Source of the DNA: Cryobacterium glucosi
Lineage (GTDB): Bacteria; Actinomycetota; Actinomycetes; Actinomycetales; Microbacteriaceae
Reading direction: 5' to 3'
NCBI RefSeq assembly: GCF_004402235.1
Contig: NZ_SOFS01000034.1
Location: 62,357 to 126,356 of the forward strand
DNA length: 64,000 bases
The notes below the pieces were generated by a model, which was not told the DNA's origin, did no database searches, and worked only from the letters and a program-made list of their open reading frames with translations. Below are positions 1-64,000 of this stretch, piece after piece; the stretch's first letter is position 1, and every line of letters begins with the position of its first letter. Position numbers and translations under genes: made by a program.

Positions 1-913
1 GGGCGTGGGCCTGCTGGACGCTGGCGGCCTGGGTGCGGAGCACGTCGACGACCGTGCGTACGGCGAGGCGCTCGGCGCGGTCCGGGCGCATCAGCGCAAC
101 GATCTGCCGCTCGGCGTCCACCCCGCGCAACGGCTTGAGCGTCACCCGCCCCGGTTGGCCGCCTCCCCACGTGTAGCGCGGCACGAGGGCGATCCCGAGG
201 CCTGCCGTCACGAACGCCTCGATGAGCCTCATGTCGGCGAATCGCTGGGCGACAGTGACGTGGCCGGGGGTGCGCTCCTCGATCTCGTCCAGGATCCGCT
301 CGAAGGGATACCCGTCCGGCACCCCGATCCAGGTCTCGTCGATCACGTCCGCCGGGGCGAGCCAGGAGCGGCCGGCGAGCCGGTGATCGGCGGGCAGCCC
401 GACGTCGATCGGCTCCGTCATGAGCGGAACGACCGTCAGGCCGCGCCCGCCCCAGGACCGCTGGCCGCTCAGGCTGTACGCGAGCACGATGTCGTAGTCG
501 GCCGTGAGCGCAGGGAAGTCCCGGAGCTCCGGGTCGAGGTCGGTGCACGTGACCACGAGGCCGGGCCGGTCGGCGAGTTGCAGCATGGCCCCGGGCAGGA
601 GCATCTCGCCGGCGGTCGGGAAGGTGACCACGCTGACCCCTCCGGAGGCGTCGTTCCGGAACTCGTGCCAGACGGCGGTGGCGCGGGCGATCGCGACCGA
701 CACATCGGTGGCGCTGCGGGCGAGCGCGCGCCCGGCATCCGTCAGAACAATGCCCCTCCCGCGGCGCTCGGTGAGGCGCACCCCGGCCTCGCGCTCGAGC
801 ACTTTGAGTTGCTGGGAGACGGCGGATGCCGTGCGATGCGTCGCCCGCGCGACCTCGGTGATCGAGCCGCGTTCGGCCAGTTCCCTGAGCAGTTCGAGCC
901 GCTGAATGTCCAT
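1..913 (-). CDS. LysR-family transcriptional regulator (partial, runs off left edge)
   Basis: Probable DNA-binding regulator of the LysR family. Read from the ATG at 913, the first ~60 residues form the winged helix-turn-helix, beginning MDIQRLELLRELAERGS and containing ASAVSQQLKVLERE, the usual recognition-helix pattern. The rest resembles the effector-binding lobe. 304 codons are present, close to the normal family length of about 300, so only the last few residues can be missing. The start is supported by a TAGCGT -10 box exactly 6 nt upstream, predicting a leaderless mRNA. The regulated gene is not evident: the divergent neighbour is a 41-aa peptide, and whatever lies to the left is outside the window. 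The effector is unknown. Confidence 0.85.
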   Translation of the reverse strand, partial: MDIQRLELLRELAERGSITEVARATHRTASAVSQQLKVLEREAGVRLTERRGRGIVLTDAGRALARSATDVSVAIARATAVWHEFRNDASGGVSVVTFPTAGEMLLPGAMLQLADRPGLVVTCTDLDPELRDFPALTADYDIVLAYSLSGQRSWGGRGLTVVPLMTEPIDVGLPADHRLAGRSWLAPADVIDETWIGVPDGYPFERILDEIEERTPGHVTVAQRFADMRLIEAFVTAGLGIALVPRYTWGGGQPGRVTLKPLRGVDAERQIVALMRPDRAERLAVRTVVDVLRTQAASVQQAHA

Positions 914-926
914 GTAGCTACGCTAC
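914..926 (-). promoter_or_regulatory. Leaderless -10 box and palindrome at the LysR start
   Basis: On the minus strand TAGCGT (925-920) is followed by 6 nt and the ATG at 913. The same bases form the inverted repeat GTAGC-TAC-GCTAC, so a regulator bound here would cover the -10 box and transcription start. Autoregulation by LysR is an inference from position only. Confidence 0.5.
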
Positions 927-1047
927 ACAATGAGTACAGGACAATGCGATTGTGCTGCATGGTTAGAGGTGGTCAAATAAATACGTCGAACACGTGCAGC
1001 AGTGCCTCCGTATCACCGACATCCACCCCTGGTTGAAAGGCCCCCTC

Positions 1048-1173
1048 GTGTTCGTTCTCATTGCCGTGCTCTCCCTGATCGTTGTCGCGTCCATCGTTGG
1101 CGTTGTTGTCGATGTGCAGAATGACGGCTACCGTCACATGCCCGAACAGCGCACCTTCGTTCGCGGCTTCTGA
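1048..1173 (+). CDS. 41-aa single-pass membrane peptide, unknown function
   Basis: Small open frame starting at GTG (MFVLIAVLSLIVVASIVG...) and ending in a charged tail (HMPEQRTFVRGF). The first ~22 residues are a continuous hydrophobic stretch, so the peptide is probably a membrane-anchored microprotein with a short soluble tail. A GAAAGG ribosome-binding site lies 7 nt before the GTG, and a strong GC hairpin follows the stop, which together argue for a real independent gene. It is not a known toxin that I recognise; no antitoxin-like RNA was seen. Function unknown. Confidence 0.6.
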   Translation: MFVLIAVLSLIVVASIVGVVVDVQNDGYRHMPEQRTFVRGF

Positions 1174-1182
1174 CCCCTGCGT

Positions 1183-1217
1183 GACGCCTCCCCGTCCCCC
1201 GGGCCGGGGCAGGCGTC
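1183..1217 (+). terminator. Hairpin terminator after the 41-aa gene
   Basis: GACGCCT pairs with AGGCGTC and CCCCG with CGGGG (one bulged C), a 12-bp stem 10 nt after the stop codon. There is no clear U-tract. It separates the small gene from the pyrE promoter that follows. Confidence 0.55.
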
Positions 1218-1234
1218 GCCAATCCCGAATGGCA

Positions 1235-1247
1235 TACAGTTGATCCG
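1235..1247 (+). promoter_or_regulatory. Leaderless promoter of pyrE
   Basis: The -10 box TACAGT (1235-1240) is followed by exactly 6 nt and the GTG start. No Shine-Dalgarno sequence is present. Transcription should begin at or next to the first base of the start codon. Confidence 0.6.
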
Positions 1248-1795
1248 TGACGGACATTCGGCAGCAGCTCATTGACTACATCTCGGCTGAGGCCGTGTTC
1301 CACGGTGACTTCACCCTCACGAGCGGGAAGAAGGCGACGTACTACGTCGACCTCCGCAAGGTGAGCCTCGACCACCGGGTCGCCCCGCTGATCGGCCAGG
1401 TCATGATCGACCTCATCGCCGGTGTGCCCGACGTCACCGCCGTCGGCGGCATGACGATGGGCGCAGACCCCGTAGCCGCGGCGATCCTGCACCAGGGTGT
1501 CGCCCGCGGCCTCTCCTACGACGCGTTCGTCGTGCGCAAGGAGCCCAAGGACCACGGCCGCGGCCGCCAGGTCGAGGGCCCCGACCTCGCCGGCAAGCGC
1601 GTGATCGTGCTCGAGGACACCTCGACCACCGGCGGATCCCCGCTCGCGGCCGTCGAAGCCCTGCTCAAGGTCGGCGCGATCATCGCCGGCGTCGCGGTCG
1701 TCGTCGACCGAAACACCGGCGCCCGCGAAGTCATCGAAGCGGCCGGCTACCCCTACTTCGCCGCCATCGGCCTTGAGGACCTGGGGCTGAACTAA
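1247..1795 (+). CDS. pyrE: Orotate phosphoribosyltransferase
   Basis: Cytosolic enzyme joining orotate to PRPP to give orotidine 5'-phosphate, the fifth step of pyrimidine synthesis. The 182-aa length is normal. The PRPP-binding loop VIVLEDTSTTGGS is at about residues 119-131, and the orotate/PRPP loop region (TLTSGKKATYYVDLR) at 23-37 is intact. The GTG start is set by the -10 box 6 nt upstream. The stop overlaps the ATG of the next gene (TAATG), so the two are co-translated. None of the other pyr genes is in the window. Confidence 0.95.
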   Translation: MTDIRQQLIDYISAEAVFHGDFTLTSGKKATYYVDLRKVSLDHRVAPLIGQVMIDLIAGVPDVTAVGGMTMGADPVAAAILHQGVARGLSYDAFVVRKEPKDHGRGRQVEGPDLAGKRVIVLEDTSTTGGSPLAAVEALLKVGAIIAGVAVVVDRNTGAREVIEAAGYPYFAAIGLEDLGLN

Positions 1796-4275
1796 TGCCA
1801 GACCAGTCGGGGAGCGGCGAAGAAGGAATCGACTGGCTCGCCTCCCAGCTCGGCGACGGCACCAAGCCGACCCTGCCGGACGACTTCGTGATGCGTCGCC
1901 CGCGCCGGGCGAAGGGTGCCCCAGCGGATGACCCCGGCCGGGTTTCCCGTTCCGGCGACGCCTCTGGTGCCGCTACGACATCGGATCCTGAAACTCCGGC
2001 GCCCGCGTTCCTGTGGGGACTCAAGCCGACGACGGCGACCGCCGCCGTGACCGTGGTCAAGCCGGCGGCATCCGCCCAGGTTGCGCCGCCGGTTGCTCCT
2101 TCTCTTGCTCCGCCGCTCGCTCCGCCGCTCGCCCCGACGCCTGCCGTGCACTCGCCGGAGCCCGCGGGCGAGCCTTCTGTGGTCGAGCGGGCCGTGTTCC
2201 GGCCGCGCGCTGCCGGCGCCACGTCCTTTCCCGCACGGGCCGGCCTGACTCCTGCCCCGATCACCCCGCCGGCCCCTGCGGCCTCGACGACAGGGTCTCC
2301 TGCGGGTATCGAGCCCTCTTCCGGTTCTGTCCCTGCCGGTCCGGCAGCGGCAGGAGCCTCCGCGTCCGCAGGCTCTGCTGCTTCCGCCGGCTACGTCCCC
2401 GGCGACATCTTCTATCCGTCCGCTCGCCCACTCGCGACGACCGGCGGCGCTGCCGCGACTCCGAACCCGGGCCCCACCGAAGGCTCGCCGGTCGTGGGGG
2501 CCGACCGGGGCATCCGGCCGGACGCACCGCTCGAACCCTGGTGGACCACACCCGCGCGGTCGCCGCTCGTGCTCACGCCCGAAGAAGTCGCCGCGGACCG
2601 CGCCGCCACCGCCGACGGACGCGGCACCCTGTACCCGGCTCGCAACCTGCCCGAGCCGGAGCCCATCCCCGAGCCCCTGCCCGTGGTGCCTGCGCCGTCG
2701 CACTTCCGGCTCCGCGGGCGTCGCGCCGCCGCCCAGGCACCCGTCATCACGCCGCCCGCCGGTGCGTCCGCCGCCGCCGGTGCAGCTGCCGCTGCTGCTC
2801 GTGCCGCCGCAGCCCTCACCGCCGCGACTGCCGCAGCTACCGCGCGCGCGGGGACCGAGGCCGCCGAGCGTGCCGCCGAAGTCGAAGCCGCATCGCGAGC
2901 TGCCGCTGCCGCCGCCGCCGCCGCAGAGCATGCTGCTGCCGAAGCTGCCGCCGAGCGTGCGGACGCCGTCGCATCCGCGGCCCGAGCTGAGATCGAGACC
3001 GAGGTCGCCGCCGAGCGCGCCGTGTTCGAGGCCGCCGCCGCGAGTGCCGCCGCCGCGGTTGCCGCGGCGTCTGTCGCGTCAGCGAGTGCGGCTCCGGCTG
3101 CGGCGCTGCCGCTGCTCCCGGCTCCGATCGTTCCCTTCCCGGTCGAGAGCGACCCGTGGGCCGATTCCGGACTCGCCCACACCGAGGTTTTCACTCCTCA
3201 GGCTCCGCTCGCCGATTCTGTCGGGCACCCGGCCGACCCTCCGGCTGTCGTCGGCGGCGAGACGGCGGGGGCGCTGAGCGCGTTCGATGCATTGTTCCAG
3301 CCCGCCGCCGACACCGCCGCCGACACCGCCGCCGACACCGCCGCCGACACCGCCGCCGACACCGCCGCCGGCGCAACGGCCGCTGCCCCGACGACGGTTC
3401 TCGCTGCACCGGGCGTCGCGAATGCGCCCGCCCCCGCAGCCTCCGCTGCCGGCTTCTTTTCGCGTCGCTCGAAGGGAACGCCCCCCGGCGACCCAGGAAC
3501 AGCCGCGGCAGGCACGGGCGGATCAGGGACAAACGGTTCAGAGACGACACCTGGTTCCGGACCGAAGAGGCCCGGAACGAATGGTCCCACCGTCGGCGGC
3601 TCCGGGAACGGGGGCTCCGGGAACGGGGGCTCCGGTTCGGGCGGCTCCGGGAACGGTGGTTCAGGGCATGGCCCCGGCGGGGCATCCGCCGGGCACAGCG
3701 GGTTGCCGAAACCCCTGATCTGGACCGCGGTCGGCCTGCTTGTCCTCGTGGTTCTCGTCGGCCTCTTCCTGCTCGGCCAGCGCCTCGTGGGCTCCCCGGC
3801 GTCAACCGTCGCCGCCACAGCCTCGGAGACGCCGACCCCCACCCCGACGCCGACCCCCACGCCGACCCCGGCGCCCACCGCCGCGCAGCCGGTCGGCGTG
3901 CACGCCTGGCAGACCCTGTTCGGCGGCGAATGCCTGCAGCCCTACGTCTCCCCGTGGGAGGAGACCTTCACGGTCGCCGACTGCGCGGCCCCGCACCAGG
4001 CGCAGCTCGTCTATCGCGGTCTGTTCCCCGGGGACGCGACGACTCCGTTCCCCGGCGAGGCGGCGCTTGCTGCGCAGATCAACCTGCTCTGCAGCGCGCC
4101 CGGCGTGATCGACCTCACCGCTGCGGCGGCGTATCCCGATGTGCAGGTTCAGGGCAGCTACCCGATCACTGCTGCACAGTGGGCGGATGCCCCGCACCAG
4201 TACTTCTGCTTCGTGAGCCGGTCCTCCGGCGACGGCATCACCGGGAGCCTCGCCGGCCCCGGCCCGACCGCTTAG
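1795..4275 (+). CDS. Ala/Pro-rich single-pass membrane protein with C-terminal septum-formation-like domain
   Basis: 826 aa. A long low-complexity cytoplasmic part (residues ~1-640, Ala/Pro/Glu rich, with an Ala-rich stretch at ~320-450 that could be helical) ends in a Gly-Ser-Asn linker. One transmembrane helix follows (LIWTAVGLLVLVVLVGLFLL, ~641-660), then a TPTPTP spacer and an extracellular domain of ~125 residues. That domain has four cysteines and the pattern GGECLQPY...VADCAAPHQAQ...LCSAP...FCFVS, which resembles the septum-formation domain (PF13845) of actinobacterial membrane proteins. Its role is inferred to be at the cell envelope. It overlaps pyrE by one base and probably depends on it for translation. 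The N-terminal half has no recognisable domain. Confidence 0.7.
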   Translation: MPDQSGSGEEGIDWLASQLGDGTKPTLPDDFVMRRPRRAKGAPADDPGRVSRSGDASGAATTSDPETPAPAFLWGLKPTTATAAVTVVKPAASAQVAPPVAPSLAPPLAPPLAPTPAVHSPEPAGEPSVVERAVFRPRAAGATSFPARAGLTPAPITPPAPAASTTGSPAGIEPSSGSVPAGPAAAGASASAGSAASAGYVPGDIFYPSARPLATTGGAAATPNPGPTEGSPVVGADRGIRPDAPLEPWWTTPARSPLVLTPEEVAADRAATADGRGTLYPARNLPEPEPIPEPLPVVPAPSHFRLRGRRAAAQAPVITPPAGASAAAGAAAAAARAAAALTAATAAATARAGTEAAERAAEVEAASRAAAAAAAAAEHAAAEAAAERADAVASAARAEIETEVAAERAVFEAAAASAAAAVAAASVASASAAPAAALPLLPAPIVPFPVESDPWADSGLAHTEVFTPQAPLADSVGHPADPPAVVGGETAGALSAFDALFQPAADTAADTAADTAADTAADTAAGATAAAPTTVLAAPGVANAPAPAASAAGFFSRRSKGTPPGDPGTAAAGTGGSGTNGSETTPGSGPKRPGTNGPTVGGSGNGGSGNGGSGSGGSGNGGSGHGPGGASAGHSGLPKPLIWTAVGLLVLVVLVGLFLLGQRLVGSPASTVAATASETPTPTPTPTPTPTPAPTAAQPVGVHAWQTLFGGECLQPYVSPWEETFTVADCAAPHQAQLVYRGLFPGDATTPFPGEAALAAQINLLCSAPGVIDLTAAAAYPDVQVQGSYPITAAQWADAPHQYFCFVSRSSGDGITGSLAGPGPTA
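3304..3363 (+). repeat. Five perfect 12-bp tandem repeats inside the 826-aa protein gene
   Basis: Unit GCCGCCGACACC repeated five times in frame, encoding Ala-Ala-Asp-Thr units. Copies are identical at every position, so the array is young and likely to vary in copy number between strains without breaking the reading frame. Confidence 0.9.
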
Positions 4276-4310
4276 CCGCAGGAACTCCCGGCTCCTCGTT
4301 CGTCGCTGTG

Positions 4311-4411
4311 CCGAATCCAGGAGTCGAGCCCTGCGAGCCGAGGCAGGGCCCCAGACGAGCGCCGCGTATCCGGCCTGTCCGGGTGGGGACGCGCTCAACT
4401 CCTGAATTCGG
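4311..4411. repeat. Intergenic hairpin, family C, between convergent genes
   Basis: Inverted arms at 4311-4329 and 4393-4411 match at 17 of 19 positions (right arm complement CCGAATTCAGGAGTTGAGC). The 63-nt interior contains a second perfect stem, GCCCTGC (4328-4334) with GCAGGGC (4343-4349). It starts 36 nt after the 826-aa protein stop and ends 43 nt from the stop of the opposing phosphatase gene, so it could serve both transcripts as a 3' end. There is no U-tract. Confidence 0.7.
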
Positions 4412-4453
4412 AACGCGCCAACCGGATGGGCGACGCGGGGTGACGCGGGTGGG

Positions 4454-5254
4454 CTAGATCTCGTCGGACTCGACGGGTTCGAGGGACACGAGCTTGTCGA
4501 CGCCGGAGATGATCTCGTCCGGGCGGAACGGGTAACGGCTGACCTCGGCCTCGTCGCTGATCCCGGTCATCACGAGCAGCGTGTACAAGCCGGCCTCGAT
4601 GCCGGCGACGATGTCGGTGTCCATCCGGTCGCCGATCATCGCGGTGTTTTCCGAGTGCGCGCCGATCTTGTTCATCGCCGAGCGGAACATCATCGGGTTC
4701 GGCTTGCCGACGACGTACGGCTCCATGCCGGTCGCCTTCGAGATGAGAGCGGCGATGGCGCCCGTCGCGGGCATCGGACCGTCCGCGCTCGGCCCCGTCG
4801 CATCCGGGTTCGTCGCGATGAAGCGCGCACCGGCGAGCAGCAGGCGGATGGCCTTGGTGATGGCCTCGAAGGAGTAGTTGCGGGTCTCGCCCACGACGAC
4901 GTAGTCGGGGTTCGTCTCCGTCATGATGAACCCGGCCTCGTGCAGGGCCGTCGTCAGGCCGACCTCTCCGATCACGAAGGCCGTTCCGCCGGGCATCTGG
5001 CTCTTCAGGAAGTCGGCGGTCGCGAGGGCCGAGGTCCAGATGCGCTCCTCTGGCACGTTGAGTCCTGAGGCGCGCAGCCGGGCGCTCAGGTCACGCGGCG
5101 TGAAGATGGAGTTGTTGGTCAGCACGAGGAACGGCGTTCCCGCGTCGCTCCATTGCTGCAGAAGCTCGGCGGCCCCGGGCAGCGGGCTGTTCTCGTGGAC
5201 CAGCACCCCGTCCATGTCGGTGAGCCAGCATTCGATCTCGTCACGGCGTGTCAT
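4454..5254 (-). CDS. HAD-IIA family sugar/nucleotide phosphatase, NagD-like
   Basis: Soluble phosphatase of the haloacid dehalogenase superfamily, NagD/4-nitrophenylphosphatase subgroup. HAD motifs are complete: DMDG with the nucleophile Asp at residues 13-16, motif II LVLTNNS, the Lys of motif III in VVGKPNP, and motif IV MIGDRMDTDI. 266 aa is typical. I chose the ATG at 5254 because GAGGAG lies just upstream; an upstream in-frame extension lacks family similarity. The physiological substrate cannot be told from sequence. It stands alone between convergent and manganese genes. Confidence 0.85.
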   Translation of the reverse strand: MTRRDEIECWLTDMDGVLVHENSPLPGAAELLQQWSDAGTPFLVLTNNSIFTPRDLSARLRASGLNVPEERIWTSALATADFLKSQMPGGTAFVIGEVGLTTALHEAGFIMTETNPDYVVVGETRNYSFEAITKAIRLLLAGARFIATNPDATGPSADGPMPATGAIAALISKATGMEPYVVGKPNPMMFRSAMNKIGAHSENTAMIGDRMDTDIVAGIEAGLYTLLVMTGISDEAEVSRYPFRPDEIISGVDKLVSLEPVESDEI

Positions 5255-5306
5255 TCGGCGCTCCTCGGGTTCCCCTCCAGAGTAGCGTTCCGGGGTTTGG
5301 TCGGTG

Positions 5307-5996
5307 TCATCGCTTCGATTCCGCGCGGGGCTCGTCGGTGGGCTCCGCATCGAGCCAGATCGACGCGGCCTCCGCATCGGTCAGGTGGCGGATGCTGCCG
5401 TTCAGCAGTCGCACGACGCCCGGTCCCAGCAGCGCGAGCACGGTTCCCGGCCCGATGCCGTCGCGTGCGAGGCCTCGGAGCACGACGGGATCCCGGTCGC
5501 TGATCCGCAGGACGACGCCGACGAGGCCGGGGCCGGCTTCGGCCGCGACGAGCCCGGCGCGCGCGGTGACGGAGCCGTCAGCCGCGGGGATCGCGTCGCC
5601 ATGCGGGTCGACCGCCGGCCGGCCGAGGCGTTCGTCGATGGCGTCGAGCAGCCGGTCCGAGAGGGAGTGTTCGAGGATCTCGGCCTCGTCGTGCACCTCA
5701 TCCCAGTCGTAGCCCATCTCGCGCACGAGCCAGGTCTCGATGAGGCGGTGCCGTCGCACGACCGCGCTCGCGCGCAGCAGCCCGACGGGGGTGAGGGAGA
5801 GAGGCCCGTACGGCACGTGCGTGATGAGGCCGGCGGCCGCGAGCTTCTTCACCATCTCCGTGACCGAGGAGGGAGCGATCCCGAGCCGGGCTGCAAGAGC
5901 CGACGGGGTGATCGGTTCCGGCTGCCACTCGGTGTGCGCATAGATGGTCTTGAGGTAGTCCTCAGACGCCGGGGTGCTCGTGCCGTTGTGTTTCAT
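5307..5996 (-). CDS. mntR: Manganese-responsive DtxR/MntR-family regulator
   Basis: Metal-dependent repressor of the DtxR/MntR family. The N-terminal winged helix (residues ~10-75, SALAARLGIAPSSVTEMVKKL) is followed by the metal-binding and dimerisation helices (HRLIETWLVREMGYDWDEVHDEAEILEHSLSD region, His/Glu/Asp rich) and a C-terminal SH3-like domain, 229 aa in all. It follows mntH by 10 nt with its own GGGAG site, so the transporter and its sensor are one transcript. A matching half-site palindrome overlaps the mntH start, which supports autoregulation by manganese. Iron (DtxR/IdeR) is the alternative cofactor, but the Nramp partner favours manganese. Confidence 0.85.
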   Translation of the reverse strand: MKHNGTSTPASEDYLKTIYAHTEWQPEPITPSALAARLGIAPSSVTEMVKKLAAAGLITHVPYGPLSLTPVGLLRASAVVRRHRLIETWLVREMGYDWDEVHDEAEILEHSLSDRLLDAIDERLGRPAVDPHGDAIPAADGSVTARAGLVAAEAGPGLVGVVLRISDRDPVVLRGLARDGIGPGTVLALLGPGVVRLLNGSIRHLTDAEAASIWLDAEPTDEPRAESKR

Positions 5997-6006
5997 GAGC
6001 CGCTCC

Positions 6007-7269
6007 CTATGCTCCGGTGAAGATCAGCACGAGCAGGACGACGTTGAGCGTGACCAGCAGGATGGCGGTGATGATCCCGGCCAGCGTCGTGAACCAGCGG
6101 TTGGTGTATTCGCCGAGCAGGCTCCGCCGCGAGGTCAGCCAAACCAGCGGGATCAGCGCGAACGGGATCCCGAAGGAGAGCGCGACCTGGCTCAGCACGA
6201 GGGCCTCGGTCGGGTTGAGGCCGAGGCCGAGGATGATGAGCGCCGGGATCAGCGTGACGAGGCGACGGACGAGCAGCGGCAATCGCAGCTGCAGCAGCCC
6301 GTGCATGATCTCGGCACCGGCGTACGCGCCGACGGAGGTCGAGGCGAGCCCGGATGCGAGCAGGCCGATCGCGAACACCGTCGCGACGATCGGCCCGAGG
6401 CTCGACTTCAGGGCGTCATACGCGCCCGGAAGCGAGTCGGTTCCCGGAATGCCCTGCAGCGCAGAGGCGGCGACGACGAGCAGGGCCACGTTGACGGTGC
6501 CGGCGAGGATCATCGCGAGGGTCACATCCCAGCGGGTGGCCCAGAGCAGGCGGTGCGTGGTCGGCCGGTCGTGGGCACCGGGAAACCGGTCGCGGGCGAG
6601 GGCGGAGTGCGCGTAGATCGCGTGCGGCATGATCGTCGCACCGAGGATCGACGCCGCGAGCAGCACCGAGTTGCTGCCCTCGAACCGCGGCACGAGGCCG
6701 GCGAGCACGCTCGCAGGGTCCGGCGGGGCGAAGAACACCCCGGCGGTGAACCCGATCGTGATCACGCACAGCATTGCGACGATGACCCGCTCGAAGCTCT
6801 GTGCCCCACGCCGGGCCTGCGCGGTCAGCACGAGCATCGAGACCGTGCCCGTGATCACGCCACCGAGCAGCAGCGGCAGCCCGAACAGCAGGTAGAGCGC
6901 AACCGCACCGCCGATGATCTCCGCGAGGTCGGTCGCCATCGCGACGAGCTCCGCCTGCAGCCAGTACAACCGCCGCAGAAACGGATGCTTGAACCGGCTG
7001 CCGAGGATCTCCGGCAGGCTCTGCCCGGTCACGATCCCGAGCTTCGCGGAGAGGTACTGGATCAGCCACGCCATCAGGTTGCCCGAGAGCACCACCCAGA
7101 CCAGCAGGTACCCGAACCGGGCGCCCGCGGTCATATTGCTCGCCACGTTGCCCGGATCCAGGTAGGCAACGCCGGCGACCATGGCGGGACCGAGCAACAT
7201 CGCCAGCCGGGCGGGTGCTGCCGGCGTCCGCGCCGCATCCGCTACCGTGCCGCCAGCATTTTTAGGCAT
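6007..7269 (-). CDS. mntH: Nramp-family divalent metal (Mn2+) importer
   Basis: Proton-coupled manganese importer of the inner membrane. 420 aa with about 11 hydrophobic helices. The two metal-site signatures are present: DPGN in helix 1 (residues 38-41, GVAYLDPGNVASN) and MPHAIYAHS in helix 6. I start at the ATG at 7269 because a perfect TATAAT sits 6 nt upstream; the reading frame remains open far upstream but that part is antisense to the divergent methyltransferase gene. First gene of an mntH-mntR operon. Confidence 0.93.
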   Translation of the reverse strand: MPKNAGGTVADAARTPAAPARLAMLLGPAMVAGVAYLDPGNVASNMTAGARFGYLLVWVVLSGNLMAWLIQYLSAKLGIVTGQSLPEILGSRFKHPFLRRLYWLQAELVAMATDLAEIIGGAVALYLLFGLPLLLGGVITGTVSMLVLTAQARRGAQSFERVIVAMLCVITIGFTAGVFFAPPDPASVLAGLVPRFEGSNSVLLAASILGATIMPHAIYAHSALARDRFPGAHDRPTTHRLLWATRWDVTLAMILAGTVNVALLVVAASALQGIPGTDSLPGAYDALKSSLGPIVATVFAIGLLASGLASTSVGAYAGAEIMHGLLQLRLPLLVRRLVTLIPALIILGLGLNPTEALVLSQVALSFGIPFALIPLVWLTSRRSLLGEYTNRWFTTLAGIITAILLVTLNVVLLVLIFTGA

Positions 7270-7281
7270 ACCGAAATTATA
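7261..7281 (-). promoter_or_regulatory. mntH leaderless promoter with overlapping MntR-type operator
   Basis: TATAAT (7281-7276, minus strand) is separated by 6 nt from the mntH ATG. The imperfect palindrome TTTAGG-CATA-CCGAAA (7261-7276) covers the start codon and the edge of the -10 box. Its form resembles DtxR/MntR-family operators (TTTAGG/CCTAAA half-sites), so manganese-loaded MntR would block transcription start directly. Confidence 0.65.
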
Positions 7282-7344
7282 CGCGCGCTCGCCCTGCCCT
7301 GGGCACGAGCACGCGCGCGAGGCGGGGGCAGGCGCTGCGCGGGA

Positions 7345-7357
7345 TACGGTGGAGCGG
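7345..7357 (+). promoter_or_regulatory. Leaderless promoter of the TrmH-type methyltransferase
   Basis: TACGGT (7345-7350) followed by 6 nt and GTG. The GGAG present is only 2 nt from the GTG, too close to act as a normal ribosome-binding site. Confidence 0.5.
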
Positions 7358-8013
7358 TGACTGAACCGCTGCTCCCCGCTTCCGTACCGACCGCCGCACC
7401 GACCGTGGAGCTGTCGACGAACGGGGTCGGGCCGTGGCAGGGCGAGTTGCCGGAGGAGGCGTTCTACGACCCCGAGCTCCTCGAGCACGGTGACACCCGC
7501 AACGTGATCGACCGGTACCGGTACTGGTCGATGGCCGCGATCGTCGCCGATCTCGATGAGAAGCGCCACCCCTTCCACGTCGCGATCGAGAACTGGCAGC
7601 ACGACATGAACATCGGCTCGATCGTGCGCAGCGCCAACGCCTTCGGCGCGGACACCGTGCACATTATCGGGCGCAAGCGCTGGAACAAGCGCGGTGCCAT
7701 GGTCACCGACCGGTACCAGCACGTGCTGCATCACGCGGATGTCGCCACGTTCGTGCTCTGGGCGGCGAACGAAGGCCTGCCGATCATCGCGATCGACAAC
7801 GTGCCCGGCAGCGTGCTGATCGAAACCTTCGCGATCCCGGAGCGCTGCGTGCTCCTGTTCGGCCAGGAAGGCCCCGGCCTCTCCGACGAGGCGATCGCCG
7901 CGGCGGATGCCGTGCTCGAGATCAGCCAGTTCGGATCGACGCGCTCGATCAACGCCTCTGCTGCCGCCGCCGTCGCAATGCACGACTGGGTGCTTCAGCA
8001 CCGCTTCAAGTAG
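7357..8013 (+). CDS. TrmH/SpoU-family RNA 2'-O-ribose methyltransferase
   Basis: SPOUT-fold enzyme transferring a methyl group from S-adenosylmethionine to a ribose 2'-OH in tRNA or rRNA. The three SpoU motifs are complete: NIGSIVRSANAFGADTVHIIG-like motif 1 (~residues 87-107), LLFGQEGPGLSDEA motif 2, and GSTRSINASAAAAVAM motif 3 near the C-terminus, which forms the knotted cofactor site. 218 aa is normal for the single-domain type. The GTG start follows the -10 box geometry; the open frame upstream of it is antisense to mntH. The exact target nucleotide cannot be assigned. Confidence 0.88.
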   Translation: MTEPLLPASVPTAAPTVELSTNGVGPWQGELPEEAFYDPELLEHGDTRNVIDRYRYWSMAAIVADLDEKRHPFHVAIENWQHDMNIGSIVRSANAFGADTVHIIGRKRWNKRGAMVTDRYQHVLHHADVATFVLWAANEGLPIIAIDNVPGSVLIETFAIPERCVLLFGQEGPGLSDEAIAAADAVLEISQFGSTRSINASAAAAVAMHDWVLQHRFK

Positions 8014-8022
8014 CCCGCTCAC

Positions 8023-8052
8023 GGAGCCGGAGCCGGAGCCGGAGCCGGAACC
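8023..8052 (+). repeat. GGAGCC hexamer tandem repeat
   Basis: Four perfect GGAGCC copies plus one GGAACC directly after the methyltransferase stop codon. Non-coding; a simple slippage-type repeat. Confidence 0.8.
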
Positions 8053-8106
8053 GGTGCCGCCCCGTTCTGGGGTGGGCTCCGCCGCGCACTGGGGTCGTCC
8101 GAGGGA

Positions 8107-8136
8107 TTGACCGGCGCGATGCGCAACCGGTAGCTT
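8107..8136 (+). promoter_or_regulatory. Candidate sigma-70-type promoter of the giant surface protein gene
   Basis: TTGACC (8107-8112), 18-nt spacer, TAGCTT (8131-8136). It lies about 100 nt before the chosen ATG, so this transcript would have a real 5' leader, unlike most neighbours. The rest of the 229-nt gap shows nothing else clear. Confidence 0.5.
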
Positions 8137-8242
8137 CTAGGAAACGTACTCAACAGGGACGCTTCTGCGTACCCGGGCACCCGAAATGCCCCGCGTACGC
8201 CGAAACATCGCTGCTCGCATTGCTTACCCTGGAGTACCCGTC

Positions 8243-11200
8243 ATGCCGCTTTTCCGCCCTGCCATCGTGCCGCGCCACAAAAAGCGTCAGATCCTCTTCG
8301 ACCACGGTTTCCTCGCCCCGGCCCGGGCGCACATGCGGATCACGGCCAGCGTCCTGGCCGGCCTGCTCGTCGCCGTCGGCCTGACCGTCGGCGCCATTGT
8401 CGCCCCGGCGACCGCTGCCGGGATCGTCACCCTCACGGCCAGCAGCACGCCGACCATCCTCGCGGGCGAAAACGCGACCGTGAGCCTCACCGCGACGGCT
8501 CCTGCCGGCGGCACAACGGACTACTACAACCTCGCATTCCGGTACCAGCTGCCCGCCGGCGCGAGCTACGTCCCCGGCAGTACGGCGGGGGCAAGCGGCC
8601 CGGCCCTCCCTGACCCGACGATCGTGACGATCACCGACGTCGTGGGGCCGCCGGCGGTCACCCACCAGGTGCTGATCTGGCCGAACATCGCCGACCTCGT
8701 GCACGGAAGCACCACCGGCCTCACCTTCGGGATCACGCCAGACCCCTCCGTCTTCCTGGTCGGATCTCCCATCCCCGGCAATGCCGCCGTCTACGGTCAG
8801 ACCGACCCTCGACTGCTCGCCAAGTTCACGCCGACAACCGGCGTCGTCGTCGCAGGCAGCTTCGCATTCACGGATGCCGTCACTCCCGTTTCCACGAAGG
8901 TCGCCGCCCTCAAGGTCACCAAGACCGAACCGAGCCCCGAGCATGAACTCATGCGCGGCGCACAGGACCAGGCCACCGTCTACACAATCACCACCAAGAA
9001 CACCGGGGTCGCCGCCACGACCGGCGTCGTGCTCGTCGACTACCTCCCGGCCGGCCTCGAATTCCTCGGTTGCGGCAGTGTCGACAACAGTGCGGCAGGC
9101 ACAGAGGAGTACCCGGGCAGCGGCCCGCTCGGCTCCTCCACCGGCGGTCCCTCCTGCGCGACTCCCGCGCTCGTCGAAACGGTCAACGACCGAGCAGGCT
9201 TCCTCGGCCAGGTCTTCACGAAGGTCACCTGGAACCTCGGCACCCTCACGGCCGGGTCCACCCGCACCATCACCTATTCGGCCGCGATCCCGCTGAAGGC
9301 CAACACGATGTGGCCCGCCGGCCAGGTGCCCAACGCCGCCGCGCGCCTGCAGGCGGCCAACCTGGACAACAACACCGGGGCATCGACTCGCCAGGAGGCG
9401 CCAGCCGCCGCCGGCCAGGGCCTCACGAACACCGCAGTCGCCACCGGCACATACACCGGCCCCGTCGCCACTCCCGCGGATGCTGCCGCAACCTCGAGCG
9501 ACTCCGTGACCGTCAAAGCCATGGACCTGTCGATCGTCAAATCCGTGGACTCCTCGGACTTCGTGGCCGACGGCATCGCGCACTTCACCCTGCTGCTTCG
9601 ATCGAGTGAGTACACCACCGATTCCGCGATGACGATCACCGACGTCGTTCCCAACGGGCTCTGCCCGATCATGCCCGCTTCCGTCGTGGTGACCGGTCCG
9701 CGGGCCGGTCAGCTTCCGGCCGGCTGCACCGGAGGCGGCACGGTGACGGGCGCCACCGTCAACAGCGTCGTCGCCAACGCCGACGGCAGTTTCACGGTCG
9801 TGCTCACGCCGAACCCGACGAGCCTCCCGGTGAACACGAGTCGCACGATCGGCTACGACGCCCTGATGTCTTCGACCTACGCCGGAGACAGCCAAAGCGG
9901 GCCGACCGTCGCGGGAGACAGCTTCCTCAACACCGTCGGGATCACCGGCACGACAACCGACGTCACCGCCGGCCTCGGCAGCACGCCGGTCACAGACGAC
10001 TCGTCGGCCGGCCTCGCGTCATCCAGCCCGACCATCACCAAGAAGGTGCTTCCCCGCCCGGCCGCCGGTGGCACCGCCGTTGACTGCGCCGCCGCGGTCA
10101 ACGCGCCCAACTACACAGACACCCAGGTGCCGACCTACCACCTCGGCGACAAGGTCTGCTTCCAGCTGACCGTGGCGTTCGCAAGCTCAACCCGCACCCG
10201 CAACGCCCGCATCACCGACTTCACCCCGGTCGGAACGAGCTTCGACGGCTTCGCGCCCGCGTCAGGAAGCACCGTCGCCGTGAACCCCGCAACCGGCACA
10301 GAGTCGGCAACCCCGGCAGGCACCCTGCCCGCCGCCTGGAACCTCGGCACGCCGGACAACGGATCGACCGACCTCTACGTCGCCAAGGGCGCAACCCTGA
10401 CCCTCTTCGTGAGCGCCATCGTCACGTCGACGTCGCCGACCGCCGTCGTCGACATCACCGCGAACCTGATGAAGTACCGCCAGGAATCCACGGCAGGGGC
10501 CGTGCTCGCACTCCGTGACCAGGTCGACTACGCGATCGCCCCTGCCCCCACCGTCTCCCTCGCCAAGAAGATCTCCGCCGTCAACGGTGCAGCCCCGGCC
10601 GCGCCGGCAACAGACGTCAAGGTCAAAGAGGGCGACGTCGTGACGTACGCCCTCGACGTCGCGAGCACCGGAACGGCCGCCGCAGGCACCGATGTGCCGG
10701 TCGCTGCCGTACAGGTCTGGGACGCCCTCCCCGCCGGCTACACCTGCACCACGTGGATCGTCGCGTCGATCACACCCGCCGGCAGCTGTCTGAATCCCGG
10801 TGATTCCGGCTACCCGACCACAAATGCCGTGCCGGCCAACGCTCGCAGCGTCATCGTCTGGACCGTTCCGGGTCCACTCGCCCCAGGAGCGGCAGCTACC
10901 CGGCTCAGCTATGCGGTGACGGTTCCCACCGGCGTGAGCGTGTCGACGGTGTTCCCGAATACGGCATCCGTTGTCGCCTTCACCTCGCCGAACACCGCGG
11001 GCGGCGACACGGTCTACTTCCCGAAGGGCTCGTTGAACCCTGCCCATGACACCGACGGGAATGCGCTCCCGGCCAACAGCACCGCGCAGATCCGCCTCGC
11101 CGACGCCGCCGTGGCCAAGACCGGCGTGTCCCGGATCGTGGCGACCGGCAACACCGCCAACCAGGCCGTCGCGGGGGAGCTCGTCGACTACACCTTCTCC

Positions 11201-14200
11201 GTCACGGTGCCTGCTCATACGACCGTGTACAACGGAAAGCTCTCCGACGCGCTCCCGGCCGGACTGACCATTCCGGTCGGAACCGTCGCGACAGTGTCGA
11301 GCGTGCCGGCCGGCGGCTCATTCGACCCGACGAACGGCGCCCTGACCTTCCCTGCAACCTTCGACAACACCACCGCCGTGGACCAGGTCTTCACGGTGAC
11401 GCTGCCCGGCGTGCTCGTCGGCGTCGGTCTGGCCTCCGGAACGCTCACCAACACCGCGACCTTCGCGAGCAACGCCACCCTCGGCGGGACCGCGGTGACC
11501 CCGCGCACGGCGGCCAAGGCCATCACGGTCGTGACTCCACTGCCGACCCTCGCCAAGATCGTCGACAAGCCCACCGCCCAGGGCAATGACATCGTGACCT
11601 TCACTCTCACGGCCGGCAACACCGCCGGCCGCCCCGCAGCCTACGACTCCGTCGTCGTCGACTGCCTGCCCGCGGGACTGACCCTGACGGCCTTCCTCTC
11701 CCCTGCCGCTTCGCCGACGACGACGAGCGTGCCCGGGGACGGCACCAACGGGTGCGCCACCGGAACCACCAGGCTCGGCTGGGTGCTCCCCGGCACCGGT
11801 GCACTCCTGGCCCCCGCCACCACCGTGCTCACCTATTCGGCACGGGTCGCACCCAACTCCGCCGGGCTCGTCACGTACACCAACACGGCGAGCGTTACCG
11901 GCTCGACCCTGAGCAGCAACGGGGCGAACAACGCCCTCGTCGAGCGCGTCGTCTCTGCCGCCGCGTCGGCCGTCGTCACGGTCGAAGGCGCCACGACGGT
12001 CAAGACGGCCACCCCGAATGCCGTTGCGGTCGGCGGCGCGGTCGCATACACGATCACCGTCACCCTGCCCAAGAACGTCAACTTCTACAACGCATCCATC
12101 ATCGACACCCTGCCAGCCGGCGTGACCGCGAACGCAGGCTCCGCCACGGTCACCTGCCGCACCGCCACCGCCGTCGACTGCATCGCCACGCTGCCCAAGG
12201 GCCCCGGTTTCACCCTCGCCCCGTCCGGCCAGAAGATCGGGTGGCTCCTCGGGGACGTCGTCGCTGCGACCGAGGACCGCACCGTCACCGTCTCGGTCAC
12301 CGGCACCGTCACCACGGCGCCCGCCAACACCGCGGGAACGTTGCTGACCAACACGGCCGCTCCGCGCTGGAACGACACGGCCAAGTCCGATCCGTCCAAT
12401 GCCGCAGCGGGCTTCGACCGCACCGGCCCGGCCGGATCCGCGGGCGTCACCGTGCTCGAACCGGTGCTCAGAATCGCCAAGACCGTCTCCAACGCCACTC
12501 CGGAACCCGGCCAGGCCTTCACGTACACCGTCACCGCGACCAACGCGAACACAGCAACGACGTCCGACGCGTTCGCCGTGACCATCGTCGACACCCTTCC
12601 CGCCGGGATCGACCCTGCGAGCGTGACGAATATCTCCGGCAATGGTGTGCTCTCCGGCACGACCATCACCTGGACGATGCCGACCATCGCCAAGAACGCG
12701 TCCGTCACCCTGACCTTCGACGCCAGGCTGGCCGCGTCACCGAGCCTCACCGGCAGCGCGATCGTGAACAGCGTGAGCGTGACGAGCTACGCCTCCCTGG
12801 CGGCTGGCGGCCGGGTCTACACGGCCAACCCGCCGACGGCGACGGCGGCGGTCACCCCGCGCTTCCCGCACATTGACCTCGCCAAGACCGCGACCAACGG
12901 TGCGACCGCATACGTGAACACCCCGTTCGGCTGGACGCTGACGCTCACGAACACCGGAGCGGGCACCGCGGCGACCGTCACCCCGACGGATGTCCTTCCC
13001 GCGAACTGGGTGTACCTCGCCGGTTCAGGCACGGTCTCGATCGGGAGCGGCGCGGCCGGGCCCCTCGGCGACCCGACGGTGACCACCGCGAGCGGAGTGC
13101 AGACCCTGGCCTGGCCCGCGTTCACGGCCGTGGCCCCCGGAACCGTCATCAGCATCCGCTACAGCGCGCAGCCGACCGCTGCGGCAACCGTCACTCCGGG
13201 AGCCGGGGCGGGCATCCGCCACACCAACACCCTCTCGGCCTCCGCGACGGATGCCACCGGTGCGACCGGTCACGCCGGCCCCGCCCCGTACGCGGCGAGC
13301 CCGGTGACCGCTGACGCGCACATCGATGCGGCCGACGTCACCCTGGCCAAGACGGCCGGCTCGGCCCTCGTCGCCGGGCGCAGCACGCCGGATGCCTTCA
13401 GCATCACCGTCAGCAACACCGGACCGGACACTGCGGTCGGGGCCGTCGCCGGACACAACTTCACGGTCACGGACACCCCCACCCAGCCCTTGCCCACCGG
13501 CATCACCGTCACGGGGGCGACCGGCACCGGCTGGAGCTGCACGGTTCCGAACGCCGTGACCGGCGCCTTCAGCTGTGAACGTGTCAACGCGAACGAAACC
13601 CTCGCCGCAAACGCCGCATTCCCGGCGATCACGGTCGCCATGCTCGCCGGATCCGGTGTGCCGAATGGCACGGCCGTCGTCAACTCCGCCACCGTCTCCG
13701 CCCGAACCTTCGACCCGCTCCTCGGCAACAACACCGCGAGCGCGACGAACACGGTGACCACGAGCGCCGACCTCGGCATCACGAAGCTCGCCAGTGGCGT
13801 CTTCGCCGCCGGCGACACGGCGACCTGGACCATCGACGTCACCAACGCGGGTCCGTCGACCTCTGTCGGACCGATCACCGTGACCGACACCCTGCCCGGG
13901 CACCTCTCCGCCGTCTCGGTCACGGGAACCGGCTGGACCTGCACCACCGCAGCGACCCCGGTGAGCTGTGTCTCCGCGGGCGGCCTCGCGCTCTCCGCGA
14001 CCTCGCGCCTGACCGTGACCGCCACGATCGACTCCGACTTCACCGGCAGCCTCACCAACACGGTTGCCGTCACCGGGACGACGCCCGACCCGAACCCGGC
14101 CAATAACAGCTCCGCACCGACGACCCCGGTCGGGAGCGCAACAACGCTCTCGATCGCGAAGACCCTGCAGGATGCCCAGCTCGTGCCCGGAACGGATGCG

Positions 14201-16609
14201 ACCTACCGCTTCGTCGTCGCGAACACCGGCCGCGCCGACGCCCGTAACGTGCGGATCGCTGACGCGCTGCCCAACGGCCTGACCTTCGTGCGGCTCGCGG
14301 CCGGTACCCCCGGCGCCTGGACCTGCACCGAGACCAGCACCACTCCCTCGACCATCGGGTGCGTCCTCACGGGCACCCTGAAGCCCGGCGCCGGGGCCAC
14401 CCAGACCGTCGACGTCGTGGTCGCGGTGCCGAGCGGCCTCACCGGTTCCGTCGTCAACACCGCGACCGCAGGAGCAGACAACGCCCCCGACGCGAGCGAC
14501 AACACCAACACGGGACTGATCGGCAAGGCCGATCTGGGAATCACCAAGACCCACCCCGCCGGCGCCGTGACGGCAGGCACCGACCTGACGTACTCCCTCT
14601 CGGTGACCAACTACGGTCCGTCGGACGCCCCGGCAGGCACCGTCGTGACCGACCACATCCCGGCAGGGCTGGTCGCCCAGGGCGCGGACGGTGGCGCCGA
14701 CTGGACCTGCGCTGCACCCGTCGGACAGGATGTGACGTGCACGAGCACGAGCATCCTTCCCGTGGGAGCCACGGCAGGCGTCGTCTCCGTGACCGTCGGC
14801 ATCCCGGCGAACGCCGGGCCCGCCGGCTTCACCAACGTCGCGGACGTGACCGGGGTTCTCGACGAGCCAACGCCGAACGCGCACCCCAACACCGCGAGCG
14901 ACCCGACCGACGTGACCACGCACGCCGACGTCACGATCGTCAAGACGATCGTGCCGTCCGCTCGCACCGTCACCGCCGGTGGCAGCATCGGCTACGCCCT
15001 GACGGTCACCAACGCCGGTCCGTCGACCGCGGATGCGCTCACGGTCGCCGACACTCTGCCGGCCGGTTTCACCGCCACCGCGATCAGCGGTGCCGGCTGG
15101 ACCTGCGTCCTGGCCAGCCTCAGCTGCACCCGCGCCCAGCTCGGCGTGACGAACTCCGTGATCAGTGTCACGGCATCCGTTGCCGCAGCGGTGCCTGACG
15201 GCACCCGCGCGGTCAACACCGCGACCGTCGGCTGGACCGACAGCCGCTCATCCGCCCACACCGACACCGACACCGTGCCCGTGACCGTTGTCGCGATCGC
15301 CGACCTCGAGCTGAACCAGTCGACCGCGACGGCGACCCCCCTCGCGGGCGCTGACGTCGTCTTCGACTTCGCGCTGCGTAACGTCGGCACCTCGGACGCC
15401 ATCGGTCCGATCACGATCACCGACACCCTGCCGGCCGGGCTCCGGTTCCGTTCGAACACGGTGGGCTGGACCTGTGTCGCGAGTGCCGTTGCCGCCAGCG
15501 CCCCGCAGGTCGTCACCTGCACCCTCGGTGACGGGAGCACCGGCCTCGCCGCCGGCGGCACGGCGACCGCGCTCTCGATCACGGTGAGCACTGACCCGAC
15601 TCTCGGTGCCGTCACGCTCGACAACCCCGCGATCGCCGCGACACCGACAACGGAGTCCACGCTCGTCAACAACCCGAGCCCCGTGCGGGTGCTCTTCGCC
15701 CGCAGCGCCGACCTGTCCCTCGTGAAGACCCACATCGGCTCAGGCGCGATCGGCGCTCCGACCCCCTTCACCCTCACGGTCTCCAACGCGGGACCGTCCA
15801 GCGCCGTCGGGGTCCGGGTGGTCGACACCCTCCCGGTCGGGCTCACCTGGGTCGACAGCGCGGGTAGTGACCCGGCGTGGTCGTGCTCGGCTGCGGCGTC
15901 GACCCCCGTCGGCTCGACGGATGTCTCGTGCGCCCTCGCGACGCCCGTCGCCGCCGGCGCGGACGCGCCGACCCTCGTCGTGAACGCCCTCGTCGACGCA
16001 CGGTCGTTCCCGACGGTCACGAACGCCGCCGCCGTCACCGCGGTCACCCCCGACCCGGACCCGGCAAACAACTCGGCGACCGATCCCCTCGTCGTCGCCC
16101 CGCTGGTGAGTCTCGCTGTGACGAAGCACCACACCGGGCAGGCCATCATCGGATCGAACCTGGACTACCTCGTCGCGGTCACGAACACCGGAGCCACGGC
16201 AGACCCGGGTGGATTCACCGTGGTCGACGTGCTCCCGGCCGGGCTCAGCTACGTCTCCGGCCACGGCGACGCCGTGACCTGCGCCGCAGGGTCCGACGCG
16301 GCGCTGGTCACGTGCACCTTCGCCGGCGCGCTGGCCGTCGGGGCGACCCGCACGGTCACGATCACGGTGTCAGTGCTGGCCACTGCGTTCCCGACCGTGG
16401 TCAACACGGTCACCGCGCACAGCCTCTACGCCGACCCGGCTGCCCCGGCGGCCCAGGCGAGCGACTCCGCGACCGTTCTGAAGGCCCTCGCGCACACCGG
16501 AATCGACCTTCCGGTTGAGCTCCTCGCCCTGCTCGCCCTCCTCGCTCTCCTGCTCGGTGCCGCGCTCGTCCTCACGAGTCGACGACGCCGCGCCCAGCGT
16601 GCCGAATAG
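8243..16609 (+). CDS. Giant secreted DUF11-repeat surface protein with LAHTG sortase signal
   Basis: About 2,788 aa, the largest gene here. Beginning at ATG 8243 (GGAG upstream; another in-frame ATG 57 nt earlier is possible), a basic region is followed by a signal-peptide core (MRITASVLAGLLVAVGLTVG) ending near APATAAG. The body is a chain of immunoglobulin-like DUF11 domains of ~120-130 aa, each with the pattern xxIxKT...YxxxVTNxGPS...VTDTLPAGL...NTA. Seven well-defined repeats fill 13,768-16,480, and each has a Cys pair (for example GWTCTTAATPVSC) that probably forms a disulfide. The end is a cell-wall sorting signal: LAHTG (an LAxTG type used by class E sortases), a hydrophobic helix and RRRR. 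Likely a wall-anchored adhesin, stalk or fibre. No sortase gene is in the window. Confidence 0.85.
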   Translation: MPLFRPAIVPRHKKRQILFDHGFLAPARAHMRITASVLAGLLVAVGLTVGAIVAPATAAGIVTLTASSTPTILAGENATVSLTATAPAGGTTDYYNLAFRYQLPAGASYVPGSTAGASGPALPDPTIVTITDVVGPPAVTHQVLIWPNIADLVHGSTTGLTFGITPDPSVFLVGSPIPGNAAVYGQTDPRLLAKFTPTTGVVVAGSFAFTDAVTPVSTKVAALKVTKTEPSPEHELMRGAQDQATVYTITTKNTGVAATTGVVLVDYLPAGLEFLGCGSVDNSAAGTEEYPGSGPLGSSTGGPSCATPALVETVNDRAGFLGQVFTKVTWNLGTLTAGSTRTITYSAAIPLKANTMWPAGQVPNAAARLQAANLDNNTGASTRQEAPAAAGQGLTNTAVATGTYTGPVATPADAAATSSDSVTVKAMDLSIVKSVDSSDFVADGIAHFTLLLRSSEYTTDSAMTITDVVPNGLCPIMPASVVVTGPRAGQLPAGCTGGGTVTGATVNSVVANADGSFTVVLTPNPTSLPVNTSRTIGYDALMSSTYAGDSQSGPTVAGDSFLNTVGITGTTTDVTAGLGSTPVTDDSSAGLASSSPTITKKVLPRPAAGGTAVDCAAAVNAPNYTDTQVPTYHLGDKVCFQLTVAFASSTRTRNARITDFTPVGTSFDGFAPASGSTVAVNPATGTESATPAGTLPAAWNLGTPDNGSTDLYVAKGATLTLFVSAIVTSTSPTAVVDITANLMKYRQESTAGAVLALRDQVDYAIAPAPTVSLAKKISAVNGAAPAAPATDVKVKEGDVVTYALDVASTGTAAAGTDVPVAAVQVWDALPAGYTCTTWIVASITPAGSCLNPGDSGYPTTNAVPANARSVIVWTVPGPLAPGAAATRLSYAVTVPTGVSVSTVFPNTASVVAFTSPNTAGGDTVYFPKGSLNPAHDTDGNALPANSTAQIRLADAAVAKTGVSRIVATGNTANQAVAGELVDYTFSVTVPAHTTVYNGKLSDALPAGLTIPVGTVATVSSVPAGGSFDPTNGALTFPATFDNTTAVDQVFTVTLPGVLVGVGLASGTLTNTATFASNATLGGTAVTPRTAAKAITVVTPLPTLAKIVDKPTAQGNDIVTFTLTAGNTAGRPAAYDSVVVDCLPAGLTLTAFLSPAASPTTTSVPGDGTNGCATGTTRLGWVLPGTGALLAPATTVLTYSARVAPNSAGLVTYTNTASVTGSTLSSNGANNALVERVVSAAASAVVTVEGATTVKTATPNAVAVGGAVAYTITVTLPKNVNFYNASIIDTLPAGVTANAGSATVTCRTATAVDCIATLPKGPGFTLAPSGQKIGWLLGDVVAATEDRTVTVSVTGTVTTAPANTAGTLLTNTAAPRWNDTAKSDPSNAAAGFDRTGPAGSAGVTVLEPVLRIAKTVSNATPEPGQAFTYTVTATNANTATTSDAFAVTIVDTLPAGIDPASVTNISGNGVLSGTTITWTMPTIAKNASVTLTFDARLAASPSLTGSAIVNSVSVTSYASLAAGGRVYTANPPTATAAVTPRFPHIDLAKTATNGATAYVNTPFGWTLTLTNTGAGTAATVTPTDVLPANWVYLAGSGTVSIGSGAAGPLGDPTVTTASGVQTLAWPAFTAVAPGTVISIRYSAQPTAAATVTPGAGAGIRHTNTLSASATDATGATGHAGPAPYAASPVTADAHIDAADVTLAKTAGSALVAGRSTPDAFSITVSNTGPDTAVGAVAGHNFTVTDTPTQPLPTGITVTGATGTGWSCTVPNAVTGAFSCERVNANETLAANAAFPAITVAMLAGSGVPNGTAVVNSATVSARTFDPLLGNNTASATNTVTTSADLGITKLASGVFAAGDTATWTIDVTNAGPSTSVGPITVTDTLPGHLSAVSVTGTGWTCTTAATPVSCVSAGGLALSATSRLTVTATIDSDFTGSLTNTVAVTGTTPDPNPANNSSAPTTPVGSATTLSIAKTLQDAQLVPGTDATYRFVVANTGRADARNVRIADALPNGLTFVRLAAGTPGAWTCTETSTTPSTIGCVLTGTLKPGAGATQTVDVVVAVPSGLTGSVVNTATAGADNAPDASDNTNTGLIGKADLGITKTHPAGAVTAGTDLTYSLSVTNYGPSDAPAGTVVTDHIPAGLVAQGADGGADWTCAAPVGQDVTCTSTSILPVGATAGVVSVTVGIPANAGPAGFTNVADVTGVLDEPTPNAHPNTASDPTDVTTHADVTIVKTIVPSARTVTAGGSIGYALTVTNAGPSTADALTVADTLPAGFTATAISGAGWTCVLASLSCTRAQLGVTNSVISVTASVAAAVPDGTRAVNTATVGWTDSRSSAHTDTDTVPVTVVAIADLELNQSTATATPLAGADVVFDFALRNVGTSDAIGPITITDTLPAGLRFRSNTVGWTCVASAVAASAPQVVTCTLGDGSTGLAAGGTATALSITVSTDPTLGAVTLDNPAIAATPTTESTLVNNPSPVRVLFARSADLSLVKTHIGSGAIGAPTPFTLTVSNAGPSSAVGVRVVDTLPVGLTWVDSAGSDPAWSCSAAASTPVGSTDVSCALATPVAAGADAPTLVVNALVDARSFPTVTNAAAVTAVTPDPDPANNSATDPLVVAPLVSLAVTKHHTGQAIIGSNLDYLVAVTNTGATADPGGFTVVDVLPAGLSYVSGHGDAVTCAAGSDAALVTCTFAGALAVGATRTVTITVSVLATAFPTVVNTVTAHSLYADPAAPAAQASDSATVLKALAHTGIDLPVELLALLALLALLLGAALVLTSRRRRAQRAE

Positions 16610-16613
16610 GGGC

Positions 16614-16626
16614 TAGCGTTGCAGTA
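16614..16626 (+). promoter_or_regulatory. Leaderless promoter of the SnoaL-like gene
   Basis: TAGCGT (16614-16619), 6 nt, ATG. It starts 5 nt after the stop of the giant surface gene, giving the small downstream gene its own transcript. Confidence 0.5.
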
Positions 16627-16994
16627 TGACTGCGATCACTGACGATCTGCCCGCCCGCCTGCTGCACGAAGAGCACGAGGGCTGGGACGCGATCCTTGCC
16701 CGCCGCGCCGGGGACTACTACTGGCGCACAATGACGCGCGATGCCCTGTTGGTGCTCCCGGGGAACGTGGTCGCCAGGGACGCGGTGGCCGCGTTCTTCG
16801 AGGCCCTCGCGCCGCTCGACAGCTACGAGCTGCACGACCCCGCCGTGATCCGGATCAACGATCGCGCGGGCATCCTCGTCTACCGGCTCGTCACCCGCCG
16901 CGGCGACGAAACCGTCGAGACGTCCGCCGCGACCACCTACGTGTTCCAGAACGGCGGCTGGTGCGTGGCCCTGCACCAGCAAAGCCCCGTCTAG
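16626..16994 (+). CDS. SnoaL/NTF2-fold protein (DUF4440-like)
   Basis: 122-aa soluble protein of the cone-shaped NTF2-like fold: an N-terminal helical half (LLHEEHEGWDAILARRAGDYY), a strand containing DALLVLPG, and a C-terminal sheet ending TTYVFQNGGWCVALHQQ, the usual DUF4440 finish. Such proteins may be small-molecule isomerases or binding domains; nothing here tells which. It has its own leaderless start and is followed at 16 nt by a family A hairpin. Function unknown. Confidence 0.65.
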   Translation: MTAITDDLPARLLHEEHEGWDAILARRAGDYYWRTMTRDALLVLPGNVVARDAVAAFFEALAPLDSYELHDPAVIRINDRAGILVYRLVTRRGDETVETSAATTYVFQNGGWCVALHQQSPV

Positions 16995-17009
16995 CCCCGA
17001 AGTCCGTCC

Positions 17010-17068
17010 GCGAAAGGGGGTGAATCGTCGGTTACGCCTGCCCAGACCGACGATTCACCCGCTTTCGC
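17010..17068. repeat. Intergenic hairpin, family A, copy 1
   Basis: 23-bp inverted repeat (17010-17032 with 17046-17068, one mismatch, 13-nt loop), core CGAAAGNGGGTGAATCG. It begins 16 nt after the preceding stop codon. Two further copies are at 27,978 and 36,023. Confidence 0.9.
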
Positions 17069-17124
17069 GAGCGGATGCCGGGTGTCTTGTGGGTACACGG
17101 GGGCGGGTCTACCGTGACGAGACA

Positions 17125-17148
17125 GGGTTCCCGCATGTGGGGGAACCC
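17125..17148 (+). promoter_or_regulatory. Inverted repeat upstream of the Vms1-like gene
   Basis: GGGTTCCC and GGGAACCC form a perfect 8-bp stem with an 8-nt spacer, 25 nt before the start codon. It could be an operator or a leader-RNA hairpin affecting translation; the sequence does not decide between them. Confidence 0.4.
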
Positions 17149-17173
17149 GGGTAGCGAGAAGGGACCCGGGTCA

Positions 17174-18298
17174 ATGGCTGACTTTGGAAACGAGGGCCTC
17201 GCGGAGCTTTACCGCCGGCCCGGAAGCGCATCCACCGTTTACGTCGACGTCACCCAGGATCGTGAGGATCCGAGACGCACCTCGAGCCTGCGTCATCGCT
17301 CCGTGCGCGAGGCGCTGGCCGATGCCGGTGCCCCCGAGGCCGACGCCGACGTCGTGATCGACCGGATCGAGGAACCGCCCGGCAGGCCGGGCAAGGTGAG
17401 TCGGCTGCTCGTGGTGCGGGACGGCCTCATCGAACTCGACGAGCTGTTGCCCGGTGAACCGCTCGGCGAGCTGATCGTCTCGCACGGGCCGGTGCCGTGC
17501 CTGCTGCCGCTGCTCATCCAGCGTCCGCGCGACCTGACCTACATCATCGCCGAGGTCGGGCGCGACGGCGGCGAGATCCGGCAGTTCCGGCTCAGCCGCA
17601 CCGGCGCGGTCGCCGAGGAGGAGATCGAGGGCGACACCGAGTACATCACCAAGGTGCAGGGAGGATTCCTGTCCAACTCGCGGTACCAGCGCGACACCGA
17701 GGAGATCTGGAAGCGCAACGAGGGCCAGATCGCCGACGCGATCGACGAAATGGTGCGCACGAGCGGTGCGGAGCTGCTGATGCTCACCGGGGACGTGCGC
17801 GCGCGGCAGCTGCTGGTCGCCCAGCTCGCCCCCGCGAGCAGGGATATCCTCGCCGTGGTGCCGACCAACACCCGCCCCGGCGGCGCTACGACCGATGAGC
17901 TCGAAGCCGACCTCGACCGGCACCTTGCCGCGATCCTCGCCCAGGACGAGTACGACGCCCTCGAACGTCTCGACACCGGGCGCGGCGAAGGCCTCGCCGA
18001 GGTCGACTTCGCCGCCGTCGTGCGTGAGCTGCAGCAGGGCCAGGTCGAGGTGCTGCTGCTCGCTTCGGGAGCGCTGCCCGAGGCGACCCTGCTCGCGCTC
18101 GACCGTGAGCCCTGGGTGGCGTCGACGGAAGCGGATGCCCTCGGCGCGGCCGTTCTCGGAGCCGTGCCTGCCGCAGACGCGCTCGTCCGTGCCGCGTTGC
18201 TCACCGACGCGCGCGTGGTCGTGGTGTCGCCGGGGGAGCTGCCCGGCGGGAGCGGGGCCGCCGCGCTGCTCCGCTGGTCGACCCTCTCGACCCACTGA
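17174..18298 (+). CDS. Vms1/baeRF-type protein (Rv2629 family)
   Basis: 374-aa soluble protein resembling the actinobacterial Rv2629 family, which has the eRF1/Vms1-like fold (baeRF group). Members are proposed to act on ribosomes or peptidyl-tRNA. Visible hallmarks are the N-terminal tandem of strands (STVYVDVTQD), the middle QGGFLSNSRYQRDTEEIWKRN segment with its conserved Gln-Gly-Gly, and the C-terminal Rossmann-like half (LLMLTGDVRARQLLVAQL, AVLGAVPAADALVRAALL). I start at ATG 17174, with AAGGG about 10 nt upstream. The family assignment is by recall of sequence pattern; the biochemical role is inferred. Tail-to-tail with the YhgE/Pip gene, 9 nt apart. Confidence 0.7.
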   Translation: MADFGNEGLAELYRRPGSASTVYVDVTQDREDPRRTSSLRHRSVREALADAGAPEADADVVIDRIEEPPGRPGKVSRLLVVRDGLIELDELLPGEPLGELIVSHGPVPCLLPLLIQRPRDLTYIIAEVGRDGGEIRQFRLSRTGAVAEEEIEGDTEYITKVQGGFLSNSRYQRDTEEIWKRNEGQIADAIDEMVRTSGAELLMLTGDVRARQLLVAQLAPASRDILAVVPTNTRPGGATTDELEADLDRHLAAILAQDEYDALERLDTGRGEGLAEVDFAAVVRELQQGQVEVLLLASGALPEATLLALDREPWVASTEADALGAAVLGAVPAADALVRAALLTDARVVVVSPGELPGGSGAAALLRWSTLSTH

Positions 18299-18307
18299 GC
18301 CGGCCGG

Positions 18308-20512
18308 TCAGCCGATCAGGCTGGGGCGCAGGTCGCGCAGGGTGCGGAAGTGCGTCATCCGGGTGACGCCGACCGCGGCCAGCACGAGGCCGCCGACGAC
18401 CCAGAGGAGCAGCACCCCGGCATCCGCCCAGGCCGTGGCCGGGTTGCCGCCGTACATCAACTGGCGGATGCCGTCGACCGCGTAACTCATCGGCACCACG
18501 TGGTGCAGCCAGGCGAGCGGCGCCGGCAGGGTCTGCCACGGGAAGGTCCCGCCGGCGGTGACGAGCTGGATCACCATGAGCACGAGGCCGACGAACTGGC
18601 CGACGCTGCCGAGCCACACGTTGAGCGCGAGGATGATCGCCGCGAACGCGAGGGCGGCGAGCCCCATCATCCCGTAGGTGCCGACCGGGTTGTGCACCTC
18701 GAAGTGCAGGATTCCGGCGAGGATGCCGAACAGCGCCGCCATCTGCACGAGGCCGAGGAGGCCGGGGGTGAGCCAGCCGGCGAGGGTGATCTTGAGCGGG
18801 GAGTGCAGGGCCGTGATCGCCCGGCGTGACACCGGTTTCACGATCAGGAACAGCGCGTAGATGCCGATCCAGCCGGCGAGGCTTGCGAAGAACGGGGCCA
18901 TGCCGGCGCCGTAGGTCCCGGCGGAGGTGACGGCAGCGGTCGTGAGCGACACCGGGTCGGCGATCGTCGAGCCCTGCAGGGTGCGGGTCTGGGCGTCCGA
19001 ATTCGGGATGCTCGTCACCCCGTTCGCGAGGCCGTCGCGCAGTACGCCCGCGCCGGACTGCAGGGTGACGAGCCCGCTGTTGAGGCTCGTCGCGCCGGTC
19101 GCAATGCTTTCGGCGCCGGTCGCCGCGGTACTCGCGCCGGTGGCGGCGGATGCTGCACCGTCGTTGACCGTTCCGGCCCCGGCCGCAAGCGTTGCGGCCC
19201 CTGTAGCGGCGTCGGTCGCGCCGCTCGCGACGTTGCTTGCACCGGCGGCCGTCTGCGCGGCGCCGGCGGCGAGGGTTGCCGCACCGGTTGCGGCGGCGGC
19301 GGCGCCGGCAGCGACGGTTGCCGCGCCGGTGGCGACGCCACCCGCACCCGCGTTGAGGGCCGTGAGCTTTCCGTCCTTCGTGATGAGGCCGTCGAGGCCG
19401 GCCTGGACTCCGGCTGCCTGCGCGCTGGCGGTCTTCATACCGGTAGTGACGGTTGTCAACTGGAGGAGCGCAGCGTCAACATCGGCGGTGCTGAGATTGG
19501 CCGACGTCAGCTGTGTCCTGATAGCGGTCAGACTCGATTCGAGAGCTGTCGTCGTCGTCGCGTTAAGTGTCGTGACTGCATCGCCAGTAGCCGCGGAAAG
19601 GGCAGGCACGCCCTTCTCAAGCAGCGCCTTGGTCCCTGCCGACACGGAGGCCGCTCCTGTGGAGAGCGGGACTGTCCCGTCGGCAAGCTTCTTCGTTCCG
19701 GCCGCGAGGTCTGCAGCGCCGCCGGAGACCTTCGTCGCCCCTGCAGACACCTGGCTGGCGCCGGTCGCGAGCGTCGCAGTCCCGGTGGCAAGGCTCGTTG
19801 CCCCGCTCGAGAGCTGGCTCGTTCCGGTCGCGAGCTGGCCGAGGCCGGAGGCGAGCACGCCCACGCCGCTGGAGAGCCGGGCGGCACCGGTTGCGAGGCT
19901 TGCGCTCCCGTCGGATGCGGTCGTCGCGCCATCCGTCAGCTTGGTCGCGCCGTCCGCGGCCGTGACGAGGCTCGAGCGCACGTCGGACAAGCCGATCAGG
20001 AGCCGGTCGGCCGCTTCCTCATTGACCTTCGAGACGATGGCCTCCCGGATCTTCGTCGCGGCCTGGCCGCCGATCGTCGAAGCGAGATAGCTGTTCGTGT
20101 CGTTCGTGGTGAGGGTGATCACCGACTTCCGCGGTGTCGACGTGGCCGAGGATGCGATGCCCTCGGAGAAGTCGGCCGGAATGGTCACGCTGAAGTCATA
20201 GCTCGCGTCGGCGACGCCGGCCGCGGCCGTGGCCGCGGAGACACGGTGCCATTGGAAGGCTCCGGCGTCGGTGAGCTGCGTTGCGATGTCGTCGCCGTAG
20301 TTGTGGCTCACATCGTCGATGACCGTCCCCGTGTCGGCGACGACGAGGGCGACCGGCACGCGGTCGAGACCCGCATACGGGTCCTGGTTGGCCCACAGGT
20401 ACAGGCCGCCGTAGAGCACGGGCACGAGCAGCAGGGCGGCGAGGGCGACCCGGGACATCACGGTTGCGGTCAGTCGCGCCAGTTCGGCGCGAATCATGGC
20501 GAAAACTTTCAC
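18308..20512 (-). CDS. YhgE/Pip-type membrane protein (ABC-2-like permease), left half of mirrored pair
   Basis: 734 aa. One N-terminal transmembrane helix (RVALAALLLVPVLYGGLYLW), a large extracytoplasmic domain, then about five helices at the C-terminus (from ~residue 545). The extracytoplasmic part begins with the conserved VPVALVVADTG and FSVTIPADFSEG segments of the YhgE/Pip family and continues into hundreds of residues of short Ala/Gly/Thr-rich repeats (ATGAATLAAGAA-like). The family includes the phage infection protein of Lactococcus and type VII secretion-linked membrane proteins. The GTG start overlaps the stop of the ATPase-like gene (GTGA), so the two are translationally coupled. 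Probable envelope transporter of unknown cargo. Confidence 0.8.
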   Translation of the reverse strand: MKVFAMIRAELARLTATVMSRVALAALLLVPVLYGGLYLWANQDPYAGLDRVPVALVVADTGTVIDDVSHNYGDDIATQLTDAGAFQWHRVSAATAAAGVADASYDFSVTIPADFSEGIASSATSTPRKSVITLTTNDTNSYLASTIGGQAATKIREAIVSKVNEEAADRLLIGLSDVRSSLVTAADGATKLTDGATTASDGSASLATGAARLSSGVGVLASGLGQLATGTSQLSSGATSLATGTATLATGASQVSAGATKVSGGAADLAAGTKKLADGTVPLSTGAASVSAGTKALLEKGVPALSAATGDAVTTLNATTTTALESSLTAIRTQLTSANLSTADVDAALLQLTTVTTGMKTASAQAAGVQAGLDGLITKDGKLTALNAGAGGVATGAATVAAGAAAAATGAATLAAGAAQTAAGASNVASGATDAATGAATLAAGAGTVNDGAASAATGASTAATGAESIATGATSLNSGLVTLQSGAGVLRDGLANGVTSIPNSDAQTRTLQGSTIADPVSLTTAAVTSAGTYGAGMAPFFASLAGWIGIYALFLIVKPVSRRAITALHSPLKITLAGWLTPGLLGLVQMAALFGILAGILHFEVHNPVGTYGMMGLAALAFAAIILALNVWLGSVGQFVGLVLMVIQLVTAGGTFPWQTLPAPLAWLHHVVPMSYAVDGIRQLMYGGNPATAWADAGVLLLWVVGGLVLAAVGVTRMTHFRTLRDLRPSLIG

Positions 20513-21177
20513 AGGACATCGGCTCCGGGGATGGTGACGGGGAAGCGGGTGAGTCCGGCGGGCAGCATGCCGTCCGGCTCCAGGTTGGCGAGCTCGAGGT
20601 CAGCGATGGCGTGCGCCGAGGCGTCGCCGGCGATGACGAGCACCGCATAGCCACGCGCCGCCAGTCCACCGGCGATGTCCCACCAGCCGAGCGGATCGCC
20701 GCCGTGGCGGTCGGGAGAGGTGAGCACAAGCCCCAGCACGCCGTCGCGCAGCACGGCCAGTTCGGTCAACAATCGGATGCGGTCGTCGGGCGCGAGGTCG
20801 CCCATGTCGCTCCGCGCCCGGTCGGCGAGGCCGAGCCCGGCGAGCAGGTGCTGGGTGGACTTGCGACGGAGGCCGGCGAACATGAGCTCTTCGGCGACGA
20901 CGTCTTCGACCATGACGTCCGCGGCGGGCTCCGAGACGCCGAGGGCGTCGACGAGAGCGATCTGGCGACGCAGTGCGGCGTAGTCGGTGTGACCGTCGAT
21001 CGTGACGGTCCCGCTGTCCGGGCGCATCCGGCCGGAGGCGATGAGGCCGAGGACCGTGGGACGGCGTTCGGTCTCGGCCCGGGCGAAGGCGACGGCGCCA
21101 CTGCTGAATTCCAGGGTCGTCGACGGAAGGGCAGAGTCTCTCGGGCCCTTGGTGACGGACGAGAGGTTAACGCGCAT
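20509..21177 (-). CDS. Degenerate ABC-transporter ATPase-like protein (no P-loop)
   Basis: 222 aa. By eye it aligns with ABC ATPases: the place of the Walker A loop (after FSSGAVAF) reads ARAETERRPTVLGLIASG, followed by the typical RMRPDSGTVTIDG. The Gly-rich loop and its Lys are missing. The signature region reads LAPDDRIRLLTELAVLRD, and Walker B (GVLGLVLTSPDRHG) has Thr-Ser where Asp-Glu are required. It should not hydrolyse ATP. The start at 21177 has GGAGG upstream. It is coupled to the YhgE/Pip gene and transcribed away from a second, better-preserved ATPase gene; a structural or regulatory partner role is inferred. Confidence 0.7.
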   Translation of the reverse strand: MRVNLSSVTKGPRDSALPSTTLEFSSGAVAFARAETERRPTVLGLIASGRMRPDSGTVTIDGHTDYAALRRQIALVDALGVSEPAADVMVEDVVAEELMFAGLRRKSTQHLLAGLGLADRARSDMGDLAPDDRIRLLTELAVLRDGVLGLVLTSPDRHGGDPLGWWDIAGGLAARGYAVLVIAGDASAHAIADLELANLEPDGMLPAGLTRFPVTIPGADVL

Positions 21178-21296
21178 GCGAGCGCCTCCGGAGGTGAGAG
21201 GAAACCCATACGACGTCGGCACGGGTTCCGGGGGGAAGGAATAGGCATCGCGGCGCTGGGACTGAGGCCACTCTAATTCACCAGCACGAGATTTTT

Positions 21297-21310
21297 ACTG
21301 ACTAGTCAGT
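21297..21310. promoter_or_regulatory. TetR-type operator 1 (left promoter)
   Basis: Perfect 14-bp palindrome ACTGACTAGTCAGT in the divergent region between the two ATPase-like genes. The likely ligand is the TetR protein encoded at 24,284, at the far end of the right operon. Confidence 0.7.
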
Positions 21311-21363
21311 TCTGGTCAGACGCGGGGTCGTCGGGTGATCGAGGTGGACGAAGCCGGACCTGC

Positions 21364-21403
21364 TTGCGCGGGGCGTTCGACGGATCTATACTGACTAGTC
21401 GGT
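21364..21403 (+). promoter_or_regulatory. Promoter of the right Pip operon with TetR-type operator 2
   Basis: TTGCGC (21364-21369), 17-nt spacer, TATACT (21387-21392). The palindrome ACTGACTAGTCGGT (21390-21403, one mismatch from operator 1) overlaps the -10 box and transcription start, an arrangement that gives repression. Confidence 0.65.
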
Positions 21404-21434
21404 ACAAAACGAGTACCGCCACGAAAGGAACGAC

Positions 21435-22112
21435 GTGCAGGCGACACTGGTAGCGGACGAACTGACTGTCAGTTACAAACGAGGCCTGGTCTACGGGCCG
21501 ATCAGCTTCAGCGCCGATGACGGCCTCACGGTCATCTGCGGCCCGGCCGGCAGTGGGCGCACGAGCCTGCTCCTCACCCTCGCCGGGCGGATGCGGCCAA
21601 CCTCCGGAACCTTGTCGGTGCTCGGCGAAGACCTTCCCCGCCGCGCCCGCCGGGTCCAGCGCCGCACCGGCGTGTCCGGGTTCCACGGCATCGACTCCCT
21701 CGAAGAGTCGGTCACCGTCGGGGCGGCCATCCGCGAGCGCCACGCCTGGCTCGCCCCCTGGTGGTCCTTCATCCGGGCGGTCGACGACGCCGAGGTCGTC
21801 CGCGTCTGCGCGCCGGTCTTCGGCGATATCCCGGTTCCGGCCGCGAGCACGATGATCTGGGACCTCGACGAGGTCGAGATGGTGCTCCTCCGCGCGTCGC
21901 TGGCCATGATGAGTCGGCCCAGCGTGCTGTTCTTCGACCAGGTCGAGCAGGTGCACTCCCCGGAGGCACGCCGCCTGCTCTGGGCCCGGCTCGGCGCGAT
22001 CGTCGCAGCCGGCACTCCCGTGATCGCCTCGGCCATCGCACCGGACTACGAAATGTGGGCGGAACTCGGACTCGAACCGACCGTCCAGTACATGAACCAG
22101 GAGATTCGCTAG
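21435..22112 (+). CDS. ABC ATPase-like protein with non-canonical Walker motifs
   Basis: 225 aa, clearly ABC-type in order: FSADDGLTVICGPAGSGRTSLLLTLAGRM (shown in pieces: Walker A is GPAGSGRTS), a Q-loop region, and SVLFFDQVEQ as Walker B. Two key residues differ. The invariant Walker A Lys is Arg (SGRTS), and the catalytic Glu after the Walker B Asp is Gln (FFDQ), the same change used experimentally to block hydrolysis. The LSGGQ signature reads WDLDEVEMV. ATP binding may survive while hydrolysis is doubtful. GTG start with AAAGGA 6 nt upstream; the stop abuts the next ATG. Partner of the adjacent YhgE/Pip protein. Confidence 0.8.
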   Translation: MQATLVADELTVSYKRGLVYGPISFSADDGLTVICGPAGSGRTSLLLTLAGRMRPTSGTLSVLGEDLPRRARRVQRRTGVSGFHGIDSLEESVTVGAAIRERHAWLAPWWSFIRAVDDAEVVRVCAPVFGDIPVPAASTMIWDLDEVEMVLLRASLAMMSRPSVLFFDQVEQVHSPEARRLLWARLGAIVAAGTPVIASAIAPDYEMWAELGLEPTVQYMNQEIR

Positions 22113-24245
22113 ATGTTCGCCTTCCTATCCACGGGCACCGAACTGCGCCGATTCGGCAAGGGCACCCTGCCCAAGATCGCGCTCGTCGTGTTGATGTTCA
22201 TTCCCCTGATCTACGGCGCCCTCTACCTGTGGGCCTTCTGGGCGCCGGACAAGGAACTCAGCAAGCTCCCGGTCGCCCTCGTCAACTCCGACACGGGCGC
22301 CGTCCGTGACGGCACGGACGTGACCGCGGGCAACGACCTCGTCGGCAAGCTCCTCGACGGTCACGACCTGGGCTGGGTCGAAACCAGCGCGGCCGACGCC
22401 GCCACCGGGGTGACCGACGGCGACTACTACTTCTCCGTCACCATCCCCGCAGACTTCTCCACGGATGCGATCTCCGCAGGCACAGACACCCCGACCGCTG
22501 CCGAGGTGCTCGTCGACTACAACGACAGCAACAGTTTCCTCGCCTCCACCCTCGGCAAGCAGGCCATGATCCAGCTGCGGGACGCCGTGTCCCTGAACAT
22601 CGGGGACCAGACCGTCAACACGATGCTCGTGGCCGTGAACAAGGCCGGTGACGGCATCCGCACCGCCGCGGCCGGTGCCGGAACGCTCGCAGACGGCCTC
22701 AGCACGGCCGAATCCGGCACAGGCACTCTCGTCGCCGGGCTGAACGACCTCTCCGCCGGCGCGTCCACCCTTGACGACGGCGCGGCACAGGTGGCCGACG
22801 GATCGTCGACGCTGGCCGCGGGGATAGGCACGCTGTCCTCGGGCGCGGCAACGCTCTCCTCTTCCTCGCTGAAGCTCTCCGACGGCGCGTCGACTGTCGC
22901 CGCGGGGACCCAGAAGGTGTCCGATGGACTCGCCTCGGCGGCCACGGGGGCAGCCACCCTCTCGGACTCCTCAGACCAGCTCGCCGCGGGGGCGACCTTG
23001 ATCGCGACGGGAACCGGACAGCTCGCAACCGGGACGAAGGACCTCGACGACGGCCTCGCGAAACTGGAGGCGGCCATGGCCGCTGCCCCGGCCGGCACGC
23101 CGGCATCCGCGTTCCTGCCGACCGTGACGAAGCTCGCGACCGGAGCCGACACCCTCAACACGAAGACGCAGGGCGCTGCCACCCAGGTTTCGGGATACGC
23201 GACGCTGAGCGGAAACTTCGCCACCGGCATGGGGACGCTCTCCGACGCGCTGACCGCAGGCGCCCCCGGGGCCGCCCAGGTGGCAGCCGGATCGGCGCAG
23301 GTGGCCTCCGGATCGGCGGCCCTCGCCTCCGGAGCAGGCCAGCTGGCCACCGGCGCGGCCACCGCCGCGACCGGGTCGGCCACGCTCGCCACCGGTGCGG
23401 ACAGCCTCGCCGCCGGAACCGGCACCCTCGTCGACGGCAGCAGCCAGCTCGTCGCGGGCGGCACCGCCCTGCAGTCCGGCACCGTGCAACTCGCCGACGG
23501 CAGCCACACCCTGGCCGATGCCCTCGCGACCGGAGCCGCGGACGCACCCAGCCTCACCGACGCGCAGATCTCCGAGAAGGCCGCGGTGATCGCGAACCCC
23601 GTCGACCTCAATCAACGGTGGGAGAACGCCTCGGACAGCTTCGGCGAGGGCTTCGCGCCCTTCTTCCTCGCCCTGGCCACCTTCGTCGGTGCACTCATCA
23701 CCTGGCTCATCCTGCGTGCCCTGCCGACCCGCGCGCTCGCCAGCGCCGCCTCGGGCCTGCGTGCCACGATGACCGGTTTCCTGCCGGCCATGGCGATCGG
23801 GTTGAGCCAGGTCATCATCATGGTCCTGGTGCTCGTCTACGGCATCGGGCTGACCCCGGCGCACTGGCTGGGCATGTCCGCGTTCATCTACCTCACAACG
23901 CTCGCGTTCCTGGCGCTGCAGCAGATGTTCATCATCCTGTTCGGCACGGCGGCAGGCCGCGTGATCAGCCTGGTGCTGCTCATGCTGCAGCTCAGCTCCT
24001 CCGGCGGGACCTATCCCGTCGAGACCACGCCGGAGTTCTTCCAGATCCTGCACCCGTGGATGCCCGCTTCCTACGTCGTCACCGGGCTGCGGCAGCTCAT
24101 CACGGGCGGGATCGACTCTAGACTGTGGCTTTCCGTGCTCGTTCTCGTAGGCATCCTGGTCGGCTCGATCGCGATCAGCGCCTGGAGCGCGTCTCGGCAG
24201 CGGATGTGGACGATCACCCGGCTGCACCCGGAACTGACCATCTAG
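22113..24245 (+). CDS. YhgE/Pip-type membrane protein (ABC-2-like permease), right half of mirrored pair
   Basis: 710 aa, same architecture as the left protein: an N-terminal helix (IALVVLMFIPLIYGALYLW), a conserved VALVNSDTGA and FSVTIPADFSTD head, a long Ala/Gly/Ser/Thr repeat domain (LSSGAATLSSSSLKLSDG-like, DG and AG every ~7 residues, possibly an extended coiled rod), and about six C-terminal helices ending in a short cytoplasmic tail. Start and stop are tightly packed with the ATPase-like gene. The two Pip proteins are similar but not identical, so they may form a heterodimeric permease or two parallel ones. Cargo unknown; drug, lipid or protein export are candidates. Confidence 0.8.
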   Translation: MFAFLSTGTELRRFGKGTLPKIALVVLMFIPLIYGALYLWAFWAPDKELSKLPVALVNSDTGAVRDGTDVTAGNDLVGKLLDGHDLGWVETSAADAATGVTDGDYYFSVTIPADFSTDAISAGTDTPTAAEVLVDYNDSNSFLASTLGKQAMIQLRDAVSLNIGDQTVNTMLVAVNKAGDGIRTAAAGAGTLADGLSTAESGTGTLVAGLNDLSAGASTLDDGAAQVADGSSTLAAGIGTLSSGAATLSSSSLKLSDGASTVAAGTQKVSDGLASAATGAATLSDSSDQLAAGATLIATGTGQLATGTKDLDDGLAKLEAAMAAAPAGTPASAFLPTVTKLATGADTLNTKTQGAATQVSGYATLSGNFATGMGTLSDALTAGAPGAAQVAAGSAQVASGSAALASGAGQLATGAATAATGSATLATGADSLAAGTGTLVDGSSQLVAGGTALQSGTVQLADGSHTLADALATGAADAPSLTDAQISEKAAVIANPVDLNQRWENASDSFGEGFAPFFLALATFVGALITWLILRALPTRALASAASGLRATMTGFLPAMAIGLSQVIIMVLVLVYGIGLTPAHWLGMSAFIYLTTLAFLALQQMFIILFGTAAGRVISLVLLMLQLSSSGGTYPVETTPEFFQILHPWMPASYVVTGLRQLITGGIDSRLWLSVLVLVGILVGSIAISAWSASRQRMWTITRLHPELTI

Positions 24246-24283
24246 GGTTGCGACCCGAACCGAGTGCGACGAAGGGACCGACT

Positions 24284-24856
24284 ATGCCACGTGCGACGGG
24301 AACAAAACGGGCGATCCTGGACGCCGCGCTGGAGCTGGCCGCCACCCGCGGGATCACCGGCACCACGATGGACGACGTTGCCGAGCTCGCGCACGTGGCC
24401 AAGGGCAGCCTGTACTACAACTTCAGCTCGAAGGACAAGCTCTTCGAGGCGCTGCTGGAGGAGGGGGTCGGCTCGCTCTCCGACTCCCTCCGGGCGGCGC
24501 GTGACGGGCTGCACGGGCGGGAGGCGCTCGTCGCGCTGATCGCGGTGCTCCTCGACCTGATCGAGTCGAACGCGGGACTCGCCAAGCTCATGGCGGCCGA
24601 GATCTTCCGCACCGACCGGGCCTGGCAGAAGACCCTCTTCGCCCTGCGGCACGAGGCCCTCGCCGTCTTCGCCGAGGCGATCGCCGAGGCCCGTCCGGCC
24701 ACGGCGGCAGCGGGAACGAGCGGGTTGATGGCGTCGAGCGTCTTCGGTGCCGTGCTCATGGCAGGCCTCGAATGGCTGGTGTTCGATCCCGACCGCGACC
24801 GCGACGAGGTCTCCGGGGCCATCCTCGAGTCGCTCTCGGGCGGCCTGCTCGCCTGA
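24284..24856 (+). CDS. TetR-family repressor of the Pip transporter module
   Basis: 190 aa. N-terminal TetR helix-turn-helix (residues ~5-50: ILDAALELAATRGITGTTMDDVAE, then HVAKGSLYYNFSSKDKLFEALL), followed by an all-helical ligand domain. The ATG has AAGGGA 8 nt upstream and lies 38 nt after the Pip gene, so it probably belongs to the same transcript. The paired ACTGACTAGTC palindromes in the divergent promoter are its most likely targets, giving autoregulated control of both arms. The inducer is unknown. Confidence 0.85.
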   Translation: MPRATGTKRAILDAALELAATRGITGTTMDDVAELAHVAKGSLYYNFSSKDKLFEALLEEGVGSLSDSLRAARDGLHGREALVALIAVLLDLIESNAGLAKLMAAEIFRTDRAWQKTLFALRHEALAVFAEAIAEARPATAAAGTSGLMASSVFGAVLMAGLEWLVFDPDRDRDEVSGAILESLSGGLLA

Positions 24857-24983
24857 TCCCGCACCCGGTCGCACTCCGGGTCGCACTCCCGGCCGCGGCG
24901 ACGCGATGGCGAAACCGGGACATTTCCGGGCATCAGCCCGGGGGTGGCGGCAGGTTCCGTGGGGCTCAGAGTGCTCACCGCGT

Positions 24984-24994
24984 TAGGATCGAGT

Positions 24995-24995
<1 letters not shown>
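24984..24995 (+). promoter_or_regulatory. Leaderless promoter of the DUF3151-purA operon
   Basis: TAGGAT (24984-24989), 5 nt, GTG. No ribosome-binding site is present. Confidence 0.5.
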
Positions 24996-26775
<1,780 letters not shown>

Positions 26776-26813
26776 GAGCTGAGCTGAGCCGGGCCGCAAG
26801 GGTCTGAACCGAG

Positions 26814-26844
26814 AAGAGCGGATGCGCGGGGCGCATCCGCTCTT
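26814..26844 (+). terminator. purA terminator
   Basis: Perfect 14-bp stem AAGAGCGGATGCGC / GCGCATCCGCTCTT with a GGG loop, 38 nt after the purA stop, followed by TGTCGTCTCTTGTCGTC rather than a pure U-run. The rest of the 198-nt gap up to the next gene holds only that gene's promoter. Confidence 0.75.
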
Positions 26845-26961
26845 GTCGTCTCTTGTCGTCTCACGCCGTCGCGCGTCGCTTCGAACGAGCGGATGCTGCC
26901 ATTCACCGGCGGGTTCCAGACGTTGCGCTCAGAGAGGCCCGACGCCGACGGCCGCACACGT

Positions 26962-26974
26962 TACAGTCGGCAGG
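26962..26974 (+). promoter_or_regulatory. Leaderless promoter of the EamA transporter
   Basis: TACAGT (26962-26967), 6 nt, GTG. It is the same hexamer and spacing as at pyrE. Confidence 0.55.
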
Positions 26975-27960
26975 TGACCGATAGCACCGCCCCGCGCGAC
27001 GCCCCCACTTCTGCAGTACCCGCTCCCGCCGAGCCTGCTCGTCGCGCCGTCGTCGCGCTGCAGTTCCTCGGCATGGGCGTCGTCTGGGGCTCGAGCTTCC
27101 TGTTCATGAAGGTCGCCCTCGCCGGAGTGAGCTTCGGGCAGGTCGCCTGGTCGCGCCTCGTGCTCGGCGGCCTCACCCTCGGCCTGATCGTGCTCATCAC
27201 CCGGCCCCGGGTGAACAACGGCCCCGTGTTGCCGCGCGAAGCGGCCGTGTGGCTGCACTTCCTCGTGATCGCGGTGAGCGGATGCGTCGTGCCGCATCTC
27301 CTCTTCGCGTGGGCCGAGCAGTACGTGTCCTCGAGCCTCGCGAGCATCTACAACGCCGTGACACCGATCATGACGGCCCTGATGGCGACCCTCGCCTTCC
27401 GCGTCGAACGGCTCGGGCGCGGGCAGGTGCTCGGGGTGGTCGTCGGCATCGCCGGCGTGCTCGTGATCATCGGGCCGTGGCGCTACGCGGCGCTCACCGG
27501 GGACCTCTGGGGCCAGCTCGCCTGCCTCGGCGCGGCGGTGTGTTACGGCTTCACGTTCGGGTACACCCGCCGGTTCCTGAGCGGGCGGCCGATCGCGGGG
27601 GCGACGTTCGCGTTCCTCAACATCGGGCTCGGCGGGGCGATCATGCTTCTGCTCACGCCGGTGCTGGCCTGGCACCCGGTGTCGCTCAACCCGGCGATCG
27701 TCCTGAGCCTGCTCACTCTCGGCGCCCTCGGCACCGGGCTCGCCTACATCTGGAACATCAACGTGCTCCGCGCCTGGGGCCCGACGAACGCGTCGACGGT
27801 GACGTACGTGACGCCCGTCGTCGGCGTCGTGCTCGGGGTGCTGCTGCTCGGCGAGACGCTGTCCTGGAACGAGCCGTTGGGCGCGCTCCTCGTGCTGCTC
27901 GGCATCCTGCTCGCGCAGAAGCGCATCCGCTTGCCCCTGCCTCGCCGCGCCCTCGCCTAG
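26974..27960 (+). CDS. EamA/DMT-superfamily metabolite exporter
   Basis: Inner-membrane permease of 328 aa with ten hydrophobic helices in two five-helix EamA halves. The opening helix has the family's LGMGVVWGSSFLFMKVAL pattern, with GSSF at its centre, and the second half contains AAVCYGFTFGYTRRF and ends in a Lys/Arg-rich tail (AQKRIRLPLPRR). I start at GTG 26974 from the -10 geometry; longer frames upstream lack similarity. The substrate (amino acid, drug, nucleoside) cannot be told. Confidence 0.85.
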   Translation: MTDSTAPRDAPTSAVPAPAEPARRAVVALQFLGMGVVWGSSFLFMKVALAGVSFGQVAWSRLVLGGLTLGLIVLITRPRVNNGPVLPREAAVWLHFLVIAVSGCVVPHLLFAWAEQYVSSSLASIYNAVTPIMTALMATLAFRVERLGRGQVLGVVVGIAGVLVIIGPWRYAALTGDLWGQLACLGAAVCYGFTFGYTRRFLSGRPIAGATFAFLNIGLGGAIMLLLTPVLAWHPVSLNPAIVLSLLTLGALGTGLAYIWNINVLRAWGPTNASTVTYVTPVVGVVLGVLLLGETLSWNEPLGALLVLLGILLAQKRIRLPLPRRALA

Positions 27961-27977
27961 CCGCGTGACCACTGCCC

Positions 27978-28036
27978 GCGAAAGCGGGTGAATCGTCGGT
28001 CTGCGTCAGCCATAACGACGATTCACCCGCTTTCGC
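27978..28036. repeat. Intergenic hairpin, family A, copy 2
   Basis: Perfect 21-bp inverted repeat (27978-27998 with 28016-28036, 17-nt loop), 17 nt after the EamA stop codon and directly before the chorismate mutase promoter. Confidence 0.9.
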
Positions 28037-28052
28037 GCCGGGGTGCGCACGG

Positions 28053-28065
28053 TATCGTTCAGTCA
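28053..28065 (+). promoter_or_regulatory. Leaderless promoter of chorismate mutase
   Basis: TATCGT (28053-28058), 6 nt, ATG. Confidence 0.5.
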
Positions 28066-28496
28066 TGGCCGAACACGAGGAATTGCCCGCCGGTGCGGGG
28101 CGGGATGCGATCGACGAATTGAACGGCATCCGCCAGAGCATCGACAACATCGATGCCGCCCTTATCCACATGCTCGCTGAGCGCTTCAAGTTCACCCAGC
28201 AGGTCGGACGACTCAAGGCCAGGCACGGTCTCCCCGCCGCAGACCCCGCGCGGGAGCTGCAACAGATCCAGCGGCTGCGCGCGCTCGCCGAGGAGGCCAG
28301 GCTCGACCCCGGTTTCGCCGAGAAGTTCCTCAACTTCATCGTCGCCGAGGTCATCCACCATCACGTGGCGATCGCGGGCGGCCAGCCGGGCGTAGGAGAC
28401 GGGCAGGCACCCGGCGCTGCCATCGGGGTCATGCCCGATTCGGCGATCGGTGCACCGGCGCCTGCGACTGCGGAACCCGCAGGCCCGGCGTCGTGA
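28065..28496 (+). CDS. Chorismate mutase, AroQ class
   Basis: Small all-helical enzyme (143 aa) rearranging chorismate to prephenate for phenylalanine and tyrosine synthesis. The AroQ pattern is clear: ELNGIRQSIDNIDAALIHML (~residues 18-37) with its first catalytic Arg, then AERFKFTQQVGRLKARHGLP with the second Arg/Lys, and the terminal helix IVAEVIHHH. A ~40-residue Ala/Pro-rich tail after residue ~105 is extra to the family. It overlaps the following SDR gene by 4 nt (GTGA). No secretion signal, so it is the cytoplasmic type. Confidence 0.88.
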   Translation: MAEHEELPAGAGRDAIDELNGIRQSIDNIDAALIHMLAERFKFTQQVGRLKARHGLPAADPARELQQIQRLRALAEEARLDPGFAEKFLNFIVAEVIHHHVAIAGGQPGVGDGQAPGAAIGVMPDSAIGAPAPATAEPAGPAS

Positions 28497-29428
28497 GCTG
28501 GGACCCGCGCCACCTCCCCGACCAGTCCGGCAAGACCTTCGTCGTCACCGGCGCCAACGCCGGCCTCGGCTATTTCACAAGCGAACAACTCGCCGCGACC
28601 GGTGCGCACGTCGTGCTGGCCTGCCGCAATCCCGTGAAGGCGGATGCCGCGATCGCGGCCATCCGCGGACGGGTACCCGGGGCATCCGTTTCGACGATCA
28701 ACCTCGACGTCGCCGACGCCGACAGTGTGCGCGCGGCCGCCGTGCTGCTGCTCGAGCTGCCCCGCCTCGACGGACTCGTGCTCAACGCCGGCATCGTGCA
28801 CCCGCCCCGGACCCGCGAGTCGAGCGCGGCCGGCAACGAGATCGTGCTCGAGACGAACTACCTCGGGCACTTTCACCTCACCGCGCTCACCCTGCCCGCC
28901 CTGTTGCGCACGCCAGGCAGCCGGGTCGTCGCGCTCGGCTCGCTCGCGACGCGGCTCGTCGCCTCGCGCCTGGACAACCTGCAGCTCGAGACGGGGTACA
29001 GCGGCTGGGTCGCGTACGCGCAGTCGAAGATCGCGATGCAGGTGTTCGGCTTCGAGCTCGACCGGCGGCTCCGGCGTGCCGGACTCGGCGGCCCCGGCGG
29101 GGTGCAGAGCCTCGTTGCGCACCCCGGTTACTCGGTGTCGGGGCTGACGCCGGGCATCCGCGGGGTCAACGAGCCGAGCCGGCCGCAGCGTTTCGCCGAC
29201 AACCTGCAGGGCCTGATCGGCGCCCAGGGCAAGGACCGCGGCGCCTGGCCGACGGTGCGCGCGACCCTCGACACGGATGCCCGCGGCGGCGAGTACTACG
29301 GCCCCCGTTTCCTGACCCGCGGCCTGCCTACTCGTCAGCGCCCCACGACCACGAGCCTCGACCCGCAGGTCGCGGCCCACCTCTGGTCCCGCACCGAGTG
29401 CCTCCTGTCCCTCCCCTTCCCCCTCTGA
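28493..29428 (+). CDS. Short-chain dehydrogenase/reductase
   Basis: 311-aa NAD(P)-dependent oxidoreductase of the SDR superfamily. The Rossmann nucleotide loop TGANAGLG is at about residues 19-26, LNAGIVHPP gives the central NAG, Ser precedes the active site, and YAQSKIA supplies the catalytic Tyr-x-x-x-Lys near residue 178. The long extended C-terminus resembles retinol-dehydrogenase/protochlorophyllide-reductase-like members. GTG start overlapping the chorismate mutase stop. Substrate unknown; the pairing with chorismate mutase may be co-transcription only. Confidence 0.85.
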   Translation: MSWDPRHLPDQSGKTFVVTGANAGLGYFTSEQLAATGAHVVLACRNPVKADAAIAAIRGRVPGASVSTINLDVADADSVRAAAVLLLELPRLDGLVLNAGIVHPPRTRESSAAGNEIVLETNYLGHFHLTALTLPALLRTPGSRVVALGSLATRLVASRLDNLQLETGYSGWVAYAQSKIAMQVFGFELDRRLRRAGLGGPGGVQSLVAHPGYSVSGLTPGIRGVNEPSRPQRFADNLQGLIGAQGKDRGAWPTVRATLDTDARGGEYYGPRFLTRGLPTRQRPTTTSLDPQVAAHLWSRTECLLSLPFPL

Positions 29429-29478
29429 CCCTCCCGCCTGTACCCTGTCGCCTGACGACCCGTGCGGTCTGCAGCCAG

Positions 29479-29541
29479 CCGCGAGAGTACGAATTGTGCC
29501 CTCATAGGGCGCACCAAGGGGCCGTTTCTCCGCTCTCGCGG
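29479..29541. repeat. Intergenic hairpin, family B, copy 1 (degenerate)
   Basis: Left arm opens CCGCGAGAGTACGAATTG as in the other family B copies; the right arm keeps only CTCTCGCGG (29533-29541). An inner stem around GTGCCCT/AGGGC is present. It begins 51 nt after the SDR stop and lies beyond the 3' end of the DUF559 gene. Confidence 0.6.
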
Positions 29542-29595
29542 GAGGGGTGAGGGATGCCGGGGGCTGGGTCGGCGCGAATGCGACGGCCGGATGGG

Positions 29596-30510
29596 TCAGG
29601 GGCGCCAGCCGCGGTCCCGAAGTGCGGTGTCGACCTTGCGCACGGCCGACGCGCTCTTGAGTCGAAGATGTGTCTTGTTCAGGCGAACCACCCGCCAGTC
29701 GGCTTCCATGATCGCATCGAGCCGATCGATGTCCCAGTGATACTGCTCTTCGTCCGTTCGATGCTGCTCGCCGTCGTACTCAACGAGCACTCGATATTCC
29801 CGGTAGACGAGGTCGCCCGTCGCAATCTTCCGTCCCGACCTATCCGTTAGGGGAGCGTTCACTTCCGGCTCGGGAAGGCCGGCCCGCACCAGGAGGAGCC
29901 GGATCTCGGTTTCCCGCGGTGAGAGCACGCCGGGGCGGACCCAGCCGAGCGCCTCTCTGAGCCGCCGTGCGCCGCGCTTGCCTGCGTGACGCGCCACGCC
30001 GGTACGCAGCTCGGCCATGGTCGCGAGCGGTCGCCTCCCTCCGACCAGGGCGTCTCCCATCACAATGAGTTCATCCAGGCTCAGCACGGCAGCGAGCTGG
30101 CGCCAGACATCGACCGGTGCGGCCACGCGATAACCGCCGATATCGACTAGGCGTACGGTGCCTGGTCGCGCATGGTGCGCGACGGTCCCTCTCACTCTCT
30201 GCCGTTCCGCCGGGTCGTCGACGCAGATATGAATCACGCCGGACGTCGCGAACCTCCGGGGGAGGGGAAGACCGTGCAGGTGCGCTGCCGTCACGTGACT
30301 GAAGAACTGGGCCGTCGACATCCGCTCGGAGTATGCCGCTATGAGCGTCGCGATCGTTGCCGGTCCCAATCGTGGTGAGCGGATGCCGTGAAACGGCTGC
30401 TCAAGGTCCGCGCCCCTCATTCGCTTCCGCGATACGCCCTCGTGGCGTCCACTGCGGGTGGTGAAGTGTCGGCCACGCAACGCGGGGGGAAGTTCGCGAC
30501 GTCGTTTCAT
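29596..30510 (-). CDS. DUF559 (Vsr-like endonuclease-fold) protein
   Basis: 304 aa. The C-terminal ~90 residues match the DUF559/very-short-patch-repair-like nuclease fold: EIRLLLVRAGLPEPEVN, then VLVEYDGEQHRTDEEQYHWD with the acidic E-Y-D and the Q-H, and WRVVRLNKTHL. The N-terminal part (TIATLIAAYSERMSTAQFFS, then AAHLHGLPLP) resembles the AbiEi-type winged helix often fused to this nuclease domain in Actinobacteria. Start at ATG 30510 by -10 spacing (CATCAT, 6 nt) is tentative. The DNA around it looks somewhat less GC-biased than its neighbours, and the gene sits between two family B hairpins. Role unknown; DNA repair, defence or mobile-element roles are possible. Confidence 0.7.
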   Translation of the reverse strand: MKRRRELPPALRGRHFTTRSGRHEGVSRKRMRGADLEQPFHGIRSPRLGPATIATLIAAYSERMSTAQFFSHVTAAHLHGLPLPRRFATSGVIHICVDDPAERQRVRGTVAHHARPGTVRLVDIGGYRVAAPVDVWRQLAAVLSLDELIVMGDALVGGRRPLATMAELRTGVARHAGKRGARRLREALGWVRPGVLSPRETEIRLLLVRAGLPEPEVNAPLTDRSGRKIATGDLVYREYRVLVEYDGEQHRTDEEQYHWDIDRLDAIMEADWRVVRLNKTHLRLKSASAVRKVDTALRDRGWRP

Positions 30511-30574
30511 CCCCCGATGATGCCGATTCCCACGAACGAGCGCGCGTTCTATCCACAGTCCGGCGGCCAGGGAC

Positions 30575-30635
30575 CGCGAGAGTACGAAAATGGCCCCTTC
30601 GGATGTCGTGAAGAGGCCATTTTCGTACTCTCGCG
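30575..30635. repeat. Intergenic hairpin, family B, copy 2
   Basis: Perfect 21-bp inverted repeat (30575-30595 with 30615-30635), core GCGAGAGTACGAAAATGG, 50 nt beyond the purL stop on the purL strand. It probably forms the purL 3' end. Confidence 0.9.
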
Positions 30636-30685
30636 CACGACACGCCCGTTCCCGGGGGGGGAGCGGCGGGGGCGGGAGGCCCGGG

Positions 30686-32992
30686 CTAGGCGAAGTGGGC
30701 GGGGAGGGTGGAGCTGTGGCGGGAGCGGAGGTCCGCGAGGGAGACCGTGAAGACGTCCTGCACCTCAAGAGCGTCGAGGGTGTTGTCGGTGACGCCGATG
30801 CGCAGCACCGGGTACCCGCGGCCCTCGCAGAGGCCGAGGAACTTCACGTCGTCCTCGCGCGGCACCGAGACGATGACGCGGCCGGCCGACTCCGAGAACA
30901 GGGCGACGGATGCGTCGATCCCGTCCCGCTCGCAGATGTCGCCGAGCCACACGCGGGCTCCGACCCCGAACCGGAGCACGCCCTCGGCGAGAGTCTGCGC
31001 GAGCCCGCCGGAAGACAGGTCGTGTGCGCTGTCGATGAGCGCCTCGATCGACGCCGCGTTGAGCAGGCCGGCCAGCCGCGCCTCACCGGGAAGGTCGACG
31101 ACCGGCGGCACACCGCCGAGGTGCCCGTGCACGACATCGGCCCAGGCCGAGCCGTCGAGTTCCTCGCGGGTGATGCCGAGCAGGTAGATGTTGTGGCCGT
31201 CGTCCTGCCAGCCGCTCGGCACGCGGCGGGCGACGTCGTCGATCACGCCGAGCACCGCGACGACGGGCGTCGGGTAGATCGGCTGGTCGCCGGTCTGGTT
31301 GTAGAACGACACGTTGCCGCCGGTGACGGGGATCTCGAGCTCGAGGCATCCGTCGGCGAGGGCCGTGACGGCGCGTTCGAACTGCCACATCACCTCGGGG
31401 TTCTCCGGGGAGCCGAAGTTGAGGCAGTCGCTGATGCCGACCGGCACCGCTCCGGTCGCTGCGACGTTGCGGTACGCCTCGGCGAGGGCGAGCTGGGCGC
31501 CGCGGTACGGGTCGAGCTGGCAGTAGCGGCCGTTGGCGTCGGTCGCGATGACGAAGCCGAGGCCAGACTCCTCGTCGATGCGGATCATGCCGGCGTCGTC
31601 GGGGAAGGAGAGCGCGGTGTTACCGAGCACGTAGCGGTCGTACTGGTCGGTGATCCAGCTGGGGTCTGCGAGGTTGGGCGAGCCCAGCAGCGAGAGGAAC
31701 TGCGCGCGCAGGTCCGCGGCATCCGTCGACCGGGGCAGAGCCGAGGCCGAGTCGGCCTGCAGCGCGTCGATCCAGGTCGGGTAGGCGACCGGGCGGTCGT
31801 AGACCGGGCCGTCGATCGCGACCGTGCGCGGGTCGACGTTGACGATCTCTTCGCCGTTCCAGTCGATGACGAGCCGGCCGGTGTCGGTGACCTCGCCGAG
31901 CACGCTCGTCTCGACGTCCCATTTGGCGGTCATCGCGAGGAAGCCCTCGAGCTTCTCCGGCGTGACGACGGCCATCATCCGCTCCTGGCTCTCGCTCATC
32001 AGGATCTCCTCGGCGGTGAGCGTCGGGTCGCGCAGCAGCACCTTTTCGAGCTGGATGTACATGCCGCCGTCGCCGTTCGAGGCGAGTTCCGAGGTCGCGC
32101 AGCTGATGCCGGCCGCGCCGAGGTCCTGGATGCCCTCGACGAGCTTGTCGCGGAACAGTTCGAGGCAGCACTCGATGAGCACCTTCTCGGCGAAGGGGTC
32201 GCCGACCTGCACCGCGGGGCGCTTGGTCGGGCCGTCGGCGCTGAAGGTGTCCGAGGCGAGAATGGATGCCCCGCCGATGCCGTCTCCGCCGGTGCGGGCC
32301 CCGAAGAGCACGACCTTGTTGCCCACGCCGCGGGCGTTGGCGAGGTGCAGGTCCTCGTGGCGGAGCACGCCGACCGAGAGCGCGTTGACGAGCGGGTTGC
32401 CCTGGTAGACCGAGTCGAACCAGGTCTCGCCGCCGATGTTCGGCAGGCCGAGGCAGTTGCCGTAGAACGAGATGCCGGACACGACGCCGTGCACGACGCG
32501 CGCCGTGTCCGGGTCGTCGATGCGGCCGAAGCGGAGGGCGTCCATCACGGCGACCGGGCGGGCGCCCATCGAGATGATGTCGCGCACGATGCCGCCGACG
32601 CCGGTCGCGGCGCCCTGGAACGGCTCGATGTAGGAGGGGTGGTTGTGCGACTCGATCTTGAAGGTGACGGCCCAGCCCTCGCCGACGTCGAGCACACCCG
32701 CGTTCTCGCCCATGCCGACCATGAGGTTCTTCTTCATGGCGGGGGAGACCTTGTCGCCGAACTGGCGCAGGTACTTCTTCGAGCTCTTGTATGAGCAGTG
32801 CTCGCTCCACATCACCGAGTACATCGCGAGCTCGCCGCTCGTGGGGCGGCGGCCGAGGATCGTGCGGATCTCCTGGTACTCGCCCTCGGTCAGCCCGAGG
32901 GCGCCGAAGGGCTGGTCCTTGTCCGGGGTGGCGATCGCGTTCGCGACGGTGTCGGCGATGCCGCGGGAGGGGGTGGTGGTAACTGCGGTCAC
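30686..32992 (-). CDS. purL: Phosphoribosylformylglycinamidine synthase, large subunit
   Basis: Synthetase subunit of FGAM synthase (with PurS and PurQ), using ATP and glutamine-derived ammonia to convert FGAR to FGAM. 768 aa, the small PurL type that needs separate PurQ and PurS, both present at 36-37 kb. Family marks include [15 protein letters not shown] near residue 70, the metal/ATP site [33 protein letters not shown], and the second half [10 protein letters not shown] and [15 protein letters not shown] start at 32992 with GGGAG about 8 nt upstream; a TAGACT -10 lies further up, so this gene has a normal leader. It is separated from purQ-purS by 3 kb of unrelated genes. Confidence 0.96.
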
Positions 32993-33206
32993 GTGGCGTT
33001 CTCCCAGAGATAGCGGATGCTTGGCGCGCCCAGTCTACCGGTTGCCTCCCCTGCACCCCCCGTTCCGATCCCGCTCTCACCGCAGCGGGAACAGTTGTCG
33101 GAGATTCGGCCGCCGATGTCCTTTCGGGACCGCCCCGTTCGTTCCTAGAGTAGATCCCACCGTTCCCGATGGGTCATTCGATGAAATCCCCGATGAAGGA
33201 GTCACC

Positions 33207-33557
33207 ATGCCCAGCTATGTTGCCCTGACCTACACCCGTGACGTCGACTGGACCGCCCCGGAGCAGGCGGCAGAGATGCAGGAGTACCGCGATTTCGGCC
33301 GCGATGCCGAGGCGGTGATCCGCGGCGGTGCCGCGCTCTACCCGACCCAGACCGCGACGACCGTGCGGGTCACCGGCGGCAAGGGCGGCGACGTCGTGAT
33401 CGGCGACGGCCCGTACGCCGAGACCAAAGAGGCCCTGACCGGCTTCTACCTGCTCGAGTGCGACAGCCTCGACGAGGCGATCCGGCACGCGGCCGCGATC
33501 CCCGCCGCCTGGAACGGCGTCGTCGAGGTGCGTCCGACGGTCCCGACCCTGATGTGA
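33207..33557 (+). CDS. YCII/DGPF-domain protein, partner of an ECF42 sigma factor
   Basis: 116-aa soluble alpha/beta-barrel protein of the YciI family with the DGPF signature (VVIGDGPYAETKEALTGFYLLE; DGPY here). The ATG has a perfect AAGGAG 7 nt upstream. The downstream sigma factor start overlaps its stop. Genes of this type are the conserved partners of ECF42 sigma factors, whose targets they usually are. A TGTCGG word at 33,096-33,101 resembles the ECF42 -35 element, but I see no convincing -10, so I do not call the promoter. Confidence 0.8.
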   Translation: MPSYVALTYTRDVDWTAPEQAAEMQEYRDFGRDAEAVIRGGAALYPTQTATTVRVTGGKGGDVVIGDGPYAETKEALTGFYLLECDSLDEAIRHAAAIPAAWNGVVEVRPTVPTLM

Positions 33558-34900
33558 TGACGGCGACGGATGCCGGTGGCACCGACCCGGCCGGGGCCCT
33601 CGCCGCGCTCCTGGTCGCGGAGCGGCGCCGGGTGCTGGCCACCGTCATCCGTCTGACCGGTGACCTGGCCCTCGCCGAGGACGCCGTCCAGGACGCCGCC
33701 ATCAGCGCCCTGGAGACCTGGCGTCGGCTCGGCGTGCCTCCGAATCCGCGCGCGTGGCTCACCCTTGCGGCCAAGCGGCGGGTGATCGACCTGCTCCGGC
33801 GGGAGGGCGCGCGGCCGAACAAGGAACGGGAGGCGATCATCCTGGCCGTGCAACGGGCACCCGACGAGACCCCGCCCGGCATCGTCCGCGACGACCAGCT
33901 CCGGCTGATCTTCACCTGCTGCCATCCGGCGCTCGCGCAGGAGGCCCAGGTTGCGCTCAGCCTGCACGTGCTCTGCGGTTTGAGCGTCGCAGAGGTCGCC
34001 CGGGCGCTCCTCGTTTCAGAGGCGACGATGGCCAAGCGCCTCACCCGGGCGCGACGCAAGATCGCCGACGCCGGCATCCGCTACCGCGTGCCCGACGCGG
34101 GGGAACTGCCTGGCCGGCTCGGCGCGGTCGCGACGACCGTGTTCCTGCTGTTCACGGAGGGCTACGCTTCCCGGTCGGCGGATGCCCCTGCCCTCGTGTC
34201 GGCGCGGCCTGAGTCCTCCGTGCCGCCCGGCTCGCAGGCGCCGCCCGGCTCGGCTGCGCTGCCCCCGCCGACCGCGCCATCCGGGCCGCCCGGCGCATCC
34301 GTTGCAGAGGAAGCGATCCGGCTGGGGCGGCTGCTCGTCGAGCTGATGCCGGGCGAACCCGTGCTCGAGGGACTCCTCGCGACGATGCTGCTCCAGCACT
34401 CCCGACTACGCGCCCGGTTCGACGGCGACGGCGACATCGTCCTCCTGGCCGACCAGGACCGGAGTCTCTGGGACCGCTCCCGCGTCGCGGAAGGCATCGA
34501 GCTCGCCGCGTCCGCGATCCGCGGCAGCAGCATCCGCCCGGAGCGGTTCGCGGTCACGGCCGCGATCGCCGCCTGCCACGCCCTGGCCGCGGATGCCGCG
34601 ACCACCGACTGGGACGCCATCATCGCCTGGTACGACGTGCTGCTCGCCCTCGACCCGAGCCCGGTCGTGCGGCTGAACCGGGCGGCCGCCCTCGCCGAGA
34701 GCGGCGACCCGGCCGCGGCGCTCGCCGTGGTCGACCGGATCGGCGGCCTCGACGACTACTTCTGGTTCCACGCGACCCGGGCCGAGCTGCTCCGCAGACT
34801 GGGGCGTCACCCGGAGGCCGGCGCTGCTGCCCTCGTGGCACGCGAGCTCACCGGATCCGCGGCCCAGCTCCGGCTGCTGGACCGTCGGCATCCGTCGTAA
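33557..34900 (+). CDS. ECF42-type RNA polymerase sigma factor with C-terminal TPR-like domain
   Basis: 447 aa. Sigma-70 region 2 (~residues 14-50, LATVIRLTGDLALAEDAVQD) and region 4 (~130-165, GLSVAEVARALLVSEATMAKRL) are followed by a C-terminal helical extension of ~270 residues (DUF6596/TPR-like, DPSPVVRLNRAAALAESGD). This layout and the preceding YCII gene define the ECF42 group. No anti-sigma gene is present, as expected: the C-terminal extension is thought to control activity. A Pro/Ser-rich insert (~residues 213-252) lies between the two parts. The start overlaps the YCII stop; a GTG one codon earlier is equally possible. Confidence 0.85.
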   Translation: MTATDAGGTDPAGALAALLVAERRRVLATVIRLTGDLALAEDAVQDAAISALETWRRLGVPPNPRAWLTLAAKRRVIDLLRREGARPNKEREAIILAVQRAPDETPPGIVRDDQLRLIFTCCHPALAQEAQVALSLHVLCGLSVAEVARALLVSEATMAKRLTRARRKIADAGIRYRVPDAGELPGRLGAVATTVFLLFTEGYASRSADAPALVSARPESSVPPGSQAPPGSAALPPPTAPSGPPGASVAEEAIRLGRLLVELMPGEPVLEGLLATMLLQHSRLRARFDGDGDIVLLADQDRSLWDRSRVAEGIELAASAIRGSSIRPERFAVTAAIAACHALAADAATTDWDAIIAWYDVLLALDPSPVVRLNRAAALAESGDPAAALAVVDRIGGLDDYFWFHATRAELLRRLGRHPEAGAAALVARELTGSAAQLRLLDRRHPS

Positions 34901-34980
34901 GAGGCAACGCACAGGGTGGGTCCTGACCTCCGCGGCGGGCACCCCCTGCGCGAGCGGATGCACCGTGGCACGATGAAGGG

Positions 34981-36006
34981 ATGACCTACCTTCCGGCTGA
35001 CACCAGATACGAGTCCATGCCCTACCGCCGCACCGGGAAGAGCGGCCTCAAGCTCCCGGCCGTTTCGCTCGGGCTGTGGCAGAACTTCGGCGGGGTCACC
35101 CCGCTCGAGACGCAGCGAGCGATCCTGCGCCGCGCCTTCGACCTCGGCGTGACGCACTTCGACCTCGCCAACAACTACGGCCCGCCGTACGGCAGCGCCG
35201 AGAGCAACTTCGGGATTCACCTGAAGCAGGACTTCCGGCCGCACCGCGACGAGCTCGTCATCTCGACCAAGGCAGGCTACGACATGTGGGCGGGCCCGTA
35301 CGGCGAATGGGGATCCCGCAAGTCGCTGCTCGCGAGCCTCGACCAGTCGCTCGGCCGGATGGGCCTCGATTACGTCGACGTGTTCTACTCGCACCGCGCC
35401 GACCCGGACACCCCGCTCGAGGAGACCATGGGCGCGCTGCACACCGCCGTCACGAGCGGCCGTGCCCTCTACGCCGGGATCTCCTCGTACTCGCCAGAGC
35501 GCACCCGGCAGGCCGCGGCGATCCTCGCCGACCTCGGCACGCCGCTGCTCATCCACCAGCCCTCGTACTCGATGTTCAACCGCTGGGTCGAGGACGACCT
35601 GCTGATCACCCTCGAAGACCTCGGCGTCGGCTGCATCGCGTTCTCTCCGCTCGCCCAGGGACTGCTCACCGACCGGTACCTGCACGGGGTGCCCGCGGAC
35701 TCGCGGGCGGCGCGGGCCGGGTCGATGAAACGCGACATGGTCAGCGACGAGACGCTCGTCCACATCCGTGCCCTCACCGATATCGCCGGGGAGCGCGGGC
35801 AGTCGCTCGCCCAGCTCGCCCTCGCCTGGGTGCTGCGGCGCCCGGAGGTGACGTCGGCGCTGATCGGGGCGTCCTCGGTCGCGCAGCTCGAGGCCAACGT
35901 CGCCGCCGTGGAGAACCTGGAGTTCACCGCCGCGGAGCTCGACGTGATCGACGCTCACGCCGTCGACGCCGGTATCAACCTGTGGGAAGCATCCGCCGCC
36001 GTCTAA
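34981..36006 (+). CDS. Aldo/keto reductase, YghZ/glyceraldehyde-3-phosphate-reductase type
   Basis: NADPH-dependent reductase of 341 aa with the (beta/alpha)8 fold. Active-site tetrad positions are visible: Asp and Tyr in FDLANNYGPPYGSAE (~60-74), Lys in VISTKAGYDMW, and the His of YSHRADPDTPLEETM. NADPH-binding ALIGASSVAQLEANV is near the end. The extended GYDMWAGPYGEWGSRK and FSPLAQGLLTDRYL segments are typical of YghZ/MgrA, which reduces L-glyceraldehyde 3-phosphate and methylglyoxal. Monocistronic, ending in a family A hairpin. Aldehyde detoxification is the likely role. Confidence 0.87.
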   Translation: MTYLPADTRYESMPYRRTGKSGLKLPAVSLGLWQNFGGVTPLETQRAILRRAFDLGVTHFDLANNYGPPYGSAESNFGIHLKQDFRPHRDELVISTKAGYDMWAGPYGEWGSRKSLLASLDQSLGRMGLDYVDVFYSHRADPDTPLEETMGALHTAVTSGRALYAGISSYSPERTRQAAAILADLGTPLLIHQPSYSMFNRWVEDDLLITLEDLGVGCIAFSPLAQGLLTDRYLHGVPADSRAARAGSMKRDMVSDETLVHIRALTDIAGERGQSLAQLALAWVLRRPEVTSALIGASSVAQLEANVAAVENLEFTAAELDVIDAHAVDAGINLWEASAAV

Positions 36007-36022
36007 ACCGAGGCCCCTGTTC

Positions 36023-36081
36023 GCGAAAGCGGGTGAATCGTCGTTCTGCGGCACTGGAAACGACGATTCACCCGCTTTCGT
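36023..36081. repeat. Intergenic hairpin, family A, copy 3
   Basis: Perfect 22-bp stem (36024-36045 with 36059-36080, 13-nt loop). It lies between convergent genes, 17 nt after the aldo/keto reductase stop and about 55 nt from the purQ stop. Confidence 0.9.
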
Positions 36082-36126
36082 GGGACCGGGCGTTGCGGGA
36101 CCGGGCGTTGCGGGACCGGGCGTTGC
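36082..36126. repeat. Three perfect 15-bp tandem repeats
   Basis: Unit GGGACCGGGCGTTGC, three identical copies, directly after the family A hairpin and 10 nt before the purQ stop. Non-coding. Confidence 0.9.
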
Positions 36127-36136
36127 GGGGTGCGGG

Positions 36137-36834
<698 letters not shown>

Positions 36835-36835
<1 letters not shown>

Positions 36836-37110
36836 CAGGCGGAGACCCCGACTGTGCTGTCTGCGCCCACGACGTGGATGCCGACGACGTCTTCGATCAC
36901 GGCGTTGGAGAGCACGGAGTCGGCGAGTTCGCGCACTTCGGCGAGCACGGCCTCGTCGACGGGCCCGTCGACGGTGAGTTCAAAACGCTTGCCGAGGCGA
37001 ACGCTCGTGAAGCGGGTCTTGCCGAGGCGGCCGAGGACGCCGGCGACGGCTTTTCCCTGCGGGTCGAGCAGCTCGGCCTTGGGCATAACTTCAACGACGA
37101 TGGTTGGCAT
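36835..37110 (-). CDS. purS: Phosphoribosylformylglycinamidine synthase, PurS subunit
   Basis: 91-aa bridging subunit that assembles PurQ and PurL and channels ammonia. Family pattern: [22 protein letters not shown] at the start and FELTVDGPV in the second strand. The ATG at 37110 has GGAG 7 nt upstream. A TAGAAT -10 box lies at 37,152-37,147 on the minus strand, giving a leader of about 30 nt. First gene of a purS-purQ operon. Confidence 0.94.
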
Positions 37111-37183
37111 GGTTCACTCCGAGACGTCGGGGGCGTGGATGCCTCGATTCTACAGTCCACACGGCCCGGGCCCGGGTCGGCTG

Positions 37184-38563
37184 TTACCGCCCGTTGCCGG
37201 GGCCACTCTGCCCGAACCCCGCCGCGATCCCGGTCCCCGGCGCGAGGCCCGCCTGCCCGAGCAGGACCCCGCGCAGCACGTCGCGGATCGCCGCGACCCC
37301 CTCGAGCGTCTCGACGAAGCTCGTGCTGAGCGGCGACAGCCCGATCCGCAAGCCTTCCGGCCCGCGGAAATCGGGGATGACGTCGTGTTCCCAGAGTGTC
37401 GTCGTGACTTGCCGCATCGCCGGGTGGTTGACCGTGACGTGGCCGCCGCGGTGGGTGTGGTCGCGCGGCGACGTGAGCCGCACGCCGAGCGGCACGAGCC
37501 ACTCGTCGACGAGGGTGATCGCGAATTCGGTGAGCGCGACAGACTTGGCCCGCACCTCCTCGATGCCCGCTTCGCCGATCATCGCGATCGTGTCCTGCAT
37601 CGCGAGCATGCCGACGATCGGCGGCGTCCCGCTCTGAAACCGGCGGATGCCGTCGGCCGGGTGATACCCCGGCCCCATCGTGAACACGTCCTTCGTGCCC
37701 ATCCAGCCTTGGATCGGCTGGGTGAGCACGTCCTGGAGGTCGCGGCGCACGTAGCCGAAGGCAGGCGCCCCCGGCCCGCCGTTCAGGTACTTGTACGAGC
37801 AGCCGACGGCGAGGTCGACGTCGCAGAGGTCCAGCTCGACGGGAACGGAGCCGACAGAGTGGCTGAGGTCCCAGAGCACGAGGGCGCCGACAGAATGCGC
37901 CGCCGCGGTGATCCGGCGCATGTCGGCGAGGAACCCGGAGCGGTAGGCGACGTGGCTGAGCAGCACGAGCGCCGTCTGCTGGCCGATCGCCGCGCGCACC
38001 TGGTCGAGTGAGACCCCGCCTGCGGGATCCGAGTGGATCCAGTGCAGGGTCAGGCCGCGCTCGGCGGCGATGCCCTCGATCAGGTACCGGTCGGTGGGGA
38101 AGTTGTCGGTGTCGAGCACGATCTCGGTGCGCGCCGGTTCGGAGCCGACCCTGCGGTAGTCCACCGCGGCCCGGGCGAGCTTATAGAGCAGTACAGTCGT
38201 CGAGTCGCCGATGAAGACCTGGCCAGGCGCCGAGCCGAGCGCGACCCGCCCGAGTTCGTCGCCGATCCGGAACGGAAGCTCCATCCACTCCTCGTCCCAG
38301 CCGCGGATCAGCCGGGTTCCCCAGTTGTGGGTCAGGAACTCGGTGATCCGCCCGACACTCGCGAGGGTCGGCCGGCCGAGCGAATTGCCGTCGAGGTAGA
38401 CGAACGGATCGGCCGCGGCACCCGCCGCTGTGCCGGCTTCGGTGCCCACGAACTGCCGACGGTAGTGGGCCAGCCCGTCGATCCGGTCCATCCGGCGGGC
38501 GAAGACGAGGTGGGCATCCGTGCCCTCGCCGGCGGTGCGGCTCGGATCGGGGGGAGGCGTCAT
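37184..38563 (-). CDS. kynU: Kynureninase
   Basis: PLP enzyme cleaving kynurenine (or 3-hydroxykynurenine) to anthranilate (or 3-hydroxyanthranilate) and alanine. 459 aa. The PLP Lys is in SYKYLNGGPGAPAF; YLDGNSLGRP near residue 55 and LWDLSHSVGSVPVEL with the PLP-ring Asp match the family, as do the Arg residues of GLRIGLSPL. The ATG at 38563 has GAGG 7 nt upstream. No tryptophan dioxygenase or kynurenine formamidase gene is adjacent, so it may act on imported kynurenine or rely on genes elsewhere. Divergent from a TetR-LacI regulator pair across two 19-bp direct repeats. Confidence 0.9.
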   Translation of the reverse strand: MTPPPDPSRTAGEGTDAHLVFARRMDRIDGLAHYRRQFVGTEAGTAAGAAADPFVYLDGNSLGRPTLASVGRITEFLTHNWGTRLIRGWDEEWMELPFRIGDELGRVALGSAPGQVFIGDSTTVLLYKLARAAVDYRRVGSEPARTEIVLDTDNFPTDRYLIEGIAAERGLTLHWIHSDPAGGVSLDQVRAAIGQQTALVLLSHVAYRSGFLADMRRITAAAHSVGALVLWDLSHSVGSVPVELDLCDVDLAVGCSYKYLNGGPGAPAFGYVRRDLQDVLTQPIQGWMGTKDVFTMGPGYHPADGIRRFQSGTPPIVGMLAMQDTIAMIGEAGIEEVRAKSVALTEFAITLVDEWLVPLGVRLTSPRDHTHRGGHVTVNHPAMRQVTTTLWEHDVIPDFRGPEGLRIGLSPLSTSFVETLEGVAAIRDVLRGVLLGQAGLAPGTGIAAGFGQSGPGNGR

Positions 38564-38613
38564 CGGGAGTCCTCGGTTCTCAGGGATGCTGCGGGCCGTC
38601 GGTCGGACCACTG

Positions 38614-38671
38614 CGGTTCTCCGGCGAGATTCACGGGTTCGCATGTGAGACCCGGTTCTCCGGCGAGATTC
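38614..38671. repeat. Direct repeats in the kynU-tetR divergent promoter
   Basis: CGGTTCTCCGGCGAGATTC occurs twice without a mismatch (38614-38632 and 38653-38671), 39 bp apart, a little under four helical turns. Each copy contains TCTC-CGGC-GAGA. It is a candidate operator for kynU or the TetR gene. Confidence 0.65.
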
Positions 38672-38748
38672 TATCCCGGACGAGGGATTCCGGGCGCAGG
38701 CACAGGCGACGTGGAGGATTCCCTCCGACTCGTCATAGCTGGGGGACT

Positions 38749-38762
38749 TACAATCGTCTCCA
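38749..38762 (+). promoter_or_regulatory. Leaderless promoter of the TetR-LacI pair
   Basis: TACAAT (38749-38754), 7 nt, ATG. No ribosome-binding site. Confidence 0.55.
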
Positions 38763-39463
38763 TGACTTCGTCCGAACCGACCCCGCAGGACGGCGCTCAA
38801 CCGCGTCGGCGCGACGCCCGGCAGAACCGAGAGCGCCTGATCGTCGAGGCGCGGGCTCTCATCGCGCAGAACGGGGTCGACGCCTCGCTCGAGGAGATCG
38901 CCCGCCGCGCAGACGTCGGCGTGGCCACGCTCTACCGAAACTTCCCGACCAGGGACGACCTCGTGCGCGCTCTTTACGACATCGCGCTCGCCGAACTCGC
39001 GACCGTCCGCGATGAGATCGCCGCTGCTCCGACGGCCTGGGCCGGCATCGAGCTCTACATGGAGCGTGTCGCCGAGTGGCTTGTCGCCGATCCGGCGCTC
39101 CCGCACATTCTCAAGCGCATGGAGGTCATCGACCCGGGCAGCGGCAAGGGCACCGAGTTCCAGGCCGTGATCGCCGGCCTCGTCGCCCGCGCCAAGAAGG
39201 ACGGTGCACTCCGGGCGGATGTCGACGCGGTCGATCTCGCGGTTCTGGTCACCATGGTCGGTTCCCTCGGCACGCACGGCGGCGGCCACACCGGCCAGTG
39301 GCGCAGGCAGCTTGCGATCGTGCTCGACGGCCTGCGGCTGCCGGCCACGGACCGGCCCCGGCTGCCCGGCCGGCCGCTCGCCGCCCGCGAGTTCCAGGCC
39401 GCGGTGCACGGGCTCACCCGGCGCGCCAAGCGCGCGGCATCCGGTGCCGGTTCCGGACGCTGA
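38762..39463 (+). CDS. TetR-family transcriptional regulator
   Basis: 233 aa. An N-terminal charged arm (residues 1-20) precedes the TetR DNA-binding domain (RLIVEARALIAQNGVDASLEE, then RRADVGVATLYRNFPTRDDLVRAL, ~25-72), of the SmeT/YxaF-like subgroup with the VGVATLYRNFPTR recognition helix. The C-terminal half is helical with a short Arg-rich tail. The stop abuts the GTG of a LacI gene, so the two regulators are co-transcribed. Divergent from kynU; it may bind the 19-bp direct repeats between them. Ligand unknown. Confidence 0.85.
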   Translation: MTSSEPTPQDGAQPRRRDARQNRERLIVEARALIAQNGVDASLEEIARRADVGVATLYRNFPTRDDLVRALYDIALAELATVRDEIAAAPTAWAGIELYMERVAEWLVADPALPHILKRMEVIDPGSGKGTEFQAVIAGLVARAKKDGALRADVDAVDLAVLVTMVGSLGTHGGGHTGQWRRQLAIVLDGLRLPATDRPRLPGRPLAAREFQAAVHGLTRRAKRAASGAGSGR

Positions 39464-40567
39464 GTGAAGATTGCGACCGTCTACGACGTAGCCGCCCACG
39501 CGGCGGTGTCGATCGCGACGGTGTCCCGGGTGCTGCGCCGTCCGCATGACGTGCGCGAGTCGACCCGGGAGCGGGTCCTCGACTCCGTGCAGGCCCTCGG
39601 CTACGTGCCGAGCGCCAGTGCACGGTGCCTCGCGGCCCAGCGCACCGGCGTCCTCGGCCTGTTCTTCCCCGGCATCGACGACGAGGACGACCGGGGAGAA
39701 GCCCCGTTCGTGCAGGACCTGTCGGTCACGATGGTCGTCGACAGGGCCGGCGGCAGCGAGGTCGCCCCGCCGAACCTCTCCTTCGACGGGGTGCTGCGCG
39801 GCAGCGAGCGCGAGGCCTGGCGCCACGGTTTCGCCCTCATGGTCGGCGTCGGCAGGGATGCCAATCCCGCCGACATGTTGCGGGACATCGCCGGGCGGGT
39901 CGACGCGGTGGCCGTGCTCGCCGGCAGCGTCCCTGACGAACTCCTCAAGCACGTCTCGCGGCGGATCCCCGTCGTACTGATCGGCGGCCCGCGCCGATGC
40001 GCCGAGATGGACTTCGACCACGTCAGCGTCAGCAACCGGGAAGGCATGCGGGCGCTCACCGCGCACCTCCTGGAGAGCGGCGACACCACCGACCTCGCCT
40101 TCGTCGCCGGCCCCGCCGACTCACCCGACAGCTCCGAGCGGTACCAGGGCTTCGTCGAAGCTCTCGAGGGGGCTGGCCTCGACCCCGCCGCCGCCACGAT
40201 CCTGCAGGGCGACTTCTCCCGCATCCGTGCCCGCCGGCTCGCCGAAACGCTGCTCACCACCGGGCGGATGCCGCGGGCCCTCGTCTGCGCGAACGACCGG
40301 ACCGCGCTCGGCATGCTCGACGTGCTCGTGCCGGCGGGCGTGCGGGTGCCGGAGGACGTGATCGTGACCGGCTTCGACGGCATCGAGACCGGCCGCCTGT
40401 CGACCCCGCGGCTCACGACGGTGTACCAGCCGATGGTCGAGCTCGGGCGGACGGCGATCCGGGCGATGCTCAGCCGGATCGAGCACCCCGACCAGCCGCC
40501 GATCACGGCGCGCCTGCCCGTGAAGGTCCTGCTCCGCGAAAGCTCGGAGGGCACCCTCCCGTCCTGA
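39464..40567 (+). CDS. LacI-family transcriptional regulator
   Basis: 367 aa. N-terminal LacI helix-turn-helix and hinge (VYDVAAHAAVSIATVSRVL at residues 6-24, to ~60) followed by a periplasmic-binding-protein-like sensor domain ending GFDGIETGRLSTPRLTTVYQP, the usual LacI closing motif. An insertion of ~25 acidic residues (GIDDEDDRGEAPF) after the first sensor strand is unusual. GTG start directly after the TetR stop. No sugar-uptake operon is adjacent, so the target is unknown. Confidence 0.85.
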   Translation: MKIATVYDVAAHAAVSIATVSRVLRRPHDVRESTRERVLDSVQALGYVPSASARCLAAQRTGVLGLFFPGIDDEDDRGEAPFVQDLSVTMVVDRAGGSEVAPPNLSFDGVLRGSEREAWRHGFALMVGVGRDANPADMLRDIAGRVDAVAVLAGSVPDELLKHVSRRIPVVLIGGPRRCAEMDFDHVSVSNREGMRALTAHLLESGDTTDLAFVAGPADSPDSSERYQGFVEALEGAGLDPAAATILQGDFSRIRARRLAETLLTTGRMPRALVCANDRTALGMLDVLVPAGVRVPEDVIVTGFDGIETGRLSTPRLTTVYQPMVELGRTAIRAMLSRIEHPDQPPITARLPVKVLLRESSEGTLPS

Positions 40568-40640
40568 CCCGCGTCGCCTAGGCTGGGAATCCGCGGCAGC
40601 ACGGCGGCAGCCCGGCCGTCAGGCCGGAATGGAGCGCACC

Positions 40641-41630
40641 ATGAGCACGATCGACCCGACTGCCGGCCCGTCCGCCGGCCCGTCCGTGACCGGGCGACAT
40701 TCGGCCGAGGGCGGTACGAGTCCGTCCGCCGGGTCGTTCGACGGGTGGCCAGGGGTGCCGCGGTTCGGCACCCTGCCGGTCCCGCTGGCGGATGCGGTCG
40801 CGAACGTCGGCATCGACCTTCCTGTCGGGCGCGTGACGGCCCTGCATGCGCGGCCGGAGGCATCCGCTCGCGGTGTCGTGCTGCTCGTGCCGGGTTTCAC
40901 CGGTTCGAAGGAGGACTTCGGCGGCTTCCTGCCGCTGCTCGCCGAGCGCGGCTGGGACGCCTGGTCGTACAGCCAGCGCGGGCAGGCGGACTCCGCGGCC
41001 CCCGCCGGCGCCGAGAACTACACGCTGGAAGCTTTCGCCAGGGACGTCGTCGCCGTGGCCGCGCTCGTCGGCGGTGGCGGGCCCGTGCACCTGCTCGGCC
41101 ACAGTTTCGGCGGCGTCGTCGCCCGGGCCGCGGCGATCCTGGCGCCGGAGGCTTTCCTCGACGTCACCCTGCTCTGCTCCGGTCCGCACGGCTGGGCGGG
41201 GCGGATGGAGCGCGAGGCGGCGATCGTCCGCGAGCGCGGTTCGGCGGCGTGGTGGAACGAGGACAACCCGCACACCGTCGGTCTTCCGGACGCAGCCCTG
41301 ACCGCCGACGAAGCGTTCCGCCGTCTGCGGATGGGGGCAACGAGCGACGACCAGCTGCTCGGTGCGGCAGCGATCCTCAGCGACGAGAACGACACCACCG
41401 GCGAGCTGCTCGCGACCGGTCTCGACAACCTCGTCGCGCACGGAGTCGACGACCCGGCCTGGCCGCAGGACTGGCAGGCGAGCATGGCCGGCCTGCTCGA
41501 TGCCCGGTATGCGATCATCCCGGAGGCCGCGCACTCGCCGCAGCTCGAGAATCCGGAGGCGACCGCCGACCTGCTCGACGAGTTCTGGGGTCGCGACCGC
41601 GCGCATCCGCCGGTCGAGCCCCAGCAGTAG
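40641..41630 (+). CDS. Alpha/beta-fold hydrolase
   Basis: 329 aa. The nucleophile elbow GHSFGG lies near residue 155, an oxyanion region VPGFTGSKEDFGGF near 85, and the catalytic His in IPEAAHSPQLENPE close to the end; the acid is probably the Asp of GVDDPAW or nearby. A Ser/Gly-rich N-terminal ~45 residues is not part of the fold. I use the second ATG (40641), which has GGAG 7 nt upstream. An esterase, lipase or C-C hydrolase role is possible; the substrate is not determinable. Confidence 0.8.
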   Translation: MSTIDPTAGPSAGPSVTGRHSAEGGTSPSAGSFDGWPGVPRFGTLPVPLADAVANVGIDLPVGRVTALHARPEASARGVVLLVPGFTGSKEDFGGFLPLLAERGWDAWSYSQRGQADSAAPAGAENYTLEAFARDVVAVAALVGGGGPVHLLGHSFGGVVARAAAILAPEAFLDVTLLCSGPHGWAGRMEREAAIVRERGSAAWWNEDNPHTVGLPDAALTADEAFRRLRMGATSDDQLLGAAAILSDENDTTGELLATGLDNLVAHGVDDPAWPQDWQASMAGLLDARYAIIPEAAHSPQLENPEATADLLDEFWGRDRAHPPVEPQQ

Positions 41631-41648
41631 GCCGCGCGCCCGCCTTCG

Positions 41649-42527
41649 TCAGGCGGGGAGCGCCGTGCGCACCACGATCTGGTTGCCCCAGGGGTCGTCG
41701 AAGCCGAGGGTCTGCCCGTCGTGCCGGGTCGCGATGCCGAAGTGGGACATCCGCTCGGTGAGCGCACCGAGGCCGTCGGCACCGGGCAGCACGATGTCGA
41801 CCTCGCCGAGGCCGAGGGCGAGGCGGCGCCTGCCCGAGCCGGCGCTGTTCCAGGTGTTCATCGCCATGTGGTGGTGGTACCCGCCGGCCGAGACGAAGAG
41901 CGCGGACGGGCCGAAGTTCGCGGTCGCCTCGAAGCCGAGCCGGTCGACGTAGAAGGCGCGGGCGGTGGGCACGTCGCCGACGGAGAGGTGCACGTGACCC
42001 ACGATGGCGTTGCCTGCACCGGGATCGGACACGCCCTCCTCGGTGAGGTGCTCGCCGATGAAGACGTTGGGGTCGAGGGCGAGGGTGGCCATCTCGACCT
42101 GGCCGTGGGCCCAGCTCCACTCGGTGCGGTCGCGGTCCCAGTAGAGCTCGATACCGTTGCCCTCGGGGTCGGTGAAGTAGAACGCCTGGCTGACGAGGTG
42201 ATCGGCGCTGCCGGTGAAGGTGCCCGGATGCTTCGTTGCGACCGAGTAGACCGCCGCGGCGAGCTGCGCCTGGGTCTCGAACAGGATCGCGGTGTGGAAC
42301 AGGCCGCTCGAGCGGGGCTCGGGGGCTGCGAGTTCCGGCGCGTGCTGGAGGATCACGATCGGGGTCGTGCCGCGCCCCATCACGGCAAGGGGGCCGTCCT
42401 GGCTGAGCAGGCTCAGCGTGACGGCGTCGCGGTAGTACGCGATCATGCGGTCGAGGTTGCCGACGCGCAGGGTGACGGCGCCCATTCCGGTCGCCGCGGG
42501 GAGGAGTTCTGATGCAGATCTGGTCAC
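41649..42527 (-). CDS. VOC-superfamily protein with two glyoxalase/dioxygenase repeats
   Basis: 292 aa. Two vicinal-oxygen-chelate domains: residues ~15-130 (LRVGNLDRMIAYYRDAVTL... HTAILFET... FYFTDPEGNGIELYWDR) and ~160-290 (VHLSVGDVPTARAFYVDRL... HHMAMNTW). Metal-ligand candidates are the His of GLFHTA and GHVHLSV and the Glu of GNGIELYWD. This layout matches CatE-like catechol 2,3-dioxygenases. GTG 42527 has only a weak AGG site, and an internal start at MGAVTLRV is possible. Neighbour of a second VOC gene on the same strand. Confidence 0.75.
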   Translation of the reverse strand: MTRSASELLPAATGMGAVTLRVGNLDRMIAYYRDAVTLSLLSQDGPLAVMGRGTTPIVILQHAPELAAPEPRSSGLFHTAILFETQAQLAAAVYSVATKHPGTFTGSADHLVSQAFYFTDPEGNGIELYWDRDRTEWSWAHGQVEMATLALDPNVFIGEHLTEEGVSDPGAGNAIVGHVHLSVGDVPTARAFYVDRLGFEATANFGPSALFVSAGGYHHHMAMNTWNSAGSGRRRLALGLGEVDIVLPGADGLGALTERMSHFGIATRHDGQTLGFDDPWGNQIVVRTALPA

Positions 42528-42583
42528 ACCTGCGTCAACGGATGCCCCCGCCCCGGTATTCCGCCCACGACGGGCGGGGGAAG

Positions 42584-42961
42584 TCAGTCCTGGTGCAGCT
42601 GGATCAGGTTGCCGCAGGTGTCGTCGAAGAGGACGGAGGTGCCGAAGGCATCCGTGTACGGTTCGCTCGTGAACTGCACGCCGAGACGGCCGAGGCGCTC
42701 GTATTCGGCGCGGACGTCGGGGCTGCCGAAGACGATCGCGGGCAGGCCGAGGGCACGGATGCCCTGGGCGTACTTCGCGGCGACCTTGTTGTCGCTCGGC
42801 TCGAGCAGGAGGCCGACGCCGTCCGGGTCCTCCGTGGACTTGACGATGTACAGCTGGTGCTCCGGCATGGCCAGAAGCTTCTCGAATCCGAGGACGGACG
42901 TGTAGAAATCGAACGCGGTGGCGGGGTCTTTCACGTGGACGCTGCACATCTTGATTCGCAT
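42584..42961 (-). CDS. Single-domain VOC (glyoxalase-like) protein
   Basis: 125 aa, one VOC domain: a first beta-alpha-beta unit (MCSVHVKDPATAFDFYTSVLG) with His as a possible metal ligand, and the closing CGNLIQLHQD with Gln/His in place of the usual Glu. This pattern is common in uncharacterised extradiol-dioxygenase or antibiotic-resistance-like proteins. ATG 42961 follows a leaderless -10 box. It is probably transcribed toward the larger VOC gene, 57 nt on. Confidence 0.78.
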   Translation of the reverse strand: MRIKMCSVHVKDPATAFDFYTSVLGFEKLLAMPEHQLYIVKSTEDPDGVGLLLEPSDNKVAAKYAQGIRALGLPAIVFGSPDVRAEYERLGRLGVQFTSEPYTDAFGTSVLFDDTCGNLIQLHQD

Positions 42962-42973
42962 GTCGGGAGCGTA
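42962..42973 (-). promoter_or_regulatory. Leaderless promoter of the small VOC gene
   Basis: On the minus strand TACGCT (42973-42968) is followed by 6 nt and the ATG at 42961. Confidence 0.5.
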
Positions 42974-43019
42974 ACATTCGGCGGCGCCGGGCGCCGAGTC
43001 CTGTGACCGCGCGCGTCGG

Positions 43020-43985
43020 TCAGGCGACAGGGGTGTCCCCGGCGAGCCGGGTGAGCAGTTCGCGGTAGCGGGCGGCGGTGCGCTCGATGATGTCCTCCGG
43101 GAGCGCCGGGGGTGTGCCGGTCTGGTCCCAGTGCGCGCTCAGCCAGTCGCGGACGATCTGCTTGTCGAAGCTGGACATCCGCTGTTCGGGGGTCGTGCCG
43201 GTCTGCCAGAGTACGGCGTCCCAGTAGCGGCTCGAGTCGCTCGTCAGCACCTCGTCGGCGAGGGTGATCTCTCCGGTCGCCCGGTCGGCGCCGAACTCGA
43301 ACTTTGTGTCTGCGAGGATCACCCCGTTCTGTTCGGCGATGGCGGATGCCCGGCGGAAGGTCTCGAGGGAGAGGCGGCGCAGCTCCGCGGCGACGTCGGC
43401 GCCGACGAGCTCGACGGTGCGCTCGAAGGAGATGTTCTCGTCGTGCTCGCCCATCGGGGCCTTCCACGCGGGCGTGTAGATCGGTTCGGGCAGGCGGTCG
43501 CCGTTCTGCAGCCCCGCCGGGAGCGGCAGGCCGCAGACCGTCTGGCTGGCCTGGTATTCCTTCCAGCCCGAGCCGGTGAGGTAGCCGCGCACGACGCACT
43601 CGATCGGGAACATGTCGAGGGTCCTGCAGAGCATGGCGCGGCCCGCGGCGGCGGCCGGGATGCCCGCGGCGTCGTCTGTACCAGCGGTGGCAGTATTCGC
43701 CAGCAGGTGGTTGGGAATCCCGGCGAGCTGCCCGAACCACCAGAGGCTGAGCGTCGTGAGCAGCACGCCCTTGCCCGGGATACCGGGCTCGAGCACGTGG
43801 TCGAAGGCGCTGACGCGATCGCTCGCAACCACGAGCACGCGGGAGGCGGCGTTCAGGTCGGGGGCTGCGGCATCCGCTGCCGGATCGGCCGGGACGTACA
43901 GGTCGCGGACCTTGCCGGAATAGGCGTGGCGCCAGCCCGGGAGGTCGAGAGGGGTGGATGCGGTCGGCTGGTCGAGTGCGGTCAC
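43020..43985 (-). CDS. purC: SAICAR synthetase
   Basis: Cytosolic ATP-dependent ligase joining aspartate to CAIR, the eighth step toward IMP. 321 aa. Family motifs: HAYSGKVRDLY near residue 20 (ATP site), VASDRVSAFDHVL, the VVRGYLTGSGWKEY loop, TPAWKAPMGEHDENISFE, and ILADTKFEFG near 220. GTG 43985 is preceded at 6 nt by GAGAAT, a weaker fit to the leaderless pattern. It is 88 nt downstream of purD on the same strand and may be read from it. Confidence 0.95.
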   Translation of the reverse strand: MTALDQPTASTPLDLPGWRHAYSGKVRDLYVPADPAADAAAPDLNAASRVLVVASDRVSAFDHVLEPGIPGKGVLLTTLSLWWFGQLAGIPNHLLANTATAGTDDAAGIPAAAAGRAMLCRTLDMFPIECVVRGYLTGSGWKEYQASQTVCGLPLPAGLQNGDRLPEPIYTPAWKAPMGEHDENISFERTVELVGADVAAELRRLSLETFRRASAIAEQNGVILADTKFEFGADRATGEITLADEVLTSDSSRYWDAVLWQTGTTPEQRMSSFDKQIVRDWLSAHWDQTGTPPALPEDIIERTAARYRELLTRLAGDTPVA

Positions 43986-44073
43986 GGCCCCATTCTCCCG
44001 CACCGGCCCGCCCGCGCGCCAAACCCGCCCCTCCGGCCGTGCCTGCGGGGAGGCCGTCTCGCGGAGCGACAGG

Positions 44074-45342
44074 TCAGGCGACGACGCGGGCGGCGATGTC
44101 CGTGCGGAACTGCGCACCCTCGAGGGCGATCTCGGCGAGGGCGGCATACACGCGGGTGCGGGCCTCGGCGAACCCGTCGCCGAGCGCGACAACGCTCAGC
44201 ACCCGGCCGCCGGTGGAGACGAGTCTTCCGTCGACGAGGGCCGTCGCGGCGTGCGCGACCGTGACGCCGTCGACGGCGGATGCGGCATCGAGCCCTGTGA
44301 TCGCCCGCCCCGTGACCGGGGTCTCCGGGTAGTTCTCGCTCGCCAGCACGACGGTCACGCAGGACTCTGCCGAGAACACCGGCCGCGCCATCCCGCCGAG
44401 CCCGCCGGTGGACGCCGCGAGCAGCAGCCCCGCGAGCGGGGTCACCAGCCGGGGCAGCACGACCTGGGTCTCGGGGTCACCGAAACGCGCGTTGAACTCG
44501 ATGACCCGGATGCCGGCATCCGTCAGAATCAGCCCGCAGTAGAGCAGCCCGATGAAGGGGGTGTCCTCGGCGGCGAGCCTGCGGACGGTCGGCAGGGCGA
44601 TCGTGTCGAGGACCTCGTCGACGAAGGCCTGTTCGCTTCCGAAGCCGGCGTCGAGCCAGGGCAGCGGCGAGTATGCGCCCATGCCGCCGGTGTTCGGACC
44701 GAGGTCGCCGTCGGCGAGGCGCTTGTAGTCCTGCGCGGGGGAGAGCGGCAGCACGGTGTGGCCGTCGCTCAGGAAGAACAGGGAGACCTCCTGGCCGGCG
44801 AGGAACTCCTCGATGAGCACGCCGCCGTGCTGCAGCCAGTACTCTGCGTGGGCGAGGGCGGCGAGGCGGTCCTCGGTGACGAGCACGCCCTTGCCGGCGG
44901 CGAGGCCGTCGGCCTTGACGACGTAGGGCGCCCCGAAGGCGTCCAGGGCGCTGGTCGCCTCGGCGAGGGTGCCGGCGCGCTCGGCGCGGCCGGTCGGGAC
45001 GCCGGCCTCGTCCATGATGCGCTTGGCGAAGGTCTTGCTGCCTTCGAGGGCCGCGGCGGCGCGGCCGGGGCCGAACACCGGGATGCCCTGCGCACGCAGC
45101 GCATCGGCGACGCCGGCGACGAGGGGAGCCTCCGGGCCGATGACGACGAGGTCGACGCCGTGCTCGATCGCGTACTCCGTGACGGCGCCGGGCACGTTCG
45201 GGTCGAGGGCGACGACGGGCACCGCGGCGGCGATGCCGGCGTTGCCGGGCGCGGCGACGACCTCGTGGCGGGGCTCCTCGCGGAGCAGCGCGGTGATGAT
45301 GGCGTGCTCGCGGGCACCGGAACCGAGGACCAGAATTCTCAC
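44074..45342 (-). CDS. purD: Phosphoribosylamine-glycine ligase (GAR synthetase)
   Basis: ATP-grasp enzyme joining glycine to phosphoribosylamine, the second purine step. 422 aa. The N-terminal MRILVLGSGAREHAI start is typical, followed by the ATP-grasp core (YVVKADGLAAGKGV, LIEEFLAGQEVS) and the metal/ATP motif VIEFNARFGDPETQVVLPRL near residue 290. GTG 45342 matches the leaderless geometry. Upstream of purC in the same direction. Confidence 0.96.
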   Translation of the reverse strand: MRILVLGSGAREHAIITALLREEPRHEVVAAPGNAGIAAAVPVVALDPNVPGAVTEYAIEHGVDLVVIGPEAPLVAGVADALRAQGIPVFGPGRAAAALEGSKTFAKRIMDEAGVPTGRAERAGTLAEATSALDAFGAPYVVKADGLAAGKGVLVTEDRLAALAHAEYWLQHGGVLIEEFLAGQEVSLFFLSDGHTVLPLSPAQDYKRLADGDLGPNTGGMGAYSPLPWLDAGFGSEQAFVDEVLDTIALPTVRRLAAEDTPFIGLLYCGLILTDAGIRVIEFNARFGDPETQVVLPRLVTPLAGLLLAASTGGLGGMARPVFSAESCVTVVLASENYPETPVTGRAITGLDAASAVDGVTVAHAATALVDGRLVSTGGRVLSVVALGDGFAEARTRVYAALAEIALEGAQFRTDIAARVVA

Positions 45343-45354
45343 CGGTTCAGGCTA
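45343..45354 (-). promoter_or_regulatory. Leaderless promoter of purD
   Basis: TAGCCT (45354-45349, minus strand), 6 nt, GTG at 45342. Since purC follows closely, this may drive both genes. Confidence 0.55.
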
Positions 45355-45427
45355 CCGGATGCCGGTCACTGGAGTTAGGCCACTAGGCGCGGGGCGTCCC
45401 TGGCCGGGAAACCGGCAGAATGGGGGG

Positions 45428-45796
45428 ATGGCCAAGGCGAGGATCGACGACGGGGTGGGCCGCGCCGCGGTGCGCGGCTACGCGGCGGACCCGGCGGGCG
45501 CGAGCAGGGACATCCGTGCGCTCGCCGTGCGCTACACCCTGCAGTTGCTCTCCGAAGAGGCCAACGGCAACACCCTCGAGGTGCGCGTTCCGCCGTTCGG
45601 CGCCGTGCAGTGCATCGCGGGCCCCCGGCACACCCGGGGCACCCCGCCCAACGTCGTCGAAACAGATGCCGCGACCTGGCTCGCCCTCGCGACCGGCGAG
45701 CTCGCCTGGTCCGACGGTCTCGCGAGTGGGCGCATCCACGCGAGCGGACAGCGCGCCGACCTCGCCGCGCACCTGCCGCTGCGCCTCACCCCGTAA
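45428..45796 (+). CDS. Sterol carrier protein-family protein
   Basis: 122-aa soluble protein with the bacterial sterol-carrier/SCP2-like pattern common beside purine genes in Actinobacteria: AVRYTLQLLSEEANGNTLEVRVPPFGAVQC in parts, a helix, then ETDAATWLALATGELAWSDGLASGRIHASGQRADL (SCP-type hydrophobic-ligand end). It may bind a lipid or act as a small-molecule chaperone. A CAGAAT box 6 nt before the ATG suggests a leaderless start. No catalytic residues are apparent. Confidence 0.72.
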   Translation: MAKARIDDGVGRAAVRGYAADPAGASRDIRALAVRYTLQLLSEEANGNTLEVRVPPFGAVQCIAGPRHTRGTPPNVVETDAATWLALATGELAWSDGLASGRIHASGQRADLAAHLPLRLTP

Positions 45797-45825
45797 CCGC
45801 GCCTCCCGCGTTTCTCGCGAGGGGG

Positions 45826-46821
45826 TCAGGCGAGGATCGCGGCCACCTCGGCCCGGGTCGGCATCGATGCCGTCGCGCCGGCCCGGGTGACCGAAACGGA
45901 TGCCGCGACCGTCGCCCAGCGGATGGCGTCGATCATCGCCTCCTCCGAAACCCCGACGCGAGCACCCCCGGTACCGGATTCCGCGGCGCCCGTGACCGCG
46001 GCATCCGGAGCCACTTCAGCACCTGCAGCAGCCACAGCACCCCTGGAACCCTCGGCGAGCCGGGCGACGAGCGCGCCGACGAAGGTGTCCCCGGCCCCGG
46101 TGGTGTCCACGGGGCGCACCGGCCGGGCCGGCGCGAGCCCGAGTGCGACGCCGCCGCGGGCGACAACGCACCCCTCGTCGCCGAGGGTGACGATCGCCCA
46201 GCCGCGGCGCGCGCTCAGGGATTCTGCCGCGCGCGCGGCATCCGCTTCACCCGTGAGCTCCTCGGCCTCGAGACGGTTGGCCACGACCAGGTCGACGCCC
46301 GCGAGGAACGCCGCAGGCAGCGGCACGACCGGAGCGGGCGTGAAAACCGTGAACGTGCCCGACGCCCGAGCGACCGCGAGCCCCTCAACGAGCGCTGACA
46401 CCGGAAGCTCGCACTGCAGCACGAGGAAGTCCGCCGCCGCGATCACCGCGCGCTGCCCCGGGTCGAGTACCGTCACGGCGGCGTTCGCGCCGGAGACGAC
46501 GACGATCGAGTTCTCGCCGGAATCGAGCACCGTGATGTGCGCGGTGCCTGTCGGCCCGTCGACTGTGTCGAGACCGTCCACGCGGATGCCTTCGGCCACG
46601 AGCAGCGCCCGGAGTTCCGTCCCGTAGGCATCGCGTCCGACCGCGCCGAGGAAGTCGACAGCGCCACCCTGCCGGGCGGCAGCGACCGCCTGGTTGAGTC
46701 CCTTACCCCCGGGCACAAGGGCGAAGTCGTGGCCGAAGATCGTCTCGCCCGGCCGGGGAAGTCGCGGCTGGCGCACGACGAGGTCCATGTTCGCGCTTCC
46801 GAGCACCGCAATCCTGTTCAC
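45826..46821 (-). CDS. rbsK: Ribokinase (PfkB family)
   Basis: Kinase phosphorylating ribose at O5 to ribose 5-phosphate, the precursor of PRPP. 331 aa. N-terminal sugar-binding GSANMDLVVR with LPRPGETIFG, the VPGGKGLNQAVAAARQG loop, and the catalytic-base motif DTTGAGDTFVGAL near residue 240 are complete. An unusual Ala/Gly-rich insertion of ~35 residues (VAPDAAVTGAAESGTGGA region) follows that motif. GTG 46821 has GACACT 6 nt upstream. No ribose transporter is adjacent. Confidence 0.88.
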   Translation of the reverse strand: MNRIAVLGSANMDLVVRQPRLPRPGETIFGHDFALVPGGKGLNQAVAAARQGGAVDFLGAVGRDAYGTELRALLVAEGIRVDGLDTVDGPTGTAHITVLDSGENSIVVVSGANAAVTVLDPGQRAVIAAADFLVLQCELPVSALVEGLAVARASGTFTVFTPAPVVPLPAAFLAGVDLVVANRLEAEELTGEADAARAAESLSARRGWAIVTLGDEGCVVARGGVALGLAPARPVRPVDTTGAGDTFVGALVARLAEGSRGAVAAAGAEVAPDAAVTGAAESGTGGARVGVSEEAMIDAIRWATVAASVSVTRAGATASMPTRAEVAAILA

Positions 46822-46904
46822 CCGTCCAGTGTCGCACCCGCGCCACGTCCCGCCCCGTGCCGGCTCCCGGCGCACTCCCGGGGCGCGCGTGCGAGAATGT
46901 CCCC

Positions 46905-47318
46905 ATGAGCGCAACCGAGCAGCCAGGGAACGACATCGCCCCCGTGCAGCCCGCCCCGGGCGCGGCCGTCCCCGAAGTCCTCGTCGGCCAGGCCGCGGCG
47001 ACCGTACGTCGCTCCCCGCGCTACCTCAACTTCATGATCGTCGGCGCCGTCCTCGGGGCGGTCACCGCGCTGATCCTCACCGTCGGCTTCCCCCAGACGG
47101 CCGAATTCGGACTCCTCCAGGTCTTCGGATTCCTCCTCCTCGTCGGGGTCGTCGTAGGCCTCGCGCTCGGTGCGCTCGTGGCGATCGTGATCGACCGATT
47201 CACCGTTCGCTCGGTCCAGACGGTCGTCGTCGATAGACTGGGCGTCTACGGCGTGAGCGAGACGAACGCTCCCTCCGAGGCAGACGACCCCCCAACATCC
47301 AGCGCTAATACGCTGTAA
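46905..47318 (+). CDS. Two-helix membrane protein upstream of purF, unknown function
   Basis: 137 aa. A ~35-residue Pro/Ala-rich cytoplasmic start, two transmembrane helices (FMIVGAVLGAVTALILTVGF and VFGFLLLVGVVVGLALGALV) and a hydrophilic tail with VVVDRLGVYG and an Asp/Pro/Ser-rich end. No known domain is recognised. A GAGAAT box 6 nt before the ATG suggests leaderless translation. It precedes purF by 21 nt and may share its transcript. Confidence 0.7.
   Translation: MSATEQPGNDIAPVQPAPGAAVPEVLVGQAAATVRRSPRYLNFMIVGAVLGAVTALILTVGFPQTAEFGLLQVFGFLLLVGVVVGLALGALVAIVIDRFTVRSVQTVVVDRLGVYGVSETNAPSEADDPPTSSANTL
47300..47315 (+). promoter_or_regulatory. Small hairpin before purF
   Basis: CAGCG-CTAATA-CGCTG, a 5-bp stem with a 6-nt loop overlapping the end of the preceding gene, 24 nt before the purF start. 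It may reduce read-through or expose the AAGAGG ribosome-binding site that follows. Weak as a terminator. Confidence 0.35.
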
Positions 47319-47339
47319 AGATAGTTAAGAGGCATCGAT

Positions 47340-49037
47340 TTGGCTGGTGGCGACGGACTTCTCGGTCACGATCTCTTGCAGGGCGAGAAGGGGCCACAGG
47401 ATGCCTGTGGCGTCTTCGGCGTGTGGGCTCCCGGTGAAGAGGTGGCCAAGCTCAGCTACTTCGGGCTGTACGCCCTGCAGCACCGCGGCCAGGAATCGGC
47501 CGGAATCGCGACGAGCGACGGCAGCAAGATCCTGATCTACAAGGACATGGGCCTCGTCGCCCAGGTCTTCAACGAGGCGGCGCTGAGCACCCTCATCGGT
47601 CACATCGCGGTCGGGCACACCCGCTATTCGACAACGGGATCCTCGAGCTGGCAGAACGCCCAGCCGACCCTCGGCCGCACCTCGAGCGGAACCGTCGCCC
47701 TCGGCCACAACGGCAACCTGACCAACACGGCCGAGCTGCTCCAGCTCGTGCACGAGCGCTACCCGAAGGTCGAGGGCGAACTCGCCCGCGGCAACACCAC
47801 GGACACCGCCGTCATCACCGCCCTCTTCACCGGGGACCTCGACCACACCCTCGAGGCCACCGCGCTCGAGGTGCTCCCGCGCCTGCGAGGCGCCTACTGC
47901 CTCGTCTTCATGGACGAAACCACCCTCTACGCCGCCCGCGACCCCCAGGGCGTGCGCCCGCTCGTCCTCGGCCGGCTCGAGCGCGGCTGGGTCGTCGCCT
48001 CGGAGACCGCTGCCCTCGACATCGTCGGGGCGAGCTTCGTCCGCGAGGTCGAACCCGGCGAGCTCATCACGATCGACGAGAACGGCCTCCGCTCGCAGCG
48101 GTTCGCCGAGTCCAAGCCCGCCGGCTGCGTCTTCGAGTACGTCTACCTCGCCAGGCCGGACACCACGATCGCCGGCCGCGGCGTGCACGAGGCCAGGGTC
48201 GAGATGGGCCGCCGCCTCGCCGCCGAGTACCCCGTCGAGGCCGACCTCGTGATCCCGACCCCCGAGTCCGGCACCCCGGCCGCGATCGGCTACGCCCAGG
48301 CATCCGGGATCCCGTTCGGCCAGGGCCTCGTCAAGAACTCCTACGTCGGCCGTACGTTCATCCAGCCGTCAGAGACGATCCGCCAGCGTGGCATCAAGCT
48401 CAAGCTCAACCCGCTCAAGGCCGTGATCAAGGGCAAGCGCCTCATCGTCGTCGACGACTCGATCGTGCGCGGCAACACCCAGCGCGCCCTGGTCAGCATG
48501 CTCCGCGAGGCCGGCGCCGCCGAGGTGCACGTGCGCATCTCGAGCCCGCCGATCACCTGGCCGTGCTTCTACGGCATCGACTTCGCCTCCCGGGCCGAAC
48601 TCATCGCGACCGGCCTCGGTGTCGACGAGGTGCGCCAGGCCATCGGCGCCGACTCCCTCGGCTACCTCTCGCCTGAGGGCATGATCGCCGCGACCGAGCA
48701 GCCGCGCGAGCGGCTCTGCACCGCGTGCTTCACGGGCGTCTACCCGATCCCGCTGCCCGACGCCCTGCACCTCGGCAAGAACCTGCTCGAGCGCACCGCC
48801 CCGGTCGGGTCGACCGATTCGACGCGGTCGACGGCGTCCGCAGGGTCGCCGGTTGTCGCGAGCGACGCATCCGTCGCCGCAGCAGAGGCCTCCCGCACAT
48901 CAGACGGATGCGACCCGGGCCCCGACGCGGAATACGAACCGCTCCTCGACCCGGCTTCGATGCGGGCGAGCACGCGAACCCCCGTGCGCGGCACCCAGGG
49001 ACAGTTCATGATCGGCGATCCAGGAAGACAAGAATGA
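47340..49037 (+). CDS. purF: Amidophosphoribosyltransferase
   Basis: Committed step of purine synthesis: PRPP plus glutamine to phosphoribosylamine. 565 aa. The TTG start (AGAGG 8 nt upstream) gives a 22-residue propeptide before Cys23 in DACGVFGVW, which becomes the N-terminal nucleophile after cleavage. The N-terminal amidotransferase contains GHTRYSTTG and HNGNLTN; the PRPP site is GKRLIVVDDSIVRGNTQR near residue 365. A Ser/Thr/Asp-rich tail (~residues 485-565) extends beyond the family's usual end. It overlaps purM (ATGA). ADP/GMP feedback inhibition is expected from the family. Confidence 0.96.
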   Translation: MAGGDGLLGHDLLQGEKGPQDACGVFGVWAPGEEVAKLSYFGLYALQHRGQESAGIATSDGSKILIYKDMGLVAQVFNEAALSTLIGHIAVGHTRYSTTGSSSWQNAQPTLGRTSSGTVALGHNGNLTNTAELLQLVHERYPKVEGELARGNTTDTAVITALFTGDLDHTLEATALEVLPRLRGAYCLVFMDETTLYAARDPQGVRPLVLGRLERGWVVASETAALDIVGASFVREVEPGELITIDENGLRSQRFAESKPAGCVFEYVYLARPDTTIAGRGVHEARVEMGRRLAAEYPVEADLVIPTPESGTPAAIGYAQASGIPFGQGLVKNSYVGRTFIQPSETIRQRGIKLKLNPLKAVIKGKRLIVVDDSIVRGNTQRALVSMLREAGAAEVHVRISSPPITWPCFYGIDFASRAELIATGLGVDEVRQAIGADSLGYLSPEGMIAATEQPRERLCTACFTGVYPIPLPDALHLGKNLLERTAPVGSTDSTRSTASAGSPVVASDASVAAAEASRTSDGCDPGPDAEYEPLLDPASMRASTRTPVRGTQGQFMIGDPGRQE

Positions 49038-50137
49038 GCAACGCATCGTACGCGGCAGCCGGAGTCGACACCGAGGCGGGTGACCTCGCCGTCTCGTTGA
49101 TGAAGGCGGCCGTCTCGCGCACCCACGGCGCAGAGGTGCTCGGCGGTTTCGGCGGTTTCGCCGGGCTCTACGACGCCTCGTTCCTCACCGCGTACAAGCG
49201 CCCGTTGCTTGCGACCTCGACCGACGGCGTCGGCACCAAGGTCGCGATCGCCCAGGCCATCGACAAGCACGACACCATCGGCCAGGACCTCGTCGGCATG
49301 GTCGTCGACGACATCGTCGTGGTCGGCGCCCGCCCGCTCTTCATGACCGACTACATCGCCTGCGGCCGGGTCGTGCCCGAGCGCATCGCCGAGATCGTCG
49401 GCGGCATCGCCCGCGCCTGCGCCGAGACCGGCACCGCCCTCATCGGCGGAGAGACGGCGGAGCACCCGGGGCTCCTCGGCCCCGACGACTACGACGTCGC
49501 GGGAGCGGCCACCGGGGTCGTCGAGGGCGACCAGGTGCTCGGCGCCGAGCGCGTTCGCGCGGGTGACGTCGTCGTCGCGCTCGCTTCCTCCGGCCTGCAC
49601 TCCAACGGCTTCTCGCTCGTCCGGCACATCCTCGCCGAACGGGGCATCGGCTACACCGACACGTCCGACGAACTCGGCGGGGTCGTCGGCGAAGTACTCC
49701 TCGAGCCGACCCGGCTCTACACCGGACCGCTGCTGAGCGTGCTCGCCGACCCCGAACTCGCCGGCGCGGTGCACTCGCTCAGCCACGTCACGGGCGGCGG
49801 CATCGCCGCGAACCTCGCCAGGGTCCTCCCGATCGGCGCGTGGGTCGAAGTGGACAGGTCGACCTGGTCGCCCGCCCCCGTGTTCCGGGTGCTGAGCGCC
49901 TTCGCGGGCAGCACCCTGGAGAGTTCTGAAGGCACCTGGAACCTCGGCGTCGGCATGTTCGCCGTCGTCGCAGCGGATGCCGCGTCCTCGGTCATCGCGA
50001 GCCTCGCGGCCGACGGCATCCCGGCCTGGGTCGCCGGACGCGTGTCCACGGCCCCGCACGACCTCACCGGCTTCGTGCAGGGTGCCAAGGGCGTCAACGG
50101 CGGCGCTGTGCGCCTGGTCGGCGGCTACGCGGCCTGA
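49034..50137 (+). CDS. purM: Phosphoribosylaminoimidazole synthetase (AIR synthetase)
   Basis: ATP-dependent cyclisation of FGAM to AIR. 367 aa. Family marks: YAAAGVDTEAGD at the start, ATSTDGVGTKVAIAQ near residue 62, DLVGMVVDDIVVVGARPLF, GGETAEHPG near 140, and SSGLHSNGFSLVR; HVTGGGIAANLARVLP follows in the second half. Its ATG overlaps the purF stop, so the two are translationally coupled. It ends before a family D hairpin. Confidence 0.97.
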   Translation: MSNASYAAAGVDTEAGDLAVSLMKAAVSRTHGAEVLGGFGGFAGLYDASFLTAYKRPLLATSTDGVGTKVAIAQAIDKHDTIGQDLVGMVVDDIVVVGARPLFMTDYIACGRVVPERIAEIVGGIARACAETGTALIGGETAEHPGLLGPDDYDVAGAATGVVEGDQVLGAERVRAGDVVVALASSGLHSNGFSLVRHILAERGIGYTDTSDELGGVVGEVLLEPTRLYTGPLLSVLADPELAGAVHSLSHVTGGGIAANLARVLPIGAWVEVDRSTWSPAPVFRVLSAFAGSTLESSEGTWNLGVGMFAVVAADAASSVIASLAADGIPAWVAGRVSTAPHDLTGFVQGAKGVNGGAVRLVGGYAA

Positions 50138-50183
50138 CGCGCCCGCGCCGCGGCATCCGCCGCGGCATCCGCCGGTGCCGAGG

Positions 50184-50241
50184 GTTACCTTTCCGGTCGA
50201 GAGCGACCGGTAGACCGGGAAATCTCGACCGGAAAGGTCAC
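50184..50241. repeat. Intergenic hairpin, family D, between convergent genes
   Basis: Perfect 16-bp stem ACCTTTCCGGTCGAGA (50187-50202) with its complement at 50223-50238, extended outward by two further pairs after a mismatch; 20-nt loop. It begins 47 nt after the purM stop. A single half-arm (CACCTTTCCGGTCG) recurs near 57,834. Confidence 0.8.
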
Positions 50242-50321
50242 TTTCGCGCAGCGCCTATGAGCGAATGCTGCCAACTCGCTGGGTACCGCGCGGTCAGCGC
50301 GGTGCGGATGCCTGCACAGAC

Positions 50322-50347
50322 AAAACGGGCGCCGAGAGTGGCGCCCG
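50322..50347 (-). terminator. Intrinsic terminator of the DUF3073 gene
   Basis: On the minus strand CGGGCGCC-ACTCTC-GGCGCCCG forms an 8-bp perfect stem followed by TTTTG, 16 nt beyond the DUF3073 stop. It is the only classical stem-plus-U-tract terminator I see in the window. Confidence 0.85.
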
Positions 50348-50363
50348 GTACAGGGAACGGCGG

Positions 50364-50597
50364 TCAGGCGCGCTTCTGCTCGTCTTCGGTCGCGTAGGTG
50401 TCGACGTATCGGTCGGGTTCCTCGGAGGTACCCGGCTCGTACTCCGGCCACTTGGCCAGATCCTCGTCGAGACGCTCGTCGTCCACGGGATGCCCCGTGA
50501 GCTCGCGTTCGAGCGCGTTGTAGTTGGTGTCCGGGCTGAAATACTTCAGCTCACGGGCGACCTTGGTGTGCTTTGCTTTTTGACGGCCGCGCCCCAT
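50364..50597 (-). CDS. DUF3073 family small basic/acidic protein
   Basis: 77-aa cytosolic actinobacterial protein of the DUF3073 family: MGRGRQKAKHTKVARELKYF start, SPDTNYNALERELTG and a very acidic tail. Its function is unknown; the basic head and acidic tail suggest nucleic-acid or protein binding. Start at ATG 50597, with GGGGGT upstream. It has its own intrinsic terminator, and its promoter region contains the palindrome AAACTAG-GCG-CTAGTTT. Confidence 0.85.
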   Translation of the reverse strand: MGRGRQKAKHTKVARELKYFSPDTNYNALERELTGHPVDDERLDEDLAKWPEYEPGTSEEPDRYVDTYATEDEQKRA

Positions 50598-50667
50598 GCG
50601 AGACCCCCTAACGATGCCAGGCCAGGTGAGGAATGAGTCACCCGGGAGTTGCCGAACGGAATGGTGA

Positions 50668-50684
50668 AAACTAGGCGCTAGTTT
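50668..50684. promoter_or_regulatory. Palindrome between DUF3073 and the flavin monooxygenase
   Basis: AAACTAG-GCG-CTAGTTT, perfect 7-bp arms, AT-rich against the surrounding sequence, 71 nt upstream of the DUF3073 start. TAGTTT on the minus strand may also act as a -10 box. A regulator of either gene could bind here. Confidence 0.5.
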
Positions 50685-50784
50685 AGCATGGTGGGCCTGA
50701 AGGCCCGCTTGTGGCTCGGAGGGCGAACCGCGGCGCACACAGTGATCTTACGCCGGACGTACGCTGGTGAAGAGGGGGGACGCG

Positions 50785-51870
50785 ATGTCGAGTGACGCGA
50801 GCGTTCCCGTCGTCATCGTCGGAGCGGGGCAAGCCGGCCTCGCGGTCGCCTACTACCTGCGCAAATTCGAGCTGATCCCGGGGCGCGACTTCGTGCTCTT
50901 CGACCGCGGCCCGGACGCGGGCGGCGCGTGGCAGCACCGCTGGGCGGGACTCCGTCTCGGGTCGGCGCACCGGGTGAACGACCTGCCCGGCATGAGCGAA
51001 CTCGGCCTGAGCTTTGCGACGGCTGACCGTGACCGCCCCGCCAGGGACGTCGTCACCGAGTACTACCGCAGGTACGAGGAGCACTTCGACCTCAGGGTCG
51101 TTCGACCCGTCACTGTCACCGCCGTGTTCAATCGCAGTGCCGACCTCGTGATCCGAAGCGCGTCGCCTGGGTTCGGCGACCACGAGACGACCGCCCGCCT
51201 GCTCGTCAACGCCTCAGGAACCTGGGGCGCCCCGTTCGTGCCGCACTATCCGGGAGCAGCGAGTTTCGCCGGACAGCAGCTGCACACCTCGGGCTACCGG
51301 GCGGCCGAGGATTTCGCCGGCCGGAGGGTCGTCGTCGTCGGCGGCGGGACATCCGCCATCGGGTTCCTGCTCGAGCTCGAACACGTCGCCGCCGAACTGA
51401 CCTGGGCCTCACGGCGCCCGATCGACTGGGTGCACACCGATCAGCTCGACCTCGAGGGGGCGTCGGCCGCGGTCGCCGCCCAGGACGAGGCCGCCCGGTC
51501 CGGTCGCGCGCTGCCGAGCATCGTGAGCGGGACCGGCGTGCCCGTGAGTCGCCGGATCGCCGCGGGGATCGAGCGCGGGGTGCTCACCGCCCGGCCGATG
51601 TTCGCGAGCATCGAGCCGACCGGGGTGCGCTGGGCCGATGGCAGCTTCACGGAAGCGGACGTGATCATCTGGGCGACCGGGTTCCGTCCGGAGGTGCGGC
51701 ACCTGGCCCCGCTGAAACTCCGCGCCAAGGGCGGCGGGCTCGTCGTCGGATCAGGGGCGAGCTGGACCGACCCGAGGATCTTCCTCGCCGGGTACGGGCC
51801 GCAGGCGAGCACGGTCGGCGCGCACCGGGCCGGCCGGGTGATCGCCCGCCAGGTCGTCGCCCTGCTCTGA
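50785..51870 (+). CDS. Flavin-dependent monooxygenase-like FAD/NAD(P) oxidoreductase
   Basis: 361 aa. Two Rossmann motifs: FAD-binding VVIVGAGQAGLAVAYYL near the N-terminus and NADPH-binding VVVVGGGTSAIGFLLELE near residue 183, with an ATGFRPEV motif (~300) typical of group B flavoprotein monooxygenases. The FxGxxxHxxxY/F fingerprint is represented by FAGQQLHTSGY (~165). I chose ATG 50785 with a strong GAGGGG upstream; a GTG 18 nt earlier is in frame. Soluble. Substrate unknown; trimethylamine-, siderophore- or sulfur-type oxidations are possible. Confidence 0.83.
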   Translation: MSSDASVPVVIVGAGQAGLAVAYYLRKFELIPGRDFVLFDRGPDAGGAWQHRWAGLRLGSAHRVNDLPGMSELGLSFATADRDRPARDVVTEYYRRYEEHFDLRVVRPVTVTAVFNRSADLVIRSASPGFGDHETTARLLVNASGTWGAPFVPHYPGAASFAGQQLHTSGYRAAEDFAGRRVVVVGGGTSAIGFLLELEHVAAELTWASRRPIDWVHTDQLDLEGASAAVAAQDEAARSGRALPSIVSGTGVPVSRRIAAGIERGVLTARPMFASIEPTGVRWADGSFTEADVIIWATGFRPEVRHLAPLKLRAKGGGLVVGSGASWTDPRIFLAGYGPQASTVGAHRAGRVIARQVVALL

Positions 51871-51946
51871 CCCGCCCTCCTGCTCGCCCCGGAGCACCCT
51901 CCCTGACGGCGGGTGCGACGTGGGCGGGAGTCGGGAGGGGGCAGGG

Positions 51947-52315
51947 TCAGCGGGCGAGGAGGTAGCCGGCGGCGCAGACCGCGATGCCGAGAAGCAGGGT
52001 GCCGACGAGGTTGAGCACGGCCGAGCGCCAGCGGCCCTTGAGTGCGAGGTCGATCGTCTCGACGCTCCAGGTGCTGAACGTCGTCAGGCCGCCGCAGACC
52101 CCGGTCAGGAGCACGAGCCGGAGGTCGCTGCTGAGCACGGCGCGCTCGGCGAGCCCGAGGATCACGCCGCCGATCAGCGCCCCGGCCACGTTGACGATCA
52201 GCACGCCGATCGGCAGGCGGCCCGGTCCCACCGGGAGGGCGCGCGATACGAAGTACCGCACCACGGCTGCCGCACCGCCGCCGGCGACCACGGCGGCGAA
52301 GACGAGGGAGTTCAT
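51947..52315 (-). CDS. crcB: Fluoride exporter CrcB/Fluc subunit (second of pair)
   Basis: Inner-membrane fluoride channel subunit, 122 aa, four helices. GGLTTFSTWSVETIDL (~residues 73-88) is the signature with the Phe pair and Na+-site Gly/Thr, and PIGVLIVNVAGALIGG carries the conserved Asn. Its ATG overlaps the stop of the upstream crcB (ATGA). Two adjacent crcB genes in Gram-positive bacteria usually make a heterodimeric channel. End of a three-gene operon. Confidence 0.9.
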   Translation of the reverse strand: MNSLVFAAVVAGGGAAAVVRYFVSRALPVGPGRLPIGVLIVNVAGALIGGVILGLAERAVLSSDLRLVLLTGVCGGLTTFSTWSVETIDLALKGRWRSAVLNLVGTLLLGIAVCAAGYLLAR

Positions 52316-52719
52316 GACCGGGCCCCTGCATCCGCTGCGGGGTGGTGACGGATGCGCCCGCCGAGCCAGACGCCGAGCGCGGCCGCCGGGAACCCCAGCA
52401 GCAACGTCGCCAGCAGGTACAGCCCAGCGAGCGGCCACGACGAGGCCGCGCCGAGGGAGACGAGGGACACCATCACGGCCGAGAACGTCGTGAAGGCGCC
52501 CAGCACGCCAGGGCCGAGCAGGAGCTTGAGCCAGGCCGGAACCGCGGGGCGGGTCCAGAGGCCGGCGACGAGCCAGCCGAGTACGAACGCCCCGACGGTG
52601 TTGATGATCAGGGTGCTGGTCGGGAACTGGGTGTCGCTGTGCGGCAGCGCACGGTCGATGCCGAGCCGCAGGGCCGTGCCGATGATGCCGCCGGCGAACA
52701 CGGCCAGTGCGTTCCGCAC
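52312..52719 (-). CDS. crcB: Fluoride exporter CrcB/Fluc subunit (first of pair)
   Basis: 135 aa, four helices. GAFTTFSAVMVSLVSLG is the signature region and FPTSTLIINTVGAFVLGWL has the conserved Asn. The GTG at 52719 lies 4 nt after the permease stop with no clear ribosome-binding site, so translation is likely re-initiated. Partner of the following crcB. No fluoride riboswitch is visible, as the gene is internal to an operon. Confidence 0.88.
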   Translation of the reverse strand: MRNALAVFAGGIIGTALRLGIDRALPHSDTQFPTSTLIINTVGAFVLGWLVAGLWTRPAVPAWLKLLLGPGVLGAFTTFSAVMVSLVSLGAASSWPLAGLYLLATLLLGFPAAALGVWLGGRIRHHPAADAGARS

Positions 52720-52723
52720 CGGG

Positions 52724-54913
52724 TTATTTGCGCTTCCGGCGCCGGGCGCCGGGGCGGGCGGGCTGCCCAGGGCGACCCGCGGCGGCTCCCGCCTTGCCAG
52801 AGGCTCCGGCAGCGGATGCCGCACCCGAGCCGTTCTTCGCCGCTGCCGCCGCAGCGGCAGCGGCCTGGATCTCGAGAGCAGAGGTCGCCGGGGCGAGCGG
52901 GCGCCGGGGGATCGGGCGCGGGCGCACCGGCTCGCCGCGACGGTCCTGGCCCGGGATCGGGCGGGACCGGCGGCCGTAGATGAGTTCGGAGGAGTCGAGC
53001 AGCCAGGGCACGAGCGCGATCGTGACACCGTGCACGAGCATCAGCTTCTGGCGGAGGCGACGGGCCTTGTGGTTGTGCAGCAGGTTCTCCCACCAGTGCC
53101 CGACGATGTAGATCGGGGTGTAGATGGTGACGACCTCGGAGCCGTGCGCGGCGCGGCGCTCCTTGATGTAGCTGATCAACGGCCAGCTGATGTCCCGGTA
53201 CGGAGACTCGACGATGCGCAGCGGCACCTGGATGTTCTGCCGGACCCAGTCGCGCTGCAACTGTTTGGTCTCTTCTTCGTCGATCGAGATGTGCACGGCC
53301 TCGATGCCCTCGTGCCGGGCGGCGATCGCGTAGTCGAGTGCCTTGAGCACGGGCTTCTGCATCTTGCCGACGAGCACGATCGCGTGGTCACCGGTGGAGC
53401 CGAAGGTCGTGTCAGGGTCGACTTCGATCTCCTTGGCGACGTCCCGGTAGTAGCGGTTCACGCCGAGCATCAGGGTGAACAGAACCGGCATCATCACGAA
53501 GACGAGCCAGGCGCCGTGGGTGAACTTGGTGATCGTCACGACGATGAGCACCACGCCGGTCAGGGCGGCGCCGAAGCCGTTGATCGAGAGGCTCGTGATG
53601 ATCGAGGCCCGGTTCGGCGGGTTCGTCTTGAGCAGGGTGAGCCAGTGCTTGACCATGCCGGTCTGGCCGAGGGTGAAGGATACGAAGACGCCGATGATGT
53701 ACAGCTGGATCAGCACCGTCAGGTTGGCCTGGAAGACGACCAGGATCAGGCAGGCGAAGAGGGCGAGGAGTACGACGCCGTTCGAGTAGATCAGCCGGTC
53801 GCCACGGGTGCTGAGCGACTTCGGTGCGTAGGAGTCCTTCGCGAGCACCGAGCCGAGCAGCGGGAAGCCGTTGAACGCCGTGTTCGCGGCGAGCAGCAGC
53901 ACGGCGGCGGTCGCGGCCTGCAGCACGAAGAACATGATCGAGTTGTTCCCGAAGGTCGCCGCGGCGATCTGGGCGATCAGGCTTCGCTGCGGCGACGTGG
54001 CGCACTCGGCCCAGCCGATCAGGTCGCAGGGGTTCTCCGCGTAGTGCACCTTCGCGATCAGCGCGAGGGTCGTGAGGCCGATGAACATCACGATCGCGAT
54101 GCCGCCCATCAGCACGAGGGTGCGCTGGGCGTTCTTGACCTTCGGGTGTTTGAAGGCCGGAACACCGTTGGCGATCGCTTCGACGCCGGTCAGGGCGGAG
54201 CATCCGCTCGCGAAGGAGCGCAACAGCAGCAGGATGAACGCCGACTGGGCAAGGTTTTCGGCGTGCACGCCGTAGCTCGCGGACTCCGCGACGGGCGCAT
54301 CACCGAAGATGACCCGCACGAGGCCGACGACGACCATCAGGATCACGCTCGCGATGAACAGGTAGGTCGGGAAGGCGAAGGCCTTGCTCGACTCGCGCAC
54401 GCCGCGCAGGTTGACGGCGGCGAGCATCACGACGAAGAAGACGGCGAGTTCGACCCGGAAGTTCACGAGTTGCGGCACGGCCGAGATGATGTTGTCCACG
54501 CCGCTCGCGACCGAGACGACGACGGTCATCACGTAGTCGACGAGCAGGGCGGATGCGACGAGCAGGCCTGCGCGTTCGCCGAGGTTCTTGGAGGCGACCT
54601 CGTAGTCCCCGCCACCGGAGGGGTACGCCTTGATCAGCTGCCGGTAGGACGCGACGACGACGACCAGCAGGAGCACGACGCAGGCCGCGACCCAGGGCGC
54701 GAAGCTCAGGAAGGCGAGCCCGCCGAGGGTCAGGATCATCAGGAGTTCCTGCGGGGCGTACGCGACGCTCGACAGCGGGTCGCTCGCGAAGATCGGCAGG
54801 GCGAGGTGCTTGGGCAGCAGCTGACCCTCGAGATGCTCGGTCGAGAGTGGTTCGCCGATGATCCACCGCTTCGCGGAGCGAGTTTCTGGCGCTTGGGAGC
54901 CGTCTGGTGTCAC
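52724..54913 (-). CDS. KimA-like APC-family permease (probable potassium importer)
   Basis: 729 aa. About 12 helices of the APC/LeuT fold; SDPLSSVAYAPQELL in helix 1 and SGGGDYEVASKNLG match KimA-type importers. The C-terminal cytoplasmic part (from ~residue 495, HAIVLVGKMQKPVLKALDYA, then HWWENLLHNHKARRLR) resembles the KimA dimerisation domain. A ~75-residue Ala/Gly/Arg-rich tail is extra. Start is GTG 54913: an upstream TTG is the first base triplet of a TTGACA -35 box, so it cannot be the start. In Bacillus this family imports K+ and is controlled by cyclic di-AMP. An amino-acid substrate is the alternative. First gene of an operon with two crcB genes. Confidence 0.75.
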   Translation of the reverse strand: MTPDGSQAPETRSAKRWIIGEPLSTEHLEGQLLPKHLALPIFASDPLSSVAYAPQELLMILTLGGLAFLSFAPWVAACVVLLLVVVVASYRQLIKAYPSGGGDYEVASKNLGERAGLLVASALLVDYVMTVVVSVASGVDNIISAVPQLVNFRVELAVFFVVMLAAVNLRGVRESSKAFAFPTYLFIASVILMVVVGLVRVIFGDAPVAESASYGVHAENLAQSAFILLLLRSFASGCSALTGVEAIANGVPAFKHPKVKNAQRTLVLMGGIAIVMFIGLTTLALIAKVHYAENPCDLIGWAECATSPQRSLIAQIAAATFGNNSIMFFVLQAATAAVLLLAANTAFNGFPLLGSVLAKDSYAPKSLSTRGDRLIYSNGVVLLALFACLILVVFQANLTVLIQLYIIGVFVSFTLGQTGMVKHWLTLLKTNPPNRASIITSLSINGFGAALTGVVLIVVTITKFTHGAWLVFVMMPVLFTLMLGVNRYYRDVAKEIEVDPDTTFGSTGDHAIVLVGKMQKPVLKALDYAIAARHEGIEAVHISIDEEETKQLQRDWVRQNIQVPLRIVESPYRDISWPLISYIKERRAAHGSEVVTIYTPIYIVGHWWENLLHNHKARRLRQKLMLVHGVTIALVPWLLDSSELIYGRRSRPIPGQDRRGEPVRPRPIPRRPLAPATSALEIQAAAAAAAAAKNGSGAASAAGASGKAGAAAGRPGQPARPGARRRKRK

Positions 54914-54921
54914 GAGGGATG

Positions 54922-54949
54922 ACACTACTCCGTTGGACACGACTGTCAA
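54922..54949 (-). promoter_or_regulatory. Strong sigma-70-type promoter of the KimA-like/crcB operon
   Basis: On the minus strand TTGACA (54949-54944), 16-nt spacer, TAGTGT (54927-54922), then 8 nt to the GTG. The best consensus match in the window; the mRNA is leaderless or nearly so, leaving no room for a riboswitch. Confidence 0.75.
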
Positions 54950-55028
54950 ACTTCCGGGAATAAGCCGAGCCGCCCGCGAGTTGGGTTACCCCCGCTTCCC
55001 GCACCCCGCGCATCCCCGCTTTCGCGGG

Positions 55029-55511
55029 TCAGGGGGACTGTGCCGCGTCGATCACCCGCCAGAGCGAGGTTCGCAGCGCGGTGAGCTCATCCAGGCTCAT
55101 GCCGAGCTTGTCGATGATGCGCGGCGGGATCGTGAGGGCGTCCTCGCGGAGTGCTCGACCGGCATCCGTCAGCGTGATGTCGAGCACACGTACGTCGTGC
55201 GCATTGCGACTGCGGCCGACCAGGCCGGCGGTCTCGAGGCGCTTCAGCAGCGGGGAGAGGGTCGCGGGTTCGAGGCGCAGCTCGGCGCTGAGGTCAGAGA
55301 CCGAACGCGGGCTGCGTTCCCAGAGGGCGAGCAGCACGAGGTACTGCGGATGCGTGAGGCCGTACGGCTCGAGGATCGGCCGGTACACCGAGATCACACT
55401 GCGGGACGCGATCGCGAGGGCGAAGCAGACCTGGTCCTCGAGGCGGAGCAGGTCGGGCGCGGACGCGGGCACTGTCGCGGAACCGGTCGTGCCCGGGGAA
55501 TCGTCTGTCAT
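55029..55511 (-). CDS. MarR-family regulator, OhrR-like (organic peroxide sensor)
   Basis: 160 aa. MarR winged helix with the OhrR hallmarks: DQVCFALAIASR places the reactive Cys at residue 29, and YRPILEPYGLTHPQYLVLLALWE contains the Tyr pair used in OhrR peroxide sensing. The wing region is RSRNAHDVRVLDITLTDAGRAL. Two GATTAGTGCACTAATC-type palindromes lie just upstream of its start, the expected autoregulatory site. No ohr peroxidase is adjacent; the divergent gene is a small CPxC protein. It follows, on the same strand, 79 nt before the KimA-like promoter region. Confidence 0.8.
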   Translation of the reverse strand: MTDDSPGTTGSATVPASAPDLLRLEDQVCFALAIASRSVISVYRPILEPYGLTHPQYLVLLALWERSPRSVSDLSAELRLEPATLSPLLKRLETAGLVGRSRNAHDVRVLDITLTDAGRALREDALTIPPRIIDKLGMSLDELTALRTSLWRVIDAAQSP

Positions 55512-55563
55512 CGGTTGGTCCCGCGCCTCTGCTGTTCCCCGTCGCGACCGTCTCGACGGAATT

Positions 55564-55601
55564 GATTAGTGCACTAATCGTAATTGATTAGTACACTAAC
55601 C
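55564..55601. promoter_or_regulatory. Tandem OhrR/MarR operators and divergent promoter
   Basis: GATTAGTGCACTAATC (55564-55579, perfect 16-bp palindrome) and GATTAGTACACTAACC (55586-55601, imperfect), centres 22 bp apart, two helical turns. The second overlaps TACACT (55592-55597), a -10 box 7 nt before the ATG of the divergent gene, so that gene should be repressed too. Confidence 0.8.
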
Positions 55602-55604
55602 ATT

Positions 55605-55889
55605 ATGACACGCGCATCGAGACGAGGAACCGGCGAACCGGGCGATTCTGACGACAGGCCGTCGGGCGAACACGGCCTCGCGGGCGCCGTGTCCTGGCTG
55701 AATCGCACGCTGCTGCCCTGGATCGGGCCGCCGCCGCTCGGCCCGTATACGACGGAGACGACCGAGCAGAAGCAGGCGGAGCGCGCCGAGGCGACCTGCC
55801 CGATCTGCGGCGAGCTGATGAGCCGGCACGAGATCGACCGCTCGGGCGAACGCACCCAGATCCACCACCCCGCCCCCGCAGCCCCCTGA
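55605..55889 (+). CDS. 94-aa zinc-ribbon-like protein under OhrR-type control, unknown function
   Basis: Basic, Pro-rich small protein. A hydrophobic, aromatic middle (VSWLNRTLLPWIGPPPLGPY) could be a membrane-surface helix; the C-terminus has CPICGELMSRHEIDR and ends IHHPAP, giving C-x2-C plus His residues that could bind one metal. No family recognised. Position next to an OhrR-like gene with shared operators suggests a role in oxidative stress, perhaps thiol- or metal-linked. ATG chosen from -10 spacing; an upstream in-frame start would lie inside the operator. Confidence 0.6.
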   Translation: MTRASRRGTGEPGDSDDRPSGEHGLAGAVSWLNRTLLPWIGPPPLGPYTTETTEQKQAERAEATCPICGELMSRHEIDRSGERTQIHHPAPAAP

Positions 55890-55935
55890 TCCCGCACGCC
55901 GCCCCCGACCCTTCCCCAGAAACGTGCGTACCCTT

Positions 55936-55998
55936 CCGCGAGAGTACGATTTTGGCCCTTAAGACACTGGTTTAAGGGCCAAAAGTACGCTCTCGCGG
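55936..55998. repeat. Intergenic hairpin, family B, copy 3
   Basis: Arms at 55936-55962 and 55972-55998: 9 bp (CCGCGAGAG), a short mismatched internal loop, then 13 bp (TTTTGGCCCTTAA); 9-nt loop. It lies between convergent genes, 46 nt after the CPxC protein stop and 16 nt from the PadR stop. Confidence 0.85.
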
Positions 55999-56014
55999 AC
56001 GGGCGAGGCGGGGG

Positions 56015-56821
56015 TCAGCGGGGCAGGGCGTCCAGGATGCCGGCGCGCACCTCGGCGAGGCGGGCGCGCAGGTCCGAGACGGTCGCGGCGGGCACCCGGG
56101 CGTGCACGGCCTGCTTGCGCAGGTCCGCGCGGAGTTGCTGGCGGAACTCGTTGAGCACGAGATCGGCCTCGTGCAGGGCGCGATTGGACTCGAGGCGACG
56201 GTCCGTCGAGGTGCCCGACGTGGTCCCGGCCGGCGGGGTCTGGCCGCCTGGAGCCGCCGAGCCCGCGCTCGCGCCGGCGGAACCGGCGGTATCCGATGGG
56301 CCGTCCGCGCCCGGGTAGCTCGCACTGGCACTGGCACTGGCATCGGCACCCGCGGCCGTGCCCGGAACGGCGGAACCGGTGGTGGGACTCGAACCCCCAC
56401 GTGCCCGGCCGCCCGCTCCGAAGCCCGCGTCGTCCCTGGCCCGCCTGGCGGCAGCTGCGAGATCGGTGCGCAGGCTCGTCATCGCCGCGGCGACCCCGGA
56501 CCGGACCTCGTCTGCCAGCCGGCGCACCGAGTCGGTGACCTCGTCCTCGAGTGCGTCGAGGTCGCCCCCGCGCGCGAGGAGCTCGGCGCGTCCGGCGTCG
56601 GTGATCTCGTAGACGGTCTTGCGGCCGTCCGTCGACTTCGTGACGAGGCCCTCCTCCTCGAGCTTGGCCAGTCGCGGGTAGATCGTGCCCGCGCTCGGGA
56701 TATACGTGCCGCCGAACCGGTCGCTGAGCGCCTGGATCAGCTCGTAACCGTGCCGCGGCTGCTCGGCGAGCAGGCTCAGCAGGTAGAGCCGCAGACTGCC
56801 GTGGGCGAAGACGGGAGTCAT
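56015..56821 (-). CDS. PadR-family transcriptional regulator with long low-complexity linker
   Basis: 268 aa. The PadR winged helix occupies the first ~90 residues (FAHGSLRLYLLSLLAEQPRHGYELIQ, then IPSAGTIYPRLAKLEEEGLV, TDGRKTVYEITDAGR). A Ser/Ala/Gly-rich linker (~130-205, with ASASASAS) follows, then a helical tail containing EADLVLNEFRQQLRADLRKQAV. The linker is unusual for PadR. It overlaps the preceding DUF4097 gene (ATGA), placing regulator and target in one operon. TATATCGCG repeats upstream of that gene are the likely sites. Confidence 0.85.
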   Translation of the reverse strand: MTPVFAHGSLRLYLLSLLAEQPRHGYELIQALSDRFGGTYIPSAGTIYPRLAKLEEEGLVTKSTDGRKTVYEITDAGRAELLARGGDLDALEDEVTDSVRRLADEVRSGVAAAMTSLRTDLAAAARRARDDAGFGAGGRARGGSSPTTGSAVPGTAAGADASASASASYPGADGPSDTAGSAGASAGSAAPGGQTPPAGTTSGTSTDRRLESNRALHEADLVLNEFRQQLRADLRKQAVHARVPAATVSDLRARLAEVRAGILDALPR

Positions 56822-57720
56822 GCCGAGGCCCCCGTTGCGGTGTCCGCCGGGGCCTCGCCCGGCGCTTCGAACCCGGCGGCTGCGCTCGTGGCGCTCGCCG
56901 GGGCATCCGCCGCCGCGGCCGGACGCCGGACGATCGAGATGTCACCGGAGACGGAGTTCGCGTGCAGTTCGAGCCAGCTGCCCGCGAGCACGCCCGTACT
57001 CGACTCGTAGCCCTTGCCGAGGGTGCCCTTCACGGTCTGGTCGTCGAGCTGGAGGACACCCGAGATGGTGTTGAGGTGGTACTTGATCGGGAGGCCGGCC
57101 TCGACGCGTGCGGTGAGGTTGCCGCTCACGGTGTTCGTGTTGACGGTGTCCGGCGAGCCCTCGAGGTCGAGGAACACGTTGCTCGCGACGCCGTCGACGC
57201 TGAACCGGCGGATGCTGCCGCTCGCGGTGACATCGCCGGAAACGGTGTGCGTGGTGATGTCGCCGGAGTGGTTGCTGACCGAGATCTCGCCGTTGATCGC
57301 GTTGACTTCGATGTCGCCCGTGACGCCGTCGACGACGAGGTCACCGGAGACGGTGTTGAGCTTGAGGTCGCTGCGGAGGCCCGTGATGAGCGCGCCGGCC
57401 GAGACGACGCCGAGCTTGAGGGCGACGTCGCGCGGGACGGTGATGCTCACGTCCGCCCGGGCGCTGCCGCGGAAGGAGGCGAAGACCTCGATGAAGTTGT
57501 CCCAGCGCAGCTGCGGGTGGTCGACCTCGAGGGTGTCTCCGTCGAGGGAGATGCGGAGGTCCTTGCCGCTGACGCTGTGCACCTCGACGCGGGTGAACGG
57601 TTCGTCGTGGCCGATGATGTCGACCTTGCCGCCGATCAGCCCGACCTTGAGCCGGTTGACGAGTTCGACGTCGATCACCCGGGTCTGCCCGGGGGCGACC
57701 AGCCATTTTTCGAGTGCCAT
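56818..57720 (-). CDS. DUF4097 beta-repeat protein
   Basis: 300 aa. Repeated short beta-strand units with NTVSGD or VSGD every ~20 residues (LKLNTVSGDLVVDGVTGDIEVN, ITTHTVSGDVTASGS, VNTNTVSGNLT), the DUF4097 right-handed-helix pattern. No signal peptide, so it seems cytosolic or membrane-attached by partners. DUF4097 proteins often act with regulators or anti-sigma-like systems and may form filaments. ATG 57720 has AAGGAG 8 nt upstream. First gene of a DUF4097-padR operon. Confidence 0.83.
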   Translation of the reverse strand: MALEKWLVAPGQTRVIDVELVNRLKVGLIGGKVDIIGHDEPFTRVEVHSVSGKDLRISLDGDTLEVDHPQLRWDNFIEVFASFRGSARADVSITVPRDVALKLGVVSAGALITGLRSDLKLNTVSGDLVVDGVTGDIEVNAINGEISVSNHSGDITTHTVSGDVTASGSIRRFSVDGVASNVFLDLEGSPDTVNTNTVSGNLTARVEAGLPIKYHLNTISGVLQLDDQTVKGTLGKGYESSTGVLAGSWLELHANSVSGDISIVRRPAAAADAPASATSAAAGFEAPGEAPADTATGASA

Positions 57721-57737
57721 TGTGTGCTCCTTCTGTG

Positions 57738-57756
57738 GGCGTCCGTTGCGGACGCC
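57738..57756 (-). promoter_or_regulatory. Leader hairpin of the DUF4097-padR operon
   Basis: GGCGTCCG-TTG-CGGACGCC, an 8-bp perfect stem with a 3-nt loop, in the 5' leader just before the ribosome-binding site. It may protect the mRNA end or tune translation. Confidence 0.45.
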
Positions 57757-57767
57757 GGAAACTTTTT

Positions 57768-57807
57768 CGCGTTATATCGCGTCTGGTGTGATTCACGATA
57801 TATCGCG
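57768..57807 (-). promoter_or_regulatory. PadR-type operators at the DUF4097-padR promoter
   Basis: TATATCGCG occurs twice (57773-57781 and 57799-57807), 26 bp apart; the second is part of the perfect palindrome CGATATATCG (57796-57805). AT-rich steps of this form are typical PadR binding sites. TATAAC (57776-57771, minus strand) could be the -10 box. Confidence 0.65.
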
Positions 57808-57879
57808 TTTCGGCGGTGCGCAACCCCCGAGCACCTTTCCGGTCGCGGGCGCGGGCGCGCGCGGGCGGGCGGGTGCGCG

Positions 57880-58722
57880 TCAGTAGAGGAAGATCGGCAG
57901 CCAGGCCGGGGTGTGTGCGTGCACGATCACGAGGAAGACGACGAGGTCGAAGAGCAGGTGCACGACGATGACGTAGCCGAGTGACCTGGTCAGCGCGAAG
58001 GTGAAGCCCTGCAGGAGTGCGAAGGGGAAGGTGATCAGCGGGCCCCAGCTGCGGTAGCCGAGTTCCCAGAGGAATGAGGTGAAGATCACCGCCTGGAGCA
58101 GGTTCGCGAGCCAGTCCGGGAAGTGCCGGCGCAGCAGGGCGAACACGGTGCAGATGAAGAAGAGCTCGTCCCAGATTCCGACGAAACCGACGCCGACGAA
58201 GAGCCGCCCGATCTCGTCCGGCGCGGTGACGGTCGGCCAGTTGTGAAAGGCGCCGGAGCGGATGAAATAGGTCGGCAGAATCGCATAGCCGAGCGCGATC
58301 ACGACGACGAGGTACCCGAGCGCTGCGGATGTCCAGGGTCGCCCGGTGCGGATCGGGAACCGGATCGCCCGCTCGCGGTAGAGGTAGCGCGAGACCAGGT
58401 ATGGCAGGAGCACCGCGAGCGTGAGCACGGCACCCATCAGCGCCATGTTCGGGTAGTCGATGTTGGCAGCGAGCGAGATGGTGCTGATCAGGAGCAGGCC
58501 GAGGGCGATGAGGGCGAGGTCACGCGCGAGCGGGCGGTCGATGACGAGGGCCGTCGTGAGGGCGAGTCCGAGAAGCAGGTAGCCCGCGGGGATCGAGACC
58601 GGCGTGTGCAGTCCGAAGAGCAGCACCGCGGACGCAGAGATCAGGGCCGCGGGCACGAGCCGGAGCGCCAGGCGCGCGCGGGGCCGCGCCGCGGCATCCG
58701 TTGCCTCGGTCGTGTCGTGCAT
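57880..58722 (-). CDS. CPBP/Abi-family intramembrane protein with altered first motif
   Basis: 280 aa, about eight transmembrane helices. The CPBP glutamic-protease core is recognisable: motif 1 region GIWDELFFICTVFALLRR, which has Asp-Glu instead of Glu-Glu and lacks the Arg of EExxxR; motif 2 FTSFLWELGYRSW, and the final HLLFDLVVF with His. Loss of the Arg and one Glu raises doubt about proteolysis. The start has an unusual palindrome upstream. Alternative: a CPBP-like membrane scaffold. Confidence 0.7.
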   Translation of the reverse strand: MHDTTEATDAAARPRARLALRLVPAALISASAVLLFGLHTPVSIPAGYLLLGLALTTALVIDRPLARDLALIALGLLLISTISLAANIDYPNMALMGAVLTLAVLLPYLVSRYLYRERAIRFPIRTGRPWTSAALGYLVVVIALGYAILPTYFIRSGAFHNWPTVTAPDEIGRLFVGVGFVGIWDELFFICTVFALLRRHFPDWLANLLQAVIFTSFLWELGYRSWGPLITFPFALLQGFTFALTRSLGYVIVVHLLFDLVVFLVIVHAHTPAWLPIFLY

Positions 58723-58733
58723 GCCACATGGTA

Positions 58734-58748
58734 CCGAATCGGATTCGG
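58734..58748. promoter_or_regulatory. Palindrome upstream of the CPBP gene
   Basis: CCGAATC-G-GATTCGG, 7-bp arms, 12 nt before the CPBP ATG. It would overlap transcription start if that mRNA is leaderless. Confidence 0.4.
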
Positions 58749-58756
58749 GAGCCCGC

Positions 58757-58787
58757 TTGACCTTGACGCAACGTCAAGAATTATCGT
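58757..58787 (+). promoter_or_regulatory. MerR-type promoter with 19-bp spacer and dyad
   Basis: TTGACC (58757-58762), 19-nt spacer, TATCGT (58782-58787). The spacer contains CTTGACG-CAA-CGTCAAG (58762-58778), a perfect dyad. This overlong spacer with a central palindrome is diagnostic of promoters activated by MerR-family proteins, here most likely the gene's own product. Confidence 0.85.
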
Positions 58788-58814
58788 GGAGATCACAACG
58801 GACGGGGACTGAAC

Positions 58815-59603
58815 ATGGACTGGTCGATCCAGGAGATCGCGCGGCTCGCGTCGACGACGAGCCGCACGCTGCGGCACTACGGTGACCTCGGGCTGCTCCC
58901 GCCGAGCCGGATCGGCGCCAACGGCTACCGCTACTACGACGCGGCGGCGCTCGTGCGCCTGCAGCGCATCCTGATGCTGCGCGCCCTCGGGCTCGGGCTG
59001 CCCGCCATTCGCGAGGTGCTCGACCACGAAACGGATGCCGCCCGCGCCCTCGGCGCGCACCTCGCCTGGCTGCGCGGCGAGCGTGACCGCCTCGATCGCC
59101 AGATCGGTTCGGTCGAGGACACCATCACCACCCTGAACAGAAAGGAACAACTCATGGCAGAGAACATGTTCGACGGATTCGATCACACGGAACACAAGGA
59201 GGAGGTCGAGCAGCGCTGGGGAGCCGCGGCCTGGGCGAGCGGCGACTCCTGGTGGCGCGGGATGAGCGCCGCGGAGAAGGCGGCGTGGCAGGAGCGGCAG
59301 GCGCAGCTCCTCGCGGACTGGCGCGCGGCGGCCGCCTTCTCCGGAGCCTCCGGAGCATCGGGCCGGCTCGACCCGGCGGGAGCCGAGGCCCAGGCCCTCG
59401 CGCAGCGGCAGTTCGACTGGTTGCGGGCCATCCCGGGCACCCCCGGCGGCGGGCCGGGCGGTGCGGGACCCTCGAAGGAGTACTTCACGGGCCTCGGCGA
59501 GATGTATGTCTCCGACGAGCGCTTCGCCGCGAACTACGGCGGCCCCGCCGGGGCGGCCTTCGTCCGCGCGGCCCTCCTGGCCTACGCCGACCGCAACCTC
59601 TAG
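58815..59603 (+). CDS. TipA-like MerR regulator with TipAS ligand domain
   Basis: 262 aa. MerR DNA-binding domain (residues 1-70: WSIQEIARLASTTSRTLRHYGDLGLLPPSR, split here as in the family), a coiled-coil dimer helix (~70-112) and a TipAS antibiotic-recognition domain (~114-262: MFDGFDHTEHKEEVEQRWG, and EMYVSDERFAANYG). In Streptomyces TipA such proteins bind thiopeptides and activate their own promoter. A second in-frame ATG at residue 114, with its own ribosome-binding site, would make the ligand domain alone. The stop codon shares the CTAG bases with the convergent YczE stop. Confidence 0.87.
   Translation: MDWSIQEIARLASTTSRTLRHYGDLGLLPPSRIGANGYRYYDAAALVRLQRILMLRALGLGLPAIREVLDHETDAARALGAHLAWLRGERDRLDRQIGSVEDTITTLNRKEQLMAENMFDGFDHTEHKEEVEQRWGAAAWASGDSWWRGMSAAEKAAWQERQAQLLADWRAAAAFSGASGASGRLDPAGAEAQALAQRQFDWLRAIPGTPGGGPGGAGPSKEYFTGLGEMYVSDERFAANYGGPAGAAFVRAALLAYADRNL
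59141..59156 (+). promoter_or_regulatory. Internal ribosome-binding site and start for a TipAS-like short form
   Basis: AAAGGA (59141-59146), 7 nt, in-frame ATG (59154-59156) at the border of the ligand domain, giving a 149-aa protein, close to the size of the independently translated TipAS of Streptomyces. Confidence 0.6.
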
Positions 59604-60223
59604 CGCGCTTCGGCCAGGGTCGAAGCGGGCGAGGGCGTCCGAGGCGCGGGGAGCGGCAGTGCGAGGCGGGGGATGGTCCACTGGCAGAGCGGGCCGACGA
59701 GCGCCGCGAACAGCACGGTCCCGATGCCGACATTGCCGCCGAGCACCCAGCCGAGCGCGAGCACGGTGCCCTCGATGCCGGTGCGCACGATCCAGATCGG
59801 CCAGCCGGTGCGCCGGTGCAGGCCGGTCATCAGGCCGTCGCGGGGTCCGGGGCCGAGGTGCGCCCCGATGTAGAGGCCGGTCGCGACGGCGAGCAGCAGC
59901 ACGCCTGCCGCGAAGAGCAGCGCGCGCAGCCACAGGTCGAGGCCGGCGGGCACCAGCCAGAGGCCGACATCCACCGACGGGCCGACGAGGAGCGCGTTGA
60001 TCACGGTGCCGGCGCCCGGCTTCTGGCGCAGCGGGATCCAGAACAGCAGCACGACGCCGCTCAGGATGACGGTCAGCAGGCCGAACCCGAGGTGGGTGTG
60101 GCCGTCGATGCCCTGGGTGAGCACGTCCCAGGGAGCGACGCCGATCGCGCCGCGCACCATCAGCGCGATCGCGATGCCGTACAGGAAGAGGCCAATAAGC
60201 AGTTGGATGAGACGACGGGTCAT
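59600..60223 (-). CDS. YczE-type membrane protein, partner of a MocR regulator
   Basis: 207 aa, six or seven hydrophobic helices, beginning LIQLLIGLFLYGIAIALMVRG with IGVAPWDVLTQGI, the family's opening. HLGPGPRDGLMTGL in the middle and ALGWVLGGNVGIGTVLFAAL near the end are typical of the YczE/YitT-like group. ATG 60223 chosen; a TTG 9 nt earlier is also in frame. A TTGATA/17 nt/TTGGAT promoter lies just upstream. It is divergent from a MocR-type gene, a known conserved pair in which the regulator controls this membrane protein. Function unknown. Confidence 0.8.
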   Translation of the reverse strand: MTRRLIQLLIGLFLYGIAIALMVRGAIGVAPWDVLTQGIDGHTHLGFGLLTVILSGVVLLFWIPLRQKPGAGTVINALLVGPSVDVGLWLVPAGLDLWLRALLFAAGVLLLAVATGLYIGAHLGPGPRDGLMTGLHRRTGWPIWIVRTGIEGTVLALGWVLGGNVGIGTVLFAALVGPLCQWTIPRLALPLPAPRTPSPASTLAEAR

Positions 60224-60274
60224 GGAAACCAATCCAATTGCACGAGTGGACTGTTATCAAGTAGCCAATCTGTC

Positions 60275-60287
60275 TAGAGTGGCCTCA
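60275..60287 (+). promoter_or_regulatory. Leaderless promoter of the MocR regulator
   Basis: TAGAGT (60275-60280), 6 nt, ATG. Confidence 0.55.
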
Positions 60288-61825
60288 TGTCGGACACCCA
60301 GCTCAGCGCCCGTGCCCTCGAGTCGAAGCTCGGCGAGTGGCGCACCGGCGGGAGTGCCTACCGGGGGCTCGCCGATCGCATCCGCTTGCTCGCCCTCGAC
60401 GGCCGCCTGACCGCCGGCACCCGCCTGCCCGCCGAACGCGAGTTGGGCGTGCGCCTCGGGCTGAGCCGCACGACTGTGACGGCCGCCTACCGCGAGCTGC
60501 GCGCCGCGGGGCTGCTCTCGAGCGTGCGCGGTTCGGGCAGCGTGGTGCGGCTGCCGGGCTCCGGCACGGGCTCCGGCGCGGGCTCCGGCGCGGCGGCCGG
60601 CCCTGGCCCAGGGAGTGCGTCGGGCGACAGCGGCGTCCTCGATCTCAGCAAGGCGACGATGTCGGCCCTCGGCGGGCTGGCGGATGTCGCCGCGCGGGCA
60701 GCAGAGGACCTCTCGCGTCACCTGAACGGTCCGGGCTTCGATCCGGTCGGCATCCCGGAGTTGCGCGCCGCGATCGCCGAACGCTACCGGGTGCGGGGGC
60801 TCCCGACCGACCCGGACCAGATCATGGTGACGATCGGAGCCCAGCACGCGATCTCGCTCCTCGCCCGGGTGTTCGTCAGCCGCGGCGACCGGGTGCTGAT
60901 CGAACAGCCGAGCTACCCGCACGCGGTTGAAGCGCTCAGCGCGGCCGGGGCGCGGCTCGTGCCGGTGAGCGTGACGGCGCGCGCGGGCGACGGCTCGTCC
61001 GGCTGGGACGAGCCCGCCCTGCTCCAGGCCCTCCGGGGCAGCAATCCCGTGCTCGGCTACCTGATGCCCGACTTCCACAACCCGACCGGGCAGACGATGC
61101 CCGCCGAGCAACGGACCCGTGTGATCGAGGCCGCCGCCCGGCAGGGCACGGTCCTCATCGCGGACGAGACCATGGGAGAGCTCAGCATCGACCGGACCGA
61201 CGATTTCATGCCGTTCGCGGCATACGCACAGGGCGAGCCGGGAAATGCGGGAATGAACGGCTATGGAAGCGGATCTGGCGCCGGCGTCCCCGCCACGGTC
61301 GTCACGGTCGGCTCGGTGGGCAAGACCATCTGGGGTGGCCTGCGCATCGGCTGGATCAGGGCGGAGCCCGCGCTGATCCGCCGGCTGGTTGCCGCGCGCA
61401 CGGCAACGGACATGGGCACGCCGATCCTCGAGCAACTCATCGTCACCCGGATGCTCCCGGAGATGCCGGCGATACTCGAGCGCCGCAGCCGCGAGCTCCG
61501 GGCCGGGCGCGACCACCTCGAGGCGCTCCTCGCCGCGCGCTTCCCCGAGTGGACCGTGCCGCACGTCGACGGCGGCCTCACGGCGTGGGTCAACCTCGGG
61601 CGACCCGTGAGCTCCCAGCTCGCGCTCGCCGCGCGCAACCACGGCCTTCTCGTGCCGGCCGGTCCCCGCTTCGGCGTCGACGGCGCCTTCGAGCGCTTCC
61701 TGCGGGTCCCGTTCTGCCACGGGGCGTTCGAGATGGAACGCGCTGTGGACGCACTGGGCCTGGCCTGGGGGACGCTGCTGCGGCACCCGCTGCCCGACAC
61801 CGGGTACCTCGCCGACGTCGTCTGA
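60287..61825 (+). CDS. MocR-family PLP-dependent transcriptional regulator, YczR type
   Basis: 512 aa. N-terminal GntR-like winged helix (residues ~15-85: YRGLADRIRLLALDGRLTAGT, then ELGVRLGLSRTTVTAAYRELRAAGLL) joined by a Gly/Ser-rich linker (~88-115) to an aminotransferase-fold domain (~120-512). The PLP Lys is K346 in TVGSVGKTIWGGLRIGW, and the Asp-Tyr-like PLP contacts YLMPDFHNPTG match. Divergent arrangement with a yczE-like gene is the YczR configuration. It likely senses PLP or an amino-compound adduct. Leaderless start. Confidence 0.88.
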   Translation: MSDTQLSARALESKLGEWRTGGSAYRGLADRIRLLALDGRLTAGTRLPAERELGVRLGLSRTTVTAAYRELRAAGLLSSVRGSGSVVRLPGSGTGSGAGSGAAAGPGPGSASGDSGVLDLSKATMSALGGLADVAARAAEDLSRHLNGPGFDPVGIPELRAAIAERYRVRGLPTDPDQIMVTIGAQHAISLLARVFVSRGDRVLIEQPSYPHAVEALSAAGARLVPVSVTARAGDGSSGWDEPALLQALRGSNPVLGYLMPDFHNPTGQTMPAEQRTRVIEAAARQGTVLIADETMGELSIDRTDDFMPFAAYAQGEPGNAGMNGYGSGSGAGVPATVVTVGSVGKTIWGGLRIGWIRAEPALIRRLVAARTATDMGTPILEQLIVTRMLPEMPAILERRSRELRAGRDHLEALLAARFPEWTVPHVDGGLTAWVNLGRPVSSQLALAARNHGLLVPAGPRFGVDGAFERFLRVPFCHGAFEMERAVDALGLAWGTLLRHPLPDTGYLADVV

Positions 61826-61902
61826 CTCCGAGGCGCCATTCCGCGCCGAACCGGGGGTGCGAAACGCAACACGGGCGTCACACGGCGATGCGATACTGAG
61901 CC

Positions 61903-64000
61903 ATGCATTTTCTCGCCGTGCTGAGCATGAAGAACAGGGCCCTGATCGCCCTGATCACGATCGTCGCAGCCATCTTCGGCAGCCTCGCCCTCACGAGCCT
62001 CAAGCAGGAACTCATCCCCTCCCTGCAGCTGCCGCAGTTGCTCGTCTCCACGAGCTACCCCGGCGCCTCGCCCGAGGTCGTCAACGACGACGTCTCGACG
62101 CCGATCGAGACCGCCATCCAGGGCATCGCGGGCCTCGAATCCACCTCGACGACGAGCAGCACGAACTCCTCGCTCGTGAGTGCGACGTTCACGTACGGCA
62201 CCGACCTCGTCAAGGCAGAATCCCGCATCAGCCAGGCGATCAACCGCATCAAGACCCGGCTGCCCGACAACCTCGACCCGCAGGTGATCAGCGGCAGCAT
62301 CGACGACTTCCCGGTCATCTCCCTCGCTGTCTCCGGCGGCGACCAGGCCACCCTCGCCGACGACCTCAAGCGCAGCGTGCTCGGCGACATCCGTGACGTG
62401 TCCGGGGTGCGCGAGGCCGCGCTCGTCGGCGATGTCGGCCGCCGGGTGACCATCACAGCGGATGCCGCGGCCCTGGCCGCCCGCGGCCTCAGCACGCAGG
62501 CCATCCGTTCGGCCCTGCAGCAGAACGGCGCGCTCATCCCCGCCGGCTCGCTCACCGAGGGCGACAAGACCCTGTCGGTCCAGGCCGGCGGCAAGCTCAC
62601 CTCCGCCGCGGACATCGCAGCCCTGCCCCTTCTCGCAACCGGCGCCGGCACCGCCCCTGGCGCCGCTCCGGCCACCCCGCCCACGATCGGCGACGTCGCC
62701 ACCGTCGTGCTCGGTGAGAACCCCGTCGCGAGCATCTCCCGCGTCAACGGCCAGCCGGCCCTCACGATCGCGGTCACGAAGGTGCCCGCCGCCAACACGG
62801 TCGACGTATCGACGGCCGTGCGCGCGGTCCTGCCGAGGCTTCAGGATGCCGTCCCCGGCACGACCTTCACCGTCGTCTTCGACCAGGCCCCGTTCATCCA
62901 GGAGTCGATCAACTCGCTCACCCAGGAGGGCATCCTCGGGCTCGTCTTCGCCGTGCTCGTGATCCTCGTCTTCCTGCTCTCGGTGCGCGCCACGCTCGTC
63001 ACGGCGATCTCGATCCCGACCTCCGTGCTGATCACCTTCATCGGCCTGCAGGGCGTCGGGTACTCGCTCAACATCCTCACCCTCGGCGCGCTGACCATCG
63101 CGATCGGCCGTGTCGTGGACGACTCGATCGTCGTGATCGAGAACATCAAGCGCCACCTCGTGCCCGGGGCGGACCGTTCCGAGACCATCGTCGCGGCCGT
63201 ACGCGAGGTCGCCGGCGCGATCACCGCGTCGACGATCACGACCGTCACGGTCTTTCTGCCGATCGCCTTCGTCGGCGGGTCCACCGGCGAACTCTTCCGC
63301 CCCTTCGCCCTCACCGTCACGATCGCGCTGCTCGCCTCCCTGCTCGTCTCGCTCACGATCGTGCCCGTACTCGCCTACTGGTTCCTGCGCGCCCCGAGCC
63401 CGAAGCCCGCCAGGACGCCGAAGCCCGCGAAGCCCACCAAGCCCGCCAAGGCGCCGAAGTCTGCTCAGCCGGGTAAGGCTCCCGAGACCGCCCCGGTTCT
63501 CGTGACAACGGATGCCGCCGCGTTCGCGGTCGCCGACCCGACCGGCCCCGGCGCGCTCGCGGCCGAGTCCGCGCAAACAACGACCGTCGCCGACGCGCCC
63601 GCGGACCACCCTGGCGGGTCCGCACCCGCGGCGACCCCCGCTACCCCTACCGCTGCGGCCGCCGCGTCCCGGCGGACCCGGCGCGCGGCATCCGCCCCCG
63701 CGGACGCGATCGTCGAGGAGCCGAGCCGGCTGCAGACCGGATACCTGCCGATCATCCGCTGGACGCTCCGGCACGCCGTCGCCACCCTGCTGCTCTCCGT
63801 GCTCGTGCTCGGCGGAACGGTCGCGATCATCCCGTTCATGAAGGTCAACTTCCTCGGCTCGACCGGCCAGACCACGTTCCGGGTCGCCCAGGCTCTCCCG
63901 GTCGGCACGAGCCTCGCCGCCCAGGACACCGCCTCGACGGCGGTCGAATCGGCATTGCGCGGCACGCCGGGCGTCAAGATCGTCCAGGTGTCGATCGGCG
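61903..64000 (+). CDS. RND-superfamily efflux pump (AcrB/SwrC-like), partial at right edge
   Basis: 699 codons present; the C-terminal third is outside the window. Helix 1 (NRALIALITIVAAIFGSLAL), then a large extracytoplasmic domain with TSYPGASPEVVNDDVSTPIE, then helices 2-6 (~residues 340-490) containing VVDDSIVVIENIKRHL, whose Asp pair is the proton-relay site. A Pro/Lys/Ala-rich loop of ~115 residues (~500-615, KPAKPTKPAKAPK) sits between helix 6 and the second half. Proton-driven export of drugs, lipids or lipopeptides (SwrC-like) is likely. The start has GATACT 5 nt before the ATG. No membrane-fusion protein gene precedes it. Confidence 0.85.
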   Translation, partial: MHFLAVLSMKNRALIALITIVAAIFGSLALTSLKQELIPSLQLPQLLVSTSYPGASPEVVNDDVSTPIETAIQGIAGLESTSTTSSTNSSLVSATFTYGTDLVKAESRISQAINRIKTRLPDNLDPQVISGSIDDFPVISLAVSGGDQATLADDLKRSVLGDIRDVSGVREAALVGDVGRRVTITADAAALAARGLSTQAIRSALQQNGALIPAGSLTEGDKTLSVQAGGKLTSAADIAALPLLATGAGTAPGAAPATPPTIGDVATVVLGENPVASISRVNGQPALTIAVTKVPAANTVDVSTAVRAVLPRLQDAVPGTTFTVVFDQAPFIQESINSLTQEGILGLVFAVLVILVFLLSVRATLVTAISIPTSVLITFIGLQGVGYSLNILTLGALTIAIGRVVDDSIVVIENIKRHLVPGADRSETIVAAVREVAGAITASTITTVTVFLPIAFVGGSTGELFRPFALTVTIALLASLLVSLTIVPVLAYWFLRAPSPKPARTPKPAKPTKPAKAPKSAQPGKAPETAPVLVTTDAAAFAVADPTGPGALAAESAQTTTVADAPADHPGGSAPAATPATPTAAAAASRRTRRAASAPADAIVEEPSRLQTGYLPIIRWTLRHAVATLLLSVLVLGGTVAIIPFMKVNFLGSTGQTTFRVAQALPVGTSLAAQDTASTAVESALRGTPGVKIVQVSIG

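Follow-up and report, generated by a model that had tools for sequence, protein, structure and literature searches.

YhgE/Pip membrane proteins paired with degenerate ABC-like proteins in Cryobacterium glucosi and related Actinomycetes

In a 64,000-nucleotide stretch of the Cryobacterium glucosi genome (contig NZ_SOFS01000034.1; the window), two divergent units were found, each consisting of a YhgE/Pip membrane protein and an ABC-like protein. The back-to-back pairing of such units is rare, and the pair of a degenerate ABC-like protein with a Pip is common. The ABC-like proteins most likely serve Pip as structural or gating partners that do not hydrolyse ATP.

Gene layout and the two ABC-like proteins

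The left unit lies on the reverse strand and comprises PIPL (positions 18,308 to 20,512; 734 amino acids) and the ABC-like protein LEFT (20,509 to 21,177; 222 amino acids), which starts at the ATG at 21,177 within a mechanical open reading frame (ORF) extending to 21,222. The right unit, on the forward strand, comprises the ABC-like protein RIGHT (21,435 to 22,112; 225 amino acids), PIPR (22,113 to 24,245; 710 amino acids), which starts immediately after the RIGHT stop codon, and a TetR-family regulator (24,284 to 24,856; 190 amino acids, ATG at 24,284; PF00440, 64.4 bits). The regulator gene is also third in the triads of related loci. In both arms the ABC-like gene directly adjoins or overlaps its Pip gene. 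These genes and coordinates agree with the sequence-only reading, which had two such pairs pointing away from one region; the TetR gene that it placed at the end was found in the right arm, and the left arm has none.

Both Pips scored far over the curated cut-offs for TIGR03061 in the N-terminal part (166.7 bits for PIPL, 173.6 bits for PIPR) and TIGR03062 in the C-terminal part (198.3 and 212.7 bits), and thus belong to the YhgE/Pip family. PIPL has a heptad-repeat middle, with TIGR03057 repeats, and an ABC-2-like C-terminal membrane part. Matches to PF12698 (71 bits for PIPL, 83.9 bits for PIPR) and to PF01061 accord with an ABC-2-like membrane part.

RIGHT, which lacks the signature, carries an altered Walker A, GPAGSGRT (21,540 to 21,563, forward strand), identical in five of six Cryobacterium sequences and GPSGSGRT in the sixth. 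Its altered Walker B, SVLFFDQVE (21,921 to 21,947, forward strand; D168, Q169), contains FFDQVE, present in all six. The substitutions of Arg for the Walker A Lys and Gln for the catalytic Glu, as first read from the sequence, are confirmed.

In LEFT, homologue alignments put AETERRPT (21,055 to 21,078, reverse strand) at the Walker A place. SPDRHGGDP (20,692 to 20,718, reverse strand; TSPDRHGGDP with the preceding residue) stands at the Walker B/D-loop place, aligned to the canonical LDEPTAGLSP. The P-loop and the Walker B acid pair, which had been read as lost, are indeed absent. The stretches ETExRPT and PDRHGG are conserved at these two places. A Pfam search with LEFT gave no match at E<=1; its profile, compared by hhalign with a profile of eight canonical ABC proteins, scored 97.4%. 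Of the features of the ABC transporter nucleotide-binding domain (PF00005), the fold was found in both LEFT and RIGHT, and a Walker A of the form GxxGxGK[ST] in neither. Single-chain models of both proteins predict a complete ABC fold with confidence.

Two operator-like palindromes lie between the arms: ACTGACTAGTCAGT (site 1; 21,297 to 21,310) and ACTGACTAGTCGGT (site 2; 21,390 to 21,403), the latter 31 nucleotides before the RIGHT start codon. The window supplied the operator consensus, and the comparison covered 20 genomes whose module had already been seen to carry a site. Scanning the intergenic region for a promoter consensus gave no match. The right unit, with its TetR gene and conserved palindrome, represents an operon of long standing: putative palindromic operator, ABC-like gene, Pip gene and TetR gene. 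Its own TetR, by predicted binding, probably switches this operon through the palindrome, and in the window the left pair is located behind the same operator region.

Motif loss among Pip-adjacent ABC-like proteins

We aligned 120 ABC-like proteins encoded next to a Pip in genomes of the class Actinomycetes, among them 66 free-standing right-type proteins (type II), 39 of the LEFT type and 15 fused to MMPL proteins. Loci of the host's family were chosen by similarity to the window proteins and loci of the class by Pip score; the class set is without G349:C149 and G294:C1:2876112, whose Pips are over the cut-off, and without sub-cut-off Pip-like matches. For distant classes the flank was about 1.4 kb. 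In the locus tally, L129 lies inside L154, so that one place is counted twice, and L185, with two Pips, was entered once as 'none'.

None of the 120 rows had LSGG (10 rows were gapped at the signature) or the Walker B D-E pair (7 rows were gapped at Glu). The Q-loop Gln was found in 1 of 120 rows against 6 of 6 canonical controls. The H-loop His was found in none, in a column weakly controlled with His in 3 of 6 controls. The controls, 6 of 11 being used, were chosen by motif expression; since they were selected for LSGG and D-E, they confirm that the columns are correct and nothing beyond that. Signature, Q-loop Gln and H-loop His are missing from LEFT and RIGHT alike, so that no canonical half-site is left, not even one.

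At the Walker A Lys position, type II proteins had Arg in 55 of 66 rows, Lys in 8 and Gln in 3; the P-loop read GxxGxGR in 42 and GxxGxGK in 5. The Walker B Asp was kept in 51 of 66, and Asp replaced the Glu in 41. LEFT rows never had the Lys (0/39), with Pro in 31 and His in 5, and the MMPL-fused proteins kept it in 3 of 15. This Lys minority was never combined with LSGG or D-E. On the tree, the distribution of Arg (59 rows) and Lys (10 rows) needs 3 changes, against 9.5–9.6 with shuffled labels. Conservation of the altered residues across relatives, raised as a check, extends to the Arg of type II and to the P-loop loss across LEFT; the Gln in place of the catalytic Glu occurs only in the closest relatives (3 of 66 type II rows and the six Cryobacterium sequences). 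A Glu-to-Gln 'trap' as a design was rejected, since type II proteins have D, N, G, S, Q, A or H at that position.

A degenerate protein might instead pair in trans with an intact ABC ATPase from another locus; some exporters combine a degenerate with an active site in this way. ATPases are shared in actinomycetes, MsiK being one, and the host genome has 111 ABC domain matches. In the extract of a review that we used, a degenerate site faces a working one (PMC7756269). Human ABCG5/G8, described in the same extract (PMC7756269), shares with the window an ABC-2-like membrane part and has, in its degenerate site, a natural Lys-to-Arg change in Walker A with a changed signature. However, one of its two sites is canonical, whereas the window operon encodes degenerate folds only, and no canonical partner site was found in the operon or beside the Pips read. 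RbsA and NupO of B. subtilis, with fused nucleotide-binding domains, likewise have a degenerate ABC site in a kept transporter, but their second fused site is not degenerate, according to the excerpted source (PMC11466899). Further against a trans partner, the strict canonical motif pattern occurred in 11 of 7,250 ORFs of the loci, none of them a Pip partner among the matches listed. A LEFT-canonical pair would have no complete composite site, since LEFT has neither signature nor P-loop. We regard such a partner as improbable.

Still less probable is a divergent but active ATPase, hydrolysing slowly with Arg and Asp or Gln in place of Lys and Glu. Across a deep tree most right-type proteins keep the P-loop glycines and the Walker B Asp and may therefore bind nucleotide or hydrolyse it slowly, and outside the class Actinomycetes 2 of 12 Pip loci have a Lys-bearing partner (GRNGSGKT). 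This explanation must nevertheless face the loss of signature, Q-loop, H-loop and catalytic Glu, the one Gln in 120 apart. It must also account for LEFT, where 38 of 39 rows have neither Lys nor Arg in the P-loop and yet the genes are under purifying selection.

That selection also bears on whether the ABC-like gene is a decaying remnant under relaxed constraint, kept only by translational coupling to Pip. Graded motif loss is visible, from Lys through Arg or His to no P-loop, and a few LEFT matches look broken, with one internal TGA in three genomes (G001, G016, G132) and two pieces in two others (G007, G093). Against a remnant, dN/dS relative to the window was well under 1 within Cryobacterium, at 0.15–0.38 for LEFT (11 pairs) and 0.12–0.26 for RIGHT (5 pairs). 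In addition, P, R, H, G and G of SPDRHGGDP were invariant in 27 of 27 aligned LEFT homologues, and the models give confident complete folds. We consider a remnant unlikely to a greater degree than slow hydrolysis. Local decay in this genome, which intact Walker motifs in close relatives would have indicated, was rejected: neither the 120 rows nor the Cryobacterium sequences contained an intact set of motifs. The degenerate state is shared by homologues, as the absence of LSGG and D-E from all rows, the prevalence of Arg in type II and the low dN/dS together indicate.

Independence of the arms and an MMPL-linked form

In 150 genomes of the host's family (E<=1e-20), the left unit was present in 62 and a right-type unit in 13; 5 genomes carried both, and in 2 the two stood side by side. 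The left unit occurred without the right in 57 of 62 genomes, and the right-type unit without the left in 8 of 13. Each ABC-like protein stays with its own Pip clade (27/27 and 16/16). In C. shii, LEFT-PIPL is kept and the right pair is reduced to a 37-residue fragment, 65% identical to PIPR residues 651–687 (E 4e-12). Two other Cryobacterium genomes, G078 and G141, had neither unit of the window; the units are therefore dispensable. The two arms are independent. A single module of LEFT and RIGHT with both Pips, sharing a composite site, had been proposed, and the arms do diverge from one operator region in the window and G129 as well as at 5 of the 11 Cryobacterium loci, but their separate occurrence, rare adjacency, separate Pip clades and the C. 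shii loss led us to reject it as a general arrangement and make it the least probable of the explanations.

In a third architecture, an MMPL protein ends in a degenerate ABC-like domain, and its gene overlaps a Pip gene. These domains matched the right-type profile weakly, at 21.8–60.3 bits in 13 of 15 and above 160 bits in 2 of 15. With Pfam ABC_tran, one of five MMPL-fused domains was over the cut-off, two were below it and two gave no match, including the host genome's own. This form is the point of resemblance to the MMPL (RND) permeases of actinobacteria; in the window, neither of the two pairs has an adjoining MMPL gene. In Saccharopolyspora hirsuta, F1721_04135 (YhgE/Pip) and F1721_04140 (MMPL) were up with cholesterol (3.82 and 3.33) in the available part of one study (PMC9782250). 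MMPL permeases that end in a similar degenerate domain beside a Pip gene hint at a possible other energy source, an option raised in the sequence-only reading.

Proposed complex and known Pip systems

We somewhat favour a reading in which each arm forms a subunit pair of a transporter-like complex, with Pip and a non-hydrolysing ABC-fold protein as clamp or gate. Pip would contribute membrane helices of the ABC-2 type and a long stretch of heptad repeats, and the cytosolic partner would retain the nucleotide-binding fold without hydrolysing ATP. By analogy with ABC half-transporters, the assembly may be 2+2, with an ABC-fold dimer that clamps Pip structurally or gates it. The left type would be nucleotide-free, and the right type would perhaps hold nucleotide without hydrolysing it. 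From the TetR gene and the MMPL-linked relatives one may guess that the complex exports a hydrophobic compound or handles one at the envelope. In lauric-acid and butanol tables, as far as these were available, a YhgE/Pip gene had a negative change, so that a simple role in fatty-acid or solvent efflux is unsupported by them.

Some YhgE/Pip proteins of Bacillota are phage-entry proteins. Lactococcus Pip, Enterococcus PIPEF and EsaA/YueB of T7SSb, all from Bacillota, have the same Pip domains and heptad repeats, the EsaA match of the window Pips being below the cut-off. PIPEF is required for phage DNA entry, according to an extract of the study (PMC4999554), and an excerpt of a ginkgolic-acid study has Pip changed in both non-sensitive Enterococcus isolates. 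Unlike those of the window, Pips on Bacillota and Deinococcota plasmids had no ABC-like gene in a flank of 3–4 kb (5 of 5 plasmids); thus Pip is not always tied to one. Streptomyces SCO3366/3367, considered as a Pip/TetR case, was dropped as an MFS pair, going by a partial source. The papers searched held no description of Pip paired with degenerate ABC-like proteins, in keeping with the suggestion that the arrangement is undescribed, and no biochemistry of the complex.

Degenerate ABC sites are known, to our knowledge always beside a working site. Here all the encoded nucleotide-binding folds would be degenerate, in a protein family that many Actinomycetes families retain and that shows graded steps of loss. 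Such a family would raise the question whether a membrane protein of ABC shape can function with no ATP turnover. We offer more tentatively, as possible rather than probable, that these are widespread actinomycete ABC-type machines of this kind, with LEFT as a nucleotide-independent clamp or the right type as a locked nucleotide sensor; any energy required would be supplied through a fused proton-driven MMPL permease, bringing RND and ABC together in a single complex. The operator, the cognate pairs and the MMPL link would be handles on the poorly understood YhgE/Pip proteins. The pairs themselves suggest a transporter-like machine that has retained the shape of the motor and lost the engine.

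Catalytic motifs of the two ABC-like/Pip units and their relatives

The window, on contig C40 (62357-126356) of a 3.9-Mb genome (G000), carries two divergent units within 18308-24856. On the minus strand, the gene for the 222-aa ABC-like protein LEFT (20509-21177) overlaps with its 3′ end the start of the gene for PIPL, a YhgE/Pip protein of 734 aa (18308-20512). On the plus strand, the gene for the ABC-like protein RIGHT (225 aa, 21435-22112) is followed at the very next base by that for the YhgE/Pip protein PIPR (710 aa, 22113-24245) and then by the TetR-family regulator gene of the right unit (24284-24856). Both PIPL and PIPR matched the profiles TIGR03061 and TIGR03062 above the cut-off, and both have heptad repeats and an ABC-2-type membrane part. 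LEFT was 93% identical to its counterpart in Cryobacterium algoricola, which presumably places the source organism in Cryobacterium (Microbacteriaceae). The window also holds a very long ORF of 2807 aa (8186-16609), a putative surface protein whose C-terminus is hydrophobic and which contains repeated segments.

The sequence-only reading of the motifs was correct: LEFT has AETERRPT at Walker A, and RIGHT has GPAGSGRT and FFDQVE. We collected ABC-like proteins encoded directly upstream of a Pip gene (127 candidates, 120 without copies) and aligned them with six canonical controls, in which LSGG and Walker B D-E are present by choice, since that expression selected them. LSGG was found at the signature in none of the 120 (10 rows gapped at that position), and neither was Walker B D-E (7 rows gapped at Glu) nor the H-loop His, the last column being a weaker test with His in three controls and Gln in three. 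The Q-loop Gln was present in 1 of the 120 versus all six controls.

In the 66 free-standing homologues of RIGHT (right-type), the Walker A Lys position was occupied by Arg in 55, Lys in 8 and Gln in 3; the P-loop pattern was GxxGxGR in 42 and GxxGxGK in 5. The Walker B Asp was retained in 51; at the catalytic Glu position, 41 had Asp and 3 had Gln. The 39 left-type proteins (homologues of LEFT) never had the Lys (Pro 31, His 5, and Ala, Leu and Arg one each). Six of them outside family f1 (loci L159, L160, L170, L175, L177 and L184), with His or Leu at this position, kept the P-loop glycines partly in most cases; these are intermediates in P-loop loss. A left-type gene was apparently broken in single genomes, by one internal TGA in G001, G016 and G132 and with a match in two pieces in G007 and G093.

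Local decay, under which close relatives would keep intact Walker motifs, does not account for the degeneracy, because no relative among the 120 had LSGG or D-E and dN/dS against the window was low within Cryobacterium, at 0.15-0.38 over 11 LEFT pairs and 0.12-0.26 over 5 RIGHT pairs. The degeneracy is common to the relatives. All six Cryobacterium RIGHT sequences had FFDQVE, five with GPAGSGRT and one with GPSGSGRT. The residues invariant specifically in LEFT include P, R, H, G and G of SPDRHGGDP, a stretch aligned opposite the canonical LDEPTAGLSP. When the 59 Arg rows and 10 Lys rows were mapped on a maximum-likelihood tree (85 rows), 3 changes between the two residues were required, versus 9.5-9.6 with shuffled labels. 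In other classes of the phylum, a right-type partner was present at 2 of 12 Pip loci, with Lys (GRNGSGKT), without LSGG and with V-D-D at Walker B; the other 10 had no such partner in the short flank covered.

Independent inheritance of the left and right units

The two units had been read as one mirror-image module with a composite, probably non-hydrolysing site. Among 150 genomes of the family (E<=1e-20), 62 had LEFT and 13 had a right-type protein; five (G000, G129, G098, G017, G122) had both, and in two of the 150 they lay side by side. The mirror image is a local arrangement that brings together two modules with separate inheritance. Neither was present at this threshold in G078 and G141, which belong to the same genus as the window; in G078, a Lys-type partner adjoins a different Pip (L204). 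Each type has its cognate Pip: 27 LEFT genes precede a Pip most similar to PIPL and 16 right-type genes a Pip most similar to PIPR. Across 80 named loci, the best 80 of 312 relatives, the gene order was TetR-LEFT-Pip in 51 and LEFT-Pip in 10. RIGHT adjoined LEFT in five of these best 80, all among the 11 Cryobacterium loci; in the remaining six, TetR was directly divergent from LEFT. In Cryobacterium shii (L227, 5795-5956), a 37-residue fragment with 65% identity to PIPR 651-687 (E 4e-12; 98 bases, 78%, E 1e-16 at the DNA level) directly precedes TetR, and thus the right pair was lost there and the left pair kept. In family f22 genomes, two ABC-like/Pip units stand in tandem at L162 and at L154, separated by a TetR gene.

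A palindrome associated with the right-type module

The 257-bp intergenic region between the units contains the palindromes ACTGACTAGTCAGT (21297-21310) and ACTGACTAGTCGGT (21390-21403). In 24 upstream regions (the window, 12 right-type loci and 11 Cryobacterium loci), 25 sites with <=3 mismatches were found in 21 regions, compared with 0.115 after shuffling the letters. L090 and L098, where no neighbouring TetR was detected, had no such site in their upstream regions, and the best one upstream of L088 had 4 mismatches. At <=2 mismatches, the palindrome was present in 17 of 27 loci in L101-L127, 14 of 33 in L152-L184 and 9 of 13 in L081-L093, in none of 15 loci with the MMPL-fused form described below, in 1 of 20 LEFT loci (L078, where RIGHT is also present) and in 1 of 67 named LEFT loci. 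In 20 genomes, selected because their module was already known to carry a site, ACTGACYRGTCAGT occurred 24 times, by position once at the module in each. Sixteen had no further copy and four had one more (G151:C11:116712, G319:C1:5605914, G186:C413:32247, G267:C29:30433), as many as the four of the reversed control pattern, so these extra copies perhaps arose by chance. The palindrome is thus module-specific over a wide range. It is presumably bound by TetR.

MMPL-linked and solitary Pips, and the role of the ABC fold

In a third form, a degenerate ABC-like domain makes up the C-terminus of an MMPL permease encoded beside a Pip gene. A survey of 246 genomes of the class gave a Pip match in 81, above the cut-off in 67. 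The partner was right-type in 52 of 90 Pip entries, left-type in 16, MMPL-fused in 15 and not detected in 7, one place being counted twice and two over-cut-off places left out. In two of the seven (L196, L202), there was still an MMPL gene, whose product has a tail of ~235 residues. In the fused form, the MMPL assignment is clear, with a Pfam match in all five proteins tested; the tail is more weakly identified as ABC-like, scoring 21.8-60.3 bits with the right-type profile in 13 of 15 and >160 bits in two, while Pfam ABC_tran was over its cut-off in one of five, below it in two and absent in two. On contig 33, the window's own genome carries a unit of this kind (G000:C33:19000-30500; L197, 1975-5646, and the following Pip), its tail giving 56.7 bits with the right-type profile and no Pfam ABC match. 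In L197, L186-L190, L192-L195, L198, L199 and L201, the MMPL gene with its weakly ABC-like C-terminus overlaps the Pip gene, and TetR is nearby. In four Leifsonia loci (best 80 of 312 relatives), MMPL and Pip genes lie directly before TetR-LEFT-Pip. None of five Pips on Latilactobacillus, Leuconostoc, Staphylococcus, Paenibacillus and Deinococcus plasmids had an ABC-like gene in the flank examined; all three actinobacterial plasmid Pips examined had one.

The Pip partners here are ABC-shaped parts without the defining catalytic residues. The nearest precedent for the right-type Arg is the degenerate site of ABCG5/G8, with Walker A Lys changed to Arg and a changed signature; a working site lies opposite it (PMC7756269), whereas the Pip operon here supplies none. 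Neither degenerate ABC partners of Pip nor an MMPL-Pip link or RND-ABC-Pip architecture was described among the matches listed in the literature searched, which does not prove that no description exists.

Because some Pips stand alone, the ABC fold in Actinomycetes looks like an added cytosolic part, freed from catalysis. Most likely it clamps or gates a dimer of Pip, the left-type fold being nucleotide-free and the right-type fold possibly holding nucleotide without hydrolysis. Since the operon encodes no working site, either the machine works without ATP turnover or an ATPase encoded elsewhere joins it. MMPL proteins are driven by the proton-motive force, and the MMPL link may provide this where energy is needed. 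Lauric-acid and butanol tables for other organisms go in the opposite direction to a cholesterol case in Saccharopolyspora, where a neighbouring Pip and MMPL pair is among the genes up with cholesterol and the authors guess lipid export for the Pip gene (PMC9782250). The cholesterol response of this pair is a hint of what the complex handles.
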